64,000 nucleotides of DNA from Salinibacter pepae (GCF_947077775.1 NZ_CAMTTE010000001.1:3438501-3502500), one strand, 5' to 3'; shown: positions 1 to 64,000, counted from the first letter of the stretch. Made by a program: numbers and translations. The notes: a model not told the origin generated them from the letters alone.

Positions 1-236
1 GAGCAGAGAGAAAATCATGCAAGAGAAAACCTCCCGGTTGCATTTGTGCGCCCGGCGCGTCGTTCCGTCTGGCTCAGATGGCAACAGGGGCGGATGGCCG
101 GTGCACGAAGACGTTGTGCCTCGGGGCGCCGAGGCATAGGTTAAGGCCGACCGTTTCCCAGTCCCCACGGGCCCTCTTCCGGGTCGGTCGAGGCCTTCAT
201 CCCCTACCTTTATCTTCCCGACGACTCTTCGGCGCG

Positions 237-1886
237 ATGACGTCCCTGACCCGCCGCACGGCGTACTACCTACTGGTGCTCGCAGCCGCCACCGTGGGAC
301 TGACGGGCGCGTACAGCCTGGGCATGAGCGTATGGGAGGGACGGCCGCGGCCGTGGTACCAGGCCCTGGAGGTGGTGGTGCAGACGTTCACGACGACCGG
401 ATACGGCGAGGACGCGCCGTGGAGCAGTCCCCAGATGAACATGCTGGTGGTTGTGATTCAACTCGCGGGCATCGGATTCATTCTGAGTGCCGTGGACGTG
501 TTCGTGGTGCCCTGGCTCCGCGAGGCGCTCCGGCCCACGGCCCCGAAGGGCCTCCCTGACCGGTCCGGTCACGTCATTGTGTGCGGCTACACGCCCCGGG
601 TGGAGGTCTTCATCGACGAGATGAGTGAGCGGGGAGAGGAGTACGTGCTCATTGAGCCCGACGCGGAGCAGGCCGCGTCGCTCTACGAGCGGGACTACGA
701 GGTCATGGAAGGGGACCCGACGTCGACTGCCGCTCTGGAGCGGGCCTCCGTCGGGGCGGCAAAGGCCCTGGTGGCTGACGTGGCCGACGACGAAAATGCC
801 AGCATTGTGCTTGCGGCCCGTGAGGCCAGTCCGGACCGCCGCATCATCACGTTGGCCGAGGACGCCTCGGCAACCCGATACCACCGGGCGGCGGGGGCGG
901 ACGTGGCGCTTTCGCCCCGGCAGGTGCTCGGGCGGAGCCTCGCCGCGCAGGTGCCCGTGGCCGCGGCGGCCAACGTGGAGGAGCAGGCGACGGCGGGAAC
1001 TGAGGTTGACTTTGCGGAGCTCATCGTGACCCGGCACGGCCCGTCTCCCAATCAGTCACTCCGCGCCCTTCGGCTTTCGGAGCGGTTCGGGGTGCGCGTC
1101 ATTGGGGCCTGGCTCGATGGCACCTTCGAGACGTCCGTGGACGCCGACACGCCCCTCGAGGCGGGCACGCGCCTGTTTCTCGCCGGCACGCCCGACCAAC
1201 TGGATGCCCTTCGCAGTGAGATGGCCCCGTACGTGCGGGCCTTCACGCCACAGTCCATCATCCTCGCCGGACACGGGGACTCGGGGCAGGCCGCGCGGGA
1301 CTCCCTTCGGGCGGCACGTGCCGACGTGACGGTGCTCGACCTCGAAGACGGGGCGGAGGTGGACGTGGCGGGGGACGTTCGCGACCCCGATGCGCTCCGG
1401 GCCTGCGGAATCGAGGACGCGTCGGCCCTCATCATCGCCGTGGACGACGACAGCGTCGCCACGTTCGCGACGCTCATCGCGCGCGACCTGAACCCGGAGC
1501 TGCAAATCCTCGTCCGGGCCCATGACGAGACGGCCGTTCAGAACCTCTACCGGGCCGGCGCGGACTTCGTGCAGGCCCTGCCGACGGTCTGTGGGCGGAT
1601 GCTGGCCGCCACGGCATTTGAAGACGAGGACCACCGGTCCCGCGATCGACACATCAACGTGGTCCGCCTCTCGGCCTCCCCATTGGCCGGAGAACCGTTG
1701 AGGGAGGTCGAGCCGGACGCACAGACCAACTACACAGTGCTTGCGGTGTACCGGGAGGGCGACTTTCTCACCGATCCCGACGACGCCCTCGTTGCCTTCG
1801 AGGCGGACGACGAGGTGCTCGTCGCCGGAACCGAGGACGGGATCCGGCAATTTCGGGCGCGGCTTGAGGACAGGCAGTCGGCGTAG
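237..1886 (+). CDS. RCK-domain potassium channel
   Basis: Predicted inner-membrane K+ channel of 549 aa with cytoplasmic nucleotide-sensing domains. Two membrane helices (about residues 8-32 and 66-94) flank a pore loop with the selectivity filter TTTGYGED at 52-59. A TrkA-N Rossmann domain starts near 112 (HVIVCGYTPR). It is followed by a TrkA-C domain, a second TrkA-N-like domain (SIILAGHGDSG) and a second TrkA-C domain near the end, so it carries a double RCK module. The frame is open upstream to 78, but the hydrophobic N-terminus fits the ATG at 237; the upstream extension is Arg-rich and looks non-coding. K+ transport is expected to matter in a salt-in halophile. The next gene is convergent. 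Family assignment is firm; physiological direction of transport is inferred. Confidence 0.9.
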   Translation: MTSLTRRTAYYLLVLAAATVGLTGAYSLGMSVWEGRPRPWYQALEVVVQTFTTTGYGEDAPWSSPQMNMLVVVIQLAGIGFILSAVDVFVVPWLREALRPTAPKGLPDRSGHVIVCGYTPRVEVFIDEMSERGEEYVLIEPDAEQAASLYERDYEVMEGDPTSTAALERASVGAAKALVADVADDENASIVLAAREASPDRRIITLAEDASATRYHRAAGADVALSPRQVLGRSLAAQVPVAAAANVEEQATAGTEVDFAELIVTRHGPSPNQSLRALRLSERFGVRVIGAWLDGTFETSVDADTPLEAGTRLFLAGTPDQLDALRSEMAPYVRAFTPQSIILAGHGDSGQAARDSLRAARADVTVLDLEDGAEVDVAGDVRDPDALRACGIEDASALIIAVDDDSVATFATLIARDLNPELQILVRAHDETAVQNLYRAGADFVQALPTVCGRMLAATAFEDEDHRSRDRHINVVRLSASPLAGEPLREVEPDAQTNYTVLAVYREGDFLTDPDDALVAFEADDEVLVAGTEDGIRQFRARLEDRQSA

Positions 1887-1909
1887 TGCCGGCCCGTCCG
1901 CCACGCGCC

Positions 1910-2986
1910 CTACGGGTGCTTGGGATCCGCCGGGGGCCCTGGGCGGATCCACTCGTGTCGGTGGAGCCGCTGCCAGGCCGCCGCAATCTGTTCCGGCGCG
2001 AAGCGCTCCGCCTTGCGGCGGCTCCAGTCCTGCACGGCCCGCACGACCGCCTCGGGACGGCGCCGGGCCTGCGCGTCGTGCCGCGCGAGCCAGCCGACCG
2101 TAGCGAGCAGTTCGAGCGTGTCGGGCGTGTCGTAATCTTCGGTGAGGGCCCGCACCCGGCCCAGGCGCTCACTAGCGGTTGGGTGGTCCGAAAGGGTGTC
2201 CCGCGCCGCACCGACCGCGGGCGGGCGAAGGCGAAACGAGGCGCCCTGGTGCGACGGGTCGTACCCCGCAATAAAAGCCCCCTCAATCCGGCGCAGCACG
2301 GCCGTGAGGCCCGCGGCGCGGAGCCCGTACGTGCCCGGCTCGAACGTAAGGCGCAGGTCCTCGCCCGTCCCCTGCAGCAGGAAGGCAAGATTGTGCGCCG
2401 CGTGTGGACTGACGGTGTCGCCCGGCGTGGCGTAGGCGTCGAGGACGGAGAGAAGGAGGGCACGTCCCCGGGTCATGGCGGGGCGATCGTCTGCGTCGGG
2501 GCCGCCGCCCTCTGCGTGCGCCGACCGGGGGGCGTAAACGAGCGCCCGGACGCCATCGAGCGACGTGAGCGGAGTGGTAAGCAGCGGGCGCACCGTCGGC
2601 CAGTCGAGCCCGCCCCCGCCGCAGCCCAGCGCGGGCACGGCGAGCGACGAAATGTCGTGAGCAGTAACTTCGTCGACGAGGGCCGCCATGCCCGCCTCGA
2701 TGTGCGTGGCGGACGAGGCATCGCGCCAGTGGTCCTTCGTGGCCACGTTTAGGACGTAGCGGGGATGCTGGGCGTCCCCGAAGAGCCCCCCGCGGTCGTG
2801 GACGAGCACGTCGCCCGGCGCCAGGGCCCCGGCGTCGCAGGCCGCCTCGTACTGCTCGTAGTTGTCGGGAAACCGTGTCTTGAACTGGCGACACAGCCCG
2901 CGCTTCATGAGGCCGGCGCAGTGGACCGGGGTCACGAGCGCCGCCACGTCCGCGTCGAACAGATCCCCGTGTACAATTTCGACCAT
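1910..2986 (-). CDS. orphan DarG-like DNA ADP-ribosyl glycohydrolase
   Basis: 358 aa, the usual DarG length. Residues 1 to about 150 form a macrodomain (start MVEIVHGDLFDADV, GGLFGD loop, NVATKDHWR with Lys84, ALGCGGGGLDW). The rest (from about 175) matches the C-terminal part of DarG antitoxins: YATPGDTVSPHAAHNLAFLL, GTYGLRA, a RIEGAFIAGY motif and TLELLATVGWL. DarG removes ADP-ribose that the DarT toxin places on thymidine in single-stranded DNA, and its C-terminal part also binds DarT. No DarT-like gene is adjacent: gcvP lies upstream and the channel gene is convergent. The motif usually written N-[TC]-x-G-x-MGKG reads HCAGLMKRG here (22-30), so a conserved Asn and the Gly/Lys order differ. 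It may be an antitoxin without a toxin, an anti-toxin defence, or a repurposed enzyme. Family call is good; activity is uncertain. Confidence 0.8.
   Translation of the reverse strand: MVEIVHGDLFDADVAALVTPVHCAGLMKRGLCRQFKTRFPDNYEQYEAACDAGALAPGDVLVHDRGGLFGDAQHPRYVLNVATKDHWRDASSATHIEAGMAALVDEVTAHDISSLAVPALGCGGGGLDWPTVRPLLTTPLTSLDGVRALVYAPRSAHAEGGGPDADDRPAMTRGRALLLSVLDAYATPGDTVSPHAAHNLAFLLQGTGEDLRLTFEPGTYGLRAAGLTAVLRRIEGAFIAGYDPSHQGASFRLRPPAVGAARDTLSDHPTASERLGRVRALTEDYDTPDTLELLATVGWLARHDAQARRRPEAVVRAVQDWSRRKAERFAPEQIAAAWQRLHRHEWIRPGPPADPKHP
1923..1950. terminator. hairpin at convergent gene ends
   Basis: A perfect 9-bp stem (GGATCCGCC / GGCGGATCC) with a 10-nt loop lies 36 nt after the channel stop codon and inside the last codons of the opposite-strand macrodomain gene. 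There is no T-run on either side, so intrinsic termination is uncertain. It may act as a bidirectional 3'-end structure. Confidence 0.3.
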
Positions 2987-3022
2987 GGACCGCCTCTATC
3001 GCAGTGGGCGCAACCGACAAAG

Positions 3023-3055
3023 AGAAAGGGCCGCGAGACGGTCTCGCGGCCCTTC
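3023..3055 (-). terminator. gcvP intrinsic terminator
   Basis: A perfect 12-bp stem (GGGCCGCGAGAC at 3028-3039, one-base spacer, complement at 3041-3052) is followed on the minus strand by TTTCTCTTT. It lies about 70 nt after the gcvP stop and before the macrodomain gene start, so the two minus-strand genes are probably separate transcription units. Confidence 0.85.
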
Positions 3056-3122
3056 TGCTGAATGTGTTCGAACGTCCCGTTCCCACGAAATACGCGCGGG
3101 GACAGGGCCCTGAGCGACATCG

Positions 3123-6035
3123 CTACGCGGTCTTGAGGGCCGACGTCAACTCCTCCTCTTCGTCCGCCTCGTAGGCGTCGGTCGGGGGACAGGCGCAGTA
3201 GAGGTTCCGGTCGCCGTAGGCGTCGTTCACGCGCCGCACGGTGGGCCAGAACTTGCGCTCGCGCACCGCCTCCACCGGATAGGCCGCCGTCTCGCGGCTG
3301 TACGCGTGGTCCCACTCGTCGGCGGTGGCCATCTCGGCGGTGTGGGGGGCCTGCTTGAGCGTGCTCTCCTCCGCCTCCAGCGTCCCGTTCTCGACGGCCT
3401 CGATCTCGCTGCGGATGGCGGCGAATGCGTCCACCAGGCGGTCGAGCTCCGCCTTCGACTCGCTCTCCGTGGGCTCCACCATGAGCGTGCCGACCACCGG
3501 CCAGCTCATCGTGGGGGCGTGGAAGCCGTAGTCCATAAGCCGCTTCGCCACGTCCTGCTCGTTGATGTCGAGCTCGGAGCGGAACGGGCGGAGGTCGAGG
3601 ATAAACTCGTGGGCCACACGGTCATTGGGCCCCCGGAAGACGATGTCGTAGTGGTTCGACAGCTGGTCGGCCAGGTAGTTGGCGTTGAGGAGGGCGGTCT
3701 TCGACGACTTCGTGAGGCCCTCGGGGCCCAGCAGCTTGATGTAGGCCCACGAGATGAGCAGAATCAAGGCGCTGCCGTGCGGCGCCGCGGCAATCGCGGG
3801 AATGTGTTGGTCGCCGCCCGTCTCCACCACCGGGTGACCGGGGAGGAAGGGACTCAGGTGCTCGGCCGTGCAGACCGGCCCCACGCCCGGCCCGCCGCCG
3901 CCGTGCGGGATGCTAAACGTCTTGTGCAGGTTGAGGTGGCACACGTCCACGCCGTACTCGCGGGGGCGGCAGAGGCCGACCTGTGCGTTGACGTTGGCCC
4001 CGTCGAGGTACACCTGCCCGCCGTGCTCGTGGATGACGTCACAAATCTCTTCGACGTGCTCCTCGAAGACGCCGTGCGTCGACGGGTACGTAATCATTGC
4101 GGCGGCGAGGCGCTCGCTGTTCGCCTCGGCCTGCTCGCGGAGGTCGTCCAGGTCGACGTCCCCGTTCGCGTCGCAGTCGATGGTGATGACCTCCATCCCG
4201 GCCATGTTGGCACTGGCGGGGTTGGTCCCGTGGGCGGACTCGGGGACGAGGCACACGTCCCGCTGCTCCTCGCCCCGCGCCTCGTGGTAGGCCTGAATGA
4301 TCAGGAGGCCGGTGTACTCGCCGGAGGCCCCGGAATTGGGCTGGAAGGAGATGTCGTCGAAGCCTGTGATCTCCGTCAGGTAGCCGCTGAGCTCGTCGAT
4401 CACCTGCTCGTACCCTTCCGCCTGCTCCTGGGGCGCGAAGGGGTGCAGGCCCGCAAACTGCGGGTTCGAGATCGGCTGGAGGGCGGCGGTCGGGTTCAGC
4501 TTCATGGTGCACGATCCCAGCGGGATCATGCTGTGGACGAGCGACAGGTCCTTGTCCGCCAGCGACTTCATGTACCGCGTCAGCTCGCCCTCGGAGTGGT
4601 ACGAGTTGAAGACCGGGTGCTCCAGGTACGAGGTCTGCCGCGGCATCGGGCCGTCGTAGCCGCTGTCGAGGCCCGCGGCCAGGTCGTCGGCGTACAGCTT
4701 CTGGCCGTTGGTGGCCCCAAAGACGGTGAAGAGCGCGTCCAGGTCCGCGGCGTCGACGGTCTGGTCGAGCGCGACGCCCACCGACCCGTCGTCGTAGTAG
4801 CGGAGGTTGATCTCATGCGCCTCGGCCCGCTCGCGGACCTGCGCCTGGGTGGCGTCGGTGAGGTCCACGCGGAGCGTGTCGAAGTACGCGTCGTGGCGGA
4901 CGGTGTGGCCCGTTCGGTCCAGCCCCTCGGCCAGCGTCTTCGTAAGGTCGTGCACCCGCGTCGCAATCTCGCGGAGCCCCTCGGGGCCGTGGTAGACGGC
5001 GTACATCGACGCCATCACGGCCAGCAGCACCTGGGAGGTGCAGATGTTGGACGTGGCGCGCCCCCGCCGGATGTGCTGCTCGCGGGTCTGGAGCGCCATG
5101 CGGAGCGCCATCTCGCCGTCGGCGTCCTTCGTGACCCCGATCATGCGGCCGGGCACCTGGCGCTGGAAGCGTTCGCGGGTCGCGAAGTAGGCGGCGTGCG
5201 GCCCGCCGTAGCCCATCGGTACCCCAAAGCGCTGCGTGGAGCCGACGACCGCGTCGGCCCCCCACTCGCCCGGGGCCTCCAGGAGCGTGAGGCTCAGCAG
5301 GTCGGCGGCCACGGCCACGTAGGCGTCCGCCTCGTGGGCCCGGTCGGCCACGTCGCGGTAGTCGTGCACCGCGCCGTCGGTCGTGGGGTACTGCAGGAGG
5401 CAGCCGAACGTGTCCTCGCCGAAGACGAAGTTCTCGGGGGATTCCACGATGATGTCGATCCCGATCGGCGCGGCGCGGCCCTTCACCACCTCGATGGTCT
5501 GCGGGTGGCAGTCCTCCGACACGTAAAACGTAGCGGCGTCGCTGCGGCGGTCGACCCGATTCAGCATCATCATCGCCTCCGCCGCGGCCGTCGCCTCGTC
5601 GAGCAGCGACGCGTTGGCGATCTCCAGGCCCGTCAGGTCGATGGTCATGTCCTGGAAGTTCAGGAGCGCCTCCAGGCGGCCCTGCGCAATCTCGGCCTGG
5701 TAGGGCGTGTACTGGGTGTACCAGGCCGGATTTTCCAGAATGTTGCGCTGGATGACGGGGGGCGTGTGGGTGTGGCGGTAGCCCATGCCGATGAACGAGC
5801 GCCACGCGTCGTTCTTGGCGCCGGCGTCCTGGGCCGCGTCGAGCACCTGCTGCTCGGTGAGGGCGGACGGCAGGTCGAGGGGGGCGTCGGTCTGGATCGA
5901 GTCCGGAATGGCCGCGTCGACGAGGGCGTCGAGCGACTCGGCCCCGAGGGCGTCGAGCATGGCGTCCACGTCGGCGTCCGTGGGGCCGAGGTGACGCTCG
6001 TCGAACGTGTTTGCGGACGAGAGATCAATGGCCAT
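3123..6035 (-). CDS. gcvP: glycine dehydrogenase (decarboxylating), P-protein
   Basis: The P-protein of the glycine cleavage system decarboxylates glycine with PLP and transfers aminomethyl to the lipoyl H-protein. At 970 aa it is a full-length single-chain (fused alpha/beta) form. It begins FDERHLGPTDADVDAML, the normal N-terminus, and has the PLP-lysine region NLHKTFSIPHGGGGPGVGP near residue 700, as in E. coli. The frame extends 19 codons upstream, but MAIDLSSANTFDERH at 6035 is the best start. The protein is strongly acidic, as expected in a halophile. No gcvT or gcvH is adjacent, so the system is scattered. A strong terminator follows. I saw no glycine riboswitch in the roughly 200 nt upstream. 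Confidence 0.97.
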   Translation of the reverse strand: MAIDLSSANTFDERHLGPTDADVDAMLDALGAESLDALVDAAIPDSIQTDAPLDLPSALTEQQVLDAAQDAGAKNDAWRSFIGMGYRHTHTPPVIQRNILENPAWYTQYTPYQAEIAQGRLEALLNFQDMTIDLTGLEIANASLLDEATAAAEAMMMLNRVDRRSDAATFYVSEDCHPQTIEVVKGRAAPIGIDIIVESPENFVFGEDTFGCLLQYPTTDGAVHDYRDVADRAHEADAYVAVAADLLSLTLLEAPGEWGADAVVGSTQRFGVPMGYGGPHAAYFATRERFQRQVPGRMIGVTKDADGEMALRMALQTREQHIRRGRATSNICTSQVLLAVMASMYAVYHGPEGLREIATRVHDLTKTLAEGLDRTGHTVRHDAYFDTLRVDLTDATQAQVRERAEAHEINLRYYDDGSVGVALDQTVDAADLDALFTVFGATNGQKLYADDLAAGLDSGYDGPMPRQTSYLEHPVFNSYHSEGELTRYMKSLADKDLSLVHSMIPLGSCTMKLNPTAALQPISNPQFAGLHPFAPQEQAEGYEQVIDELSGYLTEITGFDDISFQPNSGASGEYTGLLIIQAYHEARGEEQRDVCLVPESAHGTNPASANMAGMEVITIDCDANGDVDLDDLREQAEANSERLAAAMITYPSTHGVFEEHVEEICDVIHEHGGQVYLDGANVNAQVGLCRPREYGVDVCHLNLHKTFSIPHGGGGPGVGPVCTAEHLSPFLPGHPVVETGGDQHIPAIAAAPHGSALILLISWAYIKLLGPEGLTKSSKTALLNANYLADQLSNHYDIVFRGPNDRVAHEFILDLRPFRSELDINEQDVAKRLMDYGFHAPTMSWPVVGTLMVEPTESESKAELDRLVDAFAAIRSEIEAVENGTLEAEESTLKQAPHTAEMATADEWDHAYSRETAAYPVEAVRERKFWPTVRRVNDAYGDRNLYCACPPTDAYEADEEEELTSALKTA

Positions 6036-6237
6036 CTGAAGGCGGGAGGTTGGGTGAAAAGGCAAAACCAGGGCGTGAGGGCAAATGGACACTCAGGTAT
6101 ATGCCCCGCAGGCGCGCCGTGTTGTCCGGAATAGCTGAAAAGCCTGCAACAGACGGGGCGGGAATGGGCCTGTGCGGGACAGGTTAGCAAATCGAGCCGT
6201 CGTCCTCAATGTAACAGGCGCCCGGTTGAAACCGGTT

Positions 6238-6462
6238 TCATTCGGCCATCAGGGCGCGTAGTGTTTGGAGGTGTGAACGGAGGGCCGACGCTCCGGTTAC
6301 GACCTCGCCGTCGTCGTGCAGGGCCGGGAGTTCGGAAATGACCTCGGGGAGGGCGTCGGCATCTTCGACGTGCTCGACCCCGTGGGCAATGACCATTTCG
6401 CGAAGGGCCTCTTCGATCTCGTCGGCCCACGGGTCACCAGGCTGGCGGTAGAGCGTGACCAT
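6238..6462 (-). CDS. small glutaredoxin-fold-like protein
   Basis: 74 aa, acidic. It starts MVTLYRQPGDPWADEIEEAL and continues with a short helix, a strand-like segment, ELPALHDDGEVVTGASALRSHL and a C-terminal helix. This beta-alpha-beta pattern resembles a glutaredoxin/thioredoxin-like fold (strand, helix, then a cis-Pro-like LPAL before a strand and final helix). The redox CxxC motif is absent: QPGDPW stands where the cysteines would be. It is divergent from the decarboxylase gene. The coding call rests on an intact frame, sensible composition and that fold-like pattern. Function is unknown; a non-redox binding role is possible. Confidence 0.6.
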   Translation of the reverse strand: MVTLYRQPGDPWADEIEEALREMVIAHGVEHVEDADALPEVISELPALHDDGEVVTGASALRSHLQTLRALMAE

Positions 6463-6641
6463 AGGATTGGGGGAAATGCGTCAGTGACGAGATTCTGGGC
6501 GCTTGTTTGCACGGGCCGGACGGGCGCGTGGTTGCTGCGGGCGAACGTGCATCCCCCACCCTCCAGGCCTTCGCGCAACTCGCGTCCCGGGACTCCGTTT
6601 CCCACCTGCTTTCGCCTTCATCGTTTGCGCGTGGTGTGCCC

Positions 6642-8078
6642 ATGGATCACGACCGTCTCGAACTCTCCCCCGAAAAAATGCGGACGCTTGGCTACCGGGT
6701 CGTGGATCTCCTGGTGGACCACTTCGCGGACGGAGGGGACGAATCGCTGGGGGAGGCGCCGTCGCGAGACGAACTAGAGGCTCACCTCCGGGAAGACCTC
6801 CCGGAAGAGGGAACCCCCCCGGAGTCCGTTCTCGACCAGGTGGAGGCGGAGGTGCTGCCGAACACAATGCGGGTGGACCACCCCCGCTTCTTCGGGTTCG
6901 TGCCGGGGCCGAACAACTTCGTCGGCGTGCTCGCCGACATGCTGGCGTCGGGGTTCAACGTGTTCTCGGGGACCTGGATCTCGGGGGCCGCCGCCGCGCA
7001 GATCGAACTGGTGGTGATCGACTGGCTGCGGACGCTCTGTGGCCTCCCGGAGACCGCAGGGGGGCTGTTCACGAGCGGGGGCTCGATGGCAAACGTCACG
7101 GCCCTGGCCGCCGCCCGCCACGCCCGGCTGGACGACGACGTGACGGGGGCCGTCGCCTACTGCTCCGACCAGACCCACACGTCGGTCGACCGGGCCCTGC
7201 GGCTGCTCGGGTTCGGCCCCGACCAGCTCCACCGGGTGCCCACCGACGATCAGTACCGACTCGATCCCGTGGCGCTTCGAGAGGCCATCGCGGCCGACCG
7301 GGCGGCGGGGCGGCGTCCCTTCTGCATCATCGCCAACGCGGGCACCACCAACACCGGGGCCGTCGATCCGCTGCCCGCCCTGGCGGCCCTGGCCGACGCC
7401 GAGGACCTGTGGCTGCACGTGGACGGGGCGTACGGGGCGCCGACGGTCGTCTGTGAGCGGGGCCAAAACCGGCTCGACGGCATCCAACGGGTCGATTCGC
7501 TGACCCTCGACCCGCACAAGTGGCTCTTCCAGCCGTTCGAGATCGGCGGCGTGCTCGTGCGCGACGAGCAGCACCTCCGCCGCGCCTTCCGGCTGGAGGC
7601 GGAGTACTTGGAGGACGCCGTGGGGGAGGCGGACGAGGTCAACTTCTCGGCCGCCGGCATCCAGCTCACGCGCAGCTTCCGGGCGCTCAAGCTCTGGATG
7701 ACGCTCAAGGTGTTTGGCCGCGAGCACGTCGCCACCGCGGTGGCGCGGGGCTTCGAGCGGGCCGAGCAGGCCGAGCGGCTGCTTCGGGATCGGCCCGGGT
7801 GGACGGTGGTGACCCCGGCCCAGATGGGCATCATCACGTTTCGCTGCGAACCGGACGGGTGGACGCCCGACCAGGTGGACGCGCTCACGCGCCGCCTCAT
7901 TGCGGCCGTGAACGACGAGGGGGCGGCCTTCCTGACGCAGACGACGCTCGACGGCCGGCCCGTCCTCCGGCTGTGCCCCATCAACCCACGGACGACGGCG
8001 AAGGACCTCGAAGAAACAATTGCACGGCTCGACGCCCTCCAGGCCGAAATAGAGGGGGCGGCAGCCCCGGCATCCTGA
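6642..8078 (+). CDS. group II PLP-dependent decarboxylase
   Basis: 478 aa, the size of aromatic-L-amino-acid/glutamate-type decarboxylases. These remove CO2 from an amino acid using PLP in the cytoplasm. Family features in order: VDHPRFFGFVPGPN near the N-terminus, LPETAGGLFTSGGSMANVTAL, CSDQTHTSVDRA, a DGAYGAP Asp motif, and LDPHKWLFQP, in which Lys293 should form the PLP Schiff base. The C-terminus LRLCPINPRTT is also typical. The frame opens 45 codons upstream, but MDHDRLELSPEKMRTLGYRVVD at 6642 is the natural N-terminus. Substrate cannot be set from sequence: tryptophan, tyrosine, DOPA or 2,4-diaminobutyrate-like acids are possible. The next gene is an MFS exporter 154 nt away, which could move the amine product (inference). 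Confidence 0.9.
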   Translation: MDHDRLELSPEKMRTLGYRVVDLLVDHFADGGDESLGEAPSRDELEAHLREDLPEEGTPPESVLDQVEAEVLPNTMRVDHPRFFGFVPGPNNFVGVLADMLASGFNVFSGTWISGAAAAQIELVVIDWLRTLCGLPETAGGLFTSGGSMANVTALAAARHARLDDDVTGAVAYCSDQTHTSVDRALRLLGFGPDQLHRVPTDDQYRLDPVALREAIAADRAAGRRPFCIIANAGTTNTGAVDPLPALAALADAEDLWLHVDGAYGAPTVVCERGQNRLDGIQRVDSLTLDPHKWLFQPFEIGGVLVRDEQHLRRAFRLEAEYLEDAVGEADEVNFSAAGIQLTRSFRALKLWMTLKVFGREHVATAVARGFERAEQAERLLRDRPGWTVVTPAQMGIITFRCEPDGWTPDQVDALTRRLIAAVNDEGAAFLTQTTLDGRPVLRLCPINPRTTAKDLEETIARLDALQAEIEGAAAPAS

Positions 8079-8232
8079 CGCGGCGGGCGCCTCCGGAGAG
8101 ACGGGCGAGCGAACACGCTGCGAAAGACGACAGCGGGCCTTGATCGTCACACTCCCTTTCAAACCGACGGACGAGGGGGGCGTACCTTTCAGTCGTTGCG
8201 CGAACCTTTCCTCCCAGCCTCTTCAGCTCACT

Positions 8233-9429
8233 GTGAAACTGTGGTCGTACCAGGGGGCCGTCCTCGGGGCGTGCACCCTGGCCTTCTTCGCGACGATGGC
8301 CGCGCGGCTGGCCATCAGTCCGGTCGTGCCCGCCATCGGCGACGCGTTTGGGGTGTCCAACAGTGCGGTCGGCCTGGCCCTCACGGGCATGTGGATGGCG
8401 TACGCGGCCTCGCAGTTTCCGAGTGGGCTGCTGGCCGACCGGTACGGGGAGCGGCGCATTATCCTCGTGGCGGTGGGGGGGACGGCCCTGGCGAGCGCGC
8501 TGGTGGCGATGGCGCCGACCTATCCCGTCTTTCTCGTCGGGACGGTGGTGCTGGGGGGCGTCGCCGGGCTCCACTTCAGCGTCGCCACGTCGCTTTTGAC
8601 CCGGACCATCCCGAACACCGGCTCCGCAATTGGGCTTCACACCGCGGGGGCGCCGGTGGCGGGCGTGCTGGTTCCGCTGGCCGCGGGAAGCATCGGGGTG
8701 TGGCTGGACTGGCGGTGGGCCGTGGCGTTGGGGGCCGCCATTGCGCTCCCGAGCGCCCTCCTCTTCGGGATGGTGGTTCGCCCCATCGCGCCGGTGCGGC
8801 CCGACGAGTCGCCCTGGAGCCGCCTTCGCCTCGGGCCGTTGCTCGAACTGCTCGGGCGTCCGCCCATCGCGCTCACGGCGGGGCTCTCCGTCGTGGGGGC
8901 CTTCGTGTGGCAGGCCACCGCTTCGTTTCTGCCGGCGTTTCTCATCGAGTATCAGGGCTACGGGGAGGCGGGCGCCGGCGCGCTCTTTTCGGCCTACTTC
9001 GTGGTGCAGGGCCTCACCCAGCCGCTGCTGGGCACCCTCTCGGACCGCGTGGGCCGGTACCCGGCGGCCACCGCCGCCGTAGGGGTCGGGGTGGTGGGCT
9101 ACACGGGGCTCGTCGCGGGGGGCGGGCCGTGGATCGTGGGCGGGGCGACCCTCTGTGCCGGATTGGCGATGGGGTGGGGCGCGGCCCTGCTGCCCAAGTT
9201 CATGGACCATCTGGGGGAGGAGGAGCGCAGTGCGGGCTTCGGGCTCATCCGGACGGCCTACATGGTGCTGGGGGCCAGTGGCAGCGTCGTGACCGGCGCG
9301 GTGGCCGACCTGCTGGGGTGGGGCTCGGCCTTCCTCGCCCTGGCGGGGCTGCTGGGAGGAATGCTTCTGGTGCTCCTGTACGGAATGCGGCGCGCCCGAA
9401 CGGATGCGGCGCAGCGGGTTGTCCCTTGA
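8233..9429 (+). CDS. MFS transporter
   Basis: 398 aa from the GTG at 8233, with about 12 hydrophobic segments. The MFS signature between helices 2 and 3 reads GLLADRYGERR, and its mirror LGTLSDRVGRY lies between helices 8 and 9. A TTG at 8140 would add 31 soluble residues without MFS character. The substrate is unknown. It sits between a decarboxylase and a HAD hydrolase on the same strand with short gaps, so co-transcription is possible. Related proteins include sugar-phosphate, nitrate and drug transporters; nothing here separates them. Confidence 0.85.
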   Translation: MKLWSYQGAVLGACTLAFFATMAARLAISPVVPAIGDAFGVSNSAVGLALTGMWMAYAASQFPSGLLADRYGERRIILVAVGGTALASALVAMAPTYPVFLVGTVVLGGVAGLHFSVATSLLTRTIPNTGSAIGLHTAGAPVAGVLVPLAAGSIGVWLDWRWAVALGAAIALPSALLFGMVVRPIAPVRPDESPWSRLRLGPLLELLGRPPIALTAGLSVVGAFVWQATASFLPAFLIEYQGYGEAGAGALFSAYFVVQGLTQPLLGTLSDRVGRYPAATAAVGVGVVGYTGLVAGGGPWIVGGATLCAGLAMGWGAALLPKFMDHLGEEERSAGFGLIRTAYMVLGASGSVVTGAVADLLGWGSAFLALAGLLGGMLLVLLYGMRRARTDAAQRVVP

Positions 9430-9531
9430 CCACTGCGGAGACCGTCCTGCTGCAGACCGTGCATCCTGTGCCGGGGCGAACCCATAAGAAGCCCCACGTC
9501 TGCGCGCAATTCCCCTTTCTCCTCCCGACCC

Positions 9532-10221
9532 ATGCCCCTCGCTCCCGACGACTACGACGTGCTTACGTTCGACTGCTACGGCACCCTCGTCGACTGGGCC
9601 GACGGCATCGCCACGGCGCTGCGGCCCATTCTCCGCGCCCACGACGTCGAACTCGAGGACGAGGCGCTCTTCCGGCACCACAGGGAGTTCGAGCGGGACG
9701 TGGAGTCCGGCAGCTACGTCAAATACAAAGAGGTGCTGGGGCGCGTCCTGCGGCGGTTCGGGGACCGGTTCGGATTTACCCCGACCAACGTGGAGACGGA
9801 GCGGTTCGTCGGGTCGGTACGGAACTGGCCCCTGTTCCCGGACACGAATGCGTCCCTCCGGCGGCTGAGCGCGTCGTTTCGGCTCGCCGTCATCTCGAAC
9901 GTGGACGACGACCTCTTCCACGATACGGCCCGCCACCTCAGCGTGGACTTCGACGACGTCATCACGAGCGAACGGGTGCGGGCCTACAAGCCGGCGCTCG
10001 ACCCCTTCGAGACGGCATTCACGCGGCTCGGCGTGCCGCCCAATCGGCTCCTGCACGTCGCCCAGAGCGTGTACCACGACGTGAACCCCGCGGGGCGACT
10101 CGGCATTGACTGCGTCCGGGTCCGGCGCTACGACGACCGGTTTGACCCGCCGGCGCCCCAGACGGATCCGGTGCACACGGTGCCCGACCTCGCACCCCTC
10201 GCCGATGAACTCCTCGACTGA
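9532..10221 (+). CDS. HAD-superfamily hydrolase, haloacid dehalogenase type II-like
   Basis: 229 aa. Motif I is LTFDCYGTLVDW, with the nucleophile Asp14. Motif II lies in AVISNVDDDLF, motif III is the Lys in RAYKPALDPFE, and motif IV is the segment near HVAQSVYHDV. The helical cap between residues 20 and 90 and the DCYGTLVDW spelling match the type II 2-haloacid dehalogenase branch, which also contains phosphatases of unknown substrate. I infer a soluble cytoplasmic phosphatase or dehalogenase. The downstream gene is convergent. Confidence 0.88.
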   Translation: MPLAPDDYDVLTFDCYGTLVDWADGIATALRPILRAHDVELEDEALFRHHREFERDVESGSYVKYKEVLGRVLRRFGDRFGFTPTNVETERFVGSVRNWPLFPDTNASLRRLSASFRLAVISNVDDDLFHDTARHLSVDFDDVITSERVRAYKPALDPFETAFTRLGVPPNRLLHVAQSVYHDVNPAGRLGIDCVRVRRYDDRFDPPAPQTDPVHTVPDLAPLADELLD

Positions 10222-10261
10222 CACGGGCCGGCGCTTTGGCCCGGACGGGTGCGTTCGGGGG

Positions 10262-10280
10262 GGGGCGTCGCCGACGCCCC
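10262..10280. terminator. possible bidirectional terminator between convergent genes
   Basis: An 8-bp stem GGGGCGTC / GACGCCCC with a 3-nt loop sits between the HAD gene (plus) and tamB (minus). It is GC-only and has no clear T-run, so the call is tentative. Confidence 0.35.
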
Positions 10281-10345
10281 ATCTCTGCCCCGAGGACCGC
10301 CGCCCCCCCTACCGCAGATGCGCCGTGCGCCGGATCGCGAGATCG

Positions 10346-13300
10346 TCAGTAGGCGTACTCGAAGAGCAAATTGAACTGCAGGGACTGCTGGTTGCTCCGG
10401 GAGCGGAGCTGGAGGTAGTTGGTGAGCTGGTATTCGAGGGTCACGTCCGGGATGAGGGCCGTCGACTGTGTGGACGTTTGCGAGCTGGGGGCGAGCACGG
10501 GCTGCTCGATCGACGCAAAAAAGCGTGGCGTGAGGTAGCGGCCCACCGTGAGGTAGGAGGTGCCCTCCGTGCGAACGTCGAGGCGGACGACGTCCAGGCC
10601 CAGCTCGCTGGCCGCAAGGTTTTCGACAAAGTTGGACGCCTGCCCGAGCGCGACCTGTGTGGCCAGGCTTCCGCCCTCCGAGCTGCCGCTGAAGAGCGCG
10701 TCGGCCGGGCGCCCGGTCGCGAGGTAGGAGAAGATGTTGCGTGTGCTCATCGTGGGCTCCGACGAGAGGGCGGGGGAGAGGTTGTCGGGACGGCCCGAGA
10801 GGGAGAGGGTAATGCGCACCTCGGAGCTCTGGCTCCCCTGCGCCCGCTGGTCGTACACCGCCGACAGGTCGAGATACGGCGTGAACGGATCGCCATTGAA
10901 GGTGAGGGAGCCCTCCGTGATCTGAAATTCCTGCCCGAACTGTCGCAGGGTGCTTCGCTGCTCCACGACATCGATGGTCCCGAAGACCTGTGGGTCGTCG
11001 AGGGCGGCCTTCTGCACGTCCAGGTCGCCGGTAAACTGCACGTTCAGCTCCGGATTGCTGCTTGACCGCAGCCACGTGTTGCTCTGGATCTGGACGGCCA
11101 GGTCCAGGGCCAGGGCCTCGTAGGCGTCGAAGGTGGTCGTGTCGGCGGCGGTCAGGCGAAGGCCGAACCGCTCTTCGAGGGTCAGCTGGTCCTGTGTCGT
11201 CAGCTCCACGGCCCCCATGGCGGCGGCGCTCTCGGCAAGGGCCTCGGCGTAGTAGACGTTTGCGCTCTGCACCTGCAGGCCGCCCGACAACACCGGCCGG
11301 CGGACGGTGCCGCGCAGGGTCATGTCGCCGTCGATCACGGCCCGGCGGTAGGCGGGGGTGTTGATGGCGAGGAACTCGGATGCGTTCAGCGCAAGGTCGT
11401 ACTCGCCGACCGTGAGCTCCGGGAGCGAGATGGTGCCGTCGGCCCGCAGCGAGCCGCCATTGGGGGTGCGGAGGCGGGCGCGCTCGAGGGTCAGCTCGTT
11501 GCCCGAGAGTGCAAGGCGTGCCGTGCCGCCGTCGTAGGTCGCATTGAGGGCCGGGATGGCGGCGCCGGCGTCGGTCACGGAAGCGGATCCTGAGAGCGAC
11601 GGGCTGCCGAGGGTGCCCTGGACCCTGGCGTCCGCGGTGAGGGTGCCGGCGATGGAGCGGACGGTCGTGGGGTCGAAGAAGGGGTCCACCCAGTCGAGGG
11701 GAAACTGGTCGGTCGAGGCTTCTAGTTGGACGGGCCGGTCGGAGATCGAGGCGGGGGTGGGGGCCTGGAGGCGCAGGTCGGTGGGGACCGAGCCGTTCAC
11801 CGTCAGGACGCTGCCGTCCTCATGGGCGAGGCGCGCGTCGAGGTCCGCAGTCAGATCTTCGTAGCCCACGTCCAGCTGAAGGGTCCCGACCCTGCGGTCT
11901 TCGGACCGCACGTTGAGGTCGAGGGTGCCGTCGAGGACCGGGGCGGAGGCCTTTCCGGTGAGCCGGAGGCGCCCCGTTGCCGCCCCGCCGAGGCCGGACA
12001 GCCCCAGCAGCGGCGCGATGCCGCGGAGGCGGACCTGTTCGAACGCGGCGTCGAACGCCTGCGTCCCGGTCGGGGCCACGACGCCACTGGCCTCGATGCG
12101 TTGCGCCCCGCTTTCCAGCAGAAGGTCCTCCACGCGGTACGCGTCGCCGATCGCAACTGAGGTGGGGCGGCGCAGGGACCACCGATCGGGGCCCAGCCGG
12201 GCCGTCAGTGTCTGGAGGTCGATGATTGTCGAGTCGGCCGTCGGGCGGATGCCGGCGTCAACCTGCACGCGGCGTTCGGCGTCCAGCTGCACGTCCGTCG
12301 ACAGATTGACGGCGGTGCCGTCGTAGTCGGCATCGATGCGGGTCCGGGTGGCCGTAAAATCGAAGGCCGAGAGGTATCCGGCGGTCCCCGTCACCGTCAG
12401 GTGATCCAGGAGCTGGGTGGTGCCGCGCCGCCCGGCGAACAGGGCCGTGGCGTCGCTAAGCCGCAGGTCGTCGTAGATGAGTCCGTCCACCGCGACGGTG
12501 CCGTCGAAGCGCTGCGCCTCCGACGAGCCGTAGACGTGGGCCGTCAGGCGCCCCGTGCGGAGCGTTAGCGAGGACAGGCCGGCCAAGCCGCGGAGGGGAG
12601 CAACATCCGTCACGCGGGCGCTGAGGTCAAAGTCCGAGGACCCCGCTCCGGGGGCCAGGGCGAGGGGGCCCTGGCCGTGCCCCGCCCCCACGTTGGACTG
12701 CACCCCGAGGGTGTCGACCCGAAAGAGGCCGCGGTCGAGGCGGCCCGTCATCCGTGCGCTGCTGAGGCGCAGGGCGCCGACGCGAACAGAGTCGGCCGCG
12801 AAGCGCGTCGACGCCTGGAGGCTGTCCGGGCGGAGGCCCCGGCCCTTGACCCTCCAGGCCGCTGTGTGAAGGCGGGCCTGTGTGGAGTCGAGCCCGGCAA
12901 GGGCGCTCAGGTCCACCGACCGGGCGGCCGTGCGAAGCGCGTAGGTCGGGGTTTGGGCGAGGCTGTCGAGGTGACCGCGGAGCTGGAGGGCCCCGCCGGC
13001 CAGGCTGAACTGTCCGTCCGCCGCCACGCGGCCCTGCGTCGTCGTCACGGAGAGGCGACCGTCCGCGGACGCCTGATTCAGGGTGGACGGGCGGAGCGTC
13101 AATTCCGAGTCCAGGTCGAGCTCGGGGAGCCGTACGCCCTGGCCATCCAGGGTGAGGGTCCCCGAGAGGGCCGTGTTCAGGGACGCCAGCCCGGCGAGGG
13201 CCCCCACGTCGATGTTGTCGAAGTGCCCGCCCCGAACCTGGTAGGAGGGCACATCGTCGAACGGGCGGGCCCGAAGCGGAAGCTCGACGGCCCCCGCGGG

Positions 13301-15526
13301 GGTGTCCAGCCCCAGGGTGGAGCGGAGGGTGCCGTTTTGCAGCGACGCATCCAGGGCGGCCGACGTGATGGGCTGCCGGTTCACGCGGGAGGTATCGAGG
13401 GCGAGCCCCACGTTCAGGGACAGGCTGTCGGGGCGGGTGCCCCGGAGCCGTCCCTGAACTGTGCCGTGGAGGGCAGTCGACTGCGTCGAGTCCTGCAGGA
13501 ACGGGCCGAGGTCTACGTTTTGGAAGCGGCCCTCCGTGAGGGCCACCGTCGGACGGGACGCAAAGGGGCGGGCAGTGGCCGCGAGCGTCCACGTACTGCC
13601 ATTTAGTTGAGCGGAGGCGTCCGCGGTGACCGCCCCGTCACGGAGGCGTGCGGTGGCCGTCATCGCGGAGAGCCGGTGCGGCCCGTAGTGCGACTCTTCA
13701 ACGGAGAGGGTGGCCTGCCCGTCCATCGTGCCAGGGGCGAAGCCTTGTCCCTCCCCCGTCAGGGTCGCCGTCACGCGGCTGTCGGTCGTGTCGCCGGCCA
13801 GGGCCGCCAGGTCCACCGCTTCCAGGCGCCCCGTTTCCAGAACGAAGCGCTCGGACCCGTCCAGGGCGGCGTGCCCGGCCGCCCGAAGCCGACCCGTCGG
13901 GAACCGGACGGCGCCGTCCACACGGGCCGCCCGGGGCCGCAGCGCGGCCGCGAGGCGCCCCGACTCGATCACCTGCGTCCCGAGGCGGGAGTCCCGGAGG
14001 CGCACGTCGGCGTCGTACGCGGCGGTGTCCGTCGTGATGGACCGGCCCTGCACCTGGGCCGTGGCCGTGAAGGATCCCTCGAGGTCCGCGTTCGGGGCCA
14101 CGGCCGCCAGTGTGAGGTCTTGCACCTGCGCACGCAGGTCCACCGAGGGGGCCACGTCGAAGGGACGAGCGGATCCGGCGACCGAGAGTCGAACGTCGTT
14201 CACCGTCCCCTGCAGGTCGAGGGTGGCGGTTCCGGCCTGGACGGTCGATTCGAGGGTTGCGTCGGGGACCCCCAAGCCCTGGAACCGCGTGTCGGTGACC
14301 GACGCCGACAGGGTTCCGCTGAGGGAGTCGGACGCCGGCCCCTTCAGGGCCCCCGTGACGGCGGCCGTGATGCTGTTCTGAGTGGGGTCGCTTTCCCCAA
14401 GCAGGCTCGTCGTGAGGCGCTGCGCCTGCGCATCGATCCGGTACTTCAGCGGGGAGGCGCCGGGCGACGACGTGGTGCGGGGCGTCGCCGTCGCCTCGGC
14501 GGTGAAGCGCCCCCCGCCGTTGCGCACCGTGACGTCCGTCGTGAGGGCGAGTCGGTCCTCAGAGCCCGTGAGTTGGGCGCGAAGGTCAAGGGCCTCGCGT
14601 GGGTCCACCTCCAGAAACGGGGCGAACGCCGTAAGGTCGCCCAGGACGAGCGGGTCGGCCCGGACCGAAAGGGCCACGTCGTCCAGCGAGTCGCCGGGGG
14701 CGGCCGGCAGGCGGGCCGTGCCGCCGCCCTGAACCGCACTGCGGGGAGAGGTGAGCCGCAGCGTGTCGAGGGCCACCCGCCGCTCCGACACCGCCCCCCG
14801 CGCCGCCAGTCGCAGGTCCGTCGTATCGGGGGGCAGGCGGCCGCGCAGGCCGAGCGTGTCGAGCCGGCCGCCCACCGAGAGCCCGTAGTAGAGATCCCGG
14901 GCCCGCACGGTGATGCCCCGAACCCGGGCCGTCGAGTCGCGCCCCCCGGCGTAGAACTGCGCCGCAAACGCCCCTGCCGAGACCCGAAGCCGGTCCACCC
15001 GGATCGGAAGCGCCGCGCCCGTGTCCTCGGACGCGGGGGCCGGGGCGGGCAGGTGGCGCGCCCAGTCCCACGTCGAATCGGCGGCCTGGCGCAGGGTCGC
15101 GGAGGGGCCGTGGACCGATACCGCCGTCAGGTGGAGCCGGCCCCGAAGCAGGGCCCACGGGCGGTACTCCACCGCCAACGAGTCGACGTGCGCCATCGTC
15201 GCGGGGGCGGCCCGGCCGGGGGCCGGTCGCGTGAGGGACACGTCCGCGAGGCGGAGCGACTGGACCCAGCTGCCGGACGCCCGCTCGACGGTGAGGGTGG
15301 TCTGTGGAAGGGGGTTGGCCTGGCGCGCGAGGAACTGCGCCGCCGCGGTGGCGCCGGTCTCCGTCTGGAGCCCGATCAGCACGAGGCCCACGACCACGAC
15401 GACCGTGCCCCCCACACCGCCTACGCCCCACAGCAGGCGGCGCCCCCATCGGCGGAGGCGCGAGCCGGCGGACGCGTCGGCCGGCGCGTCGGATCCAGCG
15501 TCTGGTGAATTGGAATCAGGGGCCAC
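10346..15526 (-). CDS. tamB: TamB-like translocation and assembly protein (DUF490)
   Basis: 1726 aa, a large AsmA-like/TamB protein. One N-terminal membrane helix (about residues 32-52, rich in Val/Leu) anchors it in the inner membrane. A very long periplasmic region of repeated short beta strands (motifs such as L-x-G-T-x-x-x-x-x-L-x-G) follows. The C-terminal DUF490 domain (last 350 residues or so) ends in QQSLQFNLLFEYAY. TamB works with a TamA barrel in outer-membrane protein assembly, and this class is also proposed to bridge lipids across the periplasm. The gene lies 52 nt after the TamA-like gene, as expected for a tam operon. The start codon is GTG at 15526. It is longer than E. coli TamB (about 1260 aa). 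Confidence 0.93.
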   Translation of the reverse strand: MAPDSNSPDAGSDAPADASAGSRLRRWGRRLLWGVGGVGGTVVVVVGLVLIGLQTETGATAAAQFLARQANPLPQTTLTVERASGSWVQSLRLADVSLTRPAPGRAAPATMAHVDSLAVEYRPWALLRGRLHLTAVSVHGPSATLRQAADSTWDWARHLPAPAPASEDTGAALPIRVDRLRVSAGAFAAQFYAGGRDSTARVRGITVRARDLYYGLSVGGRLDTLGLRGRLPPDTTDLRLAARGAVSERRVALDTLRLTSPRSAVQGGGTARLPAAPGDSLDDVALSVRADPLVLGDLTAFAPFLEVDPREALDLRAQLTGSEDRLALTTDVTVRNGGGRFTAEATATPRTTSSPGASPLKYRIDAQAQRLTTSLLGESDPTQNSITAAVTGALKGPASDSLSGTLSASVTDTRFQGLGVPDATLESTVQAGTATLDLQGTVNDVRLSVAGSARPFDVAPSVDLRAQVQDLTLAAVAPNADLEGSFTATAQVQGRSITTDTAAYDADVRLRDSRLGTQVIESGRLAAALRPRAARVDGAVRFPTGRLRAAGHAALDGSERFVLETGRLEAVDLAALAGDTTDSRVTATLTGEGQGFAPGTMDGQATLSVEESHYGPHRLSAMTATARLRDGAVTADASAQLNGSTWTLAATARPFASRPTVALTEGRFQNVDLGPFLQDSTQSTALHGTVQGRLRGTRPDSLSLNVGLALDTSRVNRQPITSAALDASLQNGTLRSTLGLDTPAGAVELPLRARPFDDVPSYQVRGGHFDNIDVGALAGLASLNTALSGTLTLDGQGVRLPELDLDSELTLRPSTLNQASADGRLSVTTTQGRVAADGQFSLAGGALQLRGHLDSLAQTPTYALRTAARSVDLSALAGLDSTQARLHTAAWRVKGRGLRPDSLQASTRFAADSVRVGALRLSSARMTGRLDRGLFRVDTLGVQSNVGAGHGQGPLALAPGAGSSDFDLSARVTDVAPLRGLAGLSSLTLRTGRLTAHVYGSSEAQRFDGTVAVDGLIYDDLRLSDATALFAGRRGTTQLLDHLTVTGTAGYLSAFDFTATRTRIDADYDGTAVNLSTDVQLDAERRVQVDAGIRPTADSTIIDLQTLTARLGPDRWSLRRPTSVAIGDAYRVEDLLLESGAQRIEASGVVAPTGTQAFDAAFEQVRLRGIAPLLGLSGLGGAATGRLRLTGKASAPVLDGTLDLNVRSEDRRVGTLQLDVGYEDLTADLDARLAHEDGSVLTVNGSVPTDLRLQAPTPASISDRPVQLEASTDQFPLDWVDPFFDPTTVRSIAGTLTADARVQGTLGSPSLSGSASVTDAGAAIPALNATYDGGTARLALSGNELTLERARLRTPNGGSLRADGTISLPELTVGEYDLALNASEFLAINTPAYRRAVIDGDMTLRGTVRRPVLSGGLQVQSANVYYAEALAESAAAMGAVELTTQDQLTLEERFGLRLTAADTTTFDAYEALALDLAVQIQSNTWLRSSSNPELNVQFTGDLDVQKAALDDPQVFGTIDVVEQRSTLRQFGQEFQITEGSLTFNGDPFTPYLDLSAVYDQRAQGSQSSEVRITLSLSGRPDNLSPALSSEPTMSTRNIFSYLATGRPADALFSGSSEGGSLATQVALGQASNFVENLAASELGLDVVRLDVRTEGTSYLTVGRYLTPRFFASIEQPVLAPSSQTSTQSTALIPDVTLEYQLTNYLQLRSRSNQQSLQFNLLFEYAY

Positions 15527-15578
15527 GACGAGTGCAGAAGCGGGGAGAGAAGGCGGCGTGCAGAGCAGGCGGGAGCGG

Positions 15579-17867
15579 TCAGAACGACCGGCCGATGCCG
15601 AAGTGAACGCGGAACCGGCGCAGGGTGCGCGTATCGACCTCCGACAGCGGCATCGGGGCCTCCGCCGTTGCGTTCCGGCCGACGTCCTCCGCCGCGCGGA
15701 GGTCCAGCGCGTCGGGGGTCAGCTTGTACGCGAGGTCGATCCGGAGGAACCCGAACGAGGTCTCGTAGCGGAGGCCGGCCCCGGTTCCCACCAGGACCTG
15801 CGACGGATCCGTGCGGACCGGGGTCCCGTCCGGGCCCGAAATAATGGACGGGGCGTTGGCCGGGGGCGTGAGGTCGAGCGCGCCCGAGGTGACGTAGGCG
15901 CCGTCGAGAAACGCGGCGGTGCGCCAGCTCGCCCCGAGGCCGGGAAGGGGGAACCGGGCTTCCAGGCTCAATCCCACCTTGCTGCGGGCCCCGATCGGGC
16001 GGTACGCAAAGCCCTCGCGGAGGACGCTCGATTTCCGCAGCACCTTGCCGCCCGCGAGGCGCGAGGCCCACCCCCGGACGTCGCTTCCGCCCCCCGCGTA
16101 GAAAACGTTATCCGAGAAGCGGTTCTGGTAGATTAGGTTTTTGCGGCGGTCCGCGTCGGAGGGGGTGGCGGGCAGGGTCAAGTTCTCGAGGCTCTCCCCG
16201 AACGGCCAGGTCGACCCGGCGAAGACACGGCCCGCCAGCTCCACGTACGGGGACACCGGAAGGTATCCGCTCAGTTCAGTGCTCACCTGCGCGAACTCGA
16301 CCCCGGACCGTAGAAAGACCCCGCCCAGCTGAATCGTAGGCCGGATGATGTATCCTGTCGTCGGATTCAAGAAATCATCCGCGTCGCCGAACGTCCCGTT
16401 CAACGTGAAAATGCTCTTGTTGAACAGGTCGTCCTCGCCAGTGAGGGCCCCGTTTGTACGGTTCGGATTTTCCGCCCCCGAGACCAAAAACTGCTGGGTG
16501 CGGGACACCGAGTGTTGCAACGAAAGGGTGCGGTACGGCAGGAAGTCGTACACCAGCGTGGATTCGAGCCCGAACTGGCGCTCGTTCAGGTCCAAGGGGC
16601 GGGACGGGTTCGGGGCGAGGGCAGGGTTCAGGCGTTCCTGAACGAACGGCGAGAGCGACCCGGAGACGTCCTCCGACAAGAGGAACGGCTGGCGGAGGGT
16701 GACCGACGCCCGAAACCGTCGGCTCAGCTCCTGCGACGACGACCGGGCCAGAAACCCGGGCAGAAATTCCGGCACGTTTTCGGGGTATCCGGTCTCGGCG
16801 GTCAGGTTTACCAGGAAGGTGCGGGCGTTGCCGTAGAAGTTGCGGTGGCGCCAGCTTCCGTCCGCCGTCACCCCCGAGCGCGTGTCGTACCCAACCTGGC
16901 CGGAGTAGCTCCGAAGTGCGCGTTCCCGGACCCGATACCGAACCGTGGCCGTGCTGTCGCGGGGCTGACTCGGCACGTCGGCCAGGGCCACGCGGAAGAG
17001 GCTCAGGTCGAACAGCTTCTGCTGTCCCTCCGTGACGGCGTCGGCGGAAAACCGGTCCCCCACGGAAAACGGCAGCTCCCGGAGAATGATGGAGCGGTCG
17101 ACCGACGCGTTGCCCTCCACCCGGATGTCGGAAAACACGGCGCGGGGCCCCGGGTCGACCAGGAAGCGCAGGTCCGCGGCGTACGCGGTCGTGTCGACCG
17201 ACGCGGACGAGCGGACCCGGGCGAACGCAAAGCCGTGGTCCCGGAGCCATCCCTGCACCTCGTCCTCGATTTGGGTCCGCTCGAAGTCGGTGTACCGTCC
17301 GCCGGCGCCCACCTCGCCGCGCCGAAACGCCGCCCAGTCGCCCCGCAGGTCCTCGGGCAGGGTCGGCCCGAACGGAGCCCGGCTCGCGGCCTCCAGGAAG
17401 TCGACGTTACGGATCTGGAGAGAGGGCCCCTCCCGAATGGTAAAGACGACGTGGATCCGGTTGCGCGCGGAATCGAGCTGGGAGGCCGGATAGTCGATGT
17501 CCGGGGACGGAAACCCGTTCTGCCGGTAAAACTGCCGCAGACGAACGACATCTTTCTGGAGCATCACCGGGTCGAACGCCGGGTAGTTCGCCTGTAGGCC
17601 CGGAAGGAACGAAAGGCGGTTGCGCAAGCGCGTGAGGGTCCCGGGGCCTGCGGTGCCGATCTGTTCCCGAAGCCGATCCGGGTCGAAGGTTTGCTGGTCC
17701 ACAAACCGGAAGGACACCTCCTGGACCGACGTATTGACGTCGGCGGCGCGGAGCGGGGCCTGAGCGAGGACCCGGGGCGGGCCTACAGCCCATCCGGCGA
17801 GCAGTACAAGCAGCAACAGCACGAGGGGCCGCCCGGCGTCCGAAGCGGCCGGCAAGGAAGACAGCAC
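15579..17867 (-). CDS. tamA: BamA/TamA-family outer-membrane assembly factor
   Basis: 762 aa. A signal peptide (LVLLLLVLLAGWAVG, cleavage near VLAQ-AP) is followed by POTRA-type repeats from about 45 to 350; examples are SFRFVDQQTFDPDRLREQIG, IRNVDFLEA and FSDIRVEGNASVDRSIILRE. A 16-strand Omp85 barrel follows, ending HFGIGRSF with a terminal Phe, as outer-membrane barrels do. FGLESTLVYDFLPY and GGGSDVRGWASR (the VRGY-like lid-lock motif) fit the family. Partner of the downstream tamB. The start is GTG at 17867; no ATG preserves the signal peptide. The upstream membrane-protein frame overlaps this gene by 461 nt. tamA rather than bamA is inferred from linkage to tamB. Confidence 0.9.
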   Translation of the reverse strand: MLSSLPAASDAGRPLVLLLLVLLAGWAVGPPRVLAQAPLRAADVNTSVQEVSFRFVDQQTFDPDRLREQIGTAGPGTLTRLRNRLSFLPGLQANYPAFDPVMLQKDVVRLRQFYRQNGFPSPDIDYPASQLDSARNRIHVVFTIREGPSLQIRNVDFLEAASRAPFGPTLPEDLRGDWAAFRRGEVGAGGRYTDFERTQIEDEVQGWLRDHGFAFARVRSSASVDTTAYAADLRFLVDPGPRAVFSDIRVEGNASVDRSIILRELPFSVGDRFSADAVTEGQQKLFDLSLFRVALADVPSQPRDSTATVRYRVRERALRSYSGQVGYDTRSGVTADGSWRHRNFYGNARTFLVNLTAETGYPENVPEFLPGFLARSSSQELSRRFRASVTLRQPFLLSEDVSGSLSPFVQERLNPALAPNPSRPLDLNERQFGLESTLVYDFLPYRTLSLQHSVSRTQQFLVSGAENPNRTNGALTGEDDLFNKSIFTLNGTFGDADDFLNPTTGYIIRPTIQLGGVFLRSGVEFAQVSTELSGYLPVSPYVELAGRVFAGSTWPFGESLENLTLPATPSDADRRKNLIYQNRFSDNVFYAGGGSDVRGWASRLAGGKVLRKSSVLREGFAYRPIGARSKVGLSLEARFPLPGLGASWRTAAFLDGAYVTSGALDLTPPANAPSIISGPDGTPVRTDPSQVLVGTGAGLRYETSFGFLRIDLAYKLTPDALDLRAAEDVGRNATAEAPMPLSEVDTRTLRRFRVHFGIGRSF

Positions 17868-19044
17868 CGTGGTGGAAGGGAGCGGTCGGTTGGCGGAGGT
17901 GCGGCAGAAAGGGGCTTAGGCCTGCGAGGCTGACGGGGGTGAGGTTGAGGATCCCGTGGCGGGCGATTCGGGGGGACGTGCGGGGCGGAGAGAAGGGGGC
18001 GGCGGAACCGTCTGTTTCCGTTTCGGAGGCGTCCGGCCCCGCGGTGTCCGCCTCCGCACCGGCCTGAGGCGACAGGCCCAACTGGGCCGGCAACTCCGTT
18101 CCCGGCAGCTCTCCGGCGGTCACGTGCCGGTGCTCCTGCAGCGACGCCACGACGGCCCCAATCATCAGCACCACCCCGGAAAAGTACACCCAGAACACAA
18201 AGGCAACGATCAGCCCGAACGTGCTGCCCAATGCCTCGGTCCCGGTCCCGTACCCGACGTAGGTCGCGTAGAAGGTAAAGGCCTGCTTGGCCGTCTCCCA
18301 GAGCACCGCGGCGAGGAGGGCCCCCGCGAGGGCACTCCGCTTTCGGGGGGACGGCTGGGGCACCAGGTAGTAGAGCTGAAAAAACATGGTGGTCGTGAGC
18401 AGAAGCGGAAGCAGTAGGCCGGTAATCCAGATGGCCCGTCCCCACAGCCACCGTGCCCACTGCTCGGAGCCCAAAAACTGCCCAATGATCACCTCGTTCA
18501 CAAACGACGGAAGCGACACCGAGAGCCCGACGGTCATGAGGAAGAGCCCCCCGACCTGAATGACCATCCGTACGTCGAACAGGTAGCCCCAGAGAAGAGA
18601 GCGCTCCTGGTGCCAGTCCTGCTCGAAGGCGTTGCTGACCGCGATTCGCAGCGTAATGAAGAGCGACATCGCCGACAGAAACAAGCCGACTCCCCCGATG
18701 CCCACGATCGTCGCACTGGCATCTTGAAGCTGGGTCAGGAAGTCGATCAGCTGCTGGCTCTGGCTCCCCGGAAGGAGCTCCCGGATAAACCGCGTGACGG
18801 CCGCAAAGGCATCCTTCCCCTGTAGCACGCGGCCCACGACGCCGGTGGCGAGGATCACGATGGGGACGATCGTGACCAGCACCTTGAAGGCAATGGCCTG
18901 GGCCCACAGGAAGACGTGCTTCTCCGAAAGCTCCAGGTACAGACCGACGGCGTAATACACCACGTCCGTCCAGAGGGACGATGCTGTCTCCCGTACGGAC
19001 ACCGGAAGGTCGGACCAGGCGGGCATACGGCCGAGAAGGGGCAC
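17407..19044 (-). CDS. YihY/virulence-factor BrkB family membrane protein, long 3' overlap with tamA
   Basis: The family domain fills residues 1 to about 320. It has six hydrophobic segments, KHVFLWAQAIAFKVLVTIVP near 43-62, FLSAMSLFITLRIAVSNAF, WLWGRAIWITGLLLPLLL, and VGYGTGTEALGSTFGLIVAFVFW near the end. YihY proteins are inner-membrane proteins of unclear function, formerly called RNase BN. The C-terminal tail is Pro/Ser-rich and no stop occurs until 17407. The last 150 or so codons therefore lie inside tamA in another frame. Either the protein truly carries a long disordered tail, or a frameshift near 17.9-18.0 kb hides an earlier stop. The membrane part is secure; the 3' end is not. Confidence 0.8.
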   Translation of the reverse strand: MPLLGRMPAWSDLPVSVRETASSLWTDVVYYAVGLYLELSEKHVFLWAQAIAFKVLVTIVPIVILATGVVGRVLQGKDAFAAVTRFIRELLPGSQSQQLIDFLTQLQDASATIVGIGGVGLFLSAMSLFITLRIAVSNAFEQDWHQERSLLWGYLFDVRMVIQVGGLFLMTVGLSVSLPSFVNEVIIGQFLGSEQWARWLWGRAIWITGLLLPLLLTTTMFFQLYYLVPQPSPRKRSALAGALLAAVLWETAKQAFTFYATYVGYGTGTEALGSTFGLIVAFVFWVYFSGVVLMIGAVVASLQEHRHVTAGELPGTELPAQLGLSPQAGAEADTAGPDASETETDGSAAPFSPPRTSPRIARHGILNLTPVSLAGLSPFLPHLRQPTAPFHHGAVFLAGRFGRRAAPRAVAACTARRMGCRPAPGPRSGPAPRRRRQYVGPGGVLPVCGPANLRPGSASGTDRHRRPRDPHALAQPPFVPSGPTGELPGVRPGDAPERCRSSAAVLPAERVSVPGHRLSGLPARFRAQPDPRRLYHSGGALSPDP

Positions 19045-19140
19045 AGGGGCTGCGAAGGCGCTTCAAAATGCCCGTTTATACCCGCTGGCCTGCGGTCGTG
19101 ATTCCTCCTGCGCGTGCCGGGCGGTGCCGCTGCCGGCAGA

Positions 19141-21258
19141 TCAGTTGAAGATCGGCCAGAATACGCCGAACCGGAATTGCCGAGGGGGAAGGGGGTAGAC
19201 GGGCGTCACGAAGGTGCCCGGCTGCAGTTGGGTGCCGGCCTGCACGTTTTGGAATGTAAAAAAAAGCGTCGCGCTGCGAAACTGCACCTCGGCCCGCACG
19301 TCGACGGTTCCGCTCGGCCCGATGCGTCCCCCGGAGGTCGCGGGCAGGGCGGAGGTCCGGGGGGGCACGACGAGGCGCCCGGTCGGCGGATGAAACCACC
19401 GGCTGTTCATCACGCCCCACCCCCGCCCCTGCACGTAGAGGTCCGTCGTCAGGTCGTTGAACAGCACGAACCGCGCCCCCATCCGCGCCCGCCCAAACGC
19501 CGTGGGCAGGGTCTGGGCGAGGCGGGCGTGGAGGGGGGACGCGTCGGCGTTCAGGGTTTGCAGAAGCGTGCCGTGGCCGGTGGCGTACAGGCCCCGCCGC
19601 GCGTCCTCGCGCCACCCGAGCGAGGCGGTCGCCCCCACCCGATGGACGGGGGACGACGTCTGGCGGGCGGCCGCCTGATTGGTGATCGTCGTCGCCACAG
19701 AGTCCCCCGGCGCCACGGCGTACAGGTCGACGGCATTTCGGATGCGATGGGCAAACCCGGTCACCCCGAGGTTGAAGGGGCCGACCTGCGTGCGGGCCCC
19801 GACGGTGCCCTCCAGCATCCGGTCGGCGATCCCGCCGCGCCCCGCGGACAGGGGCTGGACGTGCGACGCAAACCCGTCGTCCTCGATCCAGGCGCTGCGC
19901 TGGCCGGTGGCCCTCACGGAGGCGGAGAGCTGGACGGGCCCGGCCGGGCGCCGGACCCGGGCCGTGACCGAGGGGTAGCGCTGCTGGGACGTGAGGTGGC
20001 CGCCCACGTTGAGCATCAGGTCGGACCGCCCCAGGCGAAGGGAGTCTTGAAGAAGAACGTGGGCGGCGCCCCGGCGTCCGTCGAGGGCCGGCAGGTTGGT
20101 GTCGCCGACCCGCCACAGGGACCCGCGGAGGTGTGCCGTCAGGTGGTGGGGCCCGGCCCGCAGCGACTGCCGGGCCCGGACGTGCCCGCCGGTCACCGGG
20201 ACGGTCCAGGTCGTGTCGGCCTCGCCCCCGGTGGAGCGGAAATCAAAGGTGTGGGAGGTCCAGCGGGCCGCCACGGTCGTCGGGCGGGACAGCCCCGGCA
20301 CCAGCGGCCCCTGCAGGCGGGCCGTCAGGTCATTGCGTGTCGTCTTGCGCCGATCGTCCGGCCGGCGGACGTTGGCGGCCGCGAGGGGGAGGGCGTAGAT
20401 CGAGAGCCCGGAGCGCGGGGTGGCACCGCCGTGGGCGCCGATGCGGTAGCGCGTCGCCCGGTCCGACAGCTCGACGGTCCAGTCGTTTGTGAGGTAGCGC
20501 AGGCGCCCCCAGATGCGCCGCTCGGTCCGCAGGGCGCTGCCGTTGTAGATCCCGTCGGCCTTCCGGCCGCCGTACCCGAACGTCAGGTGGAGCACCCCAG
20601 GCCGCCCGAAGAGGTCGAGGCGACGCTTCTGGGAGTGGCCGACCTCGATCGCGTGCAGCCCGTCCCGGTCGAACCGGTACCGCAGCTCGGTGACCGGCCG
20701 TTTGGGGGCGTAGTTCCGCCACGTGGTGTGCACGCCGACGGCGCCGCCCCCCGGATCGAGGCCCGTGCGGGGCGGGCCCAAAAAGGAGGGCGGCAGCAGC
20801 TCAAACCGAGCGCGGCCCGTGAGGGGGTCGTCAAGCGGAAAGCCGTCCGACCAGAGGTGGACGCGGTGGGGGGCCAGGCCGCGCGGGCTCCAGCCGTGGG
20901 GCCACCCGTACTCCCCGAGGTCGTAGAGGAAGCTTCCCGGCTGCTCGGCGAGCATCATCTCCACGCTCACGGGGGGGCGCCGGCCCGGCAGAGAGTCGGC
21001 GCGCACGCGGCCGTACAGCGGCGGCGGGGCCGGCAGGGGGCGCAGCGATTCCGGGCGGGCCCCGGTCGTGTCGGACGGGCGGCGGGTGGCGGCGGTGTCG
21101 GCGAGCGGACGCCGAAGCGTGTCCGGGGGGGCGGCGTCGGTCGTGTCCGCCTGTGCCCGTGCGCCCCGGACTGGACCCAGCGCGGCCCCCAGCGCCACGC
21201 CCACGACGAGAAGGGGGCCGAACGGCAGGCGCAAAACCAGGCGGAGGGCGGAGGGCAT
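19141..21258 (-). CDS. plug-domain outer-membrane beta-barrel protein
   Basis: 705 aa. Signal peptide (LPFGPLLVVGVALGAALG, then ARAQ-AD), then a Pro/Thr/Asp-rich linker to about residue 85. A TonB-receptor plug-like segment runs about 95-185: VSVEMMLAEQPGSFLYDLGE, SPRGLAPHRVHLWSDGFPLDD, GGAVGVHT. A long barrel of alternating strands follows and ends RQFRFGVFWPIFN. The plug pattern is that of TonB-dependent receptors, but I see no clear TonB box and the barrel is short for that family. It could be a TonB-linked receptor or a putative porin of Bacteroidota. The ligand is unknown. The deoxynucleoside kinase gene lies 44 nt upstream on the same strand, so they may be co-transcribed. Confidence 0.75.
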   Translation of the reverse strand: MPSALRLVLRLPFGPLLVVGVALGAALGPVRGARAQADTTDAAPPDTLRRPLADTAATRRPSDTTGARPESLRPLPAPPPLYGRVRADSLPGRRPPVSVEMMLAEQPGSFLYDLGEYGWPHGWSPRGLAPHRVHLWSDGFPLDDPLTGRARFELLPPSFLGPPRTGLDPGGGAVGVHTTWRNYAPKRPVTELRYRFDRDGLHAIEVGHSQKRRLDLFGRPGVLHLTFGYGGRKADGIYNGSALRTERRIWGRLRYLTNDWTVELSDRATRYRIGAHGGATPRSGLSIYALPLAAANVRRPDDRRKTTRNDLTARLQGPLVPGLSRPTTVAARWTSHTFDFRSTGGEADTTWTVPVTGGHVRARQSLRAGPHHLTAHLRGSLWRVGDTNLPALDGRRGAAHVLLQDSLRLGRSDLMLNVGGHLTSQQRYPSVTARVRRPAGPVQLSASVRATGQRSAWIEDDGFASHVQPLSAGRGGIADRMLEGTVGARTQVGPFNLGVTGFAHRIRNAVDLYAVAPGDSVATTITNQAAARQTSSPVHRVGATASLGWREDARRGLYATGHGTLLQTLNADASPLHARLAQTLPTAFGRARMGARFVLFNDLTTDLYVQGRGWGVMNSRWFHPPTGRLVVPPRTSALPATSGGRIGPSGTVDVRAEVQFRSATLFFTFQNVQAGTQLQPGTFVTPVYPLPPRQFRFGVFWPIFN

Positions 21259-21302
21259 GGCCGCTACAGGTCAGGATCGAAGCCGAGGGGGCCGGGCGCC
21301 GG

Positions 21303-21962
21303 TTATTCGTCCGGGAACAGGCCGAAGAGCCGGCTCTCGATCTGGTTCAGCACCATCCGTCGGTCCTCCTCCTCCCCCACGAAGTCCAGCTCGTCCACGT
21401 CGATGATGAGCTTGGGGCCGCGCTCGTAGTTCGCGATCCACTCCTCGTAGTGCCCCTGCAGGCGCTCCAGGTAGTCGATGCGGATCGTCGACTCGAACTC
21501 CCGGCCGCGCTGTTGAATGTGATCGACCAGGGTGGGCACCGACGCCCGCAGGTAGATAAGCAGCGACGGCGGCTGGAGGTAGGACGTCATGATGGTGAAC
21601 AGGTCCGTGTAATTGTCGTAGTCCCGGGCGCTCATGTGCCCCATTTCGTAGAGGTTCCGGGCAAAAATGTGCGCGTCCTCGTAGATGGAGCGATCCTGCA
21701 CGACGGACGTCTCCCCCTCTTCGATCCGCTGCAGCTGCTCGAACCGCTTGGACAGGAAAAAGACCTGCAGGTTGAAGGACCACCGGCGCATGTCGTTGTA
21801 GAAGTCGGTGAGGTACGGGTTGTCGTCGACCTGCTCGAACACCGTTTCCCACCCGTAGTATTCCCCGAGCACTTTGGTGAGGGCCGTCTTTCCGGCGCCG
21901 ATGTTGCCGGAGATGGCCACATGTTTCGGGGATTCGGGGGCGTCTGCGGGCGTGTCGTCCAT
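21303..21962 (-). CDS. deoxynucleoside kinase (dNK/dGK-dAK family)
   Basis: 219 aa. Transfers phosphate from ATP to deoxynucleosides in the nucleotide salvage pathway. The P-loop is GNIGAGKTALTK at 19-30. The substrate-site Glu/Arg motif lies in VVQDRSIYEDAHIF (DRS motif) and the substrate-binding YLDAS-like strand reads YLRASVPTLVDHIQQRGREFE, where the Arg-rich lid follows. Length and motifs match bacterial deoxyadenosine/deoxyguanosine kinases. Preference among dA, dG, dC and dT is not readable. The protein is acidic and soluble. Confidence 0.92.
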   Translation of the reverse strand: MDDTPADAPESPKHVAISGNIGAGKTALTKVLGEYYGWETVFEQVDDNPYLTDFYNDMRRWSFNLQVFFLSKRFEQLQRIEEGETSVVQDRSIYEDAHIFARNLYEMGHMSARDYDNYTDLFTIMTSYLQPPSLLIYLRASVPTLVDHIQQRGREFESTIRIDYLERLQGHYEEWIANYERGPKLIIDVDELDFVGEEEDRRMVLNQIESRLFGLFPDE

Positions 21963-22155
21963 GGAAGAGAAAGTCGTGCCTCAGTCAATCGAACCGCGTA
22001 GCAACCTAGGGGGACCGAGGCAAAATCGACACGGCGCCCCGATCTTTTTTGTGCAAAGACACGGGACGGCCTCCCCCGAAGCCCCGCCCCTGAAATTACG
22101 TCCCGTCGGGACGGACGAGTGGGGGACGTCGGGTTCGTCGGGGACCGGAAAGGGG

Positions 22156-22680
22156 TTAGGCCGAAGGGGCAAGGCCGGCCCGGATCCAGGCCACCTCCAG
22201 CCGAAACGGGCCGGCCTGCTCGTCGGCAATCAAGAACCCCATTGTCCGGACCTGGGCGGGGGCGAACGAGGGCGCGTCGGGGACCTCGCTGCCGCGACGG
22301 TACGGGGTCAGGGTGTCGAACGGCACCTCCAGGGTGGTCCACTCCGTTGTTGGGGCGAGGGAGGTTCGGTAGCTGACCGAACGGCCCGCCTCGGTGTACG
22401 CCGTGAACCAGTAGTGCTTCCCATCGCCCCGGAGGCGGAGGTGGAGGCCCGCGTGGTCGCTCAGGTCGTAGGTGCGCTCCGGCGCGCGCACGGAGGCAAA
22501 GCCCCCGCCGCGGTCCAGCGACACCGTCCCGGTGAACACGGCGTGGTCCTCGCCCGCCACGAACTTGCTTTCGGAGACGCCCCCCATCACCGGGTCGTCG
22601 ACGCTGCGCCAGTCGTCCGGGGCGTCGGGCGCCGGAGACGAGAAGTCGAACAGGGGGGGTGCGGTCATGCTAGAACCCAT
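22156..22680 (-). CDS. CIA30-family protein
   Basis: 174 aa. The domain named after mitochondrial complex I intermediate-associated protein 30 spans almost all of it. Diagnostic segments are DWRSVDDPVMGGVSESKF near the N-terminus, FTGTVSLDRGGGFASVRA, and WTTLEVPFDTLTPYRRG, with VRTMGFLIADEQAGPFRLEV at the C-terminus. The fold is a galactose-binding-like jelly roll. Bacterial members are uncharacterised, and a link to complex I assembly is not shown outside eukaryotes. An alternative ATG four codons in (22668) is as likely a start. The gene stands alone between the kinase and an aldo/keto reductase on the same strand. Confidence 0.85.
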   Translation of the reverse strand: MGSSMTAPPLFDFSSPAPDAPDDWRSVDDPVMGGVSESKFVAGEDHAVFTGTVSLDRGGGFASVRAPERTYDLSDHAGLHLRLRGDGKHYWFTAYTEAGRSVSYRTSLAPTTEWTTLEVPFDTLTPYRRGSEVPDAPSFAPAQVRTMGFLIADEQAGPFRLEVAWIRAGLAPSA

Positions 22681-22812
22681 TGCAACCTGTTTTGTGATGC
22701 CAAGGCCACGTGCACTCGCCTCCAGGCGCCAGAACCGGCCGCCATCGGCGCCGTGTCAAGCTCGGGCCGACGGGGCCCACGCGGAGCGCCTTCCGTCCGC
22801 CCGAGCCGCGTA

Positions 22813-23778
22813 CTAACGAATTTGCTTCTCGCCCCACAGGCCGGCCTGCGTGTACGGACTGCCCTCCATGGTCCAGGCGGCGCCGGCGAGGTAGCGATAC
22901 TTCGGGTCGAGGTTGTCGATGGTCTCGAGCTCGTCGGCCGACAGGTTGAGGTCGGCGGCGGCCAGGTTGTCTTTGATGTGGGCCGGGGTCGTCGACTTCG
23001 GGATGACCACTGTGCCCCGCGCCACGCCCCACTGGAGGAGCACCTGAGCGGGCGACACGCCGTGGCGGTCCGCAATGTCGTTGATCGTGGGGTTCGCCAT
23101 GAGTGTCGGCTCGTCGTCGGCCTTCATGGCGTCGGGGCGGTCGCCGGAGCCGAGGGGGGAGTAGGCGGTGATGGGGATGTTGTGGTCCTCGGCGAACGAC
23201 ACCAGCTCGGGCTGGGGCAGGTAGGGGTGCATCTCCACCTGGTTCATCTCCGGCCGGACCTCGCCCGCATCCAAGATCATCTGCAGGTTCGGCACGCTGA
23301 AGTTCGAGACGCCGATGTGGCGGACGAGCCCGTCTTTCTTGAGGGCCTCCATCGCGGCCCAGGTCTCCGTCAGGGGCGCCGCCTCCGGCGACACGAAGTC
23401 GTCGGGCGACTCCGGAAAGTCCACCTCCGGCTGCAGGGCCACCGGCCAGTGGATGAGGTACAGGTCGAGGGCATCGAGCTGGAGGTCCGCAAGGGTCTGT
23501 TCGAGGGCGGGCCGGACGTCGTCCGGGTCGTGGGCGTTGTTCCAGAGCTTCGAGGTGACCCATACGTCGTCCCGCCGGGTCACACCCGCGTCGAACGAGT
23601 CGCTCAGGGCCGCGCCGACCTCAGTCTCATTCTTGTAGATGGGGGCGCAGTCGACGTGGCGGTAGCCGGCCTCCAGGGCCGTCGTCACGGCCTCGTAGAC
23701 CTCCCCCGGTGGCGACTTCCAGGTGCCGAGGCCGATCATGGGCATTTCGTCGCCGTTTTCGAACGAGATGGACTGCAT
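22813..23778 (-). CDS. aldo/keto reductase
   Basis: 321 aa, a TIM-barrel NADPH-dependent oxidoreductase that reduces aldehydes or ketones. The catalytic tetrad is visible: Asp43 and Tyr48 in HVDCAPIYKNE, Lys77 in VTSKLW and His110 in LYLIHWPVA. The C-terminal cofactor segment reads VVIPKSTTPAHIKDN. The order matches the AKR family close to human aldose/aldehyde reductase and plant-type reductases. The frame opens 21 codons upstream, but MQSISFENGDEMPMIGLGTW is the normal start. No neighbouring pathway suggests a substrate. Confidence 0.93.
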   Translation of the reverse strand: MQSISFENGDEMPMIGLGTWKSPPGEVYEAVTTALEAGYRHVDCAPIYKNETEVGAALSDSFDAGVTRRDDVWVTSKLWNNAHDPDDVRPALEQTLADLQLDALDLYLIHWPVALQPEVDFPESPDDFVSPEAAPLTETWAAMEALKKDGLVRHIGVSNFSVPNLQMILDAGEVRPEMNQVEMHPYLPQPELVSFAEDHNIPITAYSPLGSGDRPDAMKADDEPTLMANPTINDIADRHGVSPAQVLLQWGVARGTVVIPKSTTPAHIKDNLAAADLNLSADELETIDNLDPKYRYLAGAAWTMEGSPYTQAGLWGEKQIR

Positions 23779-23928
23779 CGGGGGCGTCGCGGGTTGTGTG
23801 CGGGGAGCGTCGAGAAATGAGACTACACCTATGAAGCACACGCCCCCCTAAATGATTCTTGCGACGCGAAGGCCTCGGGCAGTCTCTTGGGGTCTTCAAG
23901 GGACGCCCCGCGGGCGGCTGGGTCTCCG

Positions 23929-25104
23929 TCAGGACGAAAGAACCGAACGGAGGGCGGTCACAAAGCGGTCAATCTCGGCCTCCGTATTGTAGTAGTGGAC
24001 CGACGCCCGGACGAGCTCCGGGAGCGACCGCGCCTCGGCGTCGAGCCGGGTGGAGCTGGGCGGGGAGACCGAGGTGTTGATGTCCCGTGTGCGGAGGGCG
24101 GCCTGGATTGTTGAGGCGTCTTTCTGCTCCGCGCTAAACGTGGTGATGCCGCACCGGACGCTGCCCTGGGCGTGGACCGCAACCCCGGGCACGTCGGCCA
24201 GGCGGGTGCGGAGGGCGTGGGCGAGCTGCTGATTGCGGTCGAAGATGGCGCCCAGCCCCCGGTCGAGGGCGTAGTCGACGGCCGCCCCGAGGGCCACCTG
24301 CCCGGCGACGTGGCTCTCCCAGTTTTCAAATCGACGGGCGTCCGGGTGAATCTCGTACGCGTCGGGGGCGGTCCACGTGGCGGCGTGGAGGTCGAGGAGG
24401 GGCGGCTCGATGCGCTCGATCCAGTCCTCCCGCACGTACAGGAAGCCGGTTCCCCGCGGCCCCCGCAGGTACTTGCGCCCCGTGGCCGAGAGCATGGTGC
24501 ACCCGAGCTCGTCGACCGGCAGCGGCATCTGCCCGGCGGACTGGCACGCGTCGAGCAGAAAGGGGACGCCGGCGTCGGCCGCCACCGCGCCCACCTCCGG
24601 GGCCGGGTTTACGAGCCCGCCGTTGGTGGGGACGTGGGTGAGCGCGATCAACGCCACGTCGTCGTCCATCGCTGAGCGGAGCGCGTCCACGTCCACCTGG
24701 CCCTGCTCGTCGTGCGGGAGCACCTCAATGGCGGCGCCCGTCCGCTCCGCCACCTGCAGGCAGGCGATGTGGTTGCTCGCGTAGGCGGAGGGGGAGGTCA
24801 GAATGCGGTCGCCGGGGGCGAACGACAGGCCGTAAAAGGCCATGTCCCAGGCGCGGGTGGCATTCTCCAGGAGGGCCACCTCGTCGGGGGCGCACCCCAG
24901 CATTTGGGCGATGGCCTCGTACGTGTGGTGGAGGCGCTCCTCCGCCTCGGCCGCCGCCTCGTACCCGCCGATGGTGGCCTCCCGCTCCAGGTGCGTGACC
25001 TGCGCGTCGAGGACGGGCTGCGGCGGCAGGGCGGCCCCGGCGTTGTTGAAGTGCAGAACGTGGTCGGTGCCGGGCGTCTCGGCGCGGAGACGATCGAGGT
25101 CCAT
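23929..25104 (-). CDS. class V aminotransferase (cysteine desulfurase-like)
   Basis: 391 aa, PLP-dependent. It starts MDLDRLRAETPG with a HFNNAGAALPPQPVL motif. The cofactor Asp lies in LLDACQSAGQMPLPV and the predicted PLP lysine in LSATGRKYLRGPRGTGFLY. The C-terminus resembles isopenicillin N epimerase/SufS-type members (ASVHYYNTEAEIDRFV). A catalytic-loop Cys as in SufS is not obvious, so it may be an amino-acid lyase or epimerase rather than a desulfurase. The frame is open 51 codons upstream, but that stretch is low-complexity and overlaps the divergent promoter region of metE. No suf or isc genes are adjacent. Confidence 0.85.
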   Translation of the reverse strand: MDLDRLRAETPGTDHVLHFNNAGAALPPQPVLDAQVTHLEREATIGGYEAAAEAEERLHHTYEAIAQMLGCAPDEVALLENATRAWDMAFYGLSFAPGDRILTSPSAYASNHIACLQVAERTGAAIEVLPHDEQGQVDVDALRSAMDDDVALIALTHVPTNGGLVNPAPEVGAVAADAGVPFLLDACQSAGQMPLPVDELGCTMLSATGRKYLRGPRGTGFLYVREDWIERIEPPLLDLHAATWTAPDAYEIHPDARRFENWESHVAGQVALGAAVDYALDRGLGAIFDRNQQLAHALRTRLADVPGVAVHAQGSVRCGITTFSAEQKDASTIQAALRTRDINTSVSPPSSTRLDAEARSLPELVRASVHYYNTEAEIDRFVTALRSVLSS

Positions 25105-25320
25105 GCGGGGGCGAAGGAAGAAGAGAAAAGACGCTTGACGTCGGGCCGTACGCGTGCCCCGCCGCCCCGTTCGCCCGGGTCCGGTTTTCCACGGCGGGCG
25201 GCGTGCGGACGCGGCCAATGTGGAGGTTCTGGAAAATGGGGGGAATGGAGGTAACAATCCTGAGGCCGCCCGTACACCTTATAGTCTTTAGTTGTCCAGC
25301 AACCAACCATCCCTACGTCC
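25105..25320. promoter_or_regulatory. divergent promoter region, aminotransferase / metE
   Basis: 216 nt between two divergent start codons must hold both promoters. The metE-proximal 60 nt are AT-richer than their surroundings (TTATAGTCTTTAG at about 25278). No SAM, cobalamin or T-box element could be recognised with confidence. Confidence 0.45.
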
Positions 25321-27630
25321 ATGGCGACGGCAAGCAATCTCGGCTATCCCCGAATCGGCGCGCACCGCGAGCTCAAGCGGGCCGTGGAAGGATACTGGAA
25401 GGGGGACCTCACGAAAGACGAGCTCCGCGATTCGGCCCAGGCCCTCCGCGAATCGCACTGGGCGACCCAGCAGGAGCTGGGGCTCGACGTCGTGCCCTCC
25501 AACGACTTCTCCTACTACGACCAGGTGCTCGACGCCTGCGCGATGGTCGGCGCCGTGCCCGAGCGCTTCCCGTGGGACGGCACCGAGGTGGACCTCGACA
25601 CCTACTTCGCCATGGCGCGCGGCCTGCAGGAGAAGGACCTGGAGGGCGAGGAGTCGGGCGTGCAGGCGATGGAGATGACGAAGTGGTTCGACACGAACTA
25701 CCACTACATCGTCCCCGAGTTTTCCCACGACACGACGTTCTCGCTGTCGTCGACGAAGGTGATCGACGAGTACGAGGAGGCGAAGGCCCAGGGCGTGGAC
25801 ACGCGGCCCGTCGTGATCGGGCCGGTGTCGTTCCTGCTGCTCGGCAAGACGCAGGCGGACGACCTCGACGCGCTCGACCTGCTCGACGACCTGCTGCCGG
25901 TCTACGCCGAGGTGCTGCAGGAGCTGGCCGACGCCGGCTGCGAGGCCGTGCAGCTCGACGAGCCGAACCTCGTGCTCGACCTCAGCGACGCGGAGCGCGC
26001 CGCCCTTGACCAGGCCTACGAGGCGCTCGCCGACGCCGCCGACATTGAGCTCCACGTCGCCACGTACTTCGGCGGCCTGGAGGACAACCTGCCCACGGCG
26101 CTGGGCCTGCCGATCGACGTGCTGCACCTCGACCTCACGCGGGGCGAAGAGCAGCTGGACGAGGCCCTCGACCACGGCGTCCCGGACGACCTGGCGCTGT
26201 CGCTCGGCGTCATCGACGGCCGCAACGTGTGGCGGGCCGACCTCGACGCCCTGCTCGGCACCGTGGAGACGGCCACCCGTGCCCTCGGCACCGACCGCGT
26301 GCTGGTGGGGCCGTCCTGCTCGCTGCTCCACGTGCCGGTCGACCTCGACACGGAGCCGGGCCTGAGCGACGAGATGAAGACCTGGTTCGCCTTCGCCACG
26401 CAGAAGATTGAAGAGATCGTGGCGCTGGCCGAGCGGGCCGACGGCCACGAGGACGCCACGGAGGCCCTCTTCGAAAAAAGCCGACGGGCGCACGCGGCCC
26501 GCGCCGAGTCCGACTGGATCAACGACGCCGCGGTGCAGGACCGCGTCGCGGGCATCGACGCCGCCATGACCGAGCGCGACTCGCCCCACTCCAGCCGCAG
26601 CCCCCTCCAGCGCGAGGCCCTCGACCTGCCGACGCTGCCGACCACCACGATCGGGTCCTTCCCGCAGACCGACGACATGCGCCGGATGCGCGCCCAGTAC
26701 AAGAAGGACGACATCTCGAAGGACGAGTACGAGGCCTTCATCGAGGAGCAGATTGCCGACACCATCGCCGCCCAGGAGGAGATTGGGCTCGACGTGCTCG
26801 TCCACGGGGAGCCCGAGCGGGGGGACATGGTCGAGCACTTCGGCCGCCAGCTCGACGGCTTCCTCTTTACCGAGAACGGCTGGGTGCAGAGCTACGGCAC
26901 CCGCTGTGTGCGGCCGCCGATCATCGCCGGCGACGTGAGCCGCCCGGAGCCGATGACCACCCGCTGGCTCTCCTACGCCAACGAGCAGACGGACACGCCG
27001 GTGAAGGGCATGCTGACCGGCCCGGTGACGATGCTGCAGTGGTCGTTCGTGCGCGACGACCAGTCGCGCGCCGAGACGTGCCGCCAGATCGCGCTTGCCA
27101 TCCGCGACGAGGTGCTCGACCTCGAAGACGTGGGCATCCAGGCCATCCAGATCGACGAGCCCGCCTTCCGCGAGGGACTGCCCCTCCGCGAGCACCAGTG
27201 GGACGACTATCTCAACTGGGCCGTCGAATGCTTCCGGCTCGCCTCCAGTGGGGTCCGCGACGAGACGCAGATCCACACCCACATGTGCTACTCGGAGTTC
27301 AACGACATCATCGAGGCGATCGCCGACATGGACGCCGACGTGATCTCCGTGGAGGCGTCCCGCTCGAAGATGGAGCTGCTCGACTCGTTCGACGCGTTCG
27401 ACTACCCGAATGAGATTGGGCCGGGCGTCTACGACATCCACTCCCCCCGCGTGCCGTCGGTGGAGGAGATGGAGGAGCTCATCCGGACGGCGCTCGACGC
27501 GCTGGAGCCGTCGCAGATGTGGGTCAACCCCGACTGCGGCCTCAAGACGCGCCGCTGGGTCGAGGTGCAGCCCGCGCTCGAAAACATGGTCCAGGCCGCC
27601 GAGAACGTCCGCGAGCGGGCGACGGCGTAA
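25321..27630 (+). CDS. metE: cobalamin-independent methionine synthase
   Basis: 769 aa, full length. MetE transfers the methyl group of 5-methyltetrahydropteroyl-triglutamate to homocysteine as the last step of methionine synthesis. The N-terminal half starts SNLGYPRIGAHRELKRAVEGYW. The C-terminal catalytic half has TTTIGSFPQTDDMR and the zinc ligands His654 and Cys656 (IHTHMCYSEF), a Glu in VISVEASRSKMEL and a Cys in WVNPDCGLKTRRW. The ATG at 25321 fits the usual N-terminus. The reading frame is Asp/Glu-rich throughout. The window also carries cobalamin-handling genes near 55-56 kb, so a B12-dependent MetH elsewhere is possible. A GC-rich terminator follows. Confidence 0.98.
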   Translation: MATASNLGYPRIGAHRELKRAVEGYWKGDLTKDELRDSAQALRESHWATQQELGLDVVPSNDFSYYDQVLDACAMVGAVPERFPWDGTEVDLDTYFAMARGLQEKDLEGEESGVQAMEMTKWFDTNYHYIVPEFSHDTTFSLSSTKVIDEYEEAKAQGVDTRPVVIGPVSFLLLGKTQADDLDALDLLDDLLPVYAEVLQELADAGCEAVQLDEPNLVLDLSDAERAALDQAYEALADAADIELHVATYFGGLEDNLPTALGLPIDVLHLDLTRGEEQLDEALDHGVPDDLALSLGVIDGRNVWRADLDALLGTVETATRALGTDRVLVGPSCSLLHVPVDLDTEPGLSDEMKTWFAFATQKIEEIVALAERADGHEDATEALFEKSRRAHAARAESDWINDAAVQDRVAGIDAAMTERDSPHSSRSPLQREALDLPTLPTTTIGSFPQTDDMRRMRAQYKKDDISKDEYEAFIEEQIADTIAAQEEIGLDVLVHGEPERGDMVEHFGRQLDGFLFTENGWVQSYGTRCVRPPIIAGDVSRPEPMTTRWLSYANEQTDTPVKGMLTGPVTMLQWSFVRDDQSRAETCRQIALAIRDEVLDLEDVGIQAIQIDEPAFREGLPLREHQWDDYLNWAVECFRLASSGVRDETQIHTHMCYSEFNDIIEAIADMDADVISVEASRSKMELLDSFDAFDYPNEIGPGVYDIHSPRVPSVEEMEELIRTALDALEPSQMWVNPDCGLKTRRWVEVQPALENMVQAAENVRERATA

Positions 27631-27665
27631 CGCCGAACAGGAGTTCGCAATTGTCTCCGAGCAGA

Positions 27666-27708
27666 GGGCGGGCGCGCCGCGTTGCGGCGTTGGCCCGCCC
27701 GTTCTGTT
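27666..27708. terminator. terminator between convergent metE and dehydratase genes
   Basis: An outer stem GGGCGGGC / GCCCGCCC (27666-27673 with 27693-27700) encloses an inner GCGCCGC/GCGGCG hairpin and is followed by TTCTGTTT on the plus strand. It probably ends metE transcription. Confidence 0.7.
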
Positions 27709-27787
27709 TGGCCCATACTTGAAGGCCCACCGGTCTCTCGGTGAAGTGCCCCCGCGTGCGTAGAGATGAAGCCCGACGCCACCGGTG

Positions 27788-28783
27788 TCATTCGAGGTCG
27801 TACTGCTCGAACAGGGCGTGGGCCCGGGAGAGGTCGACGTTGCCCCCGCTCACGACGACCCCGATCCGGCGGTCGTTGCCGGGCACGACCCCGTCGAGCA
27901 GGGCCGCGGCGCCCAGCGCGCCGGTCGGCTCCACCACCATTTTCGTCCGCTCCCAGAGCAGGTGCATCGCCCGGACGAGGGCGGCGTCCGAGACGGTGAC
28001 CATGTCGTCCGCGTGCTCCAGCACGAGCGGGAACGTTACCTCGCCGAGGTAGGGCGTCCGCGCCCCGTCGGCCACCGTGTCGGGGGTCTCCACCGTCTGC
28101 AGCTCGCCGCTGTGGAAGGACCGTGTCGCGTCGTCGCCGGCCGCCGGCTCCACCCCGATGACGGTGCAGTCGGGGGCGTGGTGCCGCGCCGCCAGGGCAC
28201 AGCCGGACAGCAGCCCGCCGCCCCCGCAGCACACGAGCAGCACGTCGAGGGCGCCCGCCTGGTCGAACAGCTCGTCGCCCACGGTGCCCTGCCCGGCCAC
28301 CACGTCCGGGTGGTCGTAGGGCGGCACGAGCGTGAGCCCGCGCTCCGCCGCGAGGCGCCGTCCCAACTCTTCGCGGACCGTCTCGGTCGGGTCGTACTCG
28401 ACCACCTCCGCTCCGTAGCCGCGGGTCGCGTCGAGCTTCACCTGCGGGGCGGTCTCCGGCATGATGATCGTCGTGTCCACGCCGAGGAGGCGGCCCGCCA
28501 GCGCCACCGCCTGGGCGTGGTTGCCGGAGGAGTAGGTAACGACGCCCCGCTCCTTGGCCGCCGCCGGCAACTGCGAGACGGCGTTGTACCCGCCCCGAAT
28601 CTTGAAGGCGCCGGTGCGCTGGACATTCTCGCACTTGAAGAGCACGTCGGCGCCCACGCGGTGGTCGACGGTGCGGGAGGTCATGACGGGCGTCCGGTGC
28701 ACCACGTCGTCGAGGCGCCGGGCCGCGGCGGCGACGTCGGCGTAGGTGACGGCGGGGGAGGAGGCGGTCGAGGGAGTCGACAT
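27788..28783 (-). CDS. threonine/serine dehydratase-like PLP enzyme
   Basis: 331 aa, fold type II PLP enzyme. Lys61 in GAFKIRGGYNA should bind PLP, SSGNHAQAVAL is the substrate/phosphate loop and CCGGGGLLSGCAL is the glycine-rich PLP-phosphate site. This is the catalytic domain of threonine ammonia-lyase (threonine to 2-oxobutyrate and ammonia) without the C-terminal ACT-like regulatory domain. It may therefore be the catabolic form, a serine dehydratase or a serine racemase. It is convergent with metE. The ATG at 28783 precedes a normal N-terminus (TYADVAAAARRL). Confidence 0.88.
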   Translation of the reverse strand: MSTPSTASSPAVTYADVAAAARRLDDVVHRTPVMTSRTVDHRVGADVLFKCENVQRTGAFKIRGGYNAVSQLPAAAKERGVVTYSSGNHAQAVALAGRLLGVDTTIIMPETAPQVKLDATRGYGAEVVEYDPTETVREELGRRLAAERGLTLVPPYDHPDVVAGQGTVGDELFDQAGALDVLLVCCGGGGLLSGCALAARHHAPDCTVIGVEPAAGDDATRSFHSGELQTVETPDTVADGARTPYLGEVTFPLVLEHADDMVTVSDAALVRAMHLLWERTKMVVEPTGALGAAALLDGVVPGNDRRIGVVVSGGNVDLSRAHALFEQYDLE

Positions 28784-29339
28784 CGATAGGGAAAAGATGG
28801 CGCTTGAGAGTGACGCACGATCCCTACGAAAGTGCGGGGCGGAGGTTGGCCGGCGGGGGGCGTCTGAAGGGGACCGTCCATTCCCTCTGAGGTGAGGGCT
28901 GAAGGACCACCCACCCGGCCGTCCTTAATATCTGTTATTGCAGTAAACACGTCGTTCGCAGATTTCCGTGGCGGGGCAAAATCAAGGCGGTCGTTGAGGC
29001 GCATCCCGGTCCGTGTAGGACGAGAATGCTACCGGGCCGGTTACATATTGTACCAGTGCCGGACACGAATGAACGACGGGACGCCGCTCAGGACCCGGCA
29101 GAAGTGCAGGGGACCCCGCTACGTCCGCCGTTGAGCGGGCAAAATAGAGGGAATGTTATCTTTAAGACCATGAATTTGGTCGTTTGTAATCAAGTGGCAC
29201 GGTTCATGTGGCCATATGGGGGCGAAGATGCGGGCGACTCCGAGTGCGGCCGTGGCGACGGGCTTTCGGGCTTCGGAAGACGGTCTCCGCGGTGCGCGTT
29301 CCGCGACACGCGACCCTCTAACCACAACTACTTAACACC
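28784..29339. other. intergenic region upstream of the pilin-like gene
   Basis: 556 nt with no convincing gene. It separates the dehydratase (minus) from the first pilin-like gene (plus), so it holds two outward promoters. The last 200 nt contain AT-rich blocks (TTATCTTTAAGACC near 29157) that could be promoter elements, and the segment next to the pilin start is A/C-rich without a Shine-Dalgarno sequence. A long 5' untranslated leader for the pilin mRNA is possible. I recognised no riboswitch. Confidence 0.4.
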
Positions 29340-29741
29340 ATGGGACAGCAGCAGCTTTTACTTCTCGTGTTGAGCACCGTCATCGTCGGCCTGGCCACCG
29401 TGGCCGGCATCCAGGCCTTCAGCGAAAACCAGGCGCAAGCCACCCAGGATGCACTTGTGCAGCGAGGGACATCTCTAGCCTCAGACTTGCAAGGGGCGCT
29501 GGCTAAGCCTGCTCAGCTCGGTGGTGTTGACTCGAGTTCAACTGGCTCAAAGGCCGCTAGTGCGATTGGCCTCGACAACGCTACCGTCGATGTTGACGGA
29601 GCGAGTGGGCAAGATGCAACGTGTACAATTAATAGTGCGACTCAAATCACGTGTACTGCCTCCGAATCTCCCCAAAACGTACGGGTCAATCTTCAGGGAG
29701 ATAGCCTCGCCACTAACTTCAGTACCGACGGATTCGACTAA
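29340..29741 (+). CDS. leaderless pilin-like protein, probable major subunit
   Basis: 133 aa. The N-terminus MGQQQLLLLVLSTVIVGLAT is hydrophobic from residue 5 and passes into an amphipathic helix (FSENQAQATQDALVQRGTSL), the shape of the pilin alpha-1 helix. There is no positively charged leader, and no Glu at position 5 of a mature form. Cleavage after Gly2, if it happened, would leave a two-residue leader. The C-terminal domain is small and Ser/Thr/Asp-rich with a Cys pair about 10 residues apart (ATCTINSATQITCTA), perhaps a disulphide loop. It has its own terminator and visibly lower GC and different codon choice from its neighbours, consistent with a separately and strongly expressed, fast-evolving surface subunit (inference). 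The pilC and pilB genes follow. Confidence 0.75.
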   Translation: MGQQQLLLLVLSTVIVGLATVAGIQAFSENQAQATQDALVQRGTSLASDLQGALAKPAQLGGVDSSSTGSKAASAIGLDNATVDVDGASGQDATCTINSATQITCTASESPQNVRVNLQGDSLATNFSTDGFD

Positions 29742-29773
29742 GGCTGAAGTCGCTATTCATTCAGTTGGTTCTT

Positions 29774-29807
29774 GAGGCGGTCCTAGACAGGACCGCCTCA
29801 TTTTTTT
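29774..29807 (+). terminator. strong terminator after the pilin-like gene
   Basis: A perfect 11-bp stem GAGGCGGTCCT / AGGACCGCCTC with a 4-nt loop is followed by A and seven T. It lies 32 nt after the stop, so the pilin-like gene can be transcribed alone, as is common for major pilins. Confidence 0.93.
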
Positions 29808-29887
29808 CCTACTGCGTGCACAAAATAGACAGATACCGGCGTCGGAGCCCACCAATTCCGTCCATGTGTTCCTGGTAGGGACTGTAC

Positions 29888-30229
29888 TTGCGGCAACGTC
29901 CTACACCATGGTCAGTGATTTCTCGCATCAAGCCCATCAGCCAAGTCTTCCTCGCGTTAGTCGGCGGGTGGGCGTGGGGGCGATATCAATTCAAGCAAAA
30001 GCCAGCGACCGTTCCCTCAAATCTGACGCATGCGGCGCTGTGCGTGCTGCTCGTTGGTGCGATGGGCGTGGTGGGGTGCAGTCTCAAAGACCTCTCGACC
30101 GTCGAGGAGCGGCGGGACGCCCTGATCGAGGCGGTGGATCGGAATCGGTTCTCCCCTCGGCACTGGGGACAGGGGTTCCTCCACGTCCGGGACTCCGAGG
30201 TAATCGACCGAGCGCGCCGGGACCGGTAG
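29888..30229 (+). CDS. possible small lipoprotein
   Basis: A short frame with a lipobox-like sequence near the middle: LCVLLVGAMGVVGCSLKDLS, with the Cys as candidate lipidated residue. A short charged tail follows (STVEERRDALIEAVDRNRF). No good ATG precedes the signal-like segment. TTG at 29888 and GTG at 29915 are the only in-frame options, and the part before it has a second hydrophobic stretch. It may be a pilotin-like or hypothetical lipoprotein of the pilus locus, or chance. The rest of 29808-30554 shows no other gene. Confidence 0.35.
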   Translation: MRQRPTPWSVISRIKPISQVFLALVGGWAWGRYQFKQKPATVPSNLTHAALCVLLVGAMGVVGCSLKDLSTVEERRDALIEAVDRNRFSPRHWGQGFLHVRDSEVIDRARRDR

Positions 30230-30554
30230 GGCACCGCGTCCCCGCCCTGAGTTGAGCGACCGACGATTCCTGAGGTGGTCCGCACGGCCCGGGTGACAAG
30301 CCGCACATCCTCCTGGACCGAATTCCTTGTGCGGCCGGCGAAGAGGGCGACCGGAGAAGCAGGTAAAGATTCCGTTCATGGTGTCGATAATAAACAATGG
30401 CCCCGGACACATCAGGACGGAGAGCCCGCTAAGCGAAGGCCCGAATGCGGCACGGTGTATGTAGGGTGTAATCCGTAGGAGTAAAACAAAAACGTTCGGT
30501 GCTCTTACAGTTACACGAGAGGCATAGGAACAGACAAATCCAGCCCCTTCTGCC

Positions 30555-31910
30555 ATGGCGACTCGCGAATACCGGTTTCAGGGCGTGGCGGCCGGCGGCC
30601 AGTCGGTGCAGGGCACCGTCATGGCCTCCTCGAAGCGCAAGGCCCGCGAGAAGGTCGAGGACCTGTCCGACGAGCACGGGTTCAAGCCGTCGGACCTGAA
30701 GAAGCGCCGCACCTACTACTACAAGGTGCGCCACCCGAACGGCACCGTGAAGACGGGGGAGCAGAAGGCGTTCTCGGCCGGAGAGGTGGAGGAGGCCCTC
30801 GAAAACATGGGGCTGGAGGTCGTGAAGGTGCAGAAGAAGTGGTTCGACTTCGAGTTTTCGCCGCCGCAGGACGACCTGATTATGTTCGTGCGGCTGGCGG
30901 CGAACCTGCTCCGGGAGAACCTGCCGTTCGACGAGGTGCTGGAGATGCTGGTGAACGACGTGTCCTCGAAGAGCCTCCAGCAGGTCATCCGGGACCTCAA
31001 CTCCGACCTGAAGGGCGGCATGAACGCCGAAAAGGCCTTCAACAAGCACCGCGACAAGCTCGGCAAGTTTACGGCCTACATGCTGGGCATCGCCTCCAAG
31101 AGCGGGAACATGGCCGAGATCTACGAGGCCACGGCCCGCTTCCTGGAGCGGAAGGACGAGTTCAGCTCGCGGGTGCGGAGCGCCATGATCATGCCGGCGG
31201 TCACCACGGTCGCCATGATTGGGGCGATGGTCTGGTACATCTGGTACATCGTGCCGGCAACGGCGGGGCTCTTTGAAGGGATGGAGGTGACGATGCCGCC
31301 GCTCACGAGCTTCTCGCTCGACATGGCGGCCTGGCTGGACCAGTACTGGGTGTGGGTGCTGATCGGGACGGTCGGCCCGCTCCTGGCGTTCGTCGTGTGG
31401 GCCCGCACGGAGCAGGGGAAGTTTTACCTGCACAAGTACATGATCAAGATCCCGCTCATCGGAAAGCTGCTCCACAAGATTAACATCGAGATTTTCTGCC
31501 GGGTCTTCTCCATTCTCTACTCCGGGGCCGGCGACAACCTGCGGGTGATCCGGATTGCGGCCGAGGCCTGCGGCAACAAGTACATGGAGTACCGCATCCG
31601 GAACGTCACGATTCCGATGATGACGGCCCAGGGGGCGAGCCTCGTGCAGGCGCTCAAGGCGAGTGGGGTGTTCACCTCCATGGCCATCACGCGCTTCAAG
31701 AGCGGGGCCGAGACGGGGAGCGTGCGCGAGAGCGCCCGGCAGATGGCCGACTACTACGAGCAGGAGACCGAGCTGAGCCTCGACGCGGCGGTGGAGAGCA
31801 TCCAGACGGGCGTCTCCATCATCATCGCCCTCGGGGTGCTGTTCCTGACGATCCTCTCGGCGGAGATGGCCTTCATCCAGCCGTCGCAGGCCGACATGAT
31901 GGGCATGTAG
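30555..31910 (+). CDS. pilC: PilC/GspF-family inner-membrane platform protein
   Basis: 451 aa, platform of the pilus/secretion machine. Two T2SSF domains are visible, around 120-240 (FVRLAANLLRENLPFDEVLEML) and 320-445 (IEIFCRVFSILYSGAGDNLRV, then FKSGAETGSVRESARQMADYYE), each followed by hydrophobic helices. The N-terminus seems duplicated: YRFQGVAAGGQSVQGTVMAS and YYKVRHPNGTVKTGEQKAFS both resemble the short beta module that opens PilC/GspF once, which explains the extra length. It heads the cluster whose next gene is pilB. The start is ATG at 30555. It probably captures pilin subunits and couples to the ATPases. Confidence 0.93.
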   Translation: MATREYRFQGVAAGGQSVQGTVMASSKRKAREKVEDLSDEHGFKPSDLKKRRTYYYKVRHPNGTVKTGEQKAFSAGEVEEALENMGLEVVKVQKKWFDFEFSPPQDDLIMFVRLAANLLRENLPFDEVLEMLVNDVSSKSLQQVIRDLNSDLKGGMNAEKAFNKHRDKLGKFTAYMLGIASKSGNMAEIYEATARFLERKDEFSSRVRSAMIMPAVTTVAMIGAMVWYIWYIVPATAGLFEGMEVTMPPLTSFSLDMAAWLDQYWVWVLIGTVGPLLAFVVWARTEQGKFYLHKYMIKIPLIGKLLHKINIEIFCRVFSILYSGAGDNLRVIRIAAEACGNKYMEYRIRNVTIPMMTAQGASLVQALKASGVFTSMAITRFKSGAETGSVRESARQMADYYEQETELSLDAAVESIQTGVSIIIALGVLFLTILSAEMAFIQPSQADMMGM

Positions 31911-31967
31911 GCGGGGACGAACGCGGACGACTGAATTGACTGGGTTCTTAATTCTTGTGTTGACGCA

Positions 31968-34223
31968 GTGAGCAATTCGATCGACAGCGACCATTCAATC
32001 TCCTTGCGGGAGGCAGCAGAGGACGAGGCACCCTCGTCCGCGGCGAGCAGCGGGGCCGAGGGCCCGGGGGCGGACGCCCCAGATTCGTCGACGGGGGCGC
32101 CGCGCCCCGACGCCCTGACGCTGGGGCCGGTAGATTCCCCGCGCTTCGCGGTGCCGCCGTTCGCGTCGAGCGACCGGCCGCCCGTGTCTCGCCGGGGCAC
32201 AAAGGACCCATCGTCGGACGATCCGTCGCCCGAAGACCCCGATCTGGGCGGCGTCTCCTCCGAGCCGCACGGGGACGGGTCCGCGGCCCCGGAGCCCGAT
32301 CTCGACGGCGCGCCCGGGGAGGGGCCCCCCGTGGAGGGCGGCCCCGACCTGCCGAGCCCGGAGGAGGCGCTCGACGAGCTTGAGGCCGAGATTGACACCG
32401 AGCTCATCGACGAGGCCGCCTCGCGGATGGCCTCGGGCTCCTCGGTGGGCACGAACGACCGGGTGGTGGAGATGCTGCTGCGGCGCGGCGTCGTGGGCGT
32501 GGGGGCGGTGGAGGCCGCCCAGGCCCAGCGGGACGCGGAGACGCCGGACCTCGCCCTGTGGCGGGTCCTGGCGCAGCAGGACGGGGTGGACGAGGACGTC
32601 GTCTACGAACGCGCAGCCCGCATCTACGCGTTCTCGGTGGCGGACGTTGAATCCCAGGAGCCCGATCTCGACTTCGTCCGTGCGACGGTCGATGCCTTCT
32701 CCGAGGACCAGCAGGAACAGCTCTTCGAACTGGGACTCGTGCCCCACCACGTGCAGCGCGAAGGGGGGCGGAAGGTCATCCTCATTACCCACGACCCGAT
32801 GCGCCCCGAGGTGCACCGGGTGGCGCGGTCGCTCGACCTGCGCCGGTTTGAGCTGCAGTATGCGCCCAAGGCTGCCGTCAACGAGCTGCTGACGGAGGCC
32901 TTCCCGAAGGACAACGAGTACCTGGACCGGATCGACGAGGAGTCGACCGTCGACCTTGGGCAGAACTTCGAGGAGGAGGAAGACCTGGTCGACGAGGAGA
33001 AGCTGGAGGAGGAGATCAACCGGTCGACGCTCATCAACCTGTTCGAGGCGACCCTCGTGGAGGCGGTGCGGGAGGGGGCGTCCGACATCCACATTTACCC
33101 GAACTCTGAAAAAGAGGTCGAAATCCACTTCCGGGTCGACGGGCGCCTCAACCACTGGCACACGGAGGACCGCGTGCACCCGGAGGCCCTCCTGTCGGTG
33201 ATCAAGGACAACGCGATGAGCGTCGACCGCTTTGAGAGCGACGCCGCCCAGGACGGCTTCATTCAGCGCGACGTGGACGGGACCCGCATTCGGTACCGGG
33301 TGTCCATCATGCCGATTGCCAGCTCCAACCAGGACATCGACTCGGAAAGCGTCGTCATCCGGGTGCTGGACGACCGGAAGGTCATCACGAACCTCAACAA
33401 GCTGGGGCTGGGGCCGCGGGCGCTCGACCGGTTCGAGCACGCGATCAGCCAGCCCAACGGCATGGTCATCCTGACCGGGCCGACGGGCTCCGGCAAGAGC
33501 ACGACCCTGGTGGCCGCGCTGCACCGCGTGATTGGGCCGGGCGAGAACGTGCTCACGATTGAGGACCCGGTCGAGTACATCATCGAAGGGGCCCGGCAGA
33601 TCAAGCTCAGCGACAAGCTGCGGCTCAAAGACGCCCTCCGCTCCATCCTGCGCCACGACCCGGATACGGTGATGGTGGGAGAGATGCGGGACAAGGAGAC
33701 GGCCGAGCTCGCGATTAAGCTCGCCAACACGGGGCACCTCACGTTCTCGACGCTGCACACCAACGACGCGCCGAGCGCCGTGAGCCGCCTCTACAAGATG
33801 GAGATCGAGCCCTTCCTCATCGCCTACGCCATCAACCTGGTGGTGGCCCAGCGCCTGATCCGGACCCTCTGCCCGAACTGCAAGCAGGAGGTGACGAACC
33901 CGGACGCCGTGAAGCTGCGCCAGCTGGGCTTCTCGGAGGAGGAGATCAACAACGGCACGTTCTACGCCGCGGACGACAAGGGGGGCTGCGGCCAGTGCGG
34001 CGGCACGGGCTACGACGGGCGGCGCGCCATCGCGGAGGCCCTGTACCTCACCGAGCCGATCCGCCACATGATCGTCGAGGCGGAGGGCATCGTCGATGAA
34101 GGGGCCATCCGGCAGCACGCGGAGCAGGAGGACGGCATGCGGTCGCTTCAGGCGTCGGCCCGACAGTCCATTCTCAACGGGGAGACCTCGGTGGAGGAGA
34201 TGATCCGGGTGGTGTCCACGTAG
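31968..34223 (+). CDS. pilB: PilB/GspE-family assembly ATPase
   Basis: 751 aa from GTG at 31968. Residues 1 to about 145 are acidic, Ser/Pro-rich and probably disordered. An MshEN/GspE-N-like domain follows (VVEMLLRRGVVGVGAVEAAQ). The ATPase core has Walker A GPTGSGKST at 504-512 (Lys510), Asp box and Walker B (VMVGEMRDKET near 567) and the His box (TFSTLHTNDAPSAV). Two CxxC pairs (CPNCKQ near 634, CGQCGGTGYDGR near 675) form the zinc-binding C-domain of extension ATPases. It should power pilin polymerisation at the inner membrane with pilC. The long acidic head is unusual for the family. Confidence 0.96.
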   Translation: MSNSIDSDHSISLREAAEDEAPSSAASSGAEGPGADAPDSSTGAPRPDALTLGPVDSPRFAVPPFASSDRPPVSRRGTKDPSSDDPSPEDPDLGGVSSEPHGDGSAAPEPDLDGAPGEGPPVEGGPDLPSPEEALDELEAEIDTELIDEAASRMASGSSVGTNDRVVEMLLRRGVVGVGAVEAAQAQRDAETPDLALWRVLAQQDGVDEDVVYERAARIYAFSVADVESQEPDLDFVRATVDAFSEDQQEQLFELGLVPHHVQREGGRKVILITHDPMRPEVHRVARSLDLRRFELQYAPKAAVNELLTEAFPKDNEYLDRIDEESTVDLGQNFEEEEDLVDEEKLEEEINRSTLINLFEATLVEAVREGASDIHIYPNSEKEVEIHFRVDGRLNHWHTEDRVHPEALLSVIKDNAMSVDRFESDAAQDGFIQRDVDGTRIRYRVSIMPIASSNQDIDSESVVIRVLDDRKVITNLNKLGLGPRALDRFEHAISQPNGMVILTGPTGSGKSTTLVAALHRVIGPGENVLTIEDPVEYIIEGARQIKLSDKLRLKDALRSILRHDPDTVMVGEMRDKETAELAIKLANTGHLTFSTLHTNDAPSAVSRLYKMEIEPFLIAYAINLVVAQRLIRTLCPNCKQEVTNPDAVKLRQLGFSEEEINNGTFYAADDKGGCGQCGGTGYDGRRAIAEALYLTEPIRHMIVEAEGIVDEGAIRQHAEQEDGMRSLQASARQSILNGETSVEEMIRVVST

Positions 34224-34328
34224 GCCCCGGCTCGGCCCAGCCGTGCGTGCGGAGAGGCGGCGCCAGGGCCGCCGCGAGCAGAAGACGACGCGCATTCGAT
34301 ACCCTGTTCGACATGCAGATCGGTTGCC

Positions 34329-34841
34329 ATGCAACAGACGCTTCTGGCCCTTCTGGCGCTCATGATGGCCACGTTTTTCAACTTCAACCAGATGAAGACC
34401 GAGCTGCAGAAGCAGCGCCAGGTGGTCCGGTCGGAGATGGAGCAGATGGCCCTCGGGGTGGGGATGCAGACGATGGAGGTGATCCGGGCGCGGGCCTTCG
34501 ATGAGGCCACTATTGGCGGAACGGAAGACCGAATCACGGACCCCACGGAGTTCCGGGGCTCATTTGGGGGAGGCATGGATTGTCAGGCCTTCGGGGGCAG
34601 TCAAACCTGCGACTCGGTGGGGGACTTCCACGACATGACGCCCAGCACCGAGACCTTCAAGACGCCGGAGTTCGACATGGAGTTTACCGTTGAGGTGGAG
34701 GTCCGCTACCTGGATTCGAGCATGAATGTAGCGTCGGGCCCTACCTTCCGAAAAGAAGTCGTGGTTTACGTCCAGGATGCGGGGGACGACCCCTTCCTGG
34801 CCGAGCCCATCCGGTTTTCGGAGGTGCTGAGCTACTACTAG
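34329..34841 (+). CDS. leaderless pilin-like protein (minor subunit candidate)
   Basis: 170 aa. MQQTLLALLALMMATFFNFN begins directly with the hydrophobic stretch and continues into a charged helix (KTELQKQRQVVRSEMEQMAL), like a pilin alpha-1 helix without leader or Glu5. The remainder is beta-rich with two Cys 10 residues apart (around DCQAFGGSQTCD) and ends FSEVLSYY. It lies 105 nt after pilB and 52 nt before the next pilin-like gene. I recognise no named family. By position and architecture it is probably a pseudopilin or minor pilin. Confidence 0.7.
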   Translation: MQQTLLALLALMMATFFNFNQMKTELQKQRQVVRSEMEQMALGVGMQTMEVIRARAFDEATIGGTEDRITDPTEFRGSFGGGMDCQAFGGSQTCDSVGDFHDMTPSTETFKTPEFDMEFTVEVEVRYLDSSMNVASGPTFRKEVVVYVQDAGDDPFLAEPIRFSEVLSYY

Positions 34842-34893
34842 GTGCTCCCTTGATGCCCAACGCCCGACGCTTCTCACAGAGCGGACGCCCGCC

Positions 34894-35715
34894 ATGCAGT
34901 TTCTCTACGACAACTTGACGGCGACGGTCATCGCCTTGATGACGACCCTGATTCTGCTGTCGATCCAGTCCCGGGCGACCCAGAACAGCGTGGCGGAGGT
35001 GTCCCGGAATCGGATGGGGGAGCTCACGCAGACCTTCGCGTCGTGGCTGGAGCGGGACATTGAGCGAATGGGGGAGAATTTCGAGGAGGGCGAACGGGCT
35101 CCGTTCGACAACCCAGTATACACCGAGGGCAGTGGGGGCACCGACATTACCACCCAGTTCACGTTCTACCGCGACTCGACCGCGAGCAGCGGCGACGAGT
35201 ACCGAATTGCGACCCGCTACGAGGTGACCCAGAAGGGAACCCGCACGGTTGACGGCACCACGAAGCCCGTTTATCAACTGACCCGCACGAAGCGGCGAAA
35301 GGAGATGGGAGGGAGCTGGGAGTCGTGGTCTGGGTCGAAGGGCGTAAGTCCTTCTTCTCTCGGGTACTTTCAGATCGATCTACTCGACAAAGACGCGAGC
35401 CCGGTCCCAAACCCGAACGGGAATGCGGACCAGGTTCACAGCGTTCGGGTCCGGTTTTCCGTGGTGTCGCCGTTCCAGAACGCCCAGACGTTTCCGCGGG
35501 CGACCCACGTCGGGTCGGTCCTGCTCGTCCGGGATCAATCAGATGCCAGTGTGATCAACACCCCGTCGACCATGGGAGACTGCAAGGGCGGCGGGTGGAA
35601 GCAGTTGACGGATGGTACGGGCACGCCGTTCGGCTGCGCGGCGGCGTGTATGTACATGGCGTCGGGGGGACGCCAGGGGTCCGACAACTGCACGGGGGGC
35701 AAGGGGAGGCCCTAG
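34894..35715 (+). CDS. leaderless pilin-like protein with Cys-rich C-terminus
   Basis: 273 aa. Residues 1-8 (MQFLYDNL) precede a membrane helix (TATVIALMTTLILLS) and an amphipathic helix (RATQNSVAEVSRNRMGELTQ). No prepilin-type leader is present. The middle is beta-rich (TRYEVTQKGTRTVDGTTKPV). The C-terminal 40 residues hold a Cys/Gly motif, GDCKGGGWKQL with downstream CAAAC and NC, like the small Cys-Gly-Gly-Trp modules that end various exported proteins. Probably a larger minor pilin (PilW/GspJ-like size). It belongs to the run of three pilin-like genes. Confidence 0.7.
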   Translation: MQFLYDNLTATVIALMTTLILLSIQSRATQNSVAEVSRNRMGELTQTFASWLERDIERMGENFEEGERAPFDNPVYTEGSGGTDITTQFTFYRDSTASSGDEYRIATRYEVTQKGTRTVDGTTKPVYQLTRTKRRKEMGGSWESWSGSKGVSPSSLGYFQIDLLDKDASPVPNPNGNADQVHSVRVRFSVVSPFQNAQTFPRATHVGSVLLVRDQSDASVINTPSTMGDCKGGGWKQLTDGTGTPFGCAAACMYMASGGRQGSDNCTGGKGRP

Positions 35716-35871
35716 TGATAGGCATGCTCCGAGCAATCCGTTGCCCTTCCTGCTGAAGTCGCGCGAGGAAGGAGACGAAAGTGGAAGCACCCGAAGCACC
35801 GGTCGGCCGACGCCTCGGATCAGGCCGTAGCGCCATCAAACAAGCCTTCTTACAACCAACATCTGTTCGCC

Positions 35872-36873
35872 ATGGGAAAGTTCAGCTTGCTTCTTAGCTT
35901 ATCGGTCGTAGGTGCCGTGACCATTCTCGCATTCCAGGGCAATCAAACCTCCGTCGACACGAGAGAGCGCCAGTCGCTCCGTCAAGGGAAAGTGATCGCC
36001 CGCCAGATTGCCCGGTCCGGGTACAACTCGGTGCTGTCGGAGGCCCACAAGGCCGACGGCCCGGACAAGGAGGTCGGGCAGGTGGTGTCGGCGGTGGACA
36101 CGGTTCAGGGAGAGTACGAAGGGGGCACGTACAAGGCGTGGCTCAAAAAGATCAGTTCCTCGGCGTACACGGCCGTGTCGGTCAGCCGCTTCTCGGTGGC
36201 GGACTCGCTCGTGGAGTACCGGATCGGGGGGTACGCCAACAATACGATGAAGGCCCCGACGGTGGAGACGCCCAGCCAGCTGAACGTCACCTTCGAGCAG
36301 TCGATGGCCGGCTACTGCTCGGCGGTATACTTGAAGCGGGTGAAGCCGGGCACCAAGCCAAAAAATCAGCCGGATCCCGAAATGGTGTTTCCGCCGGGCA
36401 ACAACCGGAACGATGCCTCGTCGAGCTACGAGAAAACCATCGAGTCGGGCACGCGGCTCAACTTCATCCTGGCGGTGGACAAGAACTGCAGCCACGAAGG
36501 GGACGAGTCCGCCGACTTCCCCGACGACTACAATCACATCCAGCGGTCCTTCAAGCAGGACGTGGACAAGCTGAATACGATGCGGGAGGCGCCGTACGGC
36601 ATGGTGGAGGAAACGACCATCGGGGCGTCGGACGGCTGGCGAGTGTCCTTTGAGGACCAGCGGGTCTTTTCGGAGGCCCAGTTGTGGGACATCAAGGAAA
36701 ACGGGTACCCTGCCAACTCCTACTGGAGCAGAAGCCGAAAGACGTACGGCGGAAACGGCTGGCGAACGACCCCCGATGGCCTCCGCCACCTCAACGACTA
36801 TGGCGCCGTGCCGGATTTCAGTGACCAGGTTTTTAAGGTCGCGCTGACGGATCCGAACTCCGGATCGACGTAA
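35872..36873 (+). CDS. leaderless pilin-like protein, large
   Basis: 333 aa. MGKFSLLLSLSVVGAVTILA is a near-immediate hydrophobic helix followed by QGNQTSVDTRERQSLRQGKV and IARQIARSGYNSVLSEAH. The last resembles the helix after the membrane segment in GspK/PilX-like subunits. No leader or Glu5. The large soluble domain carries a single Cys pair (GYCSAVYLKR and KNCSHEG). The C-terminus is polar. This is the third of three adjacent pilin-like genes, and the size suggests a tip-type subunit (inference only). A strong hairpin about 170 nt downstream ends the pilC-pilB-pilin unit. Confidence 0.68.
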   Translation: MGKFSLLLSLSVVGAVTILAFQGNQTSVDTRERQSLRQGKVIARQIARSGYNSVLSEAHKADGPDKEVGQVVSAVDTVQGEYEGGTYKAWLKKISSSAYTAVSVSRFSVADSLVEYRIGGYANNTMKAPTVETPSQLNVTFEQSMAGYCSAVYLKRVKPGTKPKNQPDPEMVFPPGNNRNDASSSYEKTIESGTRLNFILAVDKNCSHEGDESADFPDDYNHIQRSFKQDVDKLNTMREAPYGMVEETTIGASDGWRVSFEDQRVFSEAQLWDIKENGYPANSYWSRSRKTYGGNGWRTTPDGLRHLNDYGAVPDFSDQVFKVALTDPNSGST

Positions 36874-37045
36874 CGGCCTTGGGAGAAATCACGTCTCGTG
36901 CCCGCAGTGTCCGTGCCGGGGGGCTGCGAGGAGAAGCCGGCCCGCCTATGTGCGTTCTCCTCGGTCCCCGTGCGGCCCGCCCCCACCGTCGCTTTCAACC
37001 GTCGGGGCCCGCTCGGGCATTCAGGGGGCTCAACAGTCGAGAAAG

Positions 37046-37092
37046 AACGGAAGCCGCAGGGCGAGCCGTCGTCCTGCGGCTTCCGTTGTGTA
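37046..37092 (+). terminator. terminator between pilin-like genes and pilT
   Basis: A 14-bp stem ACGGAAGCCGCAGG / CCTGCGGCTTCCGT (37047-37060 with 37073-37086) has a 12-nt loop and a short, interrupted T-rich tail. The gene-free stretch 36874-37313 holds this hairpin and presumably the pilT promoter; I see nothing else in it. Confidence 0.8.
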
Positions 37093-37313
37093 ATCTCTTC
37101 CTGTGAAAGACTACCAATCTACGGCCGGCATCTGCCGCCCACCGACGCCGCTCTTCTCTGTCTGCGGGGGCTGTCCGTGCATCCCCGGTGGTTTTCGGCC
37201 CGCTGATCCGGCAGCAACGAGAAGCCCCGCCCGTGTGCGCCGCCTCGTCCCCCAAGCGAACAGTTCTGCGCGGGTGGCAAAACGGCTCGGCGTGCCTTTT
37301 GCGTCGTGTGATC

Positions 37314-38663
37314 ATGGAATTCCGTCCCCCCGAATCCTTCAGAACCCGCCCGACTCGTCCCGTGGCTCAAGACCCCCCGGAATTTATTTCGGCATCCCTG
37401 GACGCAGGAGACGAACAGAACGGTCGCTCGGGAACCGATTCCCGCCCTGCCCTTCCGGATGTCTGTGAGCAAATCATCACCTCCATCCCGGAGTCGCACC
37501 GGGGGCAACGGCGGCTCCGCTACCTGGCGGAGCAGACGGCCAAGCTCTCGCCCAAACGCGAACGGGCCCTCCGAGACCACGTCAACCAGTTCGTCCGGCG
37601 GACGCTGGAGCTGGACGCTAGCGACATGGACCTCGGGGGGCGGGCCTGTGACGGCAACGTGTGGTACCGGGTCGACGGGGAGAAGCGACGCGAGGACGAG
37701 TTCGGGGCGTACGACCCGCTAGAAACCGACATTCTCGTTCTCAACCTCCTCAACGAGCAGCAGACCCAGCAGCTTCTGGAAGCGGGGGCGACGGACTTTT
37801 CGTACCGGCTGGAGGACGTCACGGGCGAGGACGGCCGGCCGCGTCGGTTCCGGGCCACGGCGTACTCGGACTACGACCACGCGGCCCTCAACATGCGCGC
37901 CATCACCGACGAGGTGTTTGCGCTAGAGGACCTGGGCTTCCACGAGAAGATTCAGCAGGGCATGATGTTTCGGCACGTCCGGGACGGGCTGACCCTGATT
38001 ACGGGCGTCACGGGGTCGGGGAAAAGCACCACGCTCGACGCCATCATCGACGCGAACAACGAGGACTTCCCGGGCCACGTCGTCGTGATCGCCCAGCCGG
38101 TGGAGTACATGCACAAGCCGAAGCAGTGCATCGTGCGCCACCGCGAGGTGGGCAAGGACGTGGCGACCTTCAAGACCGGCATCACGCAGGCCCTGCGTCA
38201 GGACCCCGACATTGTGGTGATTGGGGAGATGCGGGACCCGGCGACGATCCAGGCCGCCCTTGAAATCACCGACTCGGGCCACAAGGTCTTCTCCACGCTC
38301 CACACCTCGTCGGCCATGGAGACCATCGACCGCATCGTGGCGGAGGTGCCCCCCGAGGAGCAGCAGCGCGTGCGGCACCGCCTCGCCGACGTGCTGCGGT
38401 GCGTCATCTCGCAGCAGCTGCTCCCCAAGGTTGGCGGCGGCCGCCAGATGGCGAAAGAGGTGCTCTGGGTGGACTCCTCCGCCCGCGCAGCGATCAAGAA
38501 TGACAACGTGGGCGAGGTCTACCAGATGATGTGGGAGGGCGGGAACCAGGGGCAAACCACCCTGGAGCAGGACCTGTACCGCCTCGTCCGGAAGAAAAAA
38601 ATCAAGCCCGAGCACGCGATGGACTACGCGAACAACAAGAAGCGCCTCCGTCGCCTGTTTTAG
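37314..38663 (+). CDS. pilT: PilT-like retraction ATPase
   Basis: 449 aa from ATG 37314; the frame is open further upstream but without family similarity. Walker A GVTGSGKSTTL at 231-241 (Lys237), the Asp-box region VVIAQPVEYM, Walker B IVVIGEMRDPATI and the His box VFSTLHTSSAMETIDRIV are all present. The zinc-binding Cys pairs of extension ATPases are missing, as in PilT/PilU. Residues before about 130 are an added acidic N-terminal part, and the C-terminus is Lys/Arg-rich. A retraction ATPase argues that the system is a dynamic type IV pilus rather than a type II secretion system. It starts a second unit with the PilMN, PilOP and PilQ genes. Confidence 0.92.
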   Translation: MEFRPPESFRTRPTRPVAQDPPEFISASLDAGDEQNGRSGTDSRPALPDVCEQIITSIPESHRGQRRLRYLAEQTAKLSPKRERALRDHVNQFVRRTLELDASDMDLGGRACDGNVWYRVDGEKRREDEFGAYDPLETDILVLNLLNEQQTQQLLEAGATDFSYRLEDVTGEDGRPRRFRATAYSDYDHAALNMRAITDEVFALEDLGFHEKIQQGMMFRHVRDGLTLITGVTGSGKSTTLDAIIDANNEDFPGHVVVIAQPVEYMHKPKQCIVRHREVGKDVATFKTGITQALRQDPDIVVIGEMRDPATIQAALEITDSGHKVFSTLHTSSAMETIDRIVAEVPPEEQQRVRHRLADVLRCVISQQLLPKVGGGRQMAKEVLWVDSSARAAIKNDNVGEVYQMMWEGGNQGQTTLEQDLYRLVRKKKIKPEHAMDYANNKKRLRRLF

Positions 38664-38729
38664 AGCCGCAGGCCCTGAGCCCCCTCAAGGGACTTCTTCT
38701 TCCTCCGAACTGGTGATTTTTCCGAGCCG

Positions 38730-40937
38730 ATGAGCGCACACGCCCTTGGCATCATGGTGTCGGCGGACGCCCTTCATGCCGTCCTCCTGGAGCGCACGGA
38801 CGAGGAGACGAGCGTCCAGTTCCGGTGGTCGTCGGGCTCGTCGGGCGCACGCGGGGGGGACCTCCCCTTCGAGGAGCCCGGTGACATGACGCCCGACGTG
38901 GAGGAGGAGTCCGACGACGTTACCATTCAATTTGGCGATGACGAAGGGAGTGGCGGCGAGATGTTCATGGGGTCGGAATTTGACGACATCGACGGGGGCA
39001 GTGAGGCCCTTGGGGGGGACGAGGGGGGCGAGGCGTGGAACTTTCAGGTGGAGATCGACACCCTGCTCGACGAATGTGCCGAGCGGGGGTACGAAGACCC
39101 TGAGATCGCCTTTTGCAGCTCCACGTCTCAGATCGACGACGTGGAACTCCGGCTCCCGCCGGACGAGACCGACGCGGAGGAGGCCGAGGAGACCGAGCAC
39201 GGCCTTCCCCTCCCGGCCTCCCGCTCCACGCTCCTGGACATGCTGGCGGAGCAGTACGAGGGGGAGGCAGACGGCGAGCGCGTGGGCTTCGTGCCGATGC
39301 ACCGCACGGGCGACGGATACCAGCGCGTCCTGGCCCTTATCGCGCGGCCGGGCGGTCCGGTCCTGTCGACCCTCGATTCGATGCAGGACCAGACCCTGTC
39401 CCGCGCCCCGCAGACGCGTCTGCTGGACGCCGAGGTGTCCCTCTACCTCGGGCTGGCCCGCTCGGTGCTCCAGCTGCCGCCCGGCACGCCCGAAAAGACC
39501 ATCTTCGTGCGGTCCGGCACCGACGACACGCTCGTTCTCTTCATTGAGGGCAACACGCTGCGCCAGTCGGAGCACCTCCCCGAGCTCACGGCCGAGGACT
39601 CCGCCGAGACCATCTGCAGCCGCGTGCTTCTGCTGCAGGACGAGTACGGAATGGGGCAGGTGCAGCACCTTATGCTCGTCGCGGAGGAGGACGAGGAGGT
39701 GCTCGCCAGCGCGTTCAAGTCGTACTTCTCCACGGCGGAGCTCCACGTGCTCCGGTCGCACCTGCCCGGTGGGGACGACACCGACGCCGAGGCGTACGTG
39801 GGGGCCACCGGCGCGGCGCTTCGGCTGCTCGACGACGCCGCGTTTGCGCCGCATTTTCAGCCGGTCAACCTGCTCGCAAAGGAGTACGTCCCGAGCCGCC
39901 TGCGGCTCCCGGTGGGGTGGCCCGTGCCTGCAATGCTGACGCTCCTCGCCATCGCGACGCTCGGGTTCGTGTGGCTCTACTTCGTGAACGCGAGCACCAT
40001 CAGCGAGAAGCGCACGAAGCTTCGGGCCCTCGGGCAGAAGGTGAACCAGGTGGACCAGGAGGCGCTCCGGCGACGCATCGACAGCATGAAGGCCATGACG
40101 ACCGAATACGCCGCGGCGAACAAAACGATTGGCGGCCTCCTGCGGGGGAGCAACAAGTGGAGCCGCGGGCTCGCCACCGTTACGGGGCAGATGAATGACC
40201 TCCGCGGCCTCACCATCAACCAGTGGAGCCCGCAGTCCGGAACGGAAGTGACGATCCTTGGGCGGTCCAACGACCGGTCGAAGGTGGTCGAGCTGGCACA
40301 GCGAATGGACGGCCGCATCCTGGGGCTCACCTTTACGGAAACGCGGGACGTGTCGCTGTACGACTTTGAGCTCACGGTCCCCCTGGATACGACCAAGCCG
40401 GAGGCCATCGAGTACTGGCGGGAGCAGCGGGGCGAGCAGCTGGCCGCTGGAGAGGAGGGGGTGGAGATGGGGCCGGACGCCCCCGCGCCGGACTCATCCA
40501 CAACGGCCGGGCCGTCCCCCATGGCCCAGGCGAGCCCCGGCACGGGCGCGCCCGCCGCCCCGACGGGGGCGGAGTCGACCGGCGATGCGCAGGCCCGCCG
40601 CGATACACTCGACGCGTCGTCGGTCTGGACGGTCGTGGTGGCCTCGGTGCTCGAAAGCGCGGCGGCCCAGGAGGCGGCGCGGCGGTTTCGGAAGCAGCTC
40701 GATGGGGACTCCCACCCGGTGCAGGTGCAACAAAGCTCAGAAAATGGACGGTACCGGGTCGGCGTTGGCCGGTTCGTCTCGGTCCAGAATGCCCTCGCAA
40801 TGCTACAGGACATGAGCGGCACCCTCCCGGAGGGGGCGTGGCTGCTCAAAATGACGGGGGAGGACGCCGATCCCGCTTCCGCCGAGGCCGCCGCGTCGAC
40901 CTCGTCCGACCAACCGGACGCGGAACGCTCCGTCTGA
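38730..40937 (+). CDS. PilM-PilN-SPOR fusion protein
   Basis: 735 aa, apparently three modules. Residues 1 to about 390 look like a degenerate PilM/GspL-type actin-like cytoplasmic domain (MSAHALGIMVSADALHAVLL start, ARSVLQLPPGTPEKTIFVRS, and AYVGATGAALRLL as in PilM) with long acidic insertions. One membrane helix (about 399-421) and a PilN-like coiled-coil plus ferredoxin-like region (RTKLRALGQKVNQVDQEAL; LTINQWSPQSGTEVTILGRS) follow. After a Pro/Ala/Ser linker, residues about 631-709 form a SPOR-like domain (WTVVVASVLESAAAQEAARR, YRVGVGRFVSVQNALAML). PilM and PilN are normally separate proteins; SPOR domains bind denuded peptidoglycan. The gene lies 66 nt after pilT, and an 83-C tract starts 3 nt after the stop. 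Confidence 0.8.
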   Translation: MSAHALGIMVSADALHAVLLERTDEETSVQFRWSSGSSGARGGDLPFEEPGDMTPDVEEESDDVTIQFGDDEGSGGEMFMGSEFDDIDGGSEALGGDEGGEAWNFQVEIDTLLDECAERGYEDPEIAFCSSTSQIDDVELRLPPDETDAEEAEETEHGLPLPASRSTLLDMLAEQYEGEADGERVGFVPMHRTGDGYQRVLALIARPGGPVLSTLDSMQDQTLSRAPQTRLLDAEVSLYLGLARSVLQLPPGTPEKTIFVRSGTDDTLVLFIEGNTLRQSEHLPELTAEDSAETICSRVLLLQDEYGMGQVQHLMLVAEEDEEVLASAFKSYFSTAELHVLRSHLPGGDDTDAEAYVGATGAALRLLDDAAFAPHFQPVNLLAKEYVPSRLRLPVGWPVPAMLTLLAIATLGFVWLYFVNASTISEKRTKLRALGQKVNQVDQEALRRRIDSMKAMTTEYAAANKTIGGLLRGSNKWSRGLATVTGQMNDLRGLTINQWSPQSGTEVTILGRSNDRSKVVELAQRMDGRILGLTFTETRDVSLYDFELTVPLDTTKPEAIEYWREQRGEQLAAGEEGVEMGPDAPAPDSSTTAGPSPMAQASPGTGAPAAPTGAESTGDAQARRDTLDASSVWTVVVASVLESAAAQEAARRFRKQLDGDSHPVQVQQSSENGRYRVGVGRFVSVQNALAMLQDMSGTLPEGAWLLKMTGEDADPASAEAAASTSSDQPDAERSV

Positions 40938-40938
40938 C

Positions 40939-41024
<86 letters not shown>

Positions 41025-41061
41025 ACCGCACGCATTCTCTCTTTGCTCACGTGGACGACGC

Positions 41062-42054
41062 ATGTTCTGGCCCGACTCCAATCAGATTTTGCTCCTCACC
41101 TGCCTGGTCCTCGTGTGCGGGGCGGGCACGTACCTCACGTATTTTCACCAGCAGGACACGATTGCGTCGCTGGAGCAAAAGATTGAGGCGAAGAAGCAGG
41201 ATCAGGAAGAAATTCGGTCGCTCCGGGCGGATCGGGCCAATGCCGAATCGCGCCTCCGAACGGTTCGCCGCCGGTGGCGAACCCGATACAAGGTGGTGCC
41301 CGCGACCCTCTCGTCCCCGGACATCGTATCCTACCTCACCGAGCTGACGGAGACGGGGTTTCAGCAGTTCGACGTCACCTCGGCCGGACCGGAAGCGCGG
41401 GACGGGTACAGCGTCCACACCTTCGACGCGACGGGCAAGGCCTACTTTACGAATCTCTACCGGTTTGTCTGGACGATCGAAAACAACCGGCCGTTCTACC
41501 GCATCCGCGGCTTGAGTCTAAGCTACCTCGAAGAACGCGAGACCGACGAGGAGAGTGGACGCACGACGATGGACGTTCTCGTCTCGTTCGACATGGAGGT
41601 GGAAGCCATCTACGGCGCCGCTACGGATCTGCCCGCCCCCACATCTCCCGCCGACGGAGAAGGGACCGAACGGCTGCCCGTGGCGACACTGGAGGCCAGC
41701 CCGCCCCTTCCGTCCTCGGTCGTGCCCACCCCCGCGCCCGAAATCAATCCGTTCTACCCCCTCGTCTTCGAAAAGGTGCCGCCCAACCAGTACGATCGCC
41801 TGAACGTCGAGTCCGCACAGCTGCTCTCCATCGTGGACGGGAAGGCCGTCTTCCAGACCGATGAGGGGCTTCAGCAGGTTGGGGAGGGCGACCGGGTGTA
41901 CCTCGGGCGCATCGAAGAGGTAAGCCCGTCGGAGGGCCGGGTCGTCGCGCGGTTGAACCGAGGCGGGATCGTCGACCGCGTGGAGCGGACGCTGGGCACC
42001 GAGAGTCCCCTCCGGGTCCGCGGCACAGACGCTGCGCCTTCCACGAGCCCGTAG
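41062..42054 (+). CDS. PilO-PilP-like fusion protein
   Basis: 330 aa. A short cytoplasmic start, a membrane helix at about 8-27 (QILLLTCLVLVCGAG) and a coiled coil (IASLEQKIEAKKQDQEEIRS) precede a PilO-like periplasmic ferredoxin fold to about 190 (DIVSYLTELTETGFQQFDV). After a Pro-rich linker the last 95 or so residues resemble the PilP/GspC homology region (LLSIVDGKAVFQTDEG, VYLGRIEEVSPSEGRVVARL). PilO and PilP are normally separate; PilP normally is a lipoprotein that docks on the PilQ secretin. The fusion would link the inner-membrane alignment complex directly to the secretin. The start lies 38 nt after the poly-C tract. Confidence 0.78.
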   Translation: MFWPDSNQILLLTCLVLVCGAGTYLTYFHQQDTIASLEQKIEAKKQDQEEIRSLRADRANAESRLRTVRRRWRTRYKVVPATLSSPDIVSYLTELTETGFQQFDVTSAGPEARDGYSVHTFDATGKAYFTNLYRFVWTIENNRPFYRIRGLSLSYLEERETDEESGRTTMDVLVSFDMEVEAIYGAATDLPAPTSPADGEGTERLPVATLEASPPLPSSVVPTPAPEINPFYPLVFEKVPPNQYDRLNVESAQLLSIVDGKAVFQTDEGLQQVGEGDRVYLGRIEEVSPSEGRVVARLNRGGIVDRVERTLGTESPLRVRGTDAAPSTSP

Positions 42055-42172
42055 GAACGGTCCTTGCGTCCATTCCCGGTAGCATGTCGCTTCATCGTCC
42101 GATACGCCGCACAGTACGGCACGACCGGCACGTCTCCCATTTTCTCTCTCGCACCGCCGACGTTTTGCCTTC

Positions 42173-43592
42173 ATGACTTGCTCTTCTCGCCTCCGGTACG
42201 TGCTGTCGGTCCTCGTCGTTGTGGTGTGGGGGGAGGACTGGGCCTGCCGGCCGAGGCCCAGGAACGACCGGAGCGTCGCAACACCCGCACCAACATTTCC
42301 CCCGAGCTGCTGGTGTCCTTCGGCCAGGAGACCTCGCTGAGCCAGTTCATTGAGATCATCAACCCGATTTTCGAACGGGAGTTGGGCAAGCGGGTCGTCG
42401 ATCCGGAGGACCGGGCGGCGTCGATTGGCGTTTCGATCTCGGGGATGTATTACTTCGATGCCTTCCAGCGGGCCCTGGAGGCCAACGGACTGACGTACCG
42501 AGAAACCGACGATGTCTTCCTGGTGCAGGAGGCCGAGCCGGAGGAGAGGGGCGACCAGACGGAGGCCCCGGCCGAGTCTGGCGGGGAAGGGGAGGGCCGC
42601 CCGCCACCGTAGACACCCGCGAGATCCGGATCAACGCCATTCTCTTCAACCTCAACCTCACAAAGGTCCGCAACCGCGGGCTCCGGTGGGACGAGATCCT
42701 GGGTTCCACGCAGGGCGGCGGACAGGGCGGCGGACAGGGCGGCGGCGTTGGGGGCGGCACTGGAGGGGGCGGGACGGGCGGTGCCGGAGGGACGGGCGGC
42801 CAGAGACAGAACTATGCCATCCAGACGGAGAACTTGTTTGAGAGCGTCGACAACATTCTCCAGGCCCCCGATCAGATCTCTCTTTCTCAGTTCCGCCGGT
42901 TCCTTAATCTCGTGGAGCAGGACAACGTGGGGCGCACCGTCGCAAACCCGCAGGTGACCGTCCAGAGCGGAGAGCAGGGCGAGATTCAGATCGGGCAGGA
43001 CGTGCCGATCCAGACCACCGACTTTGCGGGGAATACCGTCACGGAGTTCTTCTCGACCGGCATCATCATCGACGTCACGCCCACGCTGCTCAGCCAGCCG
43101 GTGGCCGATACCTCCGGGGCGCCCGTGCTGGACTTTATTCACCTGAACGTGGACGTCGAGGATTCGAACAGTCAGCCCTCCGGCTCCGGGCCGATCATCA
43201 ACCGCAACCAGGCCAGCACCCAAATTCTTCTCCTCGACAACGAGGCCACCGCCATCGGGGGGCTCATCTCCACCCAGAAAACCACGAGGCGCAGTGGGAT
43301 CCCCATCTTGAAGGACCTGCCGGGCTGGGTCTTCGGGCTTCGGTACATCTTCGGATCGGAAACCACCAACGTGACGAAGCAGGAGCTTCTCATCGTGCTC
43401 CGGGCCGAGATTGTGGATCCGCTTCGGGCCCGGGCGAAGCAAGAGGGCGATCAGGAGCTCATCGACCAGCGGCGCCGGAACGCACAGAAGGCCCTCCGTC
43501 GGCTCGGCGAACGGTACGCCGAGGACGCGGAGTTTCCGGCTCCCGAAACGGAGGCACAGGGCACAGAGAAGGGATCGAACCCGGAGCGCTAG
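42173..43592 (+). pseudogene. pilQ: PilQ/GspD-family secretin, interrupted by two frameshifts
   Basis: The product would be about 473 aa. It starts at ATG 42173 with a signal peptide (MTCSSRLRYVLSVLVVVVWG). The frame then changes by -1 at a run of six G (42228-42233) to reach LGLPAEAQERPERRN, the expected cleavage site (AEA-QE). The second frame runs through an N-domain (ISPELLVSFGQETSLSQFIE) and stops at 42612. The secretin domain continues in a third frame from about 42590 (TREIRINAILFNLNLTKVR, a Gly-rich loop, VANPQVTVQSGEQGEIQIGQ, GIPILKDLPGWVFGLRYIF, KQELLIVLRAEIV). Both shifts are what loss of one base would cause, each at a G-rich run. It is a short secretin with no AMIN domain. Sequencing error, phase variation or true decay are all possible. 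Confidence 0.82.
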
Positions 43593-43711
43593 TCGGAGGC
43601 CTCCGCCTGTTTGCGGGGCGCGCCGCCCCCGAGCGGCAAGCGGAACACCCCTTGGGGTGGTTGATACGGAGGGGCACGCCGTTGCGAAACGTACGCCTTC
43701 CGATCCGCCGC

Positions 43712-44512
43712 ATGGTTCCCGTCTGGCTCACCGACACCGTCACGAGCGACCTGAACCGGGCCCTCCACTACACCCAGCTTTGGGGCCTGCACGGCATGGA
43801 GCTGCGGACCGTAGGGGGGCCCGACGACCGAATTCCGTTCGTCAACGAAAAGCAGATCCGGGAGCAACTGGAGGGCACCGATCTTCTGCTGTCGAGCGTG
43901 GTGCCGAGCATGTTTGAGGGGCCGGTGAGTGACCGGGCGGCCTGGATGAATGATCTCCTGCAGTTTGAGGACACCCTCGAGCTGTGCCGTCGGGTGGGGT
44001 GTCCGCGCGTCACGATTAGCCCGTTCGCCGCGGAGCCGGGGGCGTCCCTGGAGCCGATGGCGGAGGCCCTGCAGCAGGCCGGGGAGAAGGCCGCCGAGTA
44101 CGACTTTCTGGTCGCGGTGCGGAATGGTCCCGAGACCGCGTGCCCGACCGGGCAGGCCCTCGCCGATTTGTTGTCCCGCGTGGACGCGCCGAATGTCCGG
44201 GCGGCGTGGAACCCGGTCGGGGCGCTGCGGGCGGGGGAGGACCCGGCCACGGGGCTCACGGCCCTCGCGGGGCTCGTCACGCTCGTCCGGTGCAGCGACG
44301 GGCGCGTGGAGGGCGGGCGGTGGGTGGATACGCCCCTAGGGGATGGGGCGGTGGGCTGGGCCGAGCAGCTGGAGCAGTTGTCCGCGCAGGGCTTTCAGGG
44401 ACCGATCAGCCTAGAAATGTTTCTGGAGCCCCGCCCGAAGCACGGCCTGCGGTCGGCCACCACCCTCATTCGAATGATCCGGACGGTCCGGGCCGCGGCC
44501 CCTTCGGACTGA
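43712..44512 (+). CDS. TIM-barrel sugar isomerase/epimerase-like protein
   Basis: 266 aa from ATG 43712; the upstream part of the frame lacks family character. The pattern of alternating strands and helices (MVPVWLTDTVTSDLNRALHY; GLHGMELRTVGG; LLLSSVVPSMF; CRRVGCPRVTISPF; NVRAAWNPVGALRAG; GPISLEMFLEP) resembles the xylose-isomerase-like AP2EC fold. The C-terminal Glu in ISLEMF is the usual last metal ligand, but some of the other metal-site residues are unclear (SPF and NP where E and D/H are common). It may be inactive or use another chemistry. It lies 119 nt after pilQ and is unlikely to belong to the pilus. Confidence 0.7.
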   Translation: MVPVWLTDTVTSDLNRALHYTQLWGLHGMELRTVGGPDDRIPFVNEKQIREQLEGTDLLLSSVVPSMFEGPVSDRAAWMNDLLQFEDTLELCRRVGCPRVTISPFAAEPGASLEPMAEALQQAGEKAAEYDFLVAVRNGPETACPTGQALADLLSRVDAPNVRAAWNPVGALRAGEDPATGLTALAGLVTLVRCSDGRVEGGRWVDTPLGDGAVGWAEQLEQLSAQGFQGPISLEMFLEPRPKHGLRSATTLIRMIRTVRAAAPSD

Positions 44513-44617
44513 GGGCAACGGGCGACCGGTGGAGAAACTCGTGTTGATCGCCTGTCGTTTCGGCCCTGTTGGTCTGCTGCCTTTCCGCTTCTTAATCGTC
44601 CAAGTCCCTGTGTTCAG

Positions 44618-44905
44618 ATGTCTGTAACCCGCGACGATGTTCGGCACGTTGCACAGCTTGCCCGGCTCAATTTTTCGGAGGAGGAAGAGGCCCGGATGGC
44701 GGAAGAGCTGAGCGAGATTCTCGGGTACGTGGAGAAACTCGATGAGCTCGACACCGCCGGGGTGCCGCCCATGTCCCACGTCCTGGACGTCACCAACGTC
44801 TTTCGGAGCGACGAGATTGAGGAGCGGATTGATCGGGGGCAGGCCCTGGAGCCGGCTCCGGACGCCGACAACGAACACTTCCTCGTTCCACAGGTGGTCG
44901 AGTAG
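44618..44905 (+). CDS. gatC: Asp-tRNA(Asn)/Glu-tRNA(Gln) amidotransferase subunit C
   Basis: 95 aa, the normal GatC length. The motif VTRDDVRHVAQLARLNFSEE opens the protein, FSEILGYVEKLDELDT-like spacing follows (LSEILGYVEKLDELDTAGV), then the conserved PMSHVLDVTNVFRSDE and a C-terminal HFLVPQVVE. GatC stabilises GatA in GatCAB, which converts misacylated Glu-tRNA(Gln) and Asp-tRNA(Asn) by transamidation. gatA and gatB are not in the window. Confidence 0.97.
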   Translation: MSVTRDDVRHVAQLARLNFSEEEEARMAEELSEILGYVEKLDELDTAGVPPMSHVLDVTNVFRSDEIEERIDRGQALEPAPDADNEHFLVPQVVE

Positions 44906-44965
44906 CTTCAGTCCGTGCGGCCCACCACAGGGCATCGCCGGGACACTACCGCACCGGCATTTACG

Positions 44966-44975
44966 TGTTGCAACA
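44966..44975. promoter_or_regulatory. MarR operator, site 1
   Basis: The perfect palindrome TGTTGCAACA lies 33 nt before the MarR start at 45009 and recurs twice downstream of that gene. Its position over the promoter suggests autorepression (inference). Confidence 0.7.
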
Positions 44976-45008
44976 TAAAAATTGATGCTCGCAACTGGCT
45001 TCCGCGAC

Positions 45009-45488
45009 ATGGGACACATTCTGCGCGACCACATCAAACAGACCGAGCCGTTCGAAGACGCGGCCCAGGAGGCGATGTTGAACCTCTTCGTGGCCGCGGC
45101 CGAGGTGCGGCGGCGCGTGGAGCAGGTGTGTGAAAAGCACGGTCTCCAGTTCAGCCACCACAACGTGCTCCGGATTCTTCGGGGCGTGCACCCGGAGGGC
45201 CATCCCCGATGCGAAATCATCGAGCGGATGCTCGATCCCTCCCCGGACGTGACGCGTCTCATCGACAAATTGGTGGACCGCGGGCTCGTCCGACGCACCA
45301 CCAGCGACGAAGACCGCCGAATGACCATTCACACGATCACCGTCGACGGACTGGATCTCCTGGAGCGGATGGGCCCTGAAATCCGCGAGGTGCAGCGGTG
45401 GTTCGACGAACGGGTCGCGGATCGGGATCTCCAGCACCTCTCGAGAATCTGCGAAGGGATCTACACCGGCTTTCAGGACGACGGCTAA
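45009..45488 (+). CDS. MarR-family transcriptional regulator
   Basis: 159 aa from ATG 45009 (ATG 44985 is an alternative). A dimerisation helix region (QEAMLNLFVAAAEVRRRVEQ) and winged helix-turn-helix follow: FSHHNVLRILRG, CEIIERMLDPSPDVTRLIDK as recognition part, GLVRRTTSDEDRRMTIHTIT as the wing with the family's conserved D-x-R-R. The C-terminal helix completes the dimer interface. The same 10-bp palindrome lies before this gene and twice before the next, so it probably represses both. The ligand is unknown; no conserved single-Cys sensor of the OhrR type is placed near the N-terminus, though one Cys occurs in EQVCEKHG. Confidence 0.92.
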   Translation: MGHILRDHIKQTEPFEDAAQEAMLNLFVAAAEVRRRVEQVCEKHGLQFSHHNVLRILRGVHPEGHPRCEIIERMLDPSPDVTRLIDKLVDRGLVRRTTSDEDRRMTIHTITVDGLDLLERMGPEIREVQRWFDERVADRDLQHLSRICEGIYTGFQDDG

Positions 45489-45502
45489 TCATCGCCCGAA
45501 AC

Positions 45503-45528
45503 ATGTTGCAACGTACAATGTTGCAACA
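45503..45528. promoter_or_regulatory. paired MarR operators, sites 2 and 3
   Basis: Two copies of the GTTGCAAC core (45505-45512 and 45520-45527) sit 15 bp apart centre to centre, 75 nt before the NTF2-like gene. The second is the perfect TGTTGCAACA. The spacing places them 1.5 helical turns apart. Confidence 0.7.
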
Positions 45529-45602
45529 GTGGACTGATCCACAGTGGCCAGTCCGACTCCGCGAGCCTTTCGATTGTACGTGCATTCAACCCCAACCGAC
45601 CC

Positions 45603-45962
45603 ATGAGTGACCTGAACGCCCTCGACCAAGAGCTGAACGAGATGATCCTCCAGGGCGAGATTCTCGAGGCCTTCGACAAGTTTTACGCCGACGACGTCGT
45701 GATGGAAGAAGGAGACGACCGGCGCGTGGGCAAGGAAGAGAACCGAGAATACGAGGAGCAGTTTGTCGGCTCCCTGGAGCAGTTCCACTCCGCGGAGATC
45801 AAGGCCCGTGCCATTGACGAGGAGAACAGCGTCACCTTTTCCGAGTGGCACAACGAAATGACCCTGGAAGGAGTGGGCCGCGTGGACCAGAAGCAGGTGG
45901 CGGTCCGCACCTGGAACGATGACGGCCAGATTACCAACGAGAAGTTCTACCAGATTGGGTAG
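45603..45962 (+). CDS. SnoaL/NTF2-like domain protein
   Basis: 119 aa, acidic. A cone-shaped alpha+beta barrel of the NTF2 superfamily is suggested by the helix ALDQELNEMILQGEILEAFD, then KFYADDVVMEEGDDRRVGKEE (the family's D-D-V-x-x-x-G strand-turn) and paired strands ending DDGQITNEKFYQIG. Members include steroid isomerases, polyketide cyclases and many stress proteins of unknown role. Two operator palindromes upstream tie it to the MarR gene. No catalytic residue pair can be assigned. Confidence 0.85.
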   Translation: MSDLNALDQELNEMILQGEILEAFDKFYADDVVMEEGDDRRVGKEENREYEEQFVGSLEQFHSAEIKARAIDEENSVTFSEWHNEMTLEGVGRVDQKQVAVRTWNDDGQITNEKFYQIG

Positions 45963-45996
45963 TTGACGCGACGGGTCTGACGGAGGGGGCCGGAGT

Positions 45997-46019
45997 GGGC
46001 CGACGGGGACGGTCGGCCC
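45997..46019 (+). terminator. hairpin after the NTF2-like gene
   Basis: An 8-bp perfect stem GGGCCGAC / GTCGGCCC with a 7-nt loop lies 34 nt after the stop codon. The downstream base run is C-rich rather than T-rich, so efficiency is uncertain. Confidence 0.5.
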
Positions 46020-46337
46020 GTCCCCTCTGCCAGGCGCTCCCGAAGATGGTTGTGCGTCCCCCCCGCTTCCGGCCAGACAGCCCTACGACGCCCTCCACAC
46101 GCCGCCCTGCCGGAGTCCGCCTCGGCCCCATCGTCCGTGGGTCTGAAGCGAACAATAGCGCCGGCCTTGACGGCACGTCCCGACGCGGACCCGAATGCGG
46201 AATGTTGGCGACGATGCCTCGGAGGGGGCGTGCTCGTTCTGGGTCCCGCAACGCCTGCGTCCGCACCGACTTCGGTCGGCAGATGCAGGCGATCATATTT
46301 CCTATGTAAACACGCAGAAATACGTTTATTCGAGAGC

Positions 46338-46516
46338 CATTCTGAGCGACCGACGACCGGAGGGAAAAGCGAGTCGATGAATCTTACTGGGTCCAGCGCG
46401 AACGCTGATTGGGGAATATACTGGCCCGAAGGTCGCCTCTGCTGATCTTCGAAGAGATTGATTTCATCAGTCGCTTCGCTCGTGTCTCGACTCCGCTTCG
46501 CTGCGCTCGGAATGAC
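46338..46516. repeat. MITE-like element with inverted ends
   Basis: About 179 bp bounded by near-inverted copies: CATTCTGAGCG at 46338-46348, and CGCTCGGAATG at 46504-46514, whose complement is CATTCCGAGCG. Internal sub-repeats (GAGTCGA; CGAAGCG on the minus strand) occur in both arms. It is AT-richer than its surroundings, has no coding content and lies in the gene-free stretch 45963-46840. It looks like a dispersed non-autonomous element; copy number cannot be judged here. Confidence 0.5.
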
Positions 46517-46781
46517 TTGTTGTTAGGGTTCTTTTGCGTGTCTACTTAGACGTCTCTCGATCAGAAGAGAGCTCCTGGTGCGGATGATACACGGGCCCGG
46601 TCCGTGCCGCCTGCGCCCGAAGACGACCCCATTTCCCAGCGTGGACGGCGGGCCAGGCGTACCGTTCTCGCCCTCTTGCTGGCGCTTCCGGACGGTACCC
46701 CTCGGTGCGTTCGGAAAATTAGAAACAAAAGCTGTTTGTCTGGGTGGTACCCAGTAGCAGGTTGTTTCCCCCACCAGGAGA

Positions 46782-46815
46782 AGCCCCAGGGCCGTCTGTG
46801 CCCCGGGGCTTTTTG
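46782..46815 (+). terminator. terminator with no obvious upstream gene
   Basis: An 11-bp stem with one mismatch (AGCCCCAGGGC / GCCCCGGGGCT) is followed by TTTTTGTTGTC on the plus strand. The only adjacent gene, galT, is on the other strand and ends here, and that side lacks a T-run. The plus-strand transcript it ends is unidentified. A small RNA from about 46690 is possible: a CTGGGT-GGT-ACCCAG hairpin lies at about 46738. Confidence 0.6.
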
Positions 46816-46840
46816 TTGTCTTTGTTGTCGGACTGCGCAT

Positions 46841-47881
46841 CTACGCCGGATTGCCGTTGGCGCTGCCGTCGGGGGGGCGAAGCACGGCCGCGTCCCGTTC
46901 GGGGATGGAGGGGTTGATGCGCTGACCGGTGCCCACCTCGTAGCCGGCCTGCACCGTGGTACGGGGCCGTATTCGAAGGCTCCAATGCAGGTGGGCCTGG
47001 CTGGTGTCGTAGTCCAGTGCCGTCCGGACGAAGAAATTGTAGTCGGGGTCGTTCAAGCACTGGTGGAGGCGCTGCAGGACGGTCCGTAGGGCTTGGGCGA
47101 GGGCAGTACGGTCCTCGGCCGCGAGCCGCCCGAACTCCGGATCGTGCGTGCGGGGAAGAATCCACATCTCGTAGGGGACTTCGGCGGCAAACGGGACGAA
47201 CACCACAAACGCCTCGTTCGTCCACACGAGCCGATCCTCCGTGTCGAGCTCGTTCTCGATCATGACGCAGTACGGACACGCACCCAGCTCCTCGTATCGC
47301 GCCCGGGCCGCTCGCTCCTCACGTTCAATTTGGGGCGGGCGAAAATTCGGGGCAATGAGCTGACTGTGGGGGTGTGGAATGGAGGCGCCGGCTCGCGCGC
47401 CATGGTTGCGAAAGAGGGCCGGAATGAGCTCCTCGTCGGCCGAACGGATTGCGTGGTAGCGCTGCAGATAGGTCTCAAGGACGGCGTCGACCTGGGCCAC
47501 GGACATGTGGGCCAGGGGCTGGTGGTGGCGAGGGGTATCGATGATTACTTCCTGGCGCCCCCGACTGGCGCGGGTGCGGTACAATGTGCTTGAGCGGGGC
47601 GCCCCATTTTGGTCCGGGGCCAGGGCGGCGTACTTGTTGGGAACCACCCGTGTCGTCCACCCGGGAGGGGCCTCCTGCGGCTTTTCCCAGATCACCGAGG
47701 GCAGCATCGCCTCGTGTCCCGGGCAAAAAGGGCATCCCTCCACGGGGGGGGCCTCCGCGGGGGGCGACGAGGCCGATTCCGCTTCCGTGCGTTTGGGGCG
47801 GTCGCTCCGGGAGGGCGCGAAGGCGACCCACCGGTTGGTGATGCGGTCCTGGCGTGTTTCTGGGGTGTATGAAGGGGCCAT
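46841..47881 (-). CDS. galT: galactose-1-phosphate uridylyltransferase
   Basis: 346 aa from ATG 47881; the frame is open for 57 more codons across a tandem repeat and is not coding there. GalT exchanges UMP between UDP-glucose and galactose-1-phosphate in the Leloir pathway. The catalytic motif HPHSQ is at 170-174 (second His as nucleophile). CPFCPGHE (Cys50, Cys53) with a downstream His forms the metal site, and RVVPNKYAAL and SQAHLHWSLRI are also typical. No galK or galE is close. A related reading is the GalT-like ADP-sugar or nucleotide phosphorylase branch, but length and motifs favour galT. Confidence 0.9.
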   Translation of the reverse strand: MAPSYTPETRQDRITNRWVAFAPSRSDRPKRTEAESASSPPAEAPPVEGCPFCPGHEAMLPSVIWEKPQEAPPGWTTRVVPNKYAALAPDQNGAPRSSTLYRTRASRGRQEVIIDTPRHHQPLAHMSVAQVDAVLETYLQRYHAIRSADEELIPALFRNHGARAGASIPHPHSQLIAPNFRPPQIEREERAARARYEELGACPYCVMIENELDTEDRLVWTNEAFVVFVPFAAEVPYEMWILPRTHDPEFGRLAAEDRTALAQALRTVLQRLHQCLNDPDYNFFVRTALDYDTSQAHLHWSLRIRPRTTVQAGYEVGTGQRINPSIPERDAAVLRPPDGSANGNPA

Positions 47882-47940
47882 AGCGAAGTAGCTGAAAGAC
47901 GAAAACAGTAGTTCGAGGGCCGGGCAGGGGCAGACGGGCA

Positions 47941-48003
47941 GACCGGACACACAGCAGACCGGACACACAGCAGACCGGACACACAGCAGACCGGACACAC
48001 AAA
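47941..48003. repeat. 16-bp tandem repeat upstream of galT
   Basis: The unit GACCGGACACACAGCA is repeated exactly three times plus a 12-base partial copy, ending near 48001. It lies 60 nt before the galT start codon, in its likely promoter or leader. Direct head-to-tail copies without spacers exclude a CRISPR. Confidence 0.9.
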
Positions 48004-48782
48004 CGCCCCACGGGTCCCTTTTTGCCACGCCTTGATGGGGGCACTGCGACACCCCGGTCGGGTCCAGCCAGCCCAGCGCCGGCGGCGAGCGTCAAATTCA
48101 CCATCGGCGTCCGCCGAAACAGCCCCTGCATCGGATTTCCATGGGCGGTCGGCTGGAAAAATCCGGGGGAGGGACGAGAGCGTGTCCGTCCCACACCGCC
48201 ACACGCAAGAGATGGACGCCAGGAGCAACGCGGTCGACCCCCAAATCTTGCCGTCGAATATGCTCGTGTCCAGTAACGCCCCCGGCGTGTGTTCGTTTGT
48301 GCGGATCAGTTACAAGATTTTCCGGAATTGGTCGCCCCGTCTGGCCGCCTGTCTGTGCCGTGCCGACGGCCCTTGGGCTGCGGGGCCCAGCAGATTCAGG
48401 GGAACTGCCGTGCCGTGTAGCCGGCTCAAATCGTGTTGGGGACGGGGACGGCGGCTGACTGAGTGCCACATGGGTCCCGGAGGCACTGCGGGCTGGAGGG
48501 CATTGTGGGGCGTCAGGCTCTGCCTCGCCGGGAAGCGCCTGCACGGGGAGGAGATTCGGTCCTCAGCGGCTTCATTCCGCATCCCAAAGCGGAAAACAGC
48601 GTCCGTTTGCGCAGGCGCATCCCACCTCCTATATTCCAACGGCGTTCCAAAAAAGAGAGGATCGTCCCCCTGGCAATAATCGTGGGGGCTTGCGTGTGGA
48701 GGTCGGAGCTGCCCCCCTGCGGGCCTCCGGGGCACGACTGCATGTTTTCGCGTACTTACTGCCGTGTCACTGCGCTGACCCT
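48004..48782. other. gene-free stretch between galT and the alanine symporter
   Basis: About 780 nt without a convincing gene. Open frames here are short or have no domain-like character. It must contain the galT promoter (minus) and the symporter promoter (plus). GC is slightly lower than in the flanking genes. I see no strong hairpin with a T-run and no tRNA-like cloverleaf. Confidence 0.4.
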
Positions 48783-50537
48783 ATGCTGCAAACGATCGTC
48801 GACACCCTCTACGATGTGGTTTGGACCTACGGCATCCCAATCGGGGGGGGACAGTACATTCCGTGGGTGGTGCTGCTCCTGCTGGGGGCGGGCATCTACT
48901 TTACCCTTCGACTGGCCTTCGTCCAGATTCGCCAGTTTCCGCACGGCCTTGCCGTCACGTCGGGGCGGTACGACGATCCGGACGACCCCGGAGACGTGTC
49001 GCACTTCCAGGCCCTGACGACGGCACTGTCGGCCACCCTCGGGATCGGCAACATCGCGGGGGCGGCCCTTGCCATCCACGTGGGCGGCCCGGGGGCCCTG
49101 TTGTGGATGTGGGTCACCGGCATCCTCGGCATGGCCACCAAATACAGCGAGGTGACCATCGCGCAGTTCTACCGGAACGTCGAGGAGCCGACCGAGGCGG
49201 AGAAGGGCACTTGGCAGCAGACCTGGAAGGGGACGGTGGCCGGGGGGCCCATGTACTACATCGAAAAGGGACTGGGCTCAAACTGGAAGCCCCTGGCGAT
49301 CTTCTTCGCCGTGATGCTGATGATCACGTCCTTCCTCACCGGTAACGCGGTGCAGTCGAACACGGTGGCCGACGTCATGAACGCGGAGTTTGGCGTGGCG
49401 GTGTGGCTCTCGGGACTTGTGCTGGCCACCATCATCGCCCTCGTCATCCTCGGCGGCGTGACCGCGATTGGGCGCGTCACGGGCATCCTCGTGCCCGTCA
49501 TGGCCGCGGCGTACGTCATTGGCGCGCTCCTCGTCCTGGCCTTCAACTACACGGAGATTCTCCCGACGCTCGGGAGTGTCTTCACGAACGCCTTCAATCC
49601 GTCCGCGGGGGTGGCGGGGACGGGGGCTGGGGCCTTCTTGCTGACGTTTACATACGGGGTGCAACGCGGCCTCTTCTCCAACGAGGCCGGCATGGGCTCG
49701 GCCCCCATTGCCCACTCGGCCGCCAAGACCGACGAGCCCGCCTCGGAGGGCGTGGTGGCCCTCCTGGAGCCGTTCATCGACACGATCACGGTCGTCACGC
49801 TGACCTGCCTGGCCATCCTCGTGAGCGGGGCCTGGGGGGCCGAAGTGCCCACGGAGTTCAACTTCGATTCCGGCAACGCGGACTACCGGGTGGAGAACGA
49901 GGGCGGCATCTTTCCCAGCTCCGATACGCCGGAGGAGATCCGAATTGAGAACGGCGAGCAGCAGGTCCCCAATCCCGACGAGGACGCGCAGTTTGCCTGG
50001 CGGCAGGCCGTGGTAAGCTCCTTCTACACGTCCTGCGCCAACGACTGCGACGAGGCAGAAGACCTCCAAGAGCCCTTCACGGGCACGCTCTACCCGACGA
50101 AAGAGCTCGCCGTGGCCGACGACGGGACCGAGTACCAGGTCCTGTACGGAGAGGGGGTGCGCAGCGGGGCCCCCCTTACCCGCCTTGCCTTCGAGCGCGG
50201 CCTCTCCCCGCTCGGCGACTGGGGCGGGTACGTCGTGATCCTGAGCGTGCTGCTCTTCGCCATCTCGACCTCCATCTCGTGGAGCTACTACGGCGACCGC
50301 TGCGCCTACTACCTGTTTGGGGAGCGGGCCATCTTCCCGTACAAGGTCGTCTTCGTCCTCATGAACTTTACCGGCGCGGTGACCGCCCTTACGACGATCT
50401 GGACCATCGGGGACATCGCCCTCGGGATCGTGATTGTGCCGAACCTGATTGGCGTGATCCTGCTGACGGACAAGGTGAAGGAGATCACCGACGACTACGG
50501 GGCCCGAAAACCGTGGCTGGAGGAGCCGGAGACGTGA
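48783..50537 (+). CDS. alanine/glycine:cation symporter (AGCS family)
   Basis: 584 aa from ATG 48783. Na+-coupled uptake of alanine or glycine through the inner membrane. Family signatures: LRLAFVQIRQFPHGL, ATLGIGNIAGAALAIHVGGP (the GxGNIxG amino-acid/ion site), GPMYYIEKGLG and YGVQRGLFSNEAGMGSAPIAH. About ten or eleven membrane helices. Between about 358 and 490 there is a long hydrophilic insert, not usual in the family, with a Cys pair (SCANDC) and Asp/Glu-rich sequence; it should face outside. Typical AGCS proteins are 440-500 aa. The frame opens 31 codons earlier without similarity. Confidence 0.93.
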   Translation: MLQTIVDTLYDVVWTYGIPIGGGQYIPWVVLLLLGAGIYFTLRLAFVQIRQFPHGLAVTSGRYDDPDDPGDVSHFQALTTALSATLGIGNIAGAALAIHVGGPGALLWMWVTGILGMATKYSEVTIAQFYRNVEEPTEAEKGTWQQTWKGTVAGGPMYYIEKGLGSNWKPLAIFFAVMLMITSFLTGNAVQSNTVADVMNAEFGVAVWLSGLVLATIIALVILGGVTAIGRVTGILVPVMAAAYVIGALLVLAFNYTEILPTLGSVFTNAFNPSAGVAGTGAGAFLLTFTYGVQRGLFSNEAGMGSAPIAHSAAKTDEPASEGVVALLEPFIDTITVVTLTCLAILVSGAWGAEVPTEFNFDSGNADYRVENEGGIFPSSDTPEEIRIENGEQQVPNPDEDAQFAWRQAVVSSFYTSCANDCDEAEDLQEPFTGTLYPTKELAVADDGTEYQVLYGEGVRSGAPLTRLAFERGLSPLGDWGGYVVILSVLLFAISTSISWSYYGDRCAYYLFGERAIFPYKVVFVLMNFTGAVTALTTIWTIGDIALGIVIVPNLIGVILLTDKVKEITDDYGARKPWLEEPET

Positions 50538-50611
50538 TGGGCCCGGGGGGTGGGGCCTCGCCCCCTGTTGCGACGCGTCGGCCGTGCTGTGCGCACCATT
50601 CTCAATTTCCC

Positions 50612-51241
50612 ATGGAGAACCTCACCGTTGTCGACCACCCGCTTTTGCAGCGTGACCTGACCCTCCTGCGCCGGAAGGAGACGCCGCACGGCCAGTTCCG
50701 GAAGACGGTGTCCGACGCGGCGGCGATTCTGGCCTACGAGGCGATGCGGGACATCGAGCTGGAGGAGACCTCCATCGAGACGCCCCTCGAACAGACGACC
50801 GGCTACGAGATCGCCGAAGAGGTGATGGTCGTGCCCATCATGCGGGCCGGGCTCGGAATGGTGGATGGCTTCGTGCGGTACGTGCCGGAGGCCCGGGTGG
50901 GCCACCTCGGCATGCAGCGCGACGAGGAGACCTACCGGCCCGTCGACTACTACAGCAACATTCCGTCGAGCATCGAGGGCGCCCACGTGTTTGTGGTGGA
51001 CCCGATGCTGGCCACAGGGGGCAGTGCGTCCTTTGCCATCGATCACCTAAAGGAAGAAGGGGGACAGGACTTCACGTTTGCGTGTCTGGTCGCGGCGCCC
51101 GAGGGGGTGCAGAAGCTCCGCGAGGAGCACCCCGACGTGCCCGTGGTGACGGCGGTACTGGACCGGGAGCTGGACGACAACGCCTTCATTCGCCCCGGCT
51201 TGGGCGACGCGGGGGACCGAATCTTTGGAACGCGATCGTGA
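50612..51241 (+). CDS. upp: uracil phosphoribosyltransferase
   Basis: 209 aa from ATG 50612. Converts uracil and PRPP to UMP in pyrimidine salvage. Opening VVDHPLLQRDLTLLRRKETP, central VPIMRAGLGMVDGFVRYVPEA and the PRPP loop VFVVDPMLATGGSASFAIDHL match the family; the C-terminal DRELDDNAFIRPGLGDAGDR closes the uracil site. The length is standard. It lies 74 nt after the symporter and 17 nt before the antiporter gene, so it may be in one transcript with the latter. A long upstream open frame is non-coding. Confidence 0.97.
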   Translation: MENLTVVDHPLLQRDLTLLRRKETPHGQFRKTVSDAAAILAYEAMRDIELEETSIETPLEQTTGYEIAEEVMVVPIMRAGLGMVDGFVRYVPEARVGHLGMQRDEETYRPVDYYSNIPSSIEGAHVFVVDPMLATGGSASFAIDHLKEEGGQDFTFACLVAAPEGVQKLREEHPDVPVVTAVLDRELDDNAFIRPGLGDAGDRIFGTRS

Positions 51242-51258
51242 CTGAGGGACGCTGACCG

Positions 51259-53205
51259 ATGGGCCATCTCGTTTCGTTTCCCCGAACTCTTCTTTTGCTC
51301 ACGGGTCTGCTGTGCCTCTGGGGGGGCACGACGCCGGCCGTTGCACAGGACGGTGCGATCGACGTCCCGGACCCGGTCCTGAGCGGCATCGAGTTTGCGG
51401 TCGCGGTGCCCGGCGACTCCTCGCTGGCTGCACAGGGGGCGCCGACGCTGCGGGTGGCGGGGGCCTCGTTCTCGCTATCGTACGACGCGGCGGAGGGGGC
51501 GTGGACCGCGGACGATGTCTCGATCGCGTCGAGCGGAAGCGCCACCGTCGAGGTCGTGGCCGACGGCGCGGTGCTGCGCTCAACCACGACGCGAACCATT
51601 CCGGGCTGGCTCTCCATCCTGCCGCCCCTCTTGGCCATCGGGATGGCGCTGCTGTACCGGCGTGTGGTGCCGGCGTTGTTCTTTGGAATCTGGGTGGGCG
51701 CGGTGATTGCCATCGGCGTCACGCCGTGGGGCGCGTTCAAGGGCCTGCTGGACAGCTTTCAGGTCTACGTGCTGAACGCAATGTCCAGCTCCAGCCACGT
51801 GGCCATCATTCTGTTCTCCCTCATGATCGGGGGCATGGTGGGCATCATCTCCAAGAATGGGGGGACCCTCGGCATCGTGGAGCGCCTGACGGGGTGGGCG
51901 AGCGACTCGAAACGGGGACAGATGGTGACCGGGGTGCTGGGCGTGAGCATTTTCTTCGACGATTACGCCAATACCCTCATCGTGGGCAACACCATGCGCC
52001 CGGTCACGGACCGGCTTCGCGTTTCCCGTGAGAAGTTGGCCTACGTCGTGGACTCGACCGCGGCCCCCATCGCGACGCTCGCGTTCGTCACCACGTGGAT
52101 TGGGTACCAGGTGGGCCTCCTGGGGACCGCCATCCAGAACATCGACGGATTTGCGCAGGGGGCCTACTCGGTCTTCCTCAGCTCACTGCCCTACAACTTC
52201 TATCCGCTCCTCACGCTGTTTTTCGTCTTCCTCGTGGCCTATTCGGGACTCGACTTCGGGCCGATGTACCAGGCGGAGCGGCGGGCCCGCGAGACGGGGG
52301 AAGTGCTGGGCAAGGAAGCGAAGGTCGACGAGGCGGCCTCGGAGGGGGAGGAGCTGCAGCCCCCGGACGGAACGCCGTTCCGGGCCGTCAACGCCGTCAT
52401 CCCGATTCTGGTGCTGGTGGGAGGGGTGCTCGGCGGGCTGTACGCGACGGGCGTTCAGGCCGCTGGGGGGGAGGCCCCCTTGCGGGACATTATCGGGGAG
52501 GCGAACTCGTACACCGCCCTGATGTGGGGATCGATCCTTGGGGTGTTGGTGGCGGCGGCGCTGTCCATCGGGCAGGGCATCCTCGACCTGGAGCAGACCG
52601 TGGAGGCCTGGTACGAGGGCCTGAAGTCCATGCTGTTTGCGATGATCATCCTCGTGCTCGCGTGGGCCCTGTCCAACATCACAGAGGTCCTGCACACGGC
52701 CGACTTTCTCGTGTCGGTCCTCGGGGAGTGGCTTCCGCCTGGGGTCGTGCCGGCACTCATCTTTGTCCTTGCGGCCGCGACGGCCTTTGCGACCGGGTCG
52801 AGCTGGGGCACCATGGGCATTCTGATGCCGCTGGTGGTTCCGCTGGTGTGGGCGGTTCTCGTCCAGAACGGGATGGACGACCCGTCGCACTATCACATTC
52901 TGTACTCGTCGGTGTCGTGCGTGCTGGCCGGATCGGTGTGGGGGGACCATTGTTCGCCCATTTCGGATACGACGATTCTCTCGTCAATGGCCAGCGGCTG
53001 CGACCACGTGGAGCACGTGCGCACGCAGTTGCCGTACGCGCTCAGCGTGGGCACCGTGGCGATCGTGTTTGGCACACTGCCCGCCGGCTTCGGCCTGCCG
53101 TGGTGGGTCGGGCTCTTGGTCGGGGCGGCGCTCCTGTACGGCCTGCTACAGGTGGCCGGCACGCCCGTCGATACGGCCGAGGCCCCTGCGGAGGCCCCGG
53201 CGTAG
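51259..53205 (+). CDS. NhaC-family Na+/H+ antiporter with extra N-terminal domain
   Basis: 648 aa. A cleavable signal peptide (RTLLLLTGLLCLWGGTTPAVAQ) is followed by a beta-rich soluble segment of about 85 residues (VAVPGDSSLAAQGAPTLRVA; GSATVEVVADGAVL) and then the NhaC/antiporter domain from about 113. Family motifs: FFDDYANTLIVGNTMRPVTD, STAAPIATLAFVTTWIG, TAFATGSSWGTMGILMPLVV and GSVWGDHCSPISDTTILSSM. About 11 membrane helices. It should export Na+ for protons. The periplasmic domain is not usual in the family. Antiport is expected to be essential in a salt-in halophile. Confidence 0.92.
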   Translation: MGHLVSFPRTLLLLTGLLCLWGGTTPAVAQDGAIDVPDPVLSGIEFAVAVPGDSSLAAQGAPTLRVAGASFSLSYDAAEGAWTADDVSIASSGSATVEVVADGAVLRSTTTRTIPGWLSILPPLLAIGMALLYRRVVPALFFGIWVGAVIAIGVTPWGAFKGLLDSFQVYVLNAMSSSSHVAIILFSLMIGGMVGIISKNGGTLGIVERLTGWASDSKRGQMVTGVLGVSIFFDDYANTLIVGNTMRPVTDRLRVSREKLAYVVDSTAAPIATLAFVTTWIGYQVGLLGTAIQNIDGFAQGAYSVFLSSLPYNFYPLLTLFFVFLVAYSGLDFGPMYQAERRARETGEVLGKEAKVDEAASEGEELQPPDGTPFRAVNAVIPILVLVGGVLGGLYATGVQAAGGEAPLRDIIGEANSYTALMWGSILGVLVAAALSIGQGILDLEQTVEAWYEGLKSMLFAMIILVLAWALSNITEVLHTADFLVSVLGEWLPPGVVPALIFVLAAATAFATGSSWGTMGILMPLVVPLVWAVLVQNGMDDPSHYHILYSSVSCVLAGSVWGDHCSPISDTTILSSMASGCDHVEHVRTQLPYALSVGTVAIVFGTLPAGFGLPWWVGLLVGAALLYGLLQVAGTPVDTAEAPAEAPA

Positions 53206-53284
53206 GCCGATGGCAACCGCCGCGTAGGGCGTGGCGCTCGTCTCTTTCCTTTCCCTTTTTGTTCACCAATCAACATCCCTCCCT

Positions 53285-53629
53285 ATGTTTCTCGACGCCG
53301 ACGACCGTCCCTGGGGCCGCTGGGAAGAGTACCTGAACGAGCCGGGGTATCGCGTGAAGCGCATCATCGTGCACCCCGGCCAGCGGCTCTCCCTGCAGAA
53401 GCACGAGCAGCGACAAGAGCACTGGGTCGTCGTCCGGGGGACGGGCGTCTTCACGCGCAACGAGGAGGAGATCGCGGTGTCTGAGGGGGACACCTGCTTT
53501 ATCGACGAGGGCGACGTGCACCGCATCGAGAACACCGGCGACGGGCCGCTCGTCTTTATCGAGACGCAGATGGGCCGCTGCGTGGAGGACGACATCATCC
53601 GGCTGGAGGACGACTACGGGCGGGAGTAG
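53285..53629 (+). CDS. cupin of the mannose-6-phosphate isomerase type II C-terminal family
   Basis: 114 aa, a single cupin. Sequence RPWGRWEEYLNEPGYRVKRI is the hallmark of the C-terminal isomerase domain of bifunctional PMI/GMP enzymes. Metal ligands are visible: LQKHEQRQEHWVVVRGTG (His, Gln/Glu, His) and the later DEGDVHRIEN. It could isomerise mannose-6-phosphate and fructose-6-phosphate alone, or be a sugar-binding cupin. No mannose-1-phosphate guanylyltransferase is adjacent. The frame opens 18 codons earlier; ATG 53285 matches the family start. Confidence 0.88.
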   Translation: MFLDADDRPWGRWEEYLNEPGYRVKRIIVHPGQRLSLQKHEQRQEHWVVVRGTGVFTRNEEEIAVSEGDTCFIDEGDVHRIENTGDGPLVFIETQMGRCVEDDIIRLEDDYGRE

Positions 53630-53764
53630 GGCGGAACGAACGGGGGAAGGCGGGGCGAGGAGTTTGTAGGATTTCTGCTTTCAAGAAGGGCATCGCCGGC
53701 ACTTCCGGGTGTGTCGTTCCGTTGTACGCCACCGCACACAGTTTCTTGGCAATCCCCCTCGCCT

Positions 53765-54352
53765 ATGATATTGCCGATATACGTCTACGGCCACGAGGCG
53801 CTCCGGAACGAGACCGATCCCGTGCAGGAGAATACGGAGGCGCTCCAAGAGCTCATCGACAACATGATCGAGACGATGCACAACGCCGCCGGCATTGGGC
53901 TGGCGGCGCCCCAGGTTGGGCGCACTGAGCGTCTTTTCGTGGTGGACCTGACCCCGATGGCCGACGAGATTGCGGAGGCGGGGGCGCCGCTCCCGCCCCA
54001 GCCGATGGTCTTCATCAATCCCGAGATCGTGGAGGAGAGCGACGGCACCGCGGAGATGGAGGAGGGCTGCCTGTCGATTCCGGAGGTGCGAGAAGCCGTG
54101 GCACGCCCCGAACGGATCCGGATGCGCTACCGGGATCGCGAGTTTGAGGAGCAGGAACTGGAAGCCGGGGGGATGCTGTCCCGGGTTCTGCAGCACGAGC
54201 GCGACCATCTCGACGGCGTCCTCTTTACCGACTACCTCAGCAGCTTCCGCAAGCGACTGCTCCAGCGTCCCCTGCGCGAGATGGTGAACGGGGAGGTGGA
54301 GGCCGACTATCCGCTCGTGACGAAGGACGACGAAACCGTTCCGTCCCGGTAG
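53765..54352 (+). CDS. def: peptide deformylase
   Basis: 195 aa from ATG 53765. Removes the formyl group from N-terminal Met of new proteins. Motif I GIGLAAPQ at 43-50, motif II EGCLS at 100-104 (Cys102 metal ligand), motif III HERDH at 144-148 (His144 and His148 metal ligands, Glu145 catalytic). N-terminus ILPIYVYGHEALR is normal. The frame is open 18 codons earlier without similarity. A usual companion, fmt, is absent. The C-terminal tail after the core is short and acidic. Confidence 0.97.
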   Translation: MILPIYVYGHEALRNETDPVQENTEALQELIDNMIETMHNAAGIGLAAPQVGRTERLFVVDLTPMADEIAEAGAPLPPQPMVFINPEIVEESDGTAEMEEGCLSIPEVREAVARPERIRMRYRDREFEEQELEAGGMLSRVLQHERDHLDGVLFTDYLSSFRKRLLQRPLREMVNGEVEADYPLVTKDDETVPSR

Positions 54353-54413
54353 AACACATTCCTCCCCAGGAAGCTTGGCCCTCCGTTTGAGCCAGCTGCT
54401 GTGGACATTCCCC

Positions 54414-55079
54414 ATGACCGCCCGCCGGACGCTCTCCCGCTCGGACATCGAGGCCGTCTACGACCGGACTGGGGCGTGGCAGGACACCCAGGCCTTCTAC
54501 GAGGCGCCGGCCTTCGACGTGCTCGTGGCCCGTGGGGGGTTTGGGGACGCCCGGTCGGTGGTCGAGGTCGGATGCGGCACCGGAACGCTCGCCGAGCGCC
54601 TCCTGCAACGCCATTGTCCGCCGGCGGCGCGCTACGTGGGATACGACCTCAGCGGAACAATGGTGCGGCGTGCCCGGGCCCGACTCGGGCCGTTTGGGGG
54701 CCGCGCGACCGTCCACGAGACCGACGGCGGCCTGACGTTTGACGCCCCGGACGGGACGCACGATCGCGTGGTGGCGACCTACCTGTTGGACCTTCTGTCG
54801 CGAGAGGACGCCCGGACCTTCCTCGGGGAGGCGCATCGCCTCCTGCGAGAGAACGGCCGGCTCTGCCTTGCGGGGCTCACCTGGGGACGCGCGCTGGTGC
54901 CTCGGTGTGTGAGTGAGCTGTGGAACGCCCTTCATCGAATTCGCCCGGCGTGGGTCGGCGGGTGCCGGCCCCTTCGGCAACGGGCCCTCCTGGACGAGAC
55001 GCGCTGGTCCGTCCGGGCTCACGCCTTGGTGACGGCATGGGGCGTTCCGTCGGAGGTGCTGGTGGCGACGCCCACATAA
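54414..55079 (+). CDS. SAM-dependent methyltransferase, class I
   Basis: 221 aa. Motif I VVEVGCGTGTLAERLL binds SAM; YVGYDLSGTMVRRARARL (motif II) and DRVVATYLLDLLSREDAR (motif IV-like) follow, then LRENGRLCLAGLTWG. This is the methyltransferase-11/25-like class. The substrate is unknown. The C-terminus is Arg-rich. It starts at ATG 54414 and ends 25 nt before the ABC ATPase gene, so a B12- or metabolite-related role is possible from context only. Confidence 0.85.
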   Translation: MTARRTLSRSDIEAVYDRTGAWQDTQAFYEAPAFDVLVARGGFGDARSVVEVGCGTGTLAERLLQRHCPPAARYVGYDLSGTMVRRARARLGPFGGRATVHETDGGLTFDAPDGTHDRVVATYLLDLLSREDARTFLGEAHRLLRENGRLCLAGLTWGRALVPRCVSELWNALHRIRPAWVGGCRPLRQRALLDETRWSVRAHALVTAWGVPSEVLVATPT

Positions 55080-55104
55080 ACGCGCATGCGGTCTCTTTGC
55101 ACTG

Positions 55105-55923
55105 ATGTCCGGCAACGGCGTGGCCCTGCTTTCGGTCGACCGGCTTTCCGTGACGCTCGACGGACACACGATTTTGCGCGACGTGGGCTTCGAGGTTGCG
55201 GCCGGCCAGTGGGTCGGCATCCTCGGGCCCAACGGAGCGGGCAAAACAACCCTTCTGCGGGCAATTGGGGGGCACATCCCGTTCGACGGCGAGGTCCGGC
55301 TCCGGGGGACGCCCATCGAAACGATGAGTGCACCGGAGCAAGCACGGGCGCAGGCCTTCGTCCGTCAGGCGCGGTCCCTCACCTTCGACTTTGCGGTGGA
55401 GGAATTTGTGCTGCTCGGCCGGGCCCCGCAGCGAGGGTGGTTGCAGCCGTACCGGGAGTCGGACCGGGAGCGCGTTCGAGAGGCCCTTGCCCGAGTGGAG
55501 CTGGAGGGCTTTGAGGCCCGGTCGGTCCTGTCCCTGAGCGGAGGGGAGATGCAGCGCGTCTTTCTGGCGCAGGCCCTGGTGCAGGGGGCGGACCTGCTGC
55601 TGCTGGACGAGCCGACCGCCCACCTGGACGTACACTATCAGTTCTCCTTTATGGAGCAGATACGGGCGCAGGCGGAGGCCGGCCGGACGGTGCTCGCCGT
55701 GGGGCACGACCTGGAGCTGGCGGCCCGCTACGCGGATCGGCTGCTCCTGATCGCAGACGGCGAGCTGCGGGCCCAGGGGCCCCCGGCGTCGGTCCTGACG
55801 CCGGAGCGCATCGCCTCGGTATTCGGCGTGCGGGTCGCCCTGGATCAGCACCCGGACGGCACGCTCCGGATCGACTACCTGGGGCCCGTCTCGTCCGCCG
55901 ACGCGAACCGCGTCCCCGGGTAG
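55105..55923 (+). CDS. ABC transporter ATPase of the iron-complex/cobalamin type
   Basis: 272 aa. Walker A GPNGAGKTT at 41-49, signature LSGGEMQRV, Walker B LLLLDEPTAHLD and the H-loop (AVGHDLEL) are intact. The pattern FVRQARSLTFDFAVEEFVLLGRAP is typical of FecE/BtuD/FhuC ATPases that energise uptake of B12, haem or siderophore iron. The permease and binding protein are not adjacent. It precedes a PduO-type adenosyltransferase, which favours a cobalamin role. It starts 25 nt after the methyltransferase stop. Confidence 0.92.
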   Translation: MSGNGVALLSVDRLSVTLDGHTILRDVGFEVAAGQWVGILGPNGAGKTTLLRAIGGHIPFDGEVRLRGTPIETMSAPEQARAQAFVRQARSLTFDFAVEEFVLLGRAPQRGWLQPYRESDRERVREALARVELEGFEARSVLSLSGGEMQRVFLAQALVQGADLLLLDEPTAHLDVHYQFSFMEQIRAQAEAGRTVLAVGHDLELAARYADRLLLIADGELRAQGPPASVLTPERIASVFGVRVALDQHPDGTLRIDYLGPVSSADANRVPG

Positions 55924-56021
55924 GGCCGGAACGGGCTGCGCCCTCCGGAAACGCACCCGGAGGTCAGCCGTGCCACGCTGTGGTCAATTGTAGTCCCCTG
56001 TTTCCCGACGGATTTTCTCTG

Positions 56022-56618
56022 ATGAGCAAACGCATCTACACCCGGACCGGCGACGACGGAACCACGTCCCTCTTCGGGGGAGAACGTGTGGGCAAGGGAA
56101 CCCCCCGCATCGACGCGTACGGCACGGTCGACGAGACCAACTCGATTGTCGGGCTCGCCCGGTCGCACCTAGAGGGCGAGCCGGGCCAGGAAACCCTCGA
56201 CCCGGTCCTGGGAGCCGTGCAGGAGGAGCTGTTCGTATTGGGGGCGGACCTGGCCACGCCGATGGACGCCAAGCCGGTCGTGGAGCGCATCGAGGACGCC
56301 CACATCGAGGCGCTTGAGGAACGGATCGACCGGTTCGAGGCGGACCTGCCCAGCCTGGAGCGCTTCATCCTGCCGGGGGGCGCGCCGGCCGGGGCGTCGC
56401 TCCACTCCGCCCGGACCGTGTGCCGCCGCGCGGAGCGCCGCAGCGTAGAGGCCAAAACCTCGACGCCCATCAATGAGCAGGTCATTGTCTACCTCAACCG
56501 GTTGTCCGACCTCCTCTTTGTGCTGGCCCGCTGGGCCAACCGGCAGGCGGGCGTCCGGGAGGACACGTGGAGCCCCGGAGGGGGTGGGGGCGACGGTGCG
56601 TCTGCCGACCCGTCGTAG
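56022..56618 (+). CDS. cob(I)yrinic acid a,c-diamide / cob(I)alamin adenosyltransferase, PduO type
   Basis: 198 aa. Adds the 5'-deoxyadenosyl group of ATP to cob(I)alamin. N-terminal ATP site KRIYTRTGDDGTTSLFGGERV, then RIDAYGTVDETNSIVGLARS, LPGGAPAGASLHSARTVCRRAERR and LNRLSDLLFVLARWANRQAG, all hallmark PduO segments. A Gly/Asp-rich C-terminal tail is added. It starts at ATG 56022, about 100 nt after the ABC ATPase gene; together they suggest uptake and activation of corrinoids. Confidence 0.96.
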   Translation: MSKRIYTRTGDDGTTSLFGGERVGKGTPRIDAYGTVDETNSIVGLARSHLEGEPGQETLDPVLGAVQEELFVLGADLATPMDAKPVVERIEDAHIEALEERIDRFEADLPSLERFILPGGAPAGASLHSARTVCRRAERRSVEAKTSTPINEQVIVYLNRLSDLLFVLARWANRQAGVREDTWSPGGGGGDGASADPS

Positions 56619-56653
56619 TCTCTTCGCATCTCACTCACTTCCCGGCGGACTCC

Positions 56654-57964
56654 ATGTCCTTTTCACGCGGGCCCGTGCGACTGCTTGCCGTGCTTCTGAT
56701 CGTTGCTGGAGGGGGGCTTGCCTGCCAGACGGGCGCGACCGCGCCGCCCCCGCCGACCGAATCGACGGCAGTGTTTGAGGTCTCGACGGACCGGTACGGA
56801 CTTCCGACGGGGCGCTATGAGGTTGAGGAGGGACGCGTGGGGCGGGCGGAGACGTTCTCGGACGTGCTGGGCGAGCATGGGGTGGACTACCAGACAATCT
56901 TGCGCCTTGCGGACGCGGCCCGGCCCGAGTTCGAGGTCACGGATCTGCGGGCCGGGCGTCCGTATCGGGTCTACGTGAACCCTTGGCTCCAGCAGCCACA
57001 GTACCTGGCGTACCAGATCGATGCGCGCCGGTACGTCGTCTTTGATCTGCAGCATCCGAACCGCACCCACATTGCCACCCGGCCGGTCACCCGTCAGTGG
57101 GCCACGGTCGCGGGCACGGTGGAGGGGTCGTTGTACGAGACCGTCGTGGACAATGGCGGGCACCCGCTCCTCGCCCTGCGGCTGTCGGAGGTGTTTGCCT
57201 GGCAGATTGACTTTTTTCGGCTGCGGGCCGGCGACTCGTTCCGCCTCGTGTACGAGGCCCGTGCGGTGGGGGGCGATGCGGTGCAGCCCGGAGACATCGT
57301 GGCGGCGCACGTGCGCCACCGCGGTGAGGACTACTACGCGTTTCGGTTTGAGGCGGGAGCGGGCGACGCCGAGTATTTCAACCGGGCGGGACAGAGCCTT
57401 CGGCGCCAGCTCCTGAAGGCGCCGCTGCAGTACTCCCGCATCAGCTCGGGCTACACCAATCGCCGGTACCACCCGGTCCTGAAGGAGTACCGCCCCCACC
57501 GCGGGGTCGACTATGCCGCGCCGCGCGGCACCCCAGTGCGATCGGTCGGGGAGGGGGTTGTGCAGCGGGCCGGGTACGAGGGGCCGAACGGAAACTACGT
57601 CAAGATCCGCCACAACGGCACCTACACCTCCGGCTACCTCCACCTCTCGCAAATCTCCGTGGCGTCCGGCGACCGCGTGCAGCAGGGCGAGACCATCGGC
57701 TACGTCGGAAGCACGGGCCGATCCACGGGGCCCCACCTCGACTACCGCCTCTGGAAGCACGGCTCCCCCGTCAACCCGGTCACGCTGGAGCTGCCGCCCT
57801 CCCAGCCCGTTCCGCTGCGGCACCGCGACGCATTCCGGGCAACCGTCCGGGCCCTCCTGCCGCGCCTCGACGGGGAGTCGGTGCTTGCCCGGGCGTCGCC
57901 GGGGGCCGGACCGCGCTGGAATGATCGCACGGCCCCGTCAGGCCCCCATCTCGCGAACCGGTAG
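56654..57964 (+). CDS. M23-family peptidoglycan peptidase, lipoprotein
   Basis: 436 aa from ATG 56654. Signal peptide with lipobox RLLAVLLIVAGGGLACQTG (Cys lipidated). An OapA/opacity-type LysM-like segment (FSDVLGEHGVDYQTILRLAD) precedes a Zn-metallopeptidase domain at about 275-400. Metal motif HRGVDYAAPRGTPV; second motif GYLHLSQIS; third motif GPHLDYRLW. In classical LytM this last motif is HxH; here the second His is Asp. Such HLDYR variants are not rare in this phylum, by recollection. The enzyme should cleave stem peptides in the periplasm. The stop lies 25 nt before the next gene. Confidence 0.9.
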   Translation: MSFSRGPVRLLAVLLIVAGGGLACQTGATAPPPPTESTAVFEVSTDRYGLPTGRYEVEEGRVGRAETFSDVLGEHGVDYQTILRLADAARPEFEVTDLRAGRPYRVYVNPWLQQPQYLAYQIDARRYVVFDLQHPNRTHIATRPVTRQWATVAGTVEGSLYETVVDNGGHPLLALRLSEVFAWQIDFFRLRAGDSFRLVYEARAVGGDAVQPGDIVAAHVRHRGEDYYAFRFEAGAGDAEYFNRAGQSLRRQLLKAPLQYSRISSGYTNRRYHPVLKEYRPHRGVDYAAPRGTPVRSVGEGVVQRAGYEGPNGNYVKIRHNGTYTSGYLHLSQISVASGDRVQQGETIGYVGSTGRSTGPHLDYRLWKHGSPVNPVTLELPPSQPVPLRHRDAFRATVRALLPRLDGESVLARASPGAGPRWNDRTAPSGPHLANR

Positions 57965-57989
57965 CTTCTCCAACCTGGGCGCTCCTGGA

Positions 57990-58958
57990 ATGTCCCTCTT
58001 CCTCCACAGTCGGCAGGTTGAGACGCGTGGGCCGCTCCTCCTCGTGCACGGCGGGGCCTGGGACATTCCGGACGCCGCGCTTGCGGCGCACCGCGAGGGG
58101 CTTCAGGCTGTACTCGAGGTCGGGACCGCCGCGGTGCAGGAGGAGACGGGGGCCCTGGCGGGCGTCACGACGGCGACGCGGGCCTTGGAGGCCCACGGCG
58201 CCTTCAATGCGGGCTACGGGGCGATGCTGAATCAAGACGGGGCGGTGGAGCTGGACGCCGGGGTCATGACGGGGGCCACTCTGGGCTACGGGGCCGTCAT
58301 GGCCACGCAGCGTCTGGAGCACCCGGTCGGGGTGGCCCGCCGGTTGTTGGAGACAGGGGAGGGGCGCGTGCGCATGCTGGCGGGGGAGGGGGCGGAGCGG
58401 TTTGCGGACGCCACGGGGACGGAGCTCGTTCCGAACGAGACGCTGGTCCACCCTCGCGAGCGACGACGCCACGAGCGGATTCGGGCGCAGGCCGAAGCGA
58501 ATCACCCGAGCCGGTCGTTTCGTCCAGGAGGCGCCGATCCGCAGGGGCGCGACACGGTGGGGGCGGTGATGCGGGACGCCACGGGCACGCTCGCGGCGGC
58601 GACCTCCACCGGAGGCACGCCCTTCAAGCCGCCGGGCCGGGTGGGCGACTCGCCCCTGCCGGGGGCCGGCTTCTACGCGGACGCCCACGTGGCGGTCAGC
58701 ACGACGGGCTGGGGCGAGGCCATCGCGGCCGTGGGGCTGGCCCGGAGCGTGCGGGAGCGCGTCCGGGCGGGCGCCTCGGCCGAAGCAGCCGCGCGGGCCT
58801 CCCTCTCCCGCATGCACGAGCAGGTACGGGCGCCGGACGGGGAGGGGGCGACGGGCGGATGCATCGTGGTTGCCCCTGAAGAGGCCGCGGTGGCCTTCAC
58901 GACGCCCCGGATGGCCCGGGCGTGGACGGATGGGACCGACGCGCGTCAGCGTCTGTAA
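57990..58958 (+). CDS. isoaspartyl peptidase / L-asparaginase (Ntn hydrolase)
   Basis: 322 aa from ATG 57990. Degrades isoaspartyl dipeptides or asparagine after autocleavage to two chains. LLLVHGGAWDIP opens the domain, AFNAGYGAMLNQDGAVELDA is the substrate region, and the nucleophile should be Thr189 in GRDTVGAVMRDATG. ATSTGGTPFKPPGRVGDSPL follows, with the usual Gly-rich oxyanion site. The C-terminus is normal. The gene ends 5 nt from the end of the convergent TonB-receptor gene. The upstream part of the same frame belongs to the M23 gene in another frame. Confidence 0.93.
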   Translation: MSLFLHSRQVETRGPLLLVHGGAWDIPDAALAAHREGLQAVLEVGTAAVQEETGALAGVTTATRALEAHGAFNAGYGAMLNQDGAVELDAGVMTGATLGYGAVMATQRLEHPVGVARRLLETGEGRVRMLAGEGAERFADATGTELVPNETLVHPRERRRHERIRAQAEANHPSRSFRPGGADPQGRDTVGAVMRDATGTLAAATSTGGTPFKPPGRVGDSPLPGAGFYADAHVAVSTTGWGEAIAAVGLARSVRERVRAGASAEAAARASLSRMHEQVRAPDGEGATGGCIVVAPEEAAVAFTTPRMARAWTDGTDARQRL

Positions 58959-58963
58959 CCGGA

Positions 58964-61006
58964 CTACCACTCCACGTTGAGCCCCGCAGAGAACGACCGC
59001 TCGGGGGCGGGTTCGTAATAGCGCCCGCCAAACGCGTTCACGACGACGGAACCGGCGTAGCGCTCGTTGAGCACGTTGTTGACGGTGACGAAGGGCTTCA
59101 GGGTGAGTCCGTTCGTGTCGACGCCCCGGTGCCCGAGGTTGAGGTTCACCAGGACGTATCGGGGCGCCTCGGCGGTGTTTGCGTTGTTGGTGTAGTAGCT
59201 CGGCACCCCCTGGCCCGAGATCCGCCCCCACCACCCGTCGTGAGTGAACTCGGTGTGGAGGTAGAGACGGCGACTCGGAATGCCGGGCACCCGATTGCCG
59301 ACCAGGGAGTCGTCGTTCGATTCGTCGATGACAAACCGGCTTCCCGTGTAGCGCGTCGCCACTTCGAGGGCGTCCGTGGCCTGCCACGTGAGACTGGCTT
59401 CAATGCCGTCGTGGGTGTTGGCCGCAAGATTATCGTAGACCTCGCGCCCGTCGGCGTCTTCGTAGGCGGAGATGAGGTCGTCGACCTCGAGGCGGTACAG
59501 GGCCACGTCGAACCGCAGCCGAGCCTCCGGGACGGTGCCCCGGGCGCCGATCTCGAAGCCCCGAGTAACCTGCGGCTCCACCTGTTGATTGAAGCCGCCG
59601 CCCCCGCCCGGGCGGTTGGAGAGCTCGGAGGCCGTCGGCGTCTCGAACGCCGTGCTGTACTGGGCGAACACCTGAGCGGGGCCGGCATCGAATGAGAGCC
59701 CAAAGCTCGGGCTGACCGACGAGAAGGTGCGGGTGCCGGACTGATCCCCGTCCTCGGTCAGTCCATCGTCGGCTTCGAAGCGCATTTGGTCGAGCCGGAG
59801 CCCGCCCGTCAGGGCCAGCCGATCCGTCGCGTTAAGGCGGGCGTAGCCGAACGCGGAGCCGTTCAGTACGGTCTCCAACTGGTCGAGGCCGACCTCAGGG
59901 CCGGGATCCCCGTCGGGCGTCGTGGACGTAAATTCGATGCGGTCGTCGGACTGGATCCCGGCGTCCACGCCCAGGCCGCCCTGCAGTCGACCCTCGGTCC
60001 GGCGAAGGGTGAACCGGGTGCCCCCGCTCCACCGCGTGTACCGAATGAACGCGTAGTTCAGGGGGTTGTCGAGGTTCCGGCGCAGGCCGTAAGCGGTGCC
60101 GGAGAGGGTGGCGCCGCCCAGGTCGTGGTCGACGGAGGCCCCGAGCTGGATCTGTGAGCTTTGCTTGCCCGCATTCACGTCCACGAATGCGGAGCGGGCC
60201 TGTGAGGGGTCACTGGTGAACTGCTCGCGGGTGAGGCTGCTCGGGTTGTCGGTGTCCTGCTGGTCGGCCGCCGCCATCACGCGGAGCTGCGTGTTGGGGC
60301 CCAACGCCCGTCGGGCCGTTCCGCCCGCCCGCACACGATGGCCCTGGCTGTGGGCCCGGTACCCCTCCTGGCGCTGGCCGGAGGCGTATCCGTGCACGGT
60401 CCAGGGGCCGACCGTGCCTCCCCCCTCCACGAGGCCCTGCCACTGCCCGTAGCTGCCGCCCTGCACCCGGACCCGATTCGGGGGAGGCGATGGGCCCGAC
60501 GACGAGAGAAAAAGGACGCCCCCGCTTCCGTTGCCCCAAAACACCGAGGCGGGGGAGCGAACCAGCTCCACCTGGCGGACCACGGCCGGGTCCACCACGT
60601 CAAGAAAGGCCTGCCCGTCGGGCAGGGTGAGTGGAATGCCGTCGTAGAGGACCTGCACCCCACGGACCCCAAAATTGGACCGGTAGCCCACGCCCCGCAC
60701 GCTGATGCGCTCCCCGAGGGCAAAGTGGTGACGATCGTTTACCCATACGCCGGGCAGGGGACGGAGCACATCGTCCAGAGACGTCGACGCAGTCAGGGAT
60801 ACCTCCGCCGGCGACCGCGACCGCACCGTCACGGCGAACGGCGCGGACGCCTCCGTTTCGGCGCCACGGACGGCCTCAACCGTCACTTCCGGCAGCTCGA
60901 CAATCGTGGAGTCGGGGGATTGCCCCACCGCGAGGTGGGGGCCGACACCAGTCCACAAAATGGCTAAGAGGAGGAAGAGAGGGGGACGTCGTGTTACGAA
61001 AACCAT
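58964..61006 (-). CDS. TonB-dependent receptor
   Basis: 680 aa from ATG 61006. Signal peptide RRPPLFLLLAILWTGVGPHLAVGQ, a TonB-box-like STIVELPEVTVEAVRG, then the plug (SLDDVLRPLPGVWVNDRHHF; ISVRGVGYRSNFGVRGVQVL; PASVFWGNGSGGVLFLS). A 22-strand-type barrel follows and ends ERSFSAGLNVEW with a terminal aromatic. The C-terminal NNVLNERYAGSVV segment is typical. The ligand is unknown; siderophore or cobalamin uptake is possible. The reading frame is continuous with the SpoIID-type protein upstream, with no stop codon between, so this start is inferred from the internal signal peptide. Confidence 0.88.
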   Translation of the reverse strand: MVFVTRRPPLFLLLAILWTGVGPHLAVGQSPDSTIVELPEVTVEAVRGAETEASAPFAVTVRSRSPAEVSLTASTSLDDVLRPLPGVWVNDRHHFALGERISVRGVGYRSNFGVRGVQVLYDGIPLTLPDGQAFLDVVDPAVVRQVELVRSPASVFWGNGSGGVLFLSSSGPSPPPNRVRVQGGSYGQWQGLVEGGGTVGPWTVHGYASGQRQEGYRAHSQGHRVRAGGTARRALGPNTQLRVMAAADQQDTDNPSSLTREQFTSDPSQARSAFVDVNAGKQSSQIQLGASVDHDLGGATLSGTAYGLRRNLDNPLNYAFIRYTRWSGGTRFTLRRTEGRLQGGLGVDAGIQSDDRIEFTSTTPDGDPGPEVGLDQLETVLNGSAFGYARLNATDRLALTGGLRLDQMRFEADDGLTEDGDQSGTRTFSSVSPSFGLSFDAGPAQVFAQYSTAFETPTASELSNRPGGGGGFNQQVEPQVTRGFEIGARGTVPEARLRFDVALYRLEVDDLISAYEDADGREVYDNLAANTHDGIEASLTWQATDALEVATRYTGSRFVIDESNDDSLVGNRVPGIPSRRLYLHTEFTHDGWWGRISGQGVPSYYTNNANTAEAPRYVLVNLNLGHRGVDTNGLTLKPFVTVNNVLNERYAGSVVVNAFGGRYYEPAPERSFSAGLNVEW

Positions 61007-62467
61007 GCAACTGGAAACGGAAACGGCGGAAAGAGAGCGGGCGGAGGGCGGGTGCTCGCAGTAGCGGGTGGCGATCTCGATAGACGGATTCTCAACTCGT
61101 GGGTCGGAGACCTCGTGTCGGGCGTCGTGCAGGCCAAATTGCGAGGGGTCCTCACCAGCCAATTCGGGGAGCGGTGGAGTCGGTGGGCGGGCTGGGCGGG
61201 TCCTGGGCCACCGCGGGGAGGGGGACGTCTCGTCCAGTTGCTGAATCTGGACGCCCGTGTAGTAGAACGAGAGGATTTCGCGGTAGCCCTTGCCCTGCTC
61301 GGCCATGGCGTGGGCGCCCCATTGATTGAGGCCCACCCCGTGGCCGTGGCCCCGACCGGTCAGCACGTACGCCGAGCCGTCGCGGCGCGCGTCGAACCAT
61401 GTGCTCTTCAGCGTGACCCCGTCGACCCGCTCGTTCACCACCGACCGGAAGGTGCTCGCCTCCATGTCCGTCTCCGTATCGTCCGAGAAGAGCACCTCGA
61501 TGGTGGCCAGCCGGCCGCTTGGGGTGCGGTCGCCCAGCAGAAACCCCTCGACGGAGGCGCCGTGGTGCAGCGACAGCGCCTGCAGAAGGGCCCGGCGGTT
61601 GATGCGCGTCGTCCAGCGGTGCTTGGGCGAGGCCTGGTCGTACGGGTCCGCCTTGCCCCGGAGGTAGGGGAGGGAGGGACTGTCCGTCCAGACGGACTCA
61701 TTGCTGGCCGTGTGGCCGCCGCTTGACGAGAAGTAGACCGCTTGGATCGGGGCCCCGTCGTAGGTCAAAATTTGACCCCGCGTCTCCCGGGCGGCCCGAC
61801 GGGCGGCCGCGGTGATCACGTCTTTGCCCCGGTACACCTGAGAGGCCGTGCCGTCGACGTGGTCGTAGTCCCCATCGAAGTGCTTGGTGGAGAAGAGGGC
61901 GTAGGTCCGAGCCACGACCGCCATGGCACGGGTGCCCGCCCGGTCGTCGAGGCCGTACTCCGCGGCGACGACGCTCGCGACGTAGTCCTGCAGGGGCACG
62001 CGGTTGACGAGCTGAAGGCCGGTGCTGGAGTCGGCGGGCCGAAGGGTGAGCCGGCCCGTGTACGTGCGCGTCGACTCGGAGGGCAGGGCGAGCGTCCAGC
62101 TGCCCCCCCTGGACGGCGCGAGGCGAAGCGACCGGGCGTACAGGTTGGCCGTCCCGCGCCGGGCATACACATCTCCTTGGCGGCGCCCGAGCGTCACGGT
62201 CTCGTCGCGGTTCAGCCGGAGGATTCGGGAATCACTGCTGGGAAGCAGCACCGAGAGCGAACGGCGCCTCGGGGTCAGGCGAACAGACTCAACCTCCGTC
62301 CCGTGATGCAGGCGCACCTGTACCCAGTCTGTGCTGTCGGGCGAAGACTGGGCGGCGGCCGGAGACGAGGCCCCACCCGCAATCAGCCCCAGCATTGAGG
62401 CGGCTAGTGCCCAGAGCAGGCCCCGAGTGCCCGGGCGGAGGATCGGGTGAAATTTACACCAACGCAT
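61007..62467 (-). CDS. SpoIID/LytB-domain secreted protein, no stop before the receptor frame
   Basis: About 487 codons from ATG 62467 to the receptor start. Signal peptide (RGLLWALAASMLGLIAGG; cleavage near AAAQ). After a beta-rich domain comes the SpoIID core: LVNRVPLQDYVASVVAAEYG, whose Glu corresponds to the catalytic Glu of SpoIID, then AVVARTYALFSTKH, QAVYFSSSGGHTASNESVW and GRGHGHGVGLNQWGAHAMA, ending EILSFYYTGVQIQQLD. SpoIID-type enzymes are lytic transglycosylases on denuded glycan. About 80 codons of Pro/Arg-rich sequence follow and lead in frame into the receptor signal peptide. The true 3' end is unresolved: natural fusion or lost stop. Confidence 0.82.
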
Positions 62468-62617
62468 TTACAGTGTGGGGCCTTCAGTTGATGTTCTAAC
62501 GCACGGTGCCAAGACGATGAGTGCCGGTCTTCCTACGGTGCAAAATGGGGACTTCGTTCCCGGTCGTCATCGGCTCGTTTTGTCCACCTCTTTCGCTTTC
62601 GGTCGTCGCTTCAGCCT

Positions 62618-63406
62618 ATGATTATCGACACACACGCGCACCTGTACCTCGACCAGTTCGATGGGGACCGAGACGCGGTTCTGCGTCGGGCCTGGGGCGC
62701 CGGGGTCGACGTCGTCGTGATGCCCGCCATCGACGTTCCCTCCATCCAGCAGGCGGTAGACCTGTGTGAGGAGTACGACGGGCTCTACGCCATGGCGGCC
62801 CTGCATCCCTCGGAGACCCAAGAGGTCACCGAGGAGGACTTTGAGGCGGTCGTGAACTGGTGTTCGCACCCGAGTGTGGTGGCGGTGGGGGAGAGCGGGC
62901 TGGACTACTACTGGGACCGGTCGTTTGACGACCGCCAGAAGCGCTTTTTCCGCAAGCACATCCGCCTGGCCATTGAGGCCGACCTGCCCCTTGTGATTCA
63001 CAACCGCGACGCCGCGGAGGACATACTCGCCATTCTTGAGGAGGAGTACGTGCGGGCCGAGGTCCCGGAGAAGATGCGCGGGATTCTGCACTGCTACGTC
63101 GATCCGCCCGACGTGGCCGAGCGGGCCTGGAATTTGGGGTTCTATCTGGGGGTCGGGGGCATCATGACATTCTCCAACAGCGAGGTCGACGAGTACGTGA
63201 AGGAAGTGCCGCTCGACCACATCGTCGTGGAGACCGACAGCCCGTACCTCGCCCCGGAGCCAAACCGGGGCGACCGCAACGAGCCGGCCTACGTCCGACA
63301 CGTTGCCGAGCGGCTCGCCGAGATCAAGGATCTTCCGCTGGAGACGGTCGCCGAGGTGACGACCCGGAATGCCCGGGCAATCTACGAGCTCGACGGTACG
63401 CGGTGA
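62618..63406 (+). CDS. tatD: TatD-family metal-dependent hydrolase
   Basis: 262 aa. Amidohydrolase-fold nuclease. The metal site is complete: HAHLYLDQF (IIDTHAHL), Glu in AVGESGLDYYW, His in PLVIHNRDAAEDI, His in GILHCYVDPP and Asp in VVETDSPYLAPEPNRG. PAYVRHVAERLAEIKDL is the usual end. Family members are 3'-5' exonucleases or D-aminoacyl-tRNA deacylase-like hydrolases. It starts at ATG 62618, divergent from the SpoIID gene; the 150-nt gap holds both promoters. Confidence 0.95.
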   Translation: MIIDTHAHLYLDQFDGDRDAVLRRAWGAGVDVVVMPAIDVPSIQQAVDLCEEYDGLYAMAALHPSETQEVTEEDFEAVVNWCSHPSVVAVGESGLDYYWDRSFDDRQKRFFRKHIRLAIEADLPLVIHNRDAAEDILAILEEEYVRAEVPEKMRGILHCYVDPPDVAERAWNLGFYLGVGGIMTFSNSEVDEYVKEVPLDHIVVETDSPYLAPEPNRGDRNEPAYVRHVAERLAEIKDLPLETVAEVTTRNARAIYELDGTR

Positions 63407-63474
63407 GCGGCCGCGGGGCCTGAGGCTTGCGGCATCTGCAGTTGTAGTCCCGCAGGGGCTGGCCCGCAATGTAA

Positions 63475-63517
63475 CAATAAAAAACGCCCCGACCGGAACT
63501 TGCCCGGTCGGGGCGCC
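63475..63517 (-). terminator. dnaK intrinsic terminator
   Basis: A 12-bp perfect stem CGCCCCGACCGG / CCGGTCGGGGCG (63485-63496 with 63504-63515) and a 7-nt loop are followed on the minus strand by six T. It ends the dnaK transcript about 100 nt after the stop codon. Confidence 0.93.
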
Positions 63518-63611
63518 TGAATGGCCGCGGGCTCCCGCGATCGTCGGGGAGGGCGGGGCGATGTAGAGGGACGCGGGCACGTCGAGTCCGCCCGCGTCCA
63601 AACGGCCGCAT

Positions 63612-64000
63612 CTACTCTTCCTCGCCTTCGTCTACCACTTCGTAGTCGGCGTCCTGGACGTCCTCCTCGTCGGAGTCGGGGGCGCCGTTTCCGGGAGTCG
63701 GTCCCTCCGTGGGACCGCCCGCGGGGCCTCCGGCACCGGCCGCCGCACCGGCACCCGCCGCACCGGCACCCGCCGCGGCGCCCTGCTGCGCCTGCTGCTG
63801 TTGGGCCTCGCGGATCTCCTCGCCGGCGGCGGACCACGCCGCGTTGAGCTCCTCGAGGGCGTCCTCCAGCGCGGTGATGTCCTCGTCGGCGCTGGCCGTT
63901 TCGAGCTCCTCGTTCAGCGAGTCGAGGGCGTCCTGGAGGGGCGACCGCTTGTCCTCCGGAATCTTGTCGCCGTACTCCTCGAGGCCCTGCTCCACGGAGT
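63612..64000 (-). CDS. dnaK: chaperone DnaK, C-terminal part (cut by window edge)
   Basis: 129 codons of the 3' end are inside the window. The helical lid reads VEQGLEEYGDKIPEDKRSPL, LDSLNEELETASADEDITAL and EELNAAWSAAGEEIREAQQQ. A Gly/Ala/Pro-rich disordered tail ends with the acidic DADYEVVDEGEEE, matching the EEVKDDK-type DnaK end in role and position. The tail's AGAGAAGAG repeats are longer than usual. ATPase and substrate-binding domains lie beyond the window. A strong terminator follows. Confidence 0.93.
   Translation of the reverse strand, partial: SVEQGLEEYGDKIPEDKRSPLQDALDSLNEELETASADEDITALEDALEELNAAWSAAGEEIREAQQQQAQQGAAAGAGAAGAGAAAGAGGPAGGPTEGPTPGNGAPDSDEEDVQDADYEVVDEGEEE

Follow-up and report, generated by a model that had tools for sequence, protein, structure and literature searches.

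Gene content of the locus

The window, i.e., the whole stretch of 64,000 nucleotides of Salinibacter pepae DNA that was analysed, contains a conserved operon in which the gene of the major pilin is followed by pilC, pilB, the genes of three minor pilins, pilT, a pilM/N-like gene, a pilO/P-like gene, and pilQ. The genes, with the evidence on which each assignment rests, are as follows.

29340..29741, + strand: P1, predicted leaderless major pilin (MGQQQLLLLVL...), ORF of 133 aa; alignment A1, AlphaFold2, VIA
30555..31910, + strand: pilC-like inner-membrane platform; PF00482 T2SSF, E=4e-30
31968..34223, + strand: pilB-like assembly ATPase; PF00437 T2SSE, E=2e-98
34329..34841, + strand: P2, putative leaderless minor pilin, PilV/GspI-like, 170 aa; position and N-terminal pattern
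34894..35715, + strand: P3, predicted leaderless minor pilin of the GspJ/PilW type, 273 aa; AlphaFold2, Foldseek, VIA
35872..36873, + strand: P4, putative leaderless minor pilin, GspK/PilX/ComZ-like, 333 aa; ComZ profile match, MG(K/R) start
37188..38663, + strand: pilT-like retraction ATPase; PF00437, E=1.5e-34, and TIGR01420 PilT/PilU
38730..40937, + strand: pilM/pilN-like fusion with a C-terminal SPOR-like domain; position, sub-threshold profiles
41062..42054, + strand: pilO(/P)-like inner-membrane protein; position, sub-threshold profiles
42174..43592, + strand: pilQ-like secretin gene, frame broken in the assembly; PF00263, E=1e-32

Of the features that mark membership of the type IVa pilus (T4aP) group, an assembly ATPase, an inner-membrane platform, a secretin, and a PilT-like retraction ATPase are present in the operon. 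For the pilT-like gene, the best NCBIfam model is TIGR01420 (PilT/PilU) with 306 bits, just below the cut-off of 319. The PilM, PilN, and PilO assignments rest mostly on position, the profile matches being below threshold. The pilM/N-like fusion matches SPOR with E=8.5e-4 (20.1 bits vs. a cut-off of 21) and PilN at a sub-threshold level, with E=0.017 for PilN in a homologue; for the pilO/P-like protein there are a sub-threshold PilO match in a homologue and a GspM-like match with E=0.008. The frame of pilQ is broken in the S. pepae assembly, and the machine of exactly this strain could therefore be inactive; a longer single ORF was found in 14 of 14 relatives checked, and these appear intact. 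No conserved unassigned membrane protein was seen within the operon. The Salinibacter genome (three contigs, 99.97% complete) encodes two further MGQQQ pilins outside the operon.

Translation starts of the four pilin-like proteins

An earlier note on this DNA had claimed that four proteins of the locus start directly at a hydrophobic helix. Inspection of the ORFs confirmed this for P1 to P4, and no upstream in-frame ATG, GTG, or TTG is available to any of them in the window. In the case of P1, an in-frame stop (29319-29321) lies six codons ahead of the ATG. The further statement that the proteins have neither a charged leader, nor a Gly-Phe cleavage site, nor Glu5 needs a partial correction: the Gly-Phe site and Glu5 are indeed absent from all four, but P4 carries Lys3 and P3 carries Asp6. 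P1-P4 have no class III signal peptide with a Gly-1 cleavage site. An acidic residue at positions 2-12 occurs in only 1 of 114 P1 proteins. P1 and P4 have no acidic residue near position 5, but this does not hold for every minor pilin.

Upstream starts in relatives would have spoken against this reading and were looked for. None was found in 110 of 114 P1 homologues, 30 of 33 P2, 29 of 30 P3, and 21 of 22 P4 homologues. In the P1 genes an upstream in-frame stop occurs at a median of 4 codons, and fewer than six codons are open in 86 of the 114. The upstream stops together with the missing upstream starts mean that an ordinary leader cannot be encoded there. The start codon of P1 varies between ATG, GTG, and TTG at an identical position, which marks it as the genuine initiation codon; the P2, P3, and P4 families (34, 30, and 22 homologues, respectively) show the same start behaviour, codon swaps included. 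In alignment A1, comprising 29 sequences from across the class, Met1 never varies, conservation from Gly2 to Leu8 is 90% or more, and the C-terminal half is variable. The eight codons of MGQQQLLL are spelled in 81 ways among the 114 P1 genes, indicating that selection acts on the peptide. The 114-gene set was partly chosen by this very peptide (loci L096-L175 were picked by it), so that N-terminal identity is inflated and the percent identity of MGQQQLLL in these loci is biased; the upstream stops are not affected. The 20 operon regions, alignment A1, and the phylum sample were not selected by this peptide, and P1 homologues begin with MGQQQLLL in the first two as well. Gly2 is present in 19 of 22 P4 homologues, which have a conserved MG(K/R) start, and is mostly absent from the P2 and P3 homologues. 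Processing by signal peptidase I was considered and rejected, as no conserved A-x-A follows the helix (relatives read, e.g., VVAINTF) and conservation in P1 is highest over its first eight residues, unlike in a discarded signal peptide.

The major pilin starts with MGQQQLLL in Rhodothermia, Balneolia, Ignavibacteria, KSB1, Calditrichota, and Neomarinimicrobiota. Of the 195 genomes of the class, 134 encode a relative of the PilC-like protein, which is a strong match in 128 genomes. The leaderless pilin family was detected in 128 of 394 genomes of the phylum and in 342 matched contig stretches. P1 lies upstream of pilC in nearly all of the 20 operon regions examined, with homology from residue 1. 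Conservation of its start position over several lineages with a GC content from 35 to 70% cannot be ascribed to chance.

Predicted fold and helix register

The structure check proposed in the note came out in its favour for both proteins modelled, P1 and P3. The AlphaFold2 model of P1 (95 sequences, pLDDT 91) has one helix spanning residues 2-55 and, after it, a small helix and five strands. Foldseek gave no match below E 0.9 for it in the PDB. Upon re-alignment by VIA, the top four chains turned out to be type IV pilins, with Z of 7.6, 7.3, 6.6, and 5.2 vs. 4.2 for the next, unrelated chain. The best match is the Neisseria pilus (5vxx, Z 7.6 over 116 residues). This ranking is a second look taken by VIA after Foldseek, and the Z values of 5.2-7.6 are middling. 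The model of P3 has a helix at residues 2-57 and seven strands; its best Foldseek matches are the pilin TTHA1219 and the EpsI:EpsJ pseudopilin complex, and VIA places eight pilin or pseudopilin entries (TTHA1219, GspJ-type) at Z 9-12, the next unrelated entry having 3.8. Thus, P1 is predicted to have a type IV pilin fold and P3 to be a GspJ-type minor pilin, both on the strength of models.

The identity of the other two proteins is less well founded. For P4, it rests solely on the position of the gene in the operon and on the match of profile A4 to ComZ of Thermus in the PDB (6qvi, E=0.0016), a minor pilin of a DNA-uptake pilus. For P2, it rests solely on position and N-terminal pattern; a profile search of the PDB returned chance matches only. 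Pfam and NCBIfam scans of P1-P4 yielded nothing useful.

The sole PDB match of the P1 profile is PilE1 (E=0.24), with residues 9-55 aligned to 6-52. In hhalign, residues 6-53 of P1 aligned to mature residues 3-50 of the canonical pilins of the class (E=7.5e-4, probability just 26%). The two registers agree in equating P1 residue n with mature residue n-3, according to which the N-terminus of the chain would lie about three residues ahead of that of mature canonical pilins, and the equivalent of Glu5 is Leu8. The major pilin has no Glu5 either way, the residue being Leu8 by register and Gln5 by counting.

Absence of the prepilin peptidase

The note had reported no pilD-like gene in the locus, and the complete-genome search shows that this extends to the whole genome, in which no PilD homologue was found. 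The A24 prepilin peptidase domain (PF01478) and the canonical pilin domain N_methyl (PF07963) each have 0 matches in the entire genome. A profile built from the PilDs of the class itself gave nothing at E<=10, and the PilD N-domain (PF06750) only an insignificant match (E=0.6). As a control, PF01478 was positive in 12 of 14 control genomes and detected divergent PilDs in 15 members of the class.

In the phylum sample (n=394), an A24 peptidase over the cut-off is absent from 113 of the 128 genomes with leaderless pilins and present in 15. Canonical N_methyl pilins occur in 14 of the 15 PilD genomes vs. 8 of 180 others in the class (Fisher p=6e-15), and several of the class PilD genes are located near a second, divergent T2SSF gene. 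PilD thus tracks a separate canonical system rather than the leaderless one. The MGQQQ pilins stay leaderless in PilD-bearing genomes (L092 = G017, L093 = G046). Outside the Bacteroidota sample, an A24 peptidase was found in 7 of 20 genomes tested through their loci, mostly of the KSB1, Calditrichota, and Neomarinimicrobiota types, so that independence from A24 is not demonstrated there.

Comparison with known systems

In reviews, a class III signal peptide together with a prepilin peptidase defines the type IV filament superfamily, Nanoarchaeota being the sole listed phylum without the peptidase (PMC4471445), and assembly is described as strictly dependent on removal of the leader (PMC8546353). 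The leader of known systems remains cytoplasmic, and PilD cleaves it off ahead of assembly (PMC4471445, PMC8546353). The Salinibacter system resembles the type IVa pilus of Neisseria and Pseudomonas (PilB-PilC-PilT-PilMNOP-PilQ, PilE/PilA) in its ATPases, platform, secretin, operon logic, and predicted lollipop fold; it differs in lacking a class III leader, a prepilin peptidase, and the Glu5 of the major pilin. In the absence of this peptidase, N-methyl-Phe1 is presumably missing from its pilins.

P3 is structurally closest to TTHA1219 of Thermus thermophilus, and P4 matches ComZ by profile; however, P3 and P4 are leaderless, and their genes share one operon, downstream of pilB and upstream of pilT. 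Type II secretion offers a further parallel, with a GspJ-like fold in P3 and an order P2-P3-P4 that follows I-J-K of GspI/J/K, whereas the Salinibacter locus has a PilT-like ATPase, no GspO-type prepilin peptidase, and leaderless pilins. The T2SS-like system of Cytophaga hutchinsonii (CHU_3191-3202) is a type IV filament machine of Bacteroidota that branches with T4aP (PMC6668835), but it has a peptidase of its own, the Peptidase_A24 protein CHU_3197 (PMC5553014). MSHA loci also have no peptidase gene, yet their host genomes encode one in another system (PMC6668835); in Salinibacter it is missing genome-wide. Text searches of open-access PMC, which leave out subscription papers, turned up no account of leaderless type IV pilins.

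Proposed mechanism and alternatives

In general, the locus looks like a type IV pilus machine with leaderless building blocks, seemingly complete, in the salt-loving Salinibacter and hundreds of relatives. We assume, with a probability of roughly 0.8, that it encodes a machine akin to the type IVa pilus, and that the pilins of this machine are primary translation products with no need of a prepilin peptidase. The leaderless starts and their conservation, the absence of A24, the predicted pilin fold of P1 and P3, and the operon content are computational results. The steps below are inferred, as no filament, proteomic, or N-terminal data are available. Translation would begin at the hydrophobic alpha-1 helix, and this helix may serve as a signal anchor that escapes cleavage and keeps its N-terminus on the cytoplasmic side. 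Nothing beyond the initiator Met would be lost, leaving a subunit that is assembly-ready at once, and PilB/PilC would extract and polymerise the unprocessed subunit directly. The invariant Gln3-Gln4-Gln5 would occupy the site of the N-methyl-Phe1/Glu5 pair and may substitute for its core contact. P2, P3, and P4, likewise unprocessed, may make up a priming or tip complex of the GspI/J/K (TTHA1219/ComZ) kind, and the presence of PilT hints at retraction. The proposal in the note of pilins that function without processing in a variant type IV filament system is thus supported, although filament assembly itself has not been shown.

The alternative that survives best, which we nevertheless regard as unlikely, is that the pilin-like proteins never form a surface filament and either stay anchored in the inner membrane or build a short periplasmic pseudopilus that drives secretion. 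The resemblance of P3 to T2SS GspJ structures is in keeping with it. The PilT-like ATPase, the completeness of the operon, and the conservation of a major pilin that has paralogues argue against it, and the leaderless proteins keep no leader that could block assembly.

Less probable still is a non-A24 membrane peptidase that replaces PilD and cuts a remnant of two residues, MG, off P1 and P4. The near-invariant Gly2 of P1 and the Gly2 of most P4 homologues recall Gly-1 of canonical prepilins, and only known peptidase families were covered by the search. Methionine aminopeptidase is expected to remove Met before Gly2 in P1 and P4, and the preference of this enzyme explains Gly2 equally well. 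Moreover, the helix register places Gly2 at -2 rather than -1, and the operon offers no unassigned conserved membrane protein as a candidate. The note had also raised cleavage after only MG or M. Loss of Met fits P1 and P4, but cleavage after MG by an unknown peptidase is excluded for P2 and P3, most of which have no Gly2.

There is only a very slight chance that a divergent PilD was overlooked by the profiles. Absence in a search is never absolute; however, PF01478 recovers divergent PilDs elsewhere in the class and in the controls, the class-specific profile finds none, and the substrates offer no leader for cutting. That standard leaders were missed, with the true start further upstream (a non-ATG start or a mis-called gene), is hardly credible and already refuted for most homologues: a few P1 homologues do have 10-31 open codons upstream, but these longer stretches share no prepilin-like leader (read by eye), a stop falls within six codons in most P1 genes, the start codons swap at a fixed position, and P2-P4 mostly have no upstream start.

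Returning to a machine that assembles unprocessed pilins, it is probable that a whole branch of T4P machines, found across related classes and phyla (Rhodothermia, Balneolia, Ignavibacteria, KSB1, Calditrichota, and Neomarinimicrobiota), dispensed with prepilin processing, a conserved GlnGlnGln N-terminus in the filament core replacing N-methyl-Phe1 and Glu5. If so, a widespread natural system without leader and peptidase would show that extrusion does not inherently depend on processing, and it would become possible to test directly what Glu5, Phe1, and the leader contribute. It would also explain why surveys based on the prepilin motif overlook pili in these lineages. Given the likeness of P2-P3-P4 to GspI/J/K or to the TTHA1219/ComZ tip, DNA uptake is a reasonable, as yet untested, function, and twitching is also possible. 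Residue 6 is acidic in about 12 of 33 P2 and about 14 of 30 P3 homologues; with Asp or Glu so common at this position, the acidic-residue logic may partly survive at the tip.

Variants of the Pilus Operon and Further Pilin Genes

In the loci L090, L091, L092, and L093, the leaderless minor pilins P2–P4 are missing between pilB and pilT, and their place is taken by a small protein that resembles, by eye, a cyclic-nucleotide-binding domain. The genome G032 harbors the leaderless pilus operon in two copies (L083 and L084). Further pilin genes were located:

L092:15056-15424, second pilin paralogue, N-terminus MANKE(I/L)
L119:6520-6882, second pilin paralogue, N-terminus MANKE(I/L)
L208:1501-1953, additional MGQQQ pilin gene, window's own genome
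L209:1501-1971, additional MGQQQ pilin gene, window's own genome

The MANKE(I/L) paralogue has Glu at residue 5, in contrast to the MGQQQ pilins, i.e., those of the leaderless P1 type. No pil operon was seen adjoining either additional MGQQQ gene within the short loci available, and one of the two is carried by a small contig, C2.

Integrity of the Downstream Genes

The window's pilQ secretin frame is disrupted at ~42230 and ~42600, apparently by one-base indels within G-rich runs. The same region is a single ORF in all 14 relatives checked. The broken frame looks like either a sequencing error or a strain-specific inactivation. Upstream, the pilM/N-like and pilO-like genes are separated by the following feature:

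40941-41023 (window), poly-C run, 83 consecutive C

In L076, a near relative, the corresponding stretch is only about 6 C long. The window's run is either hypermutable sequence or an artefact of the assembly.
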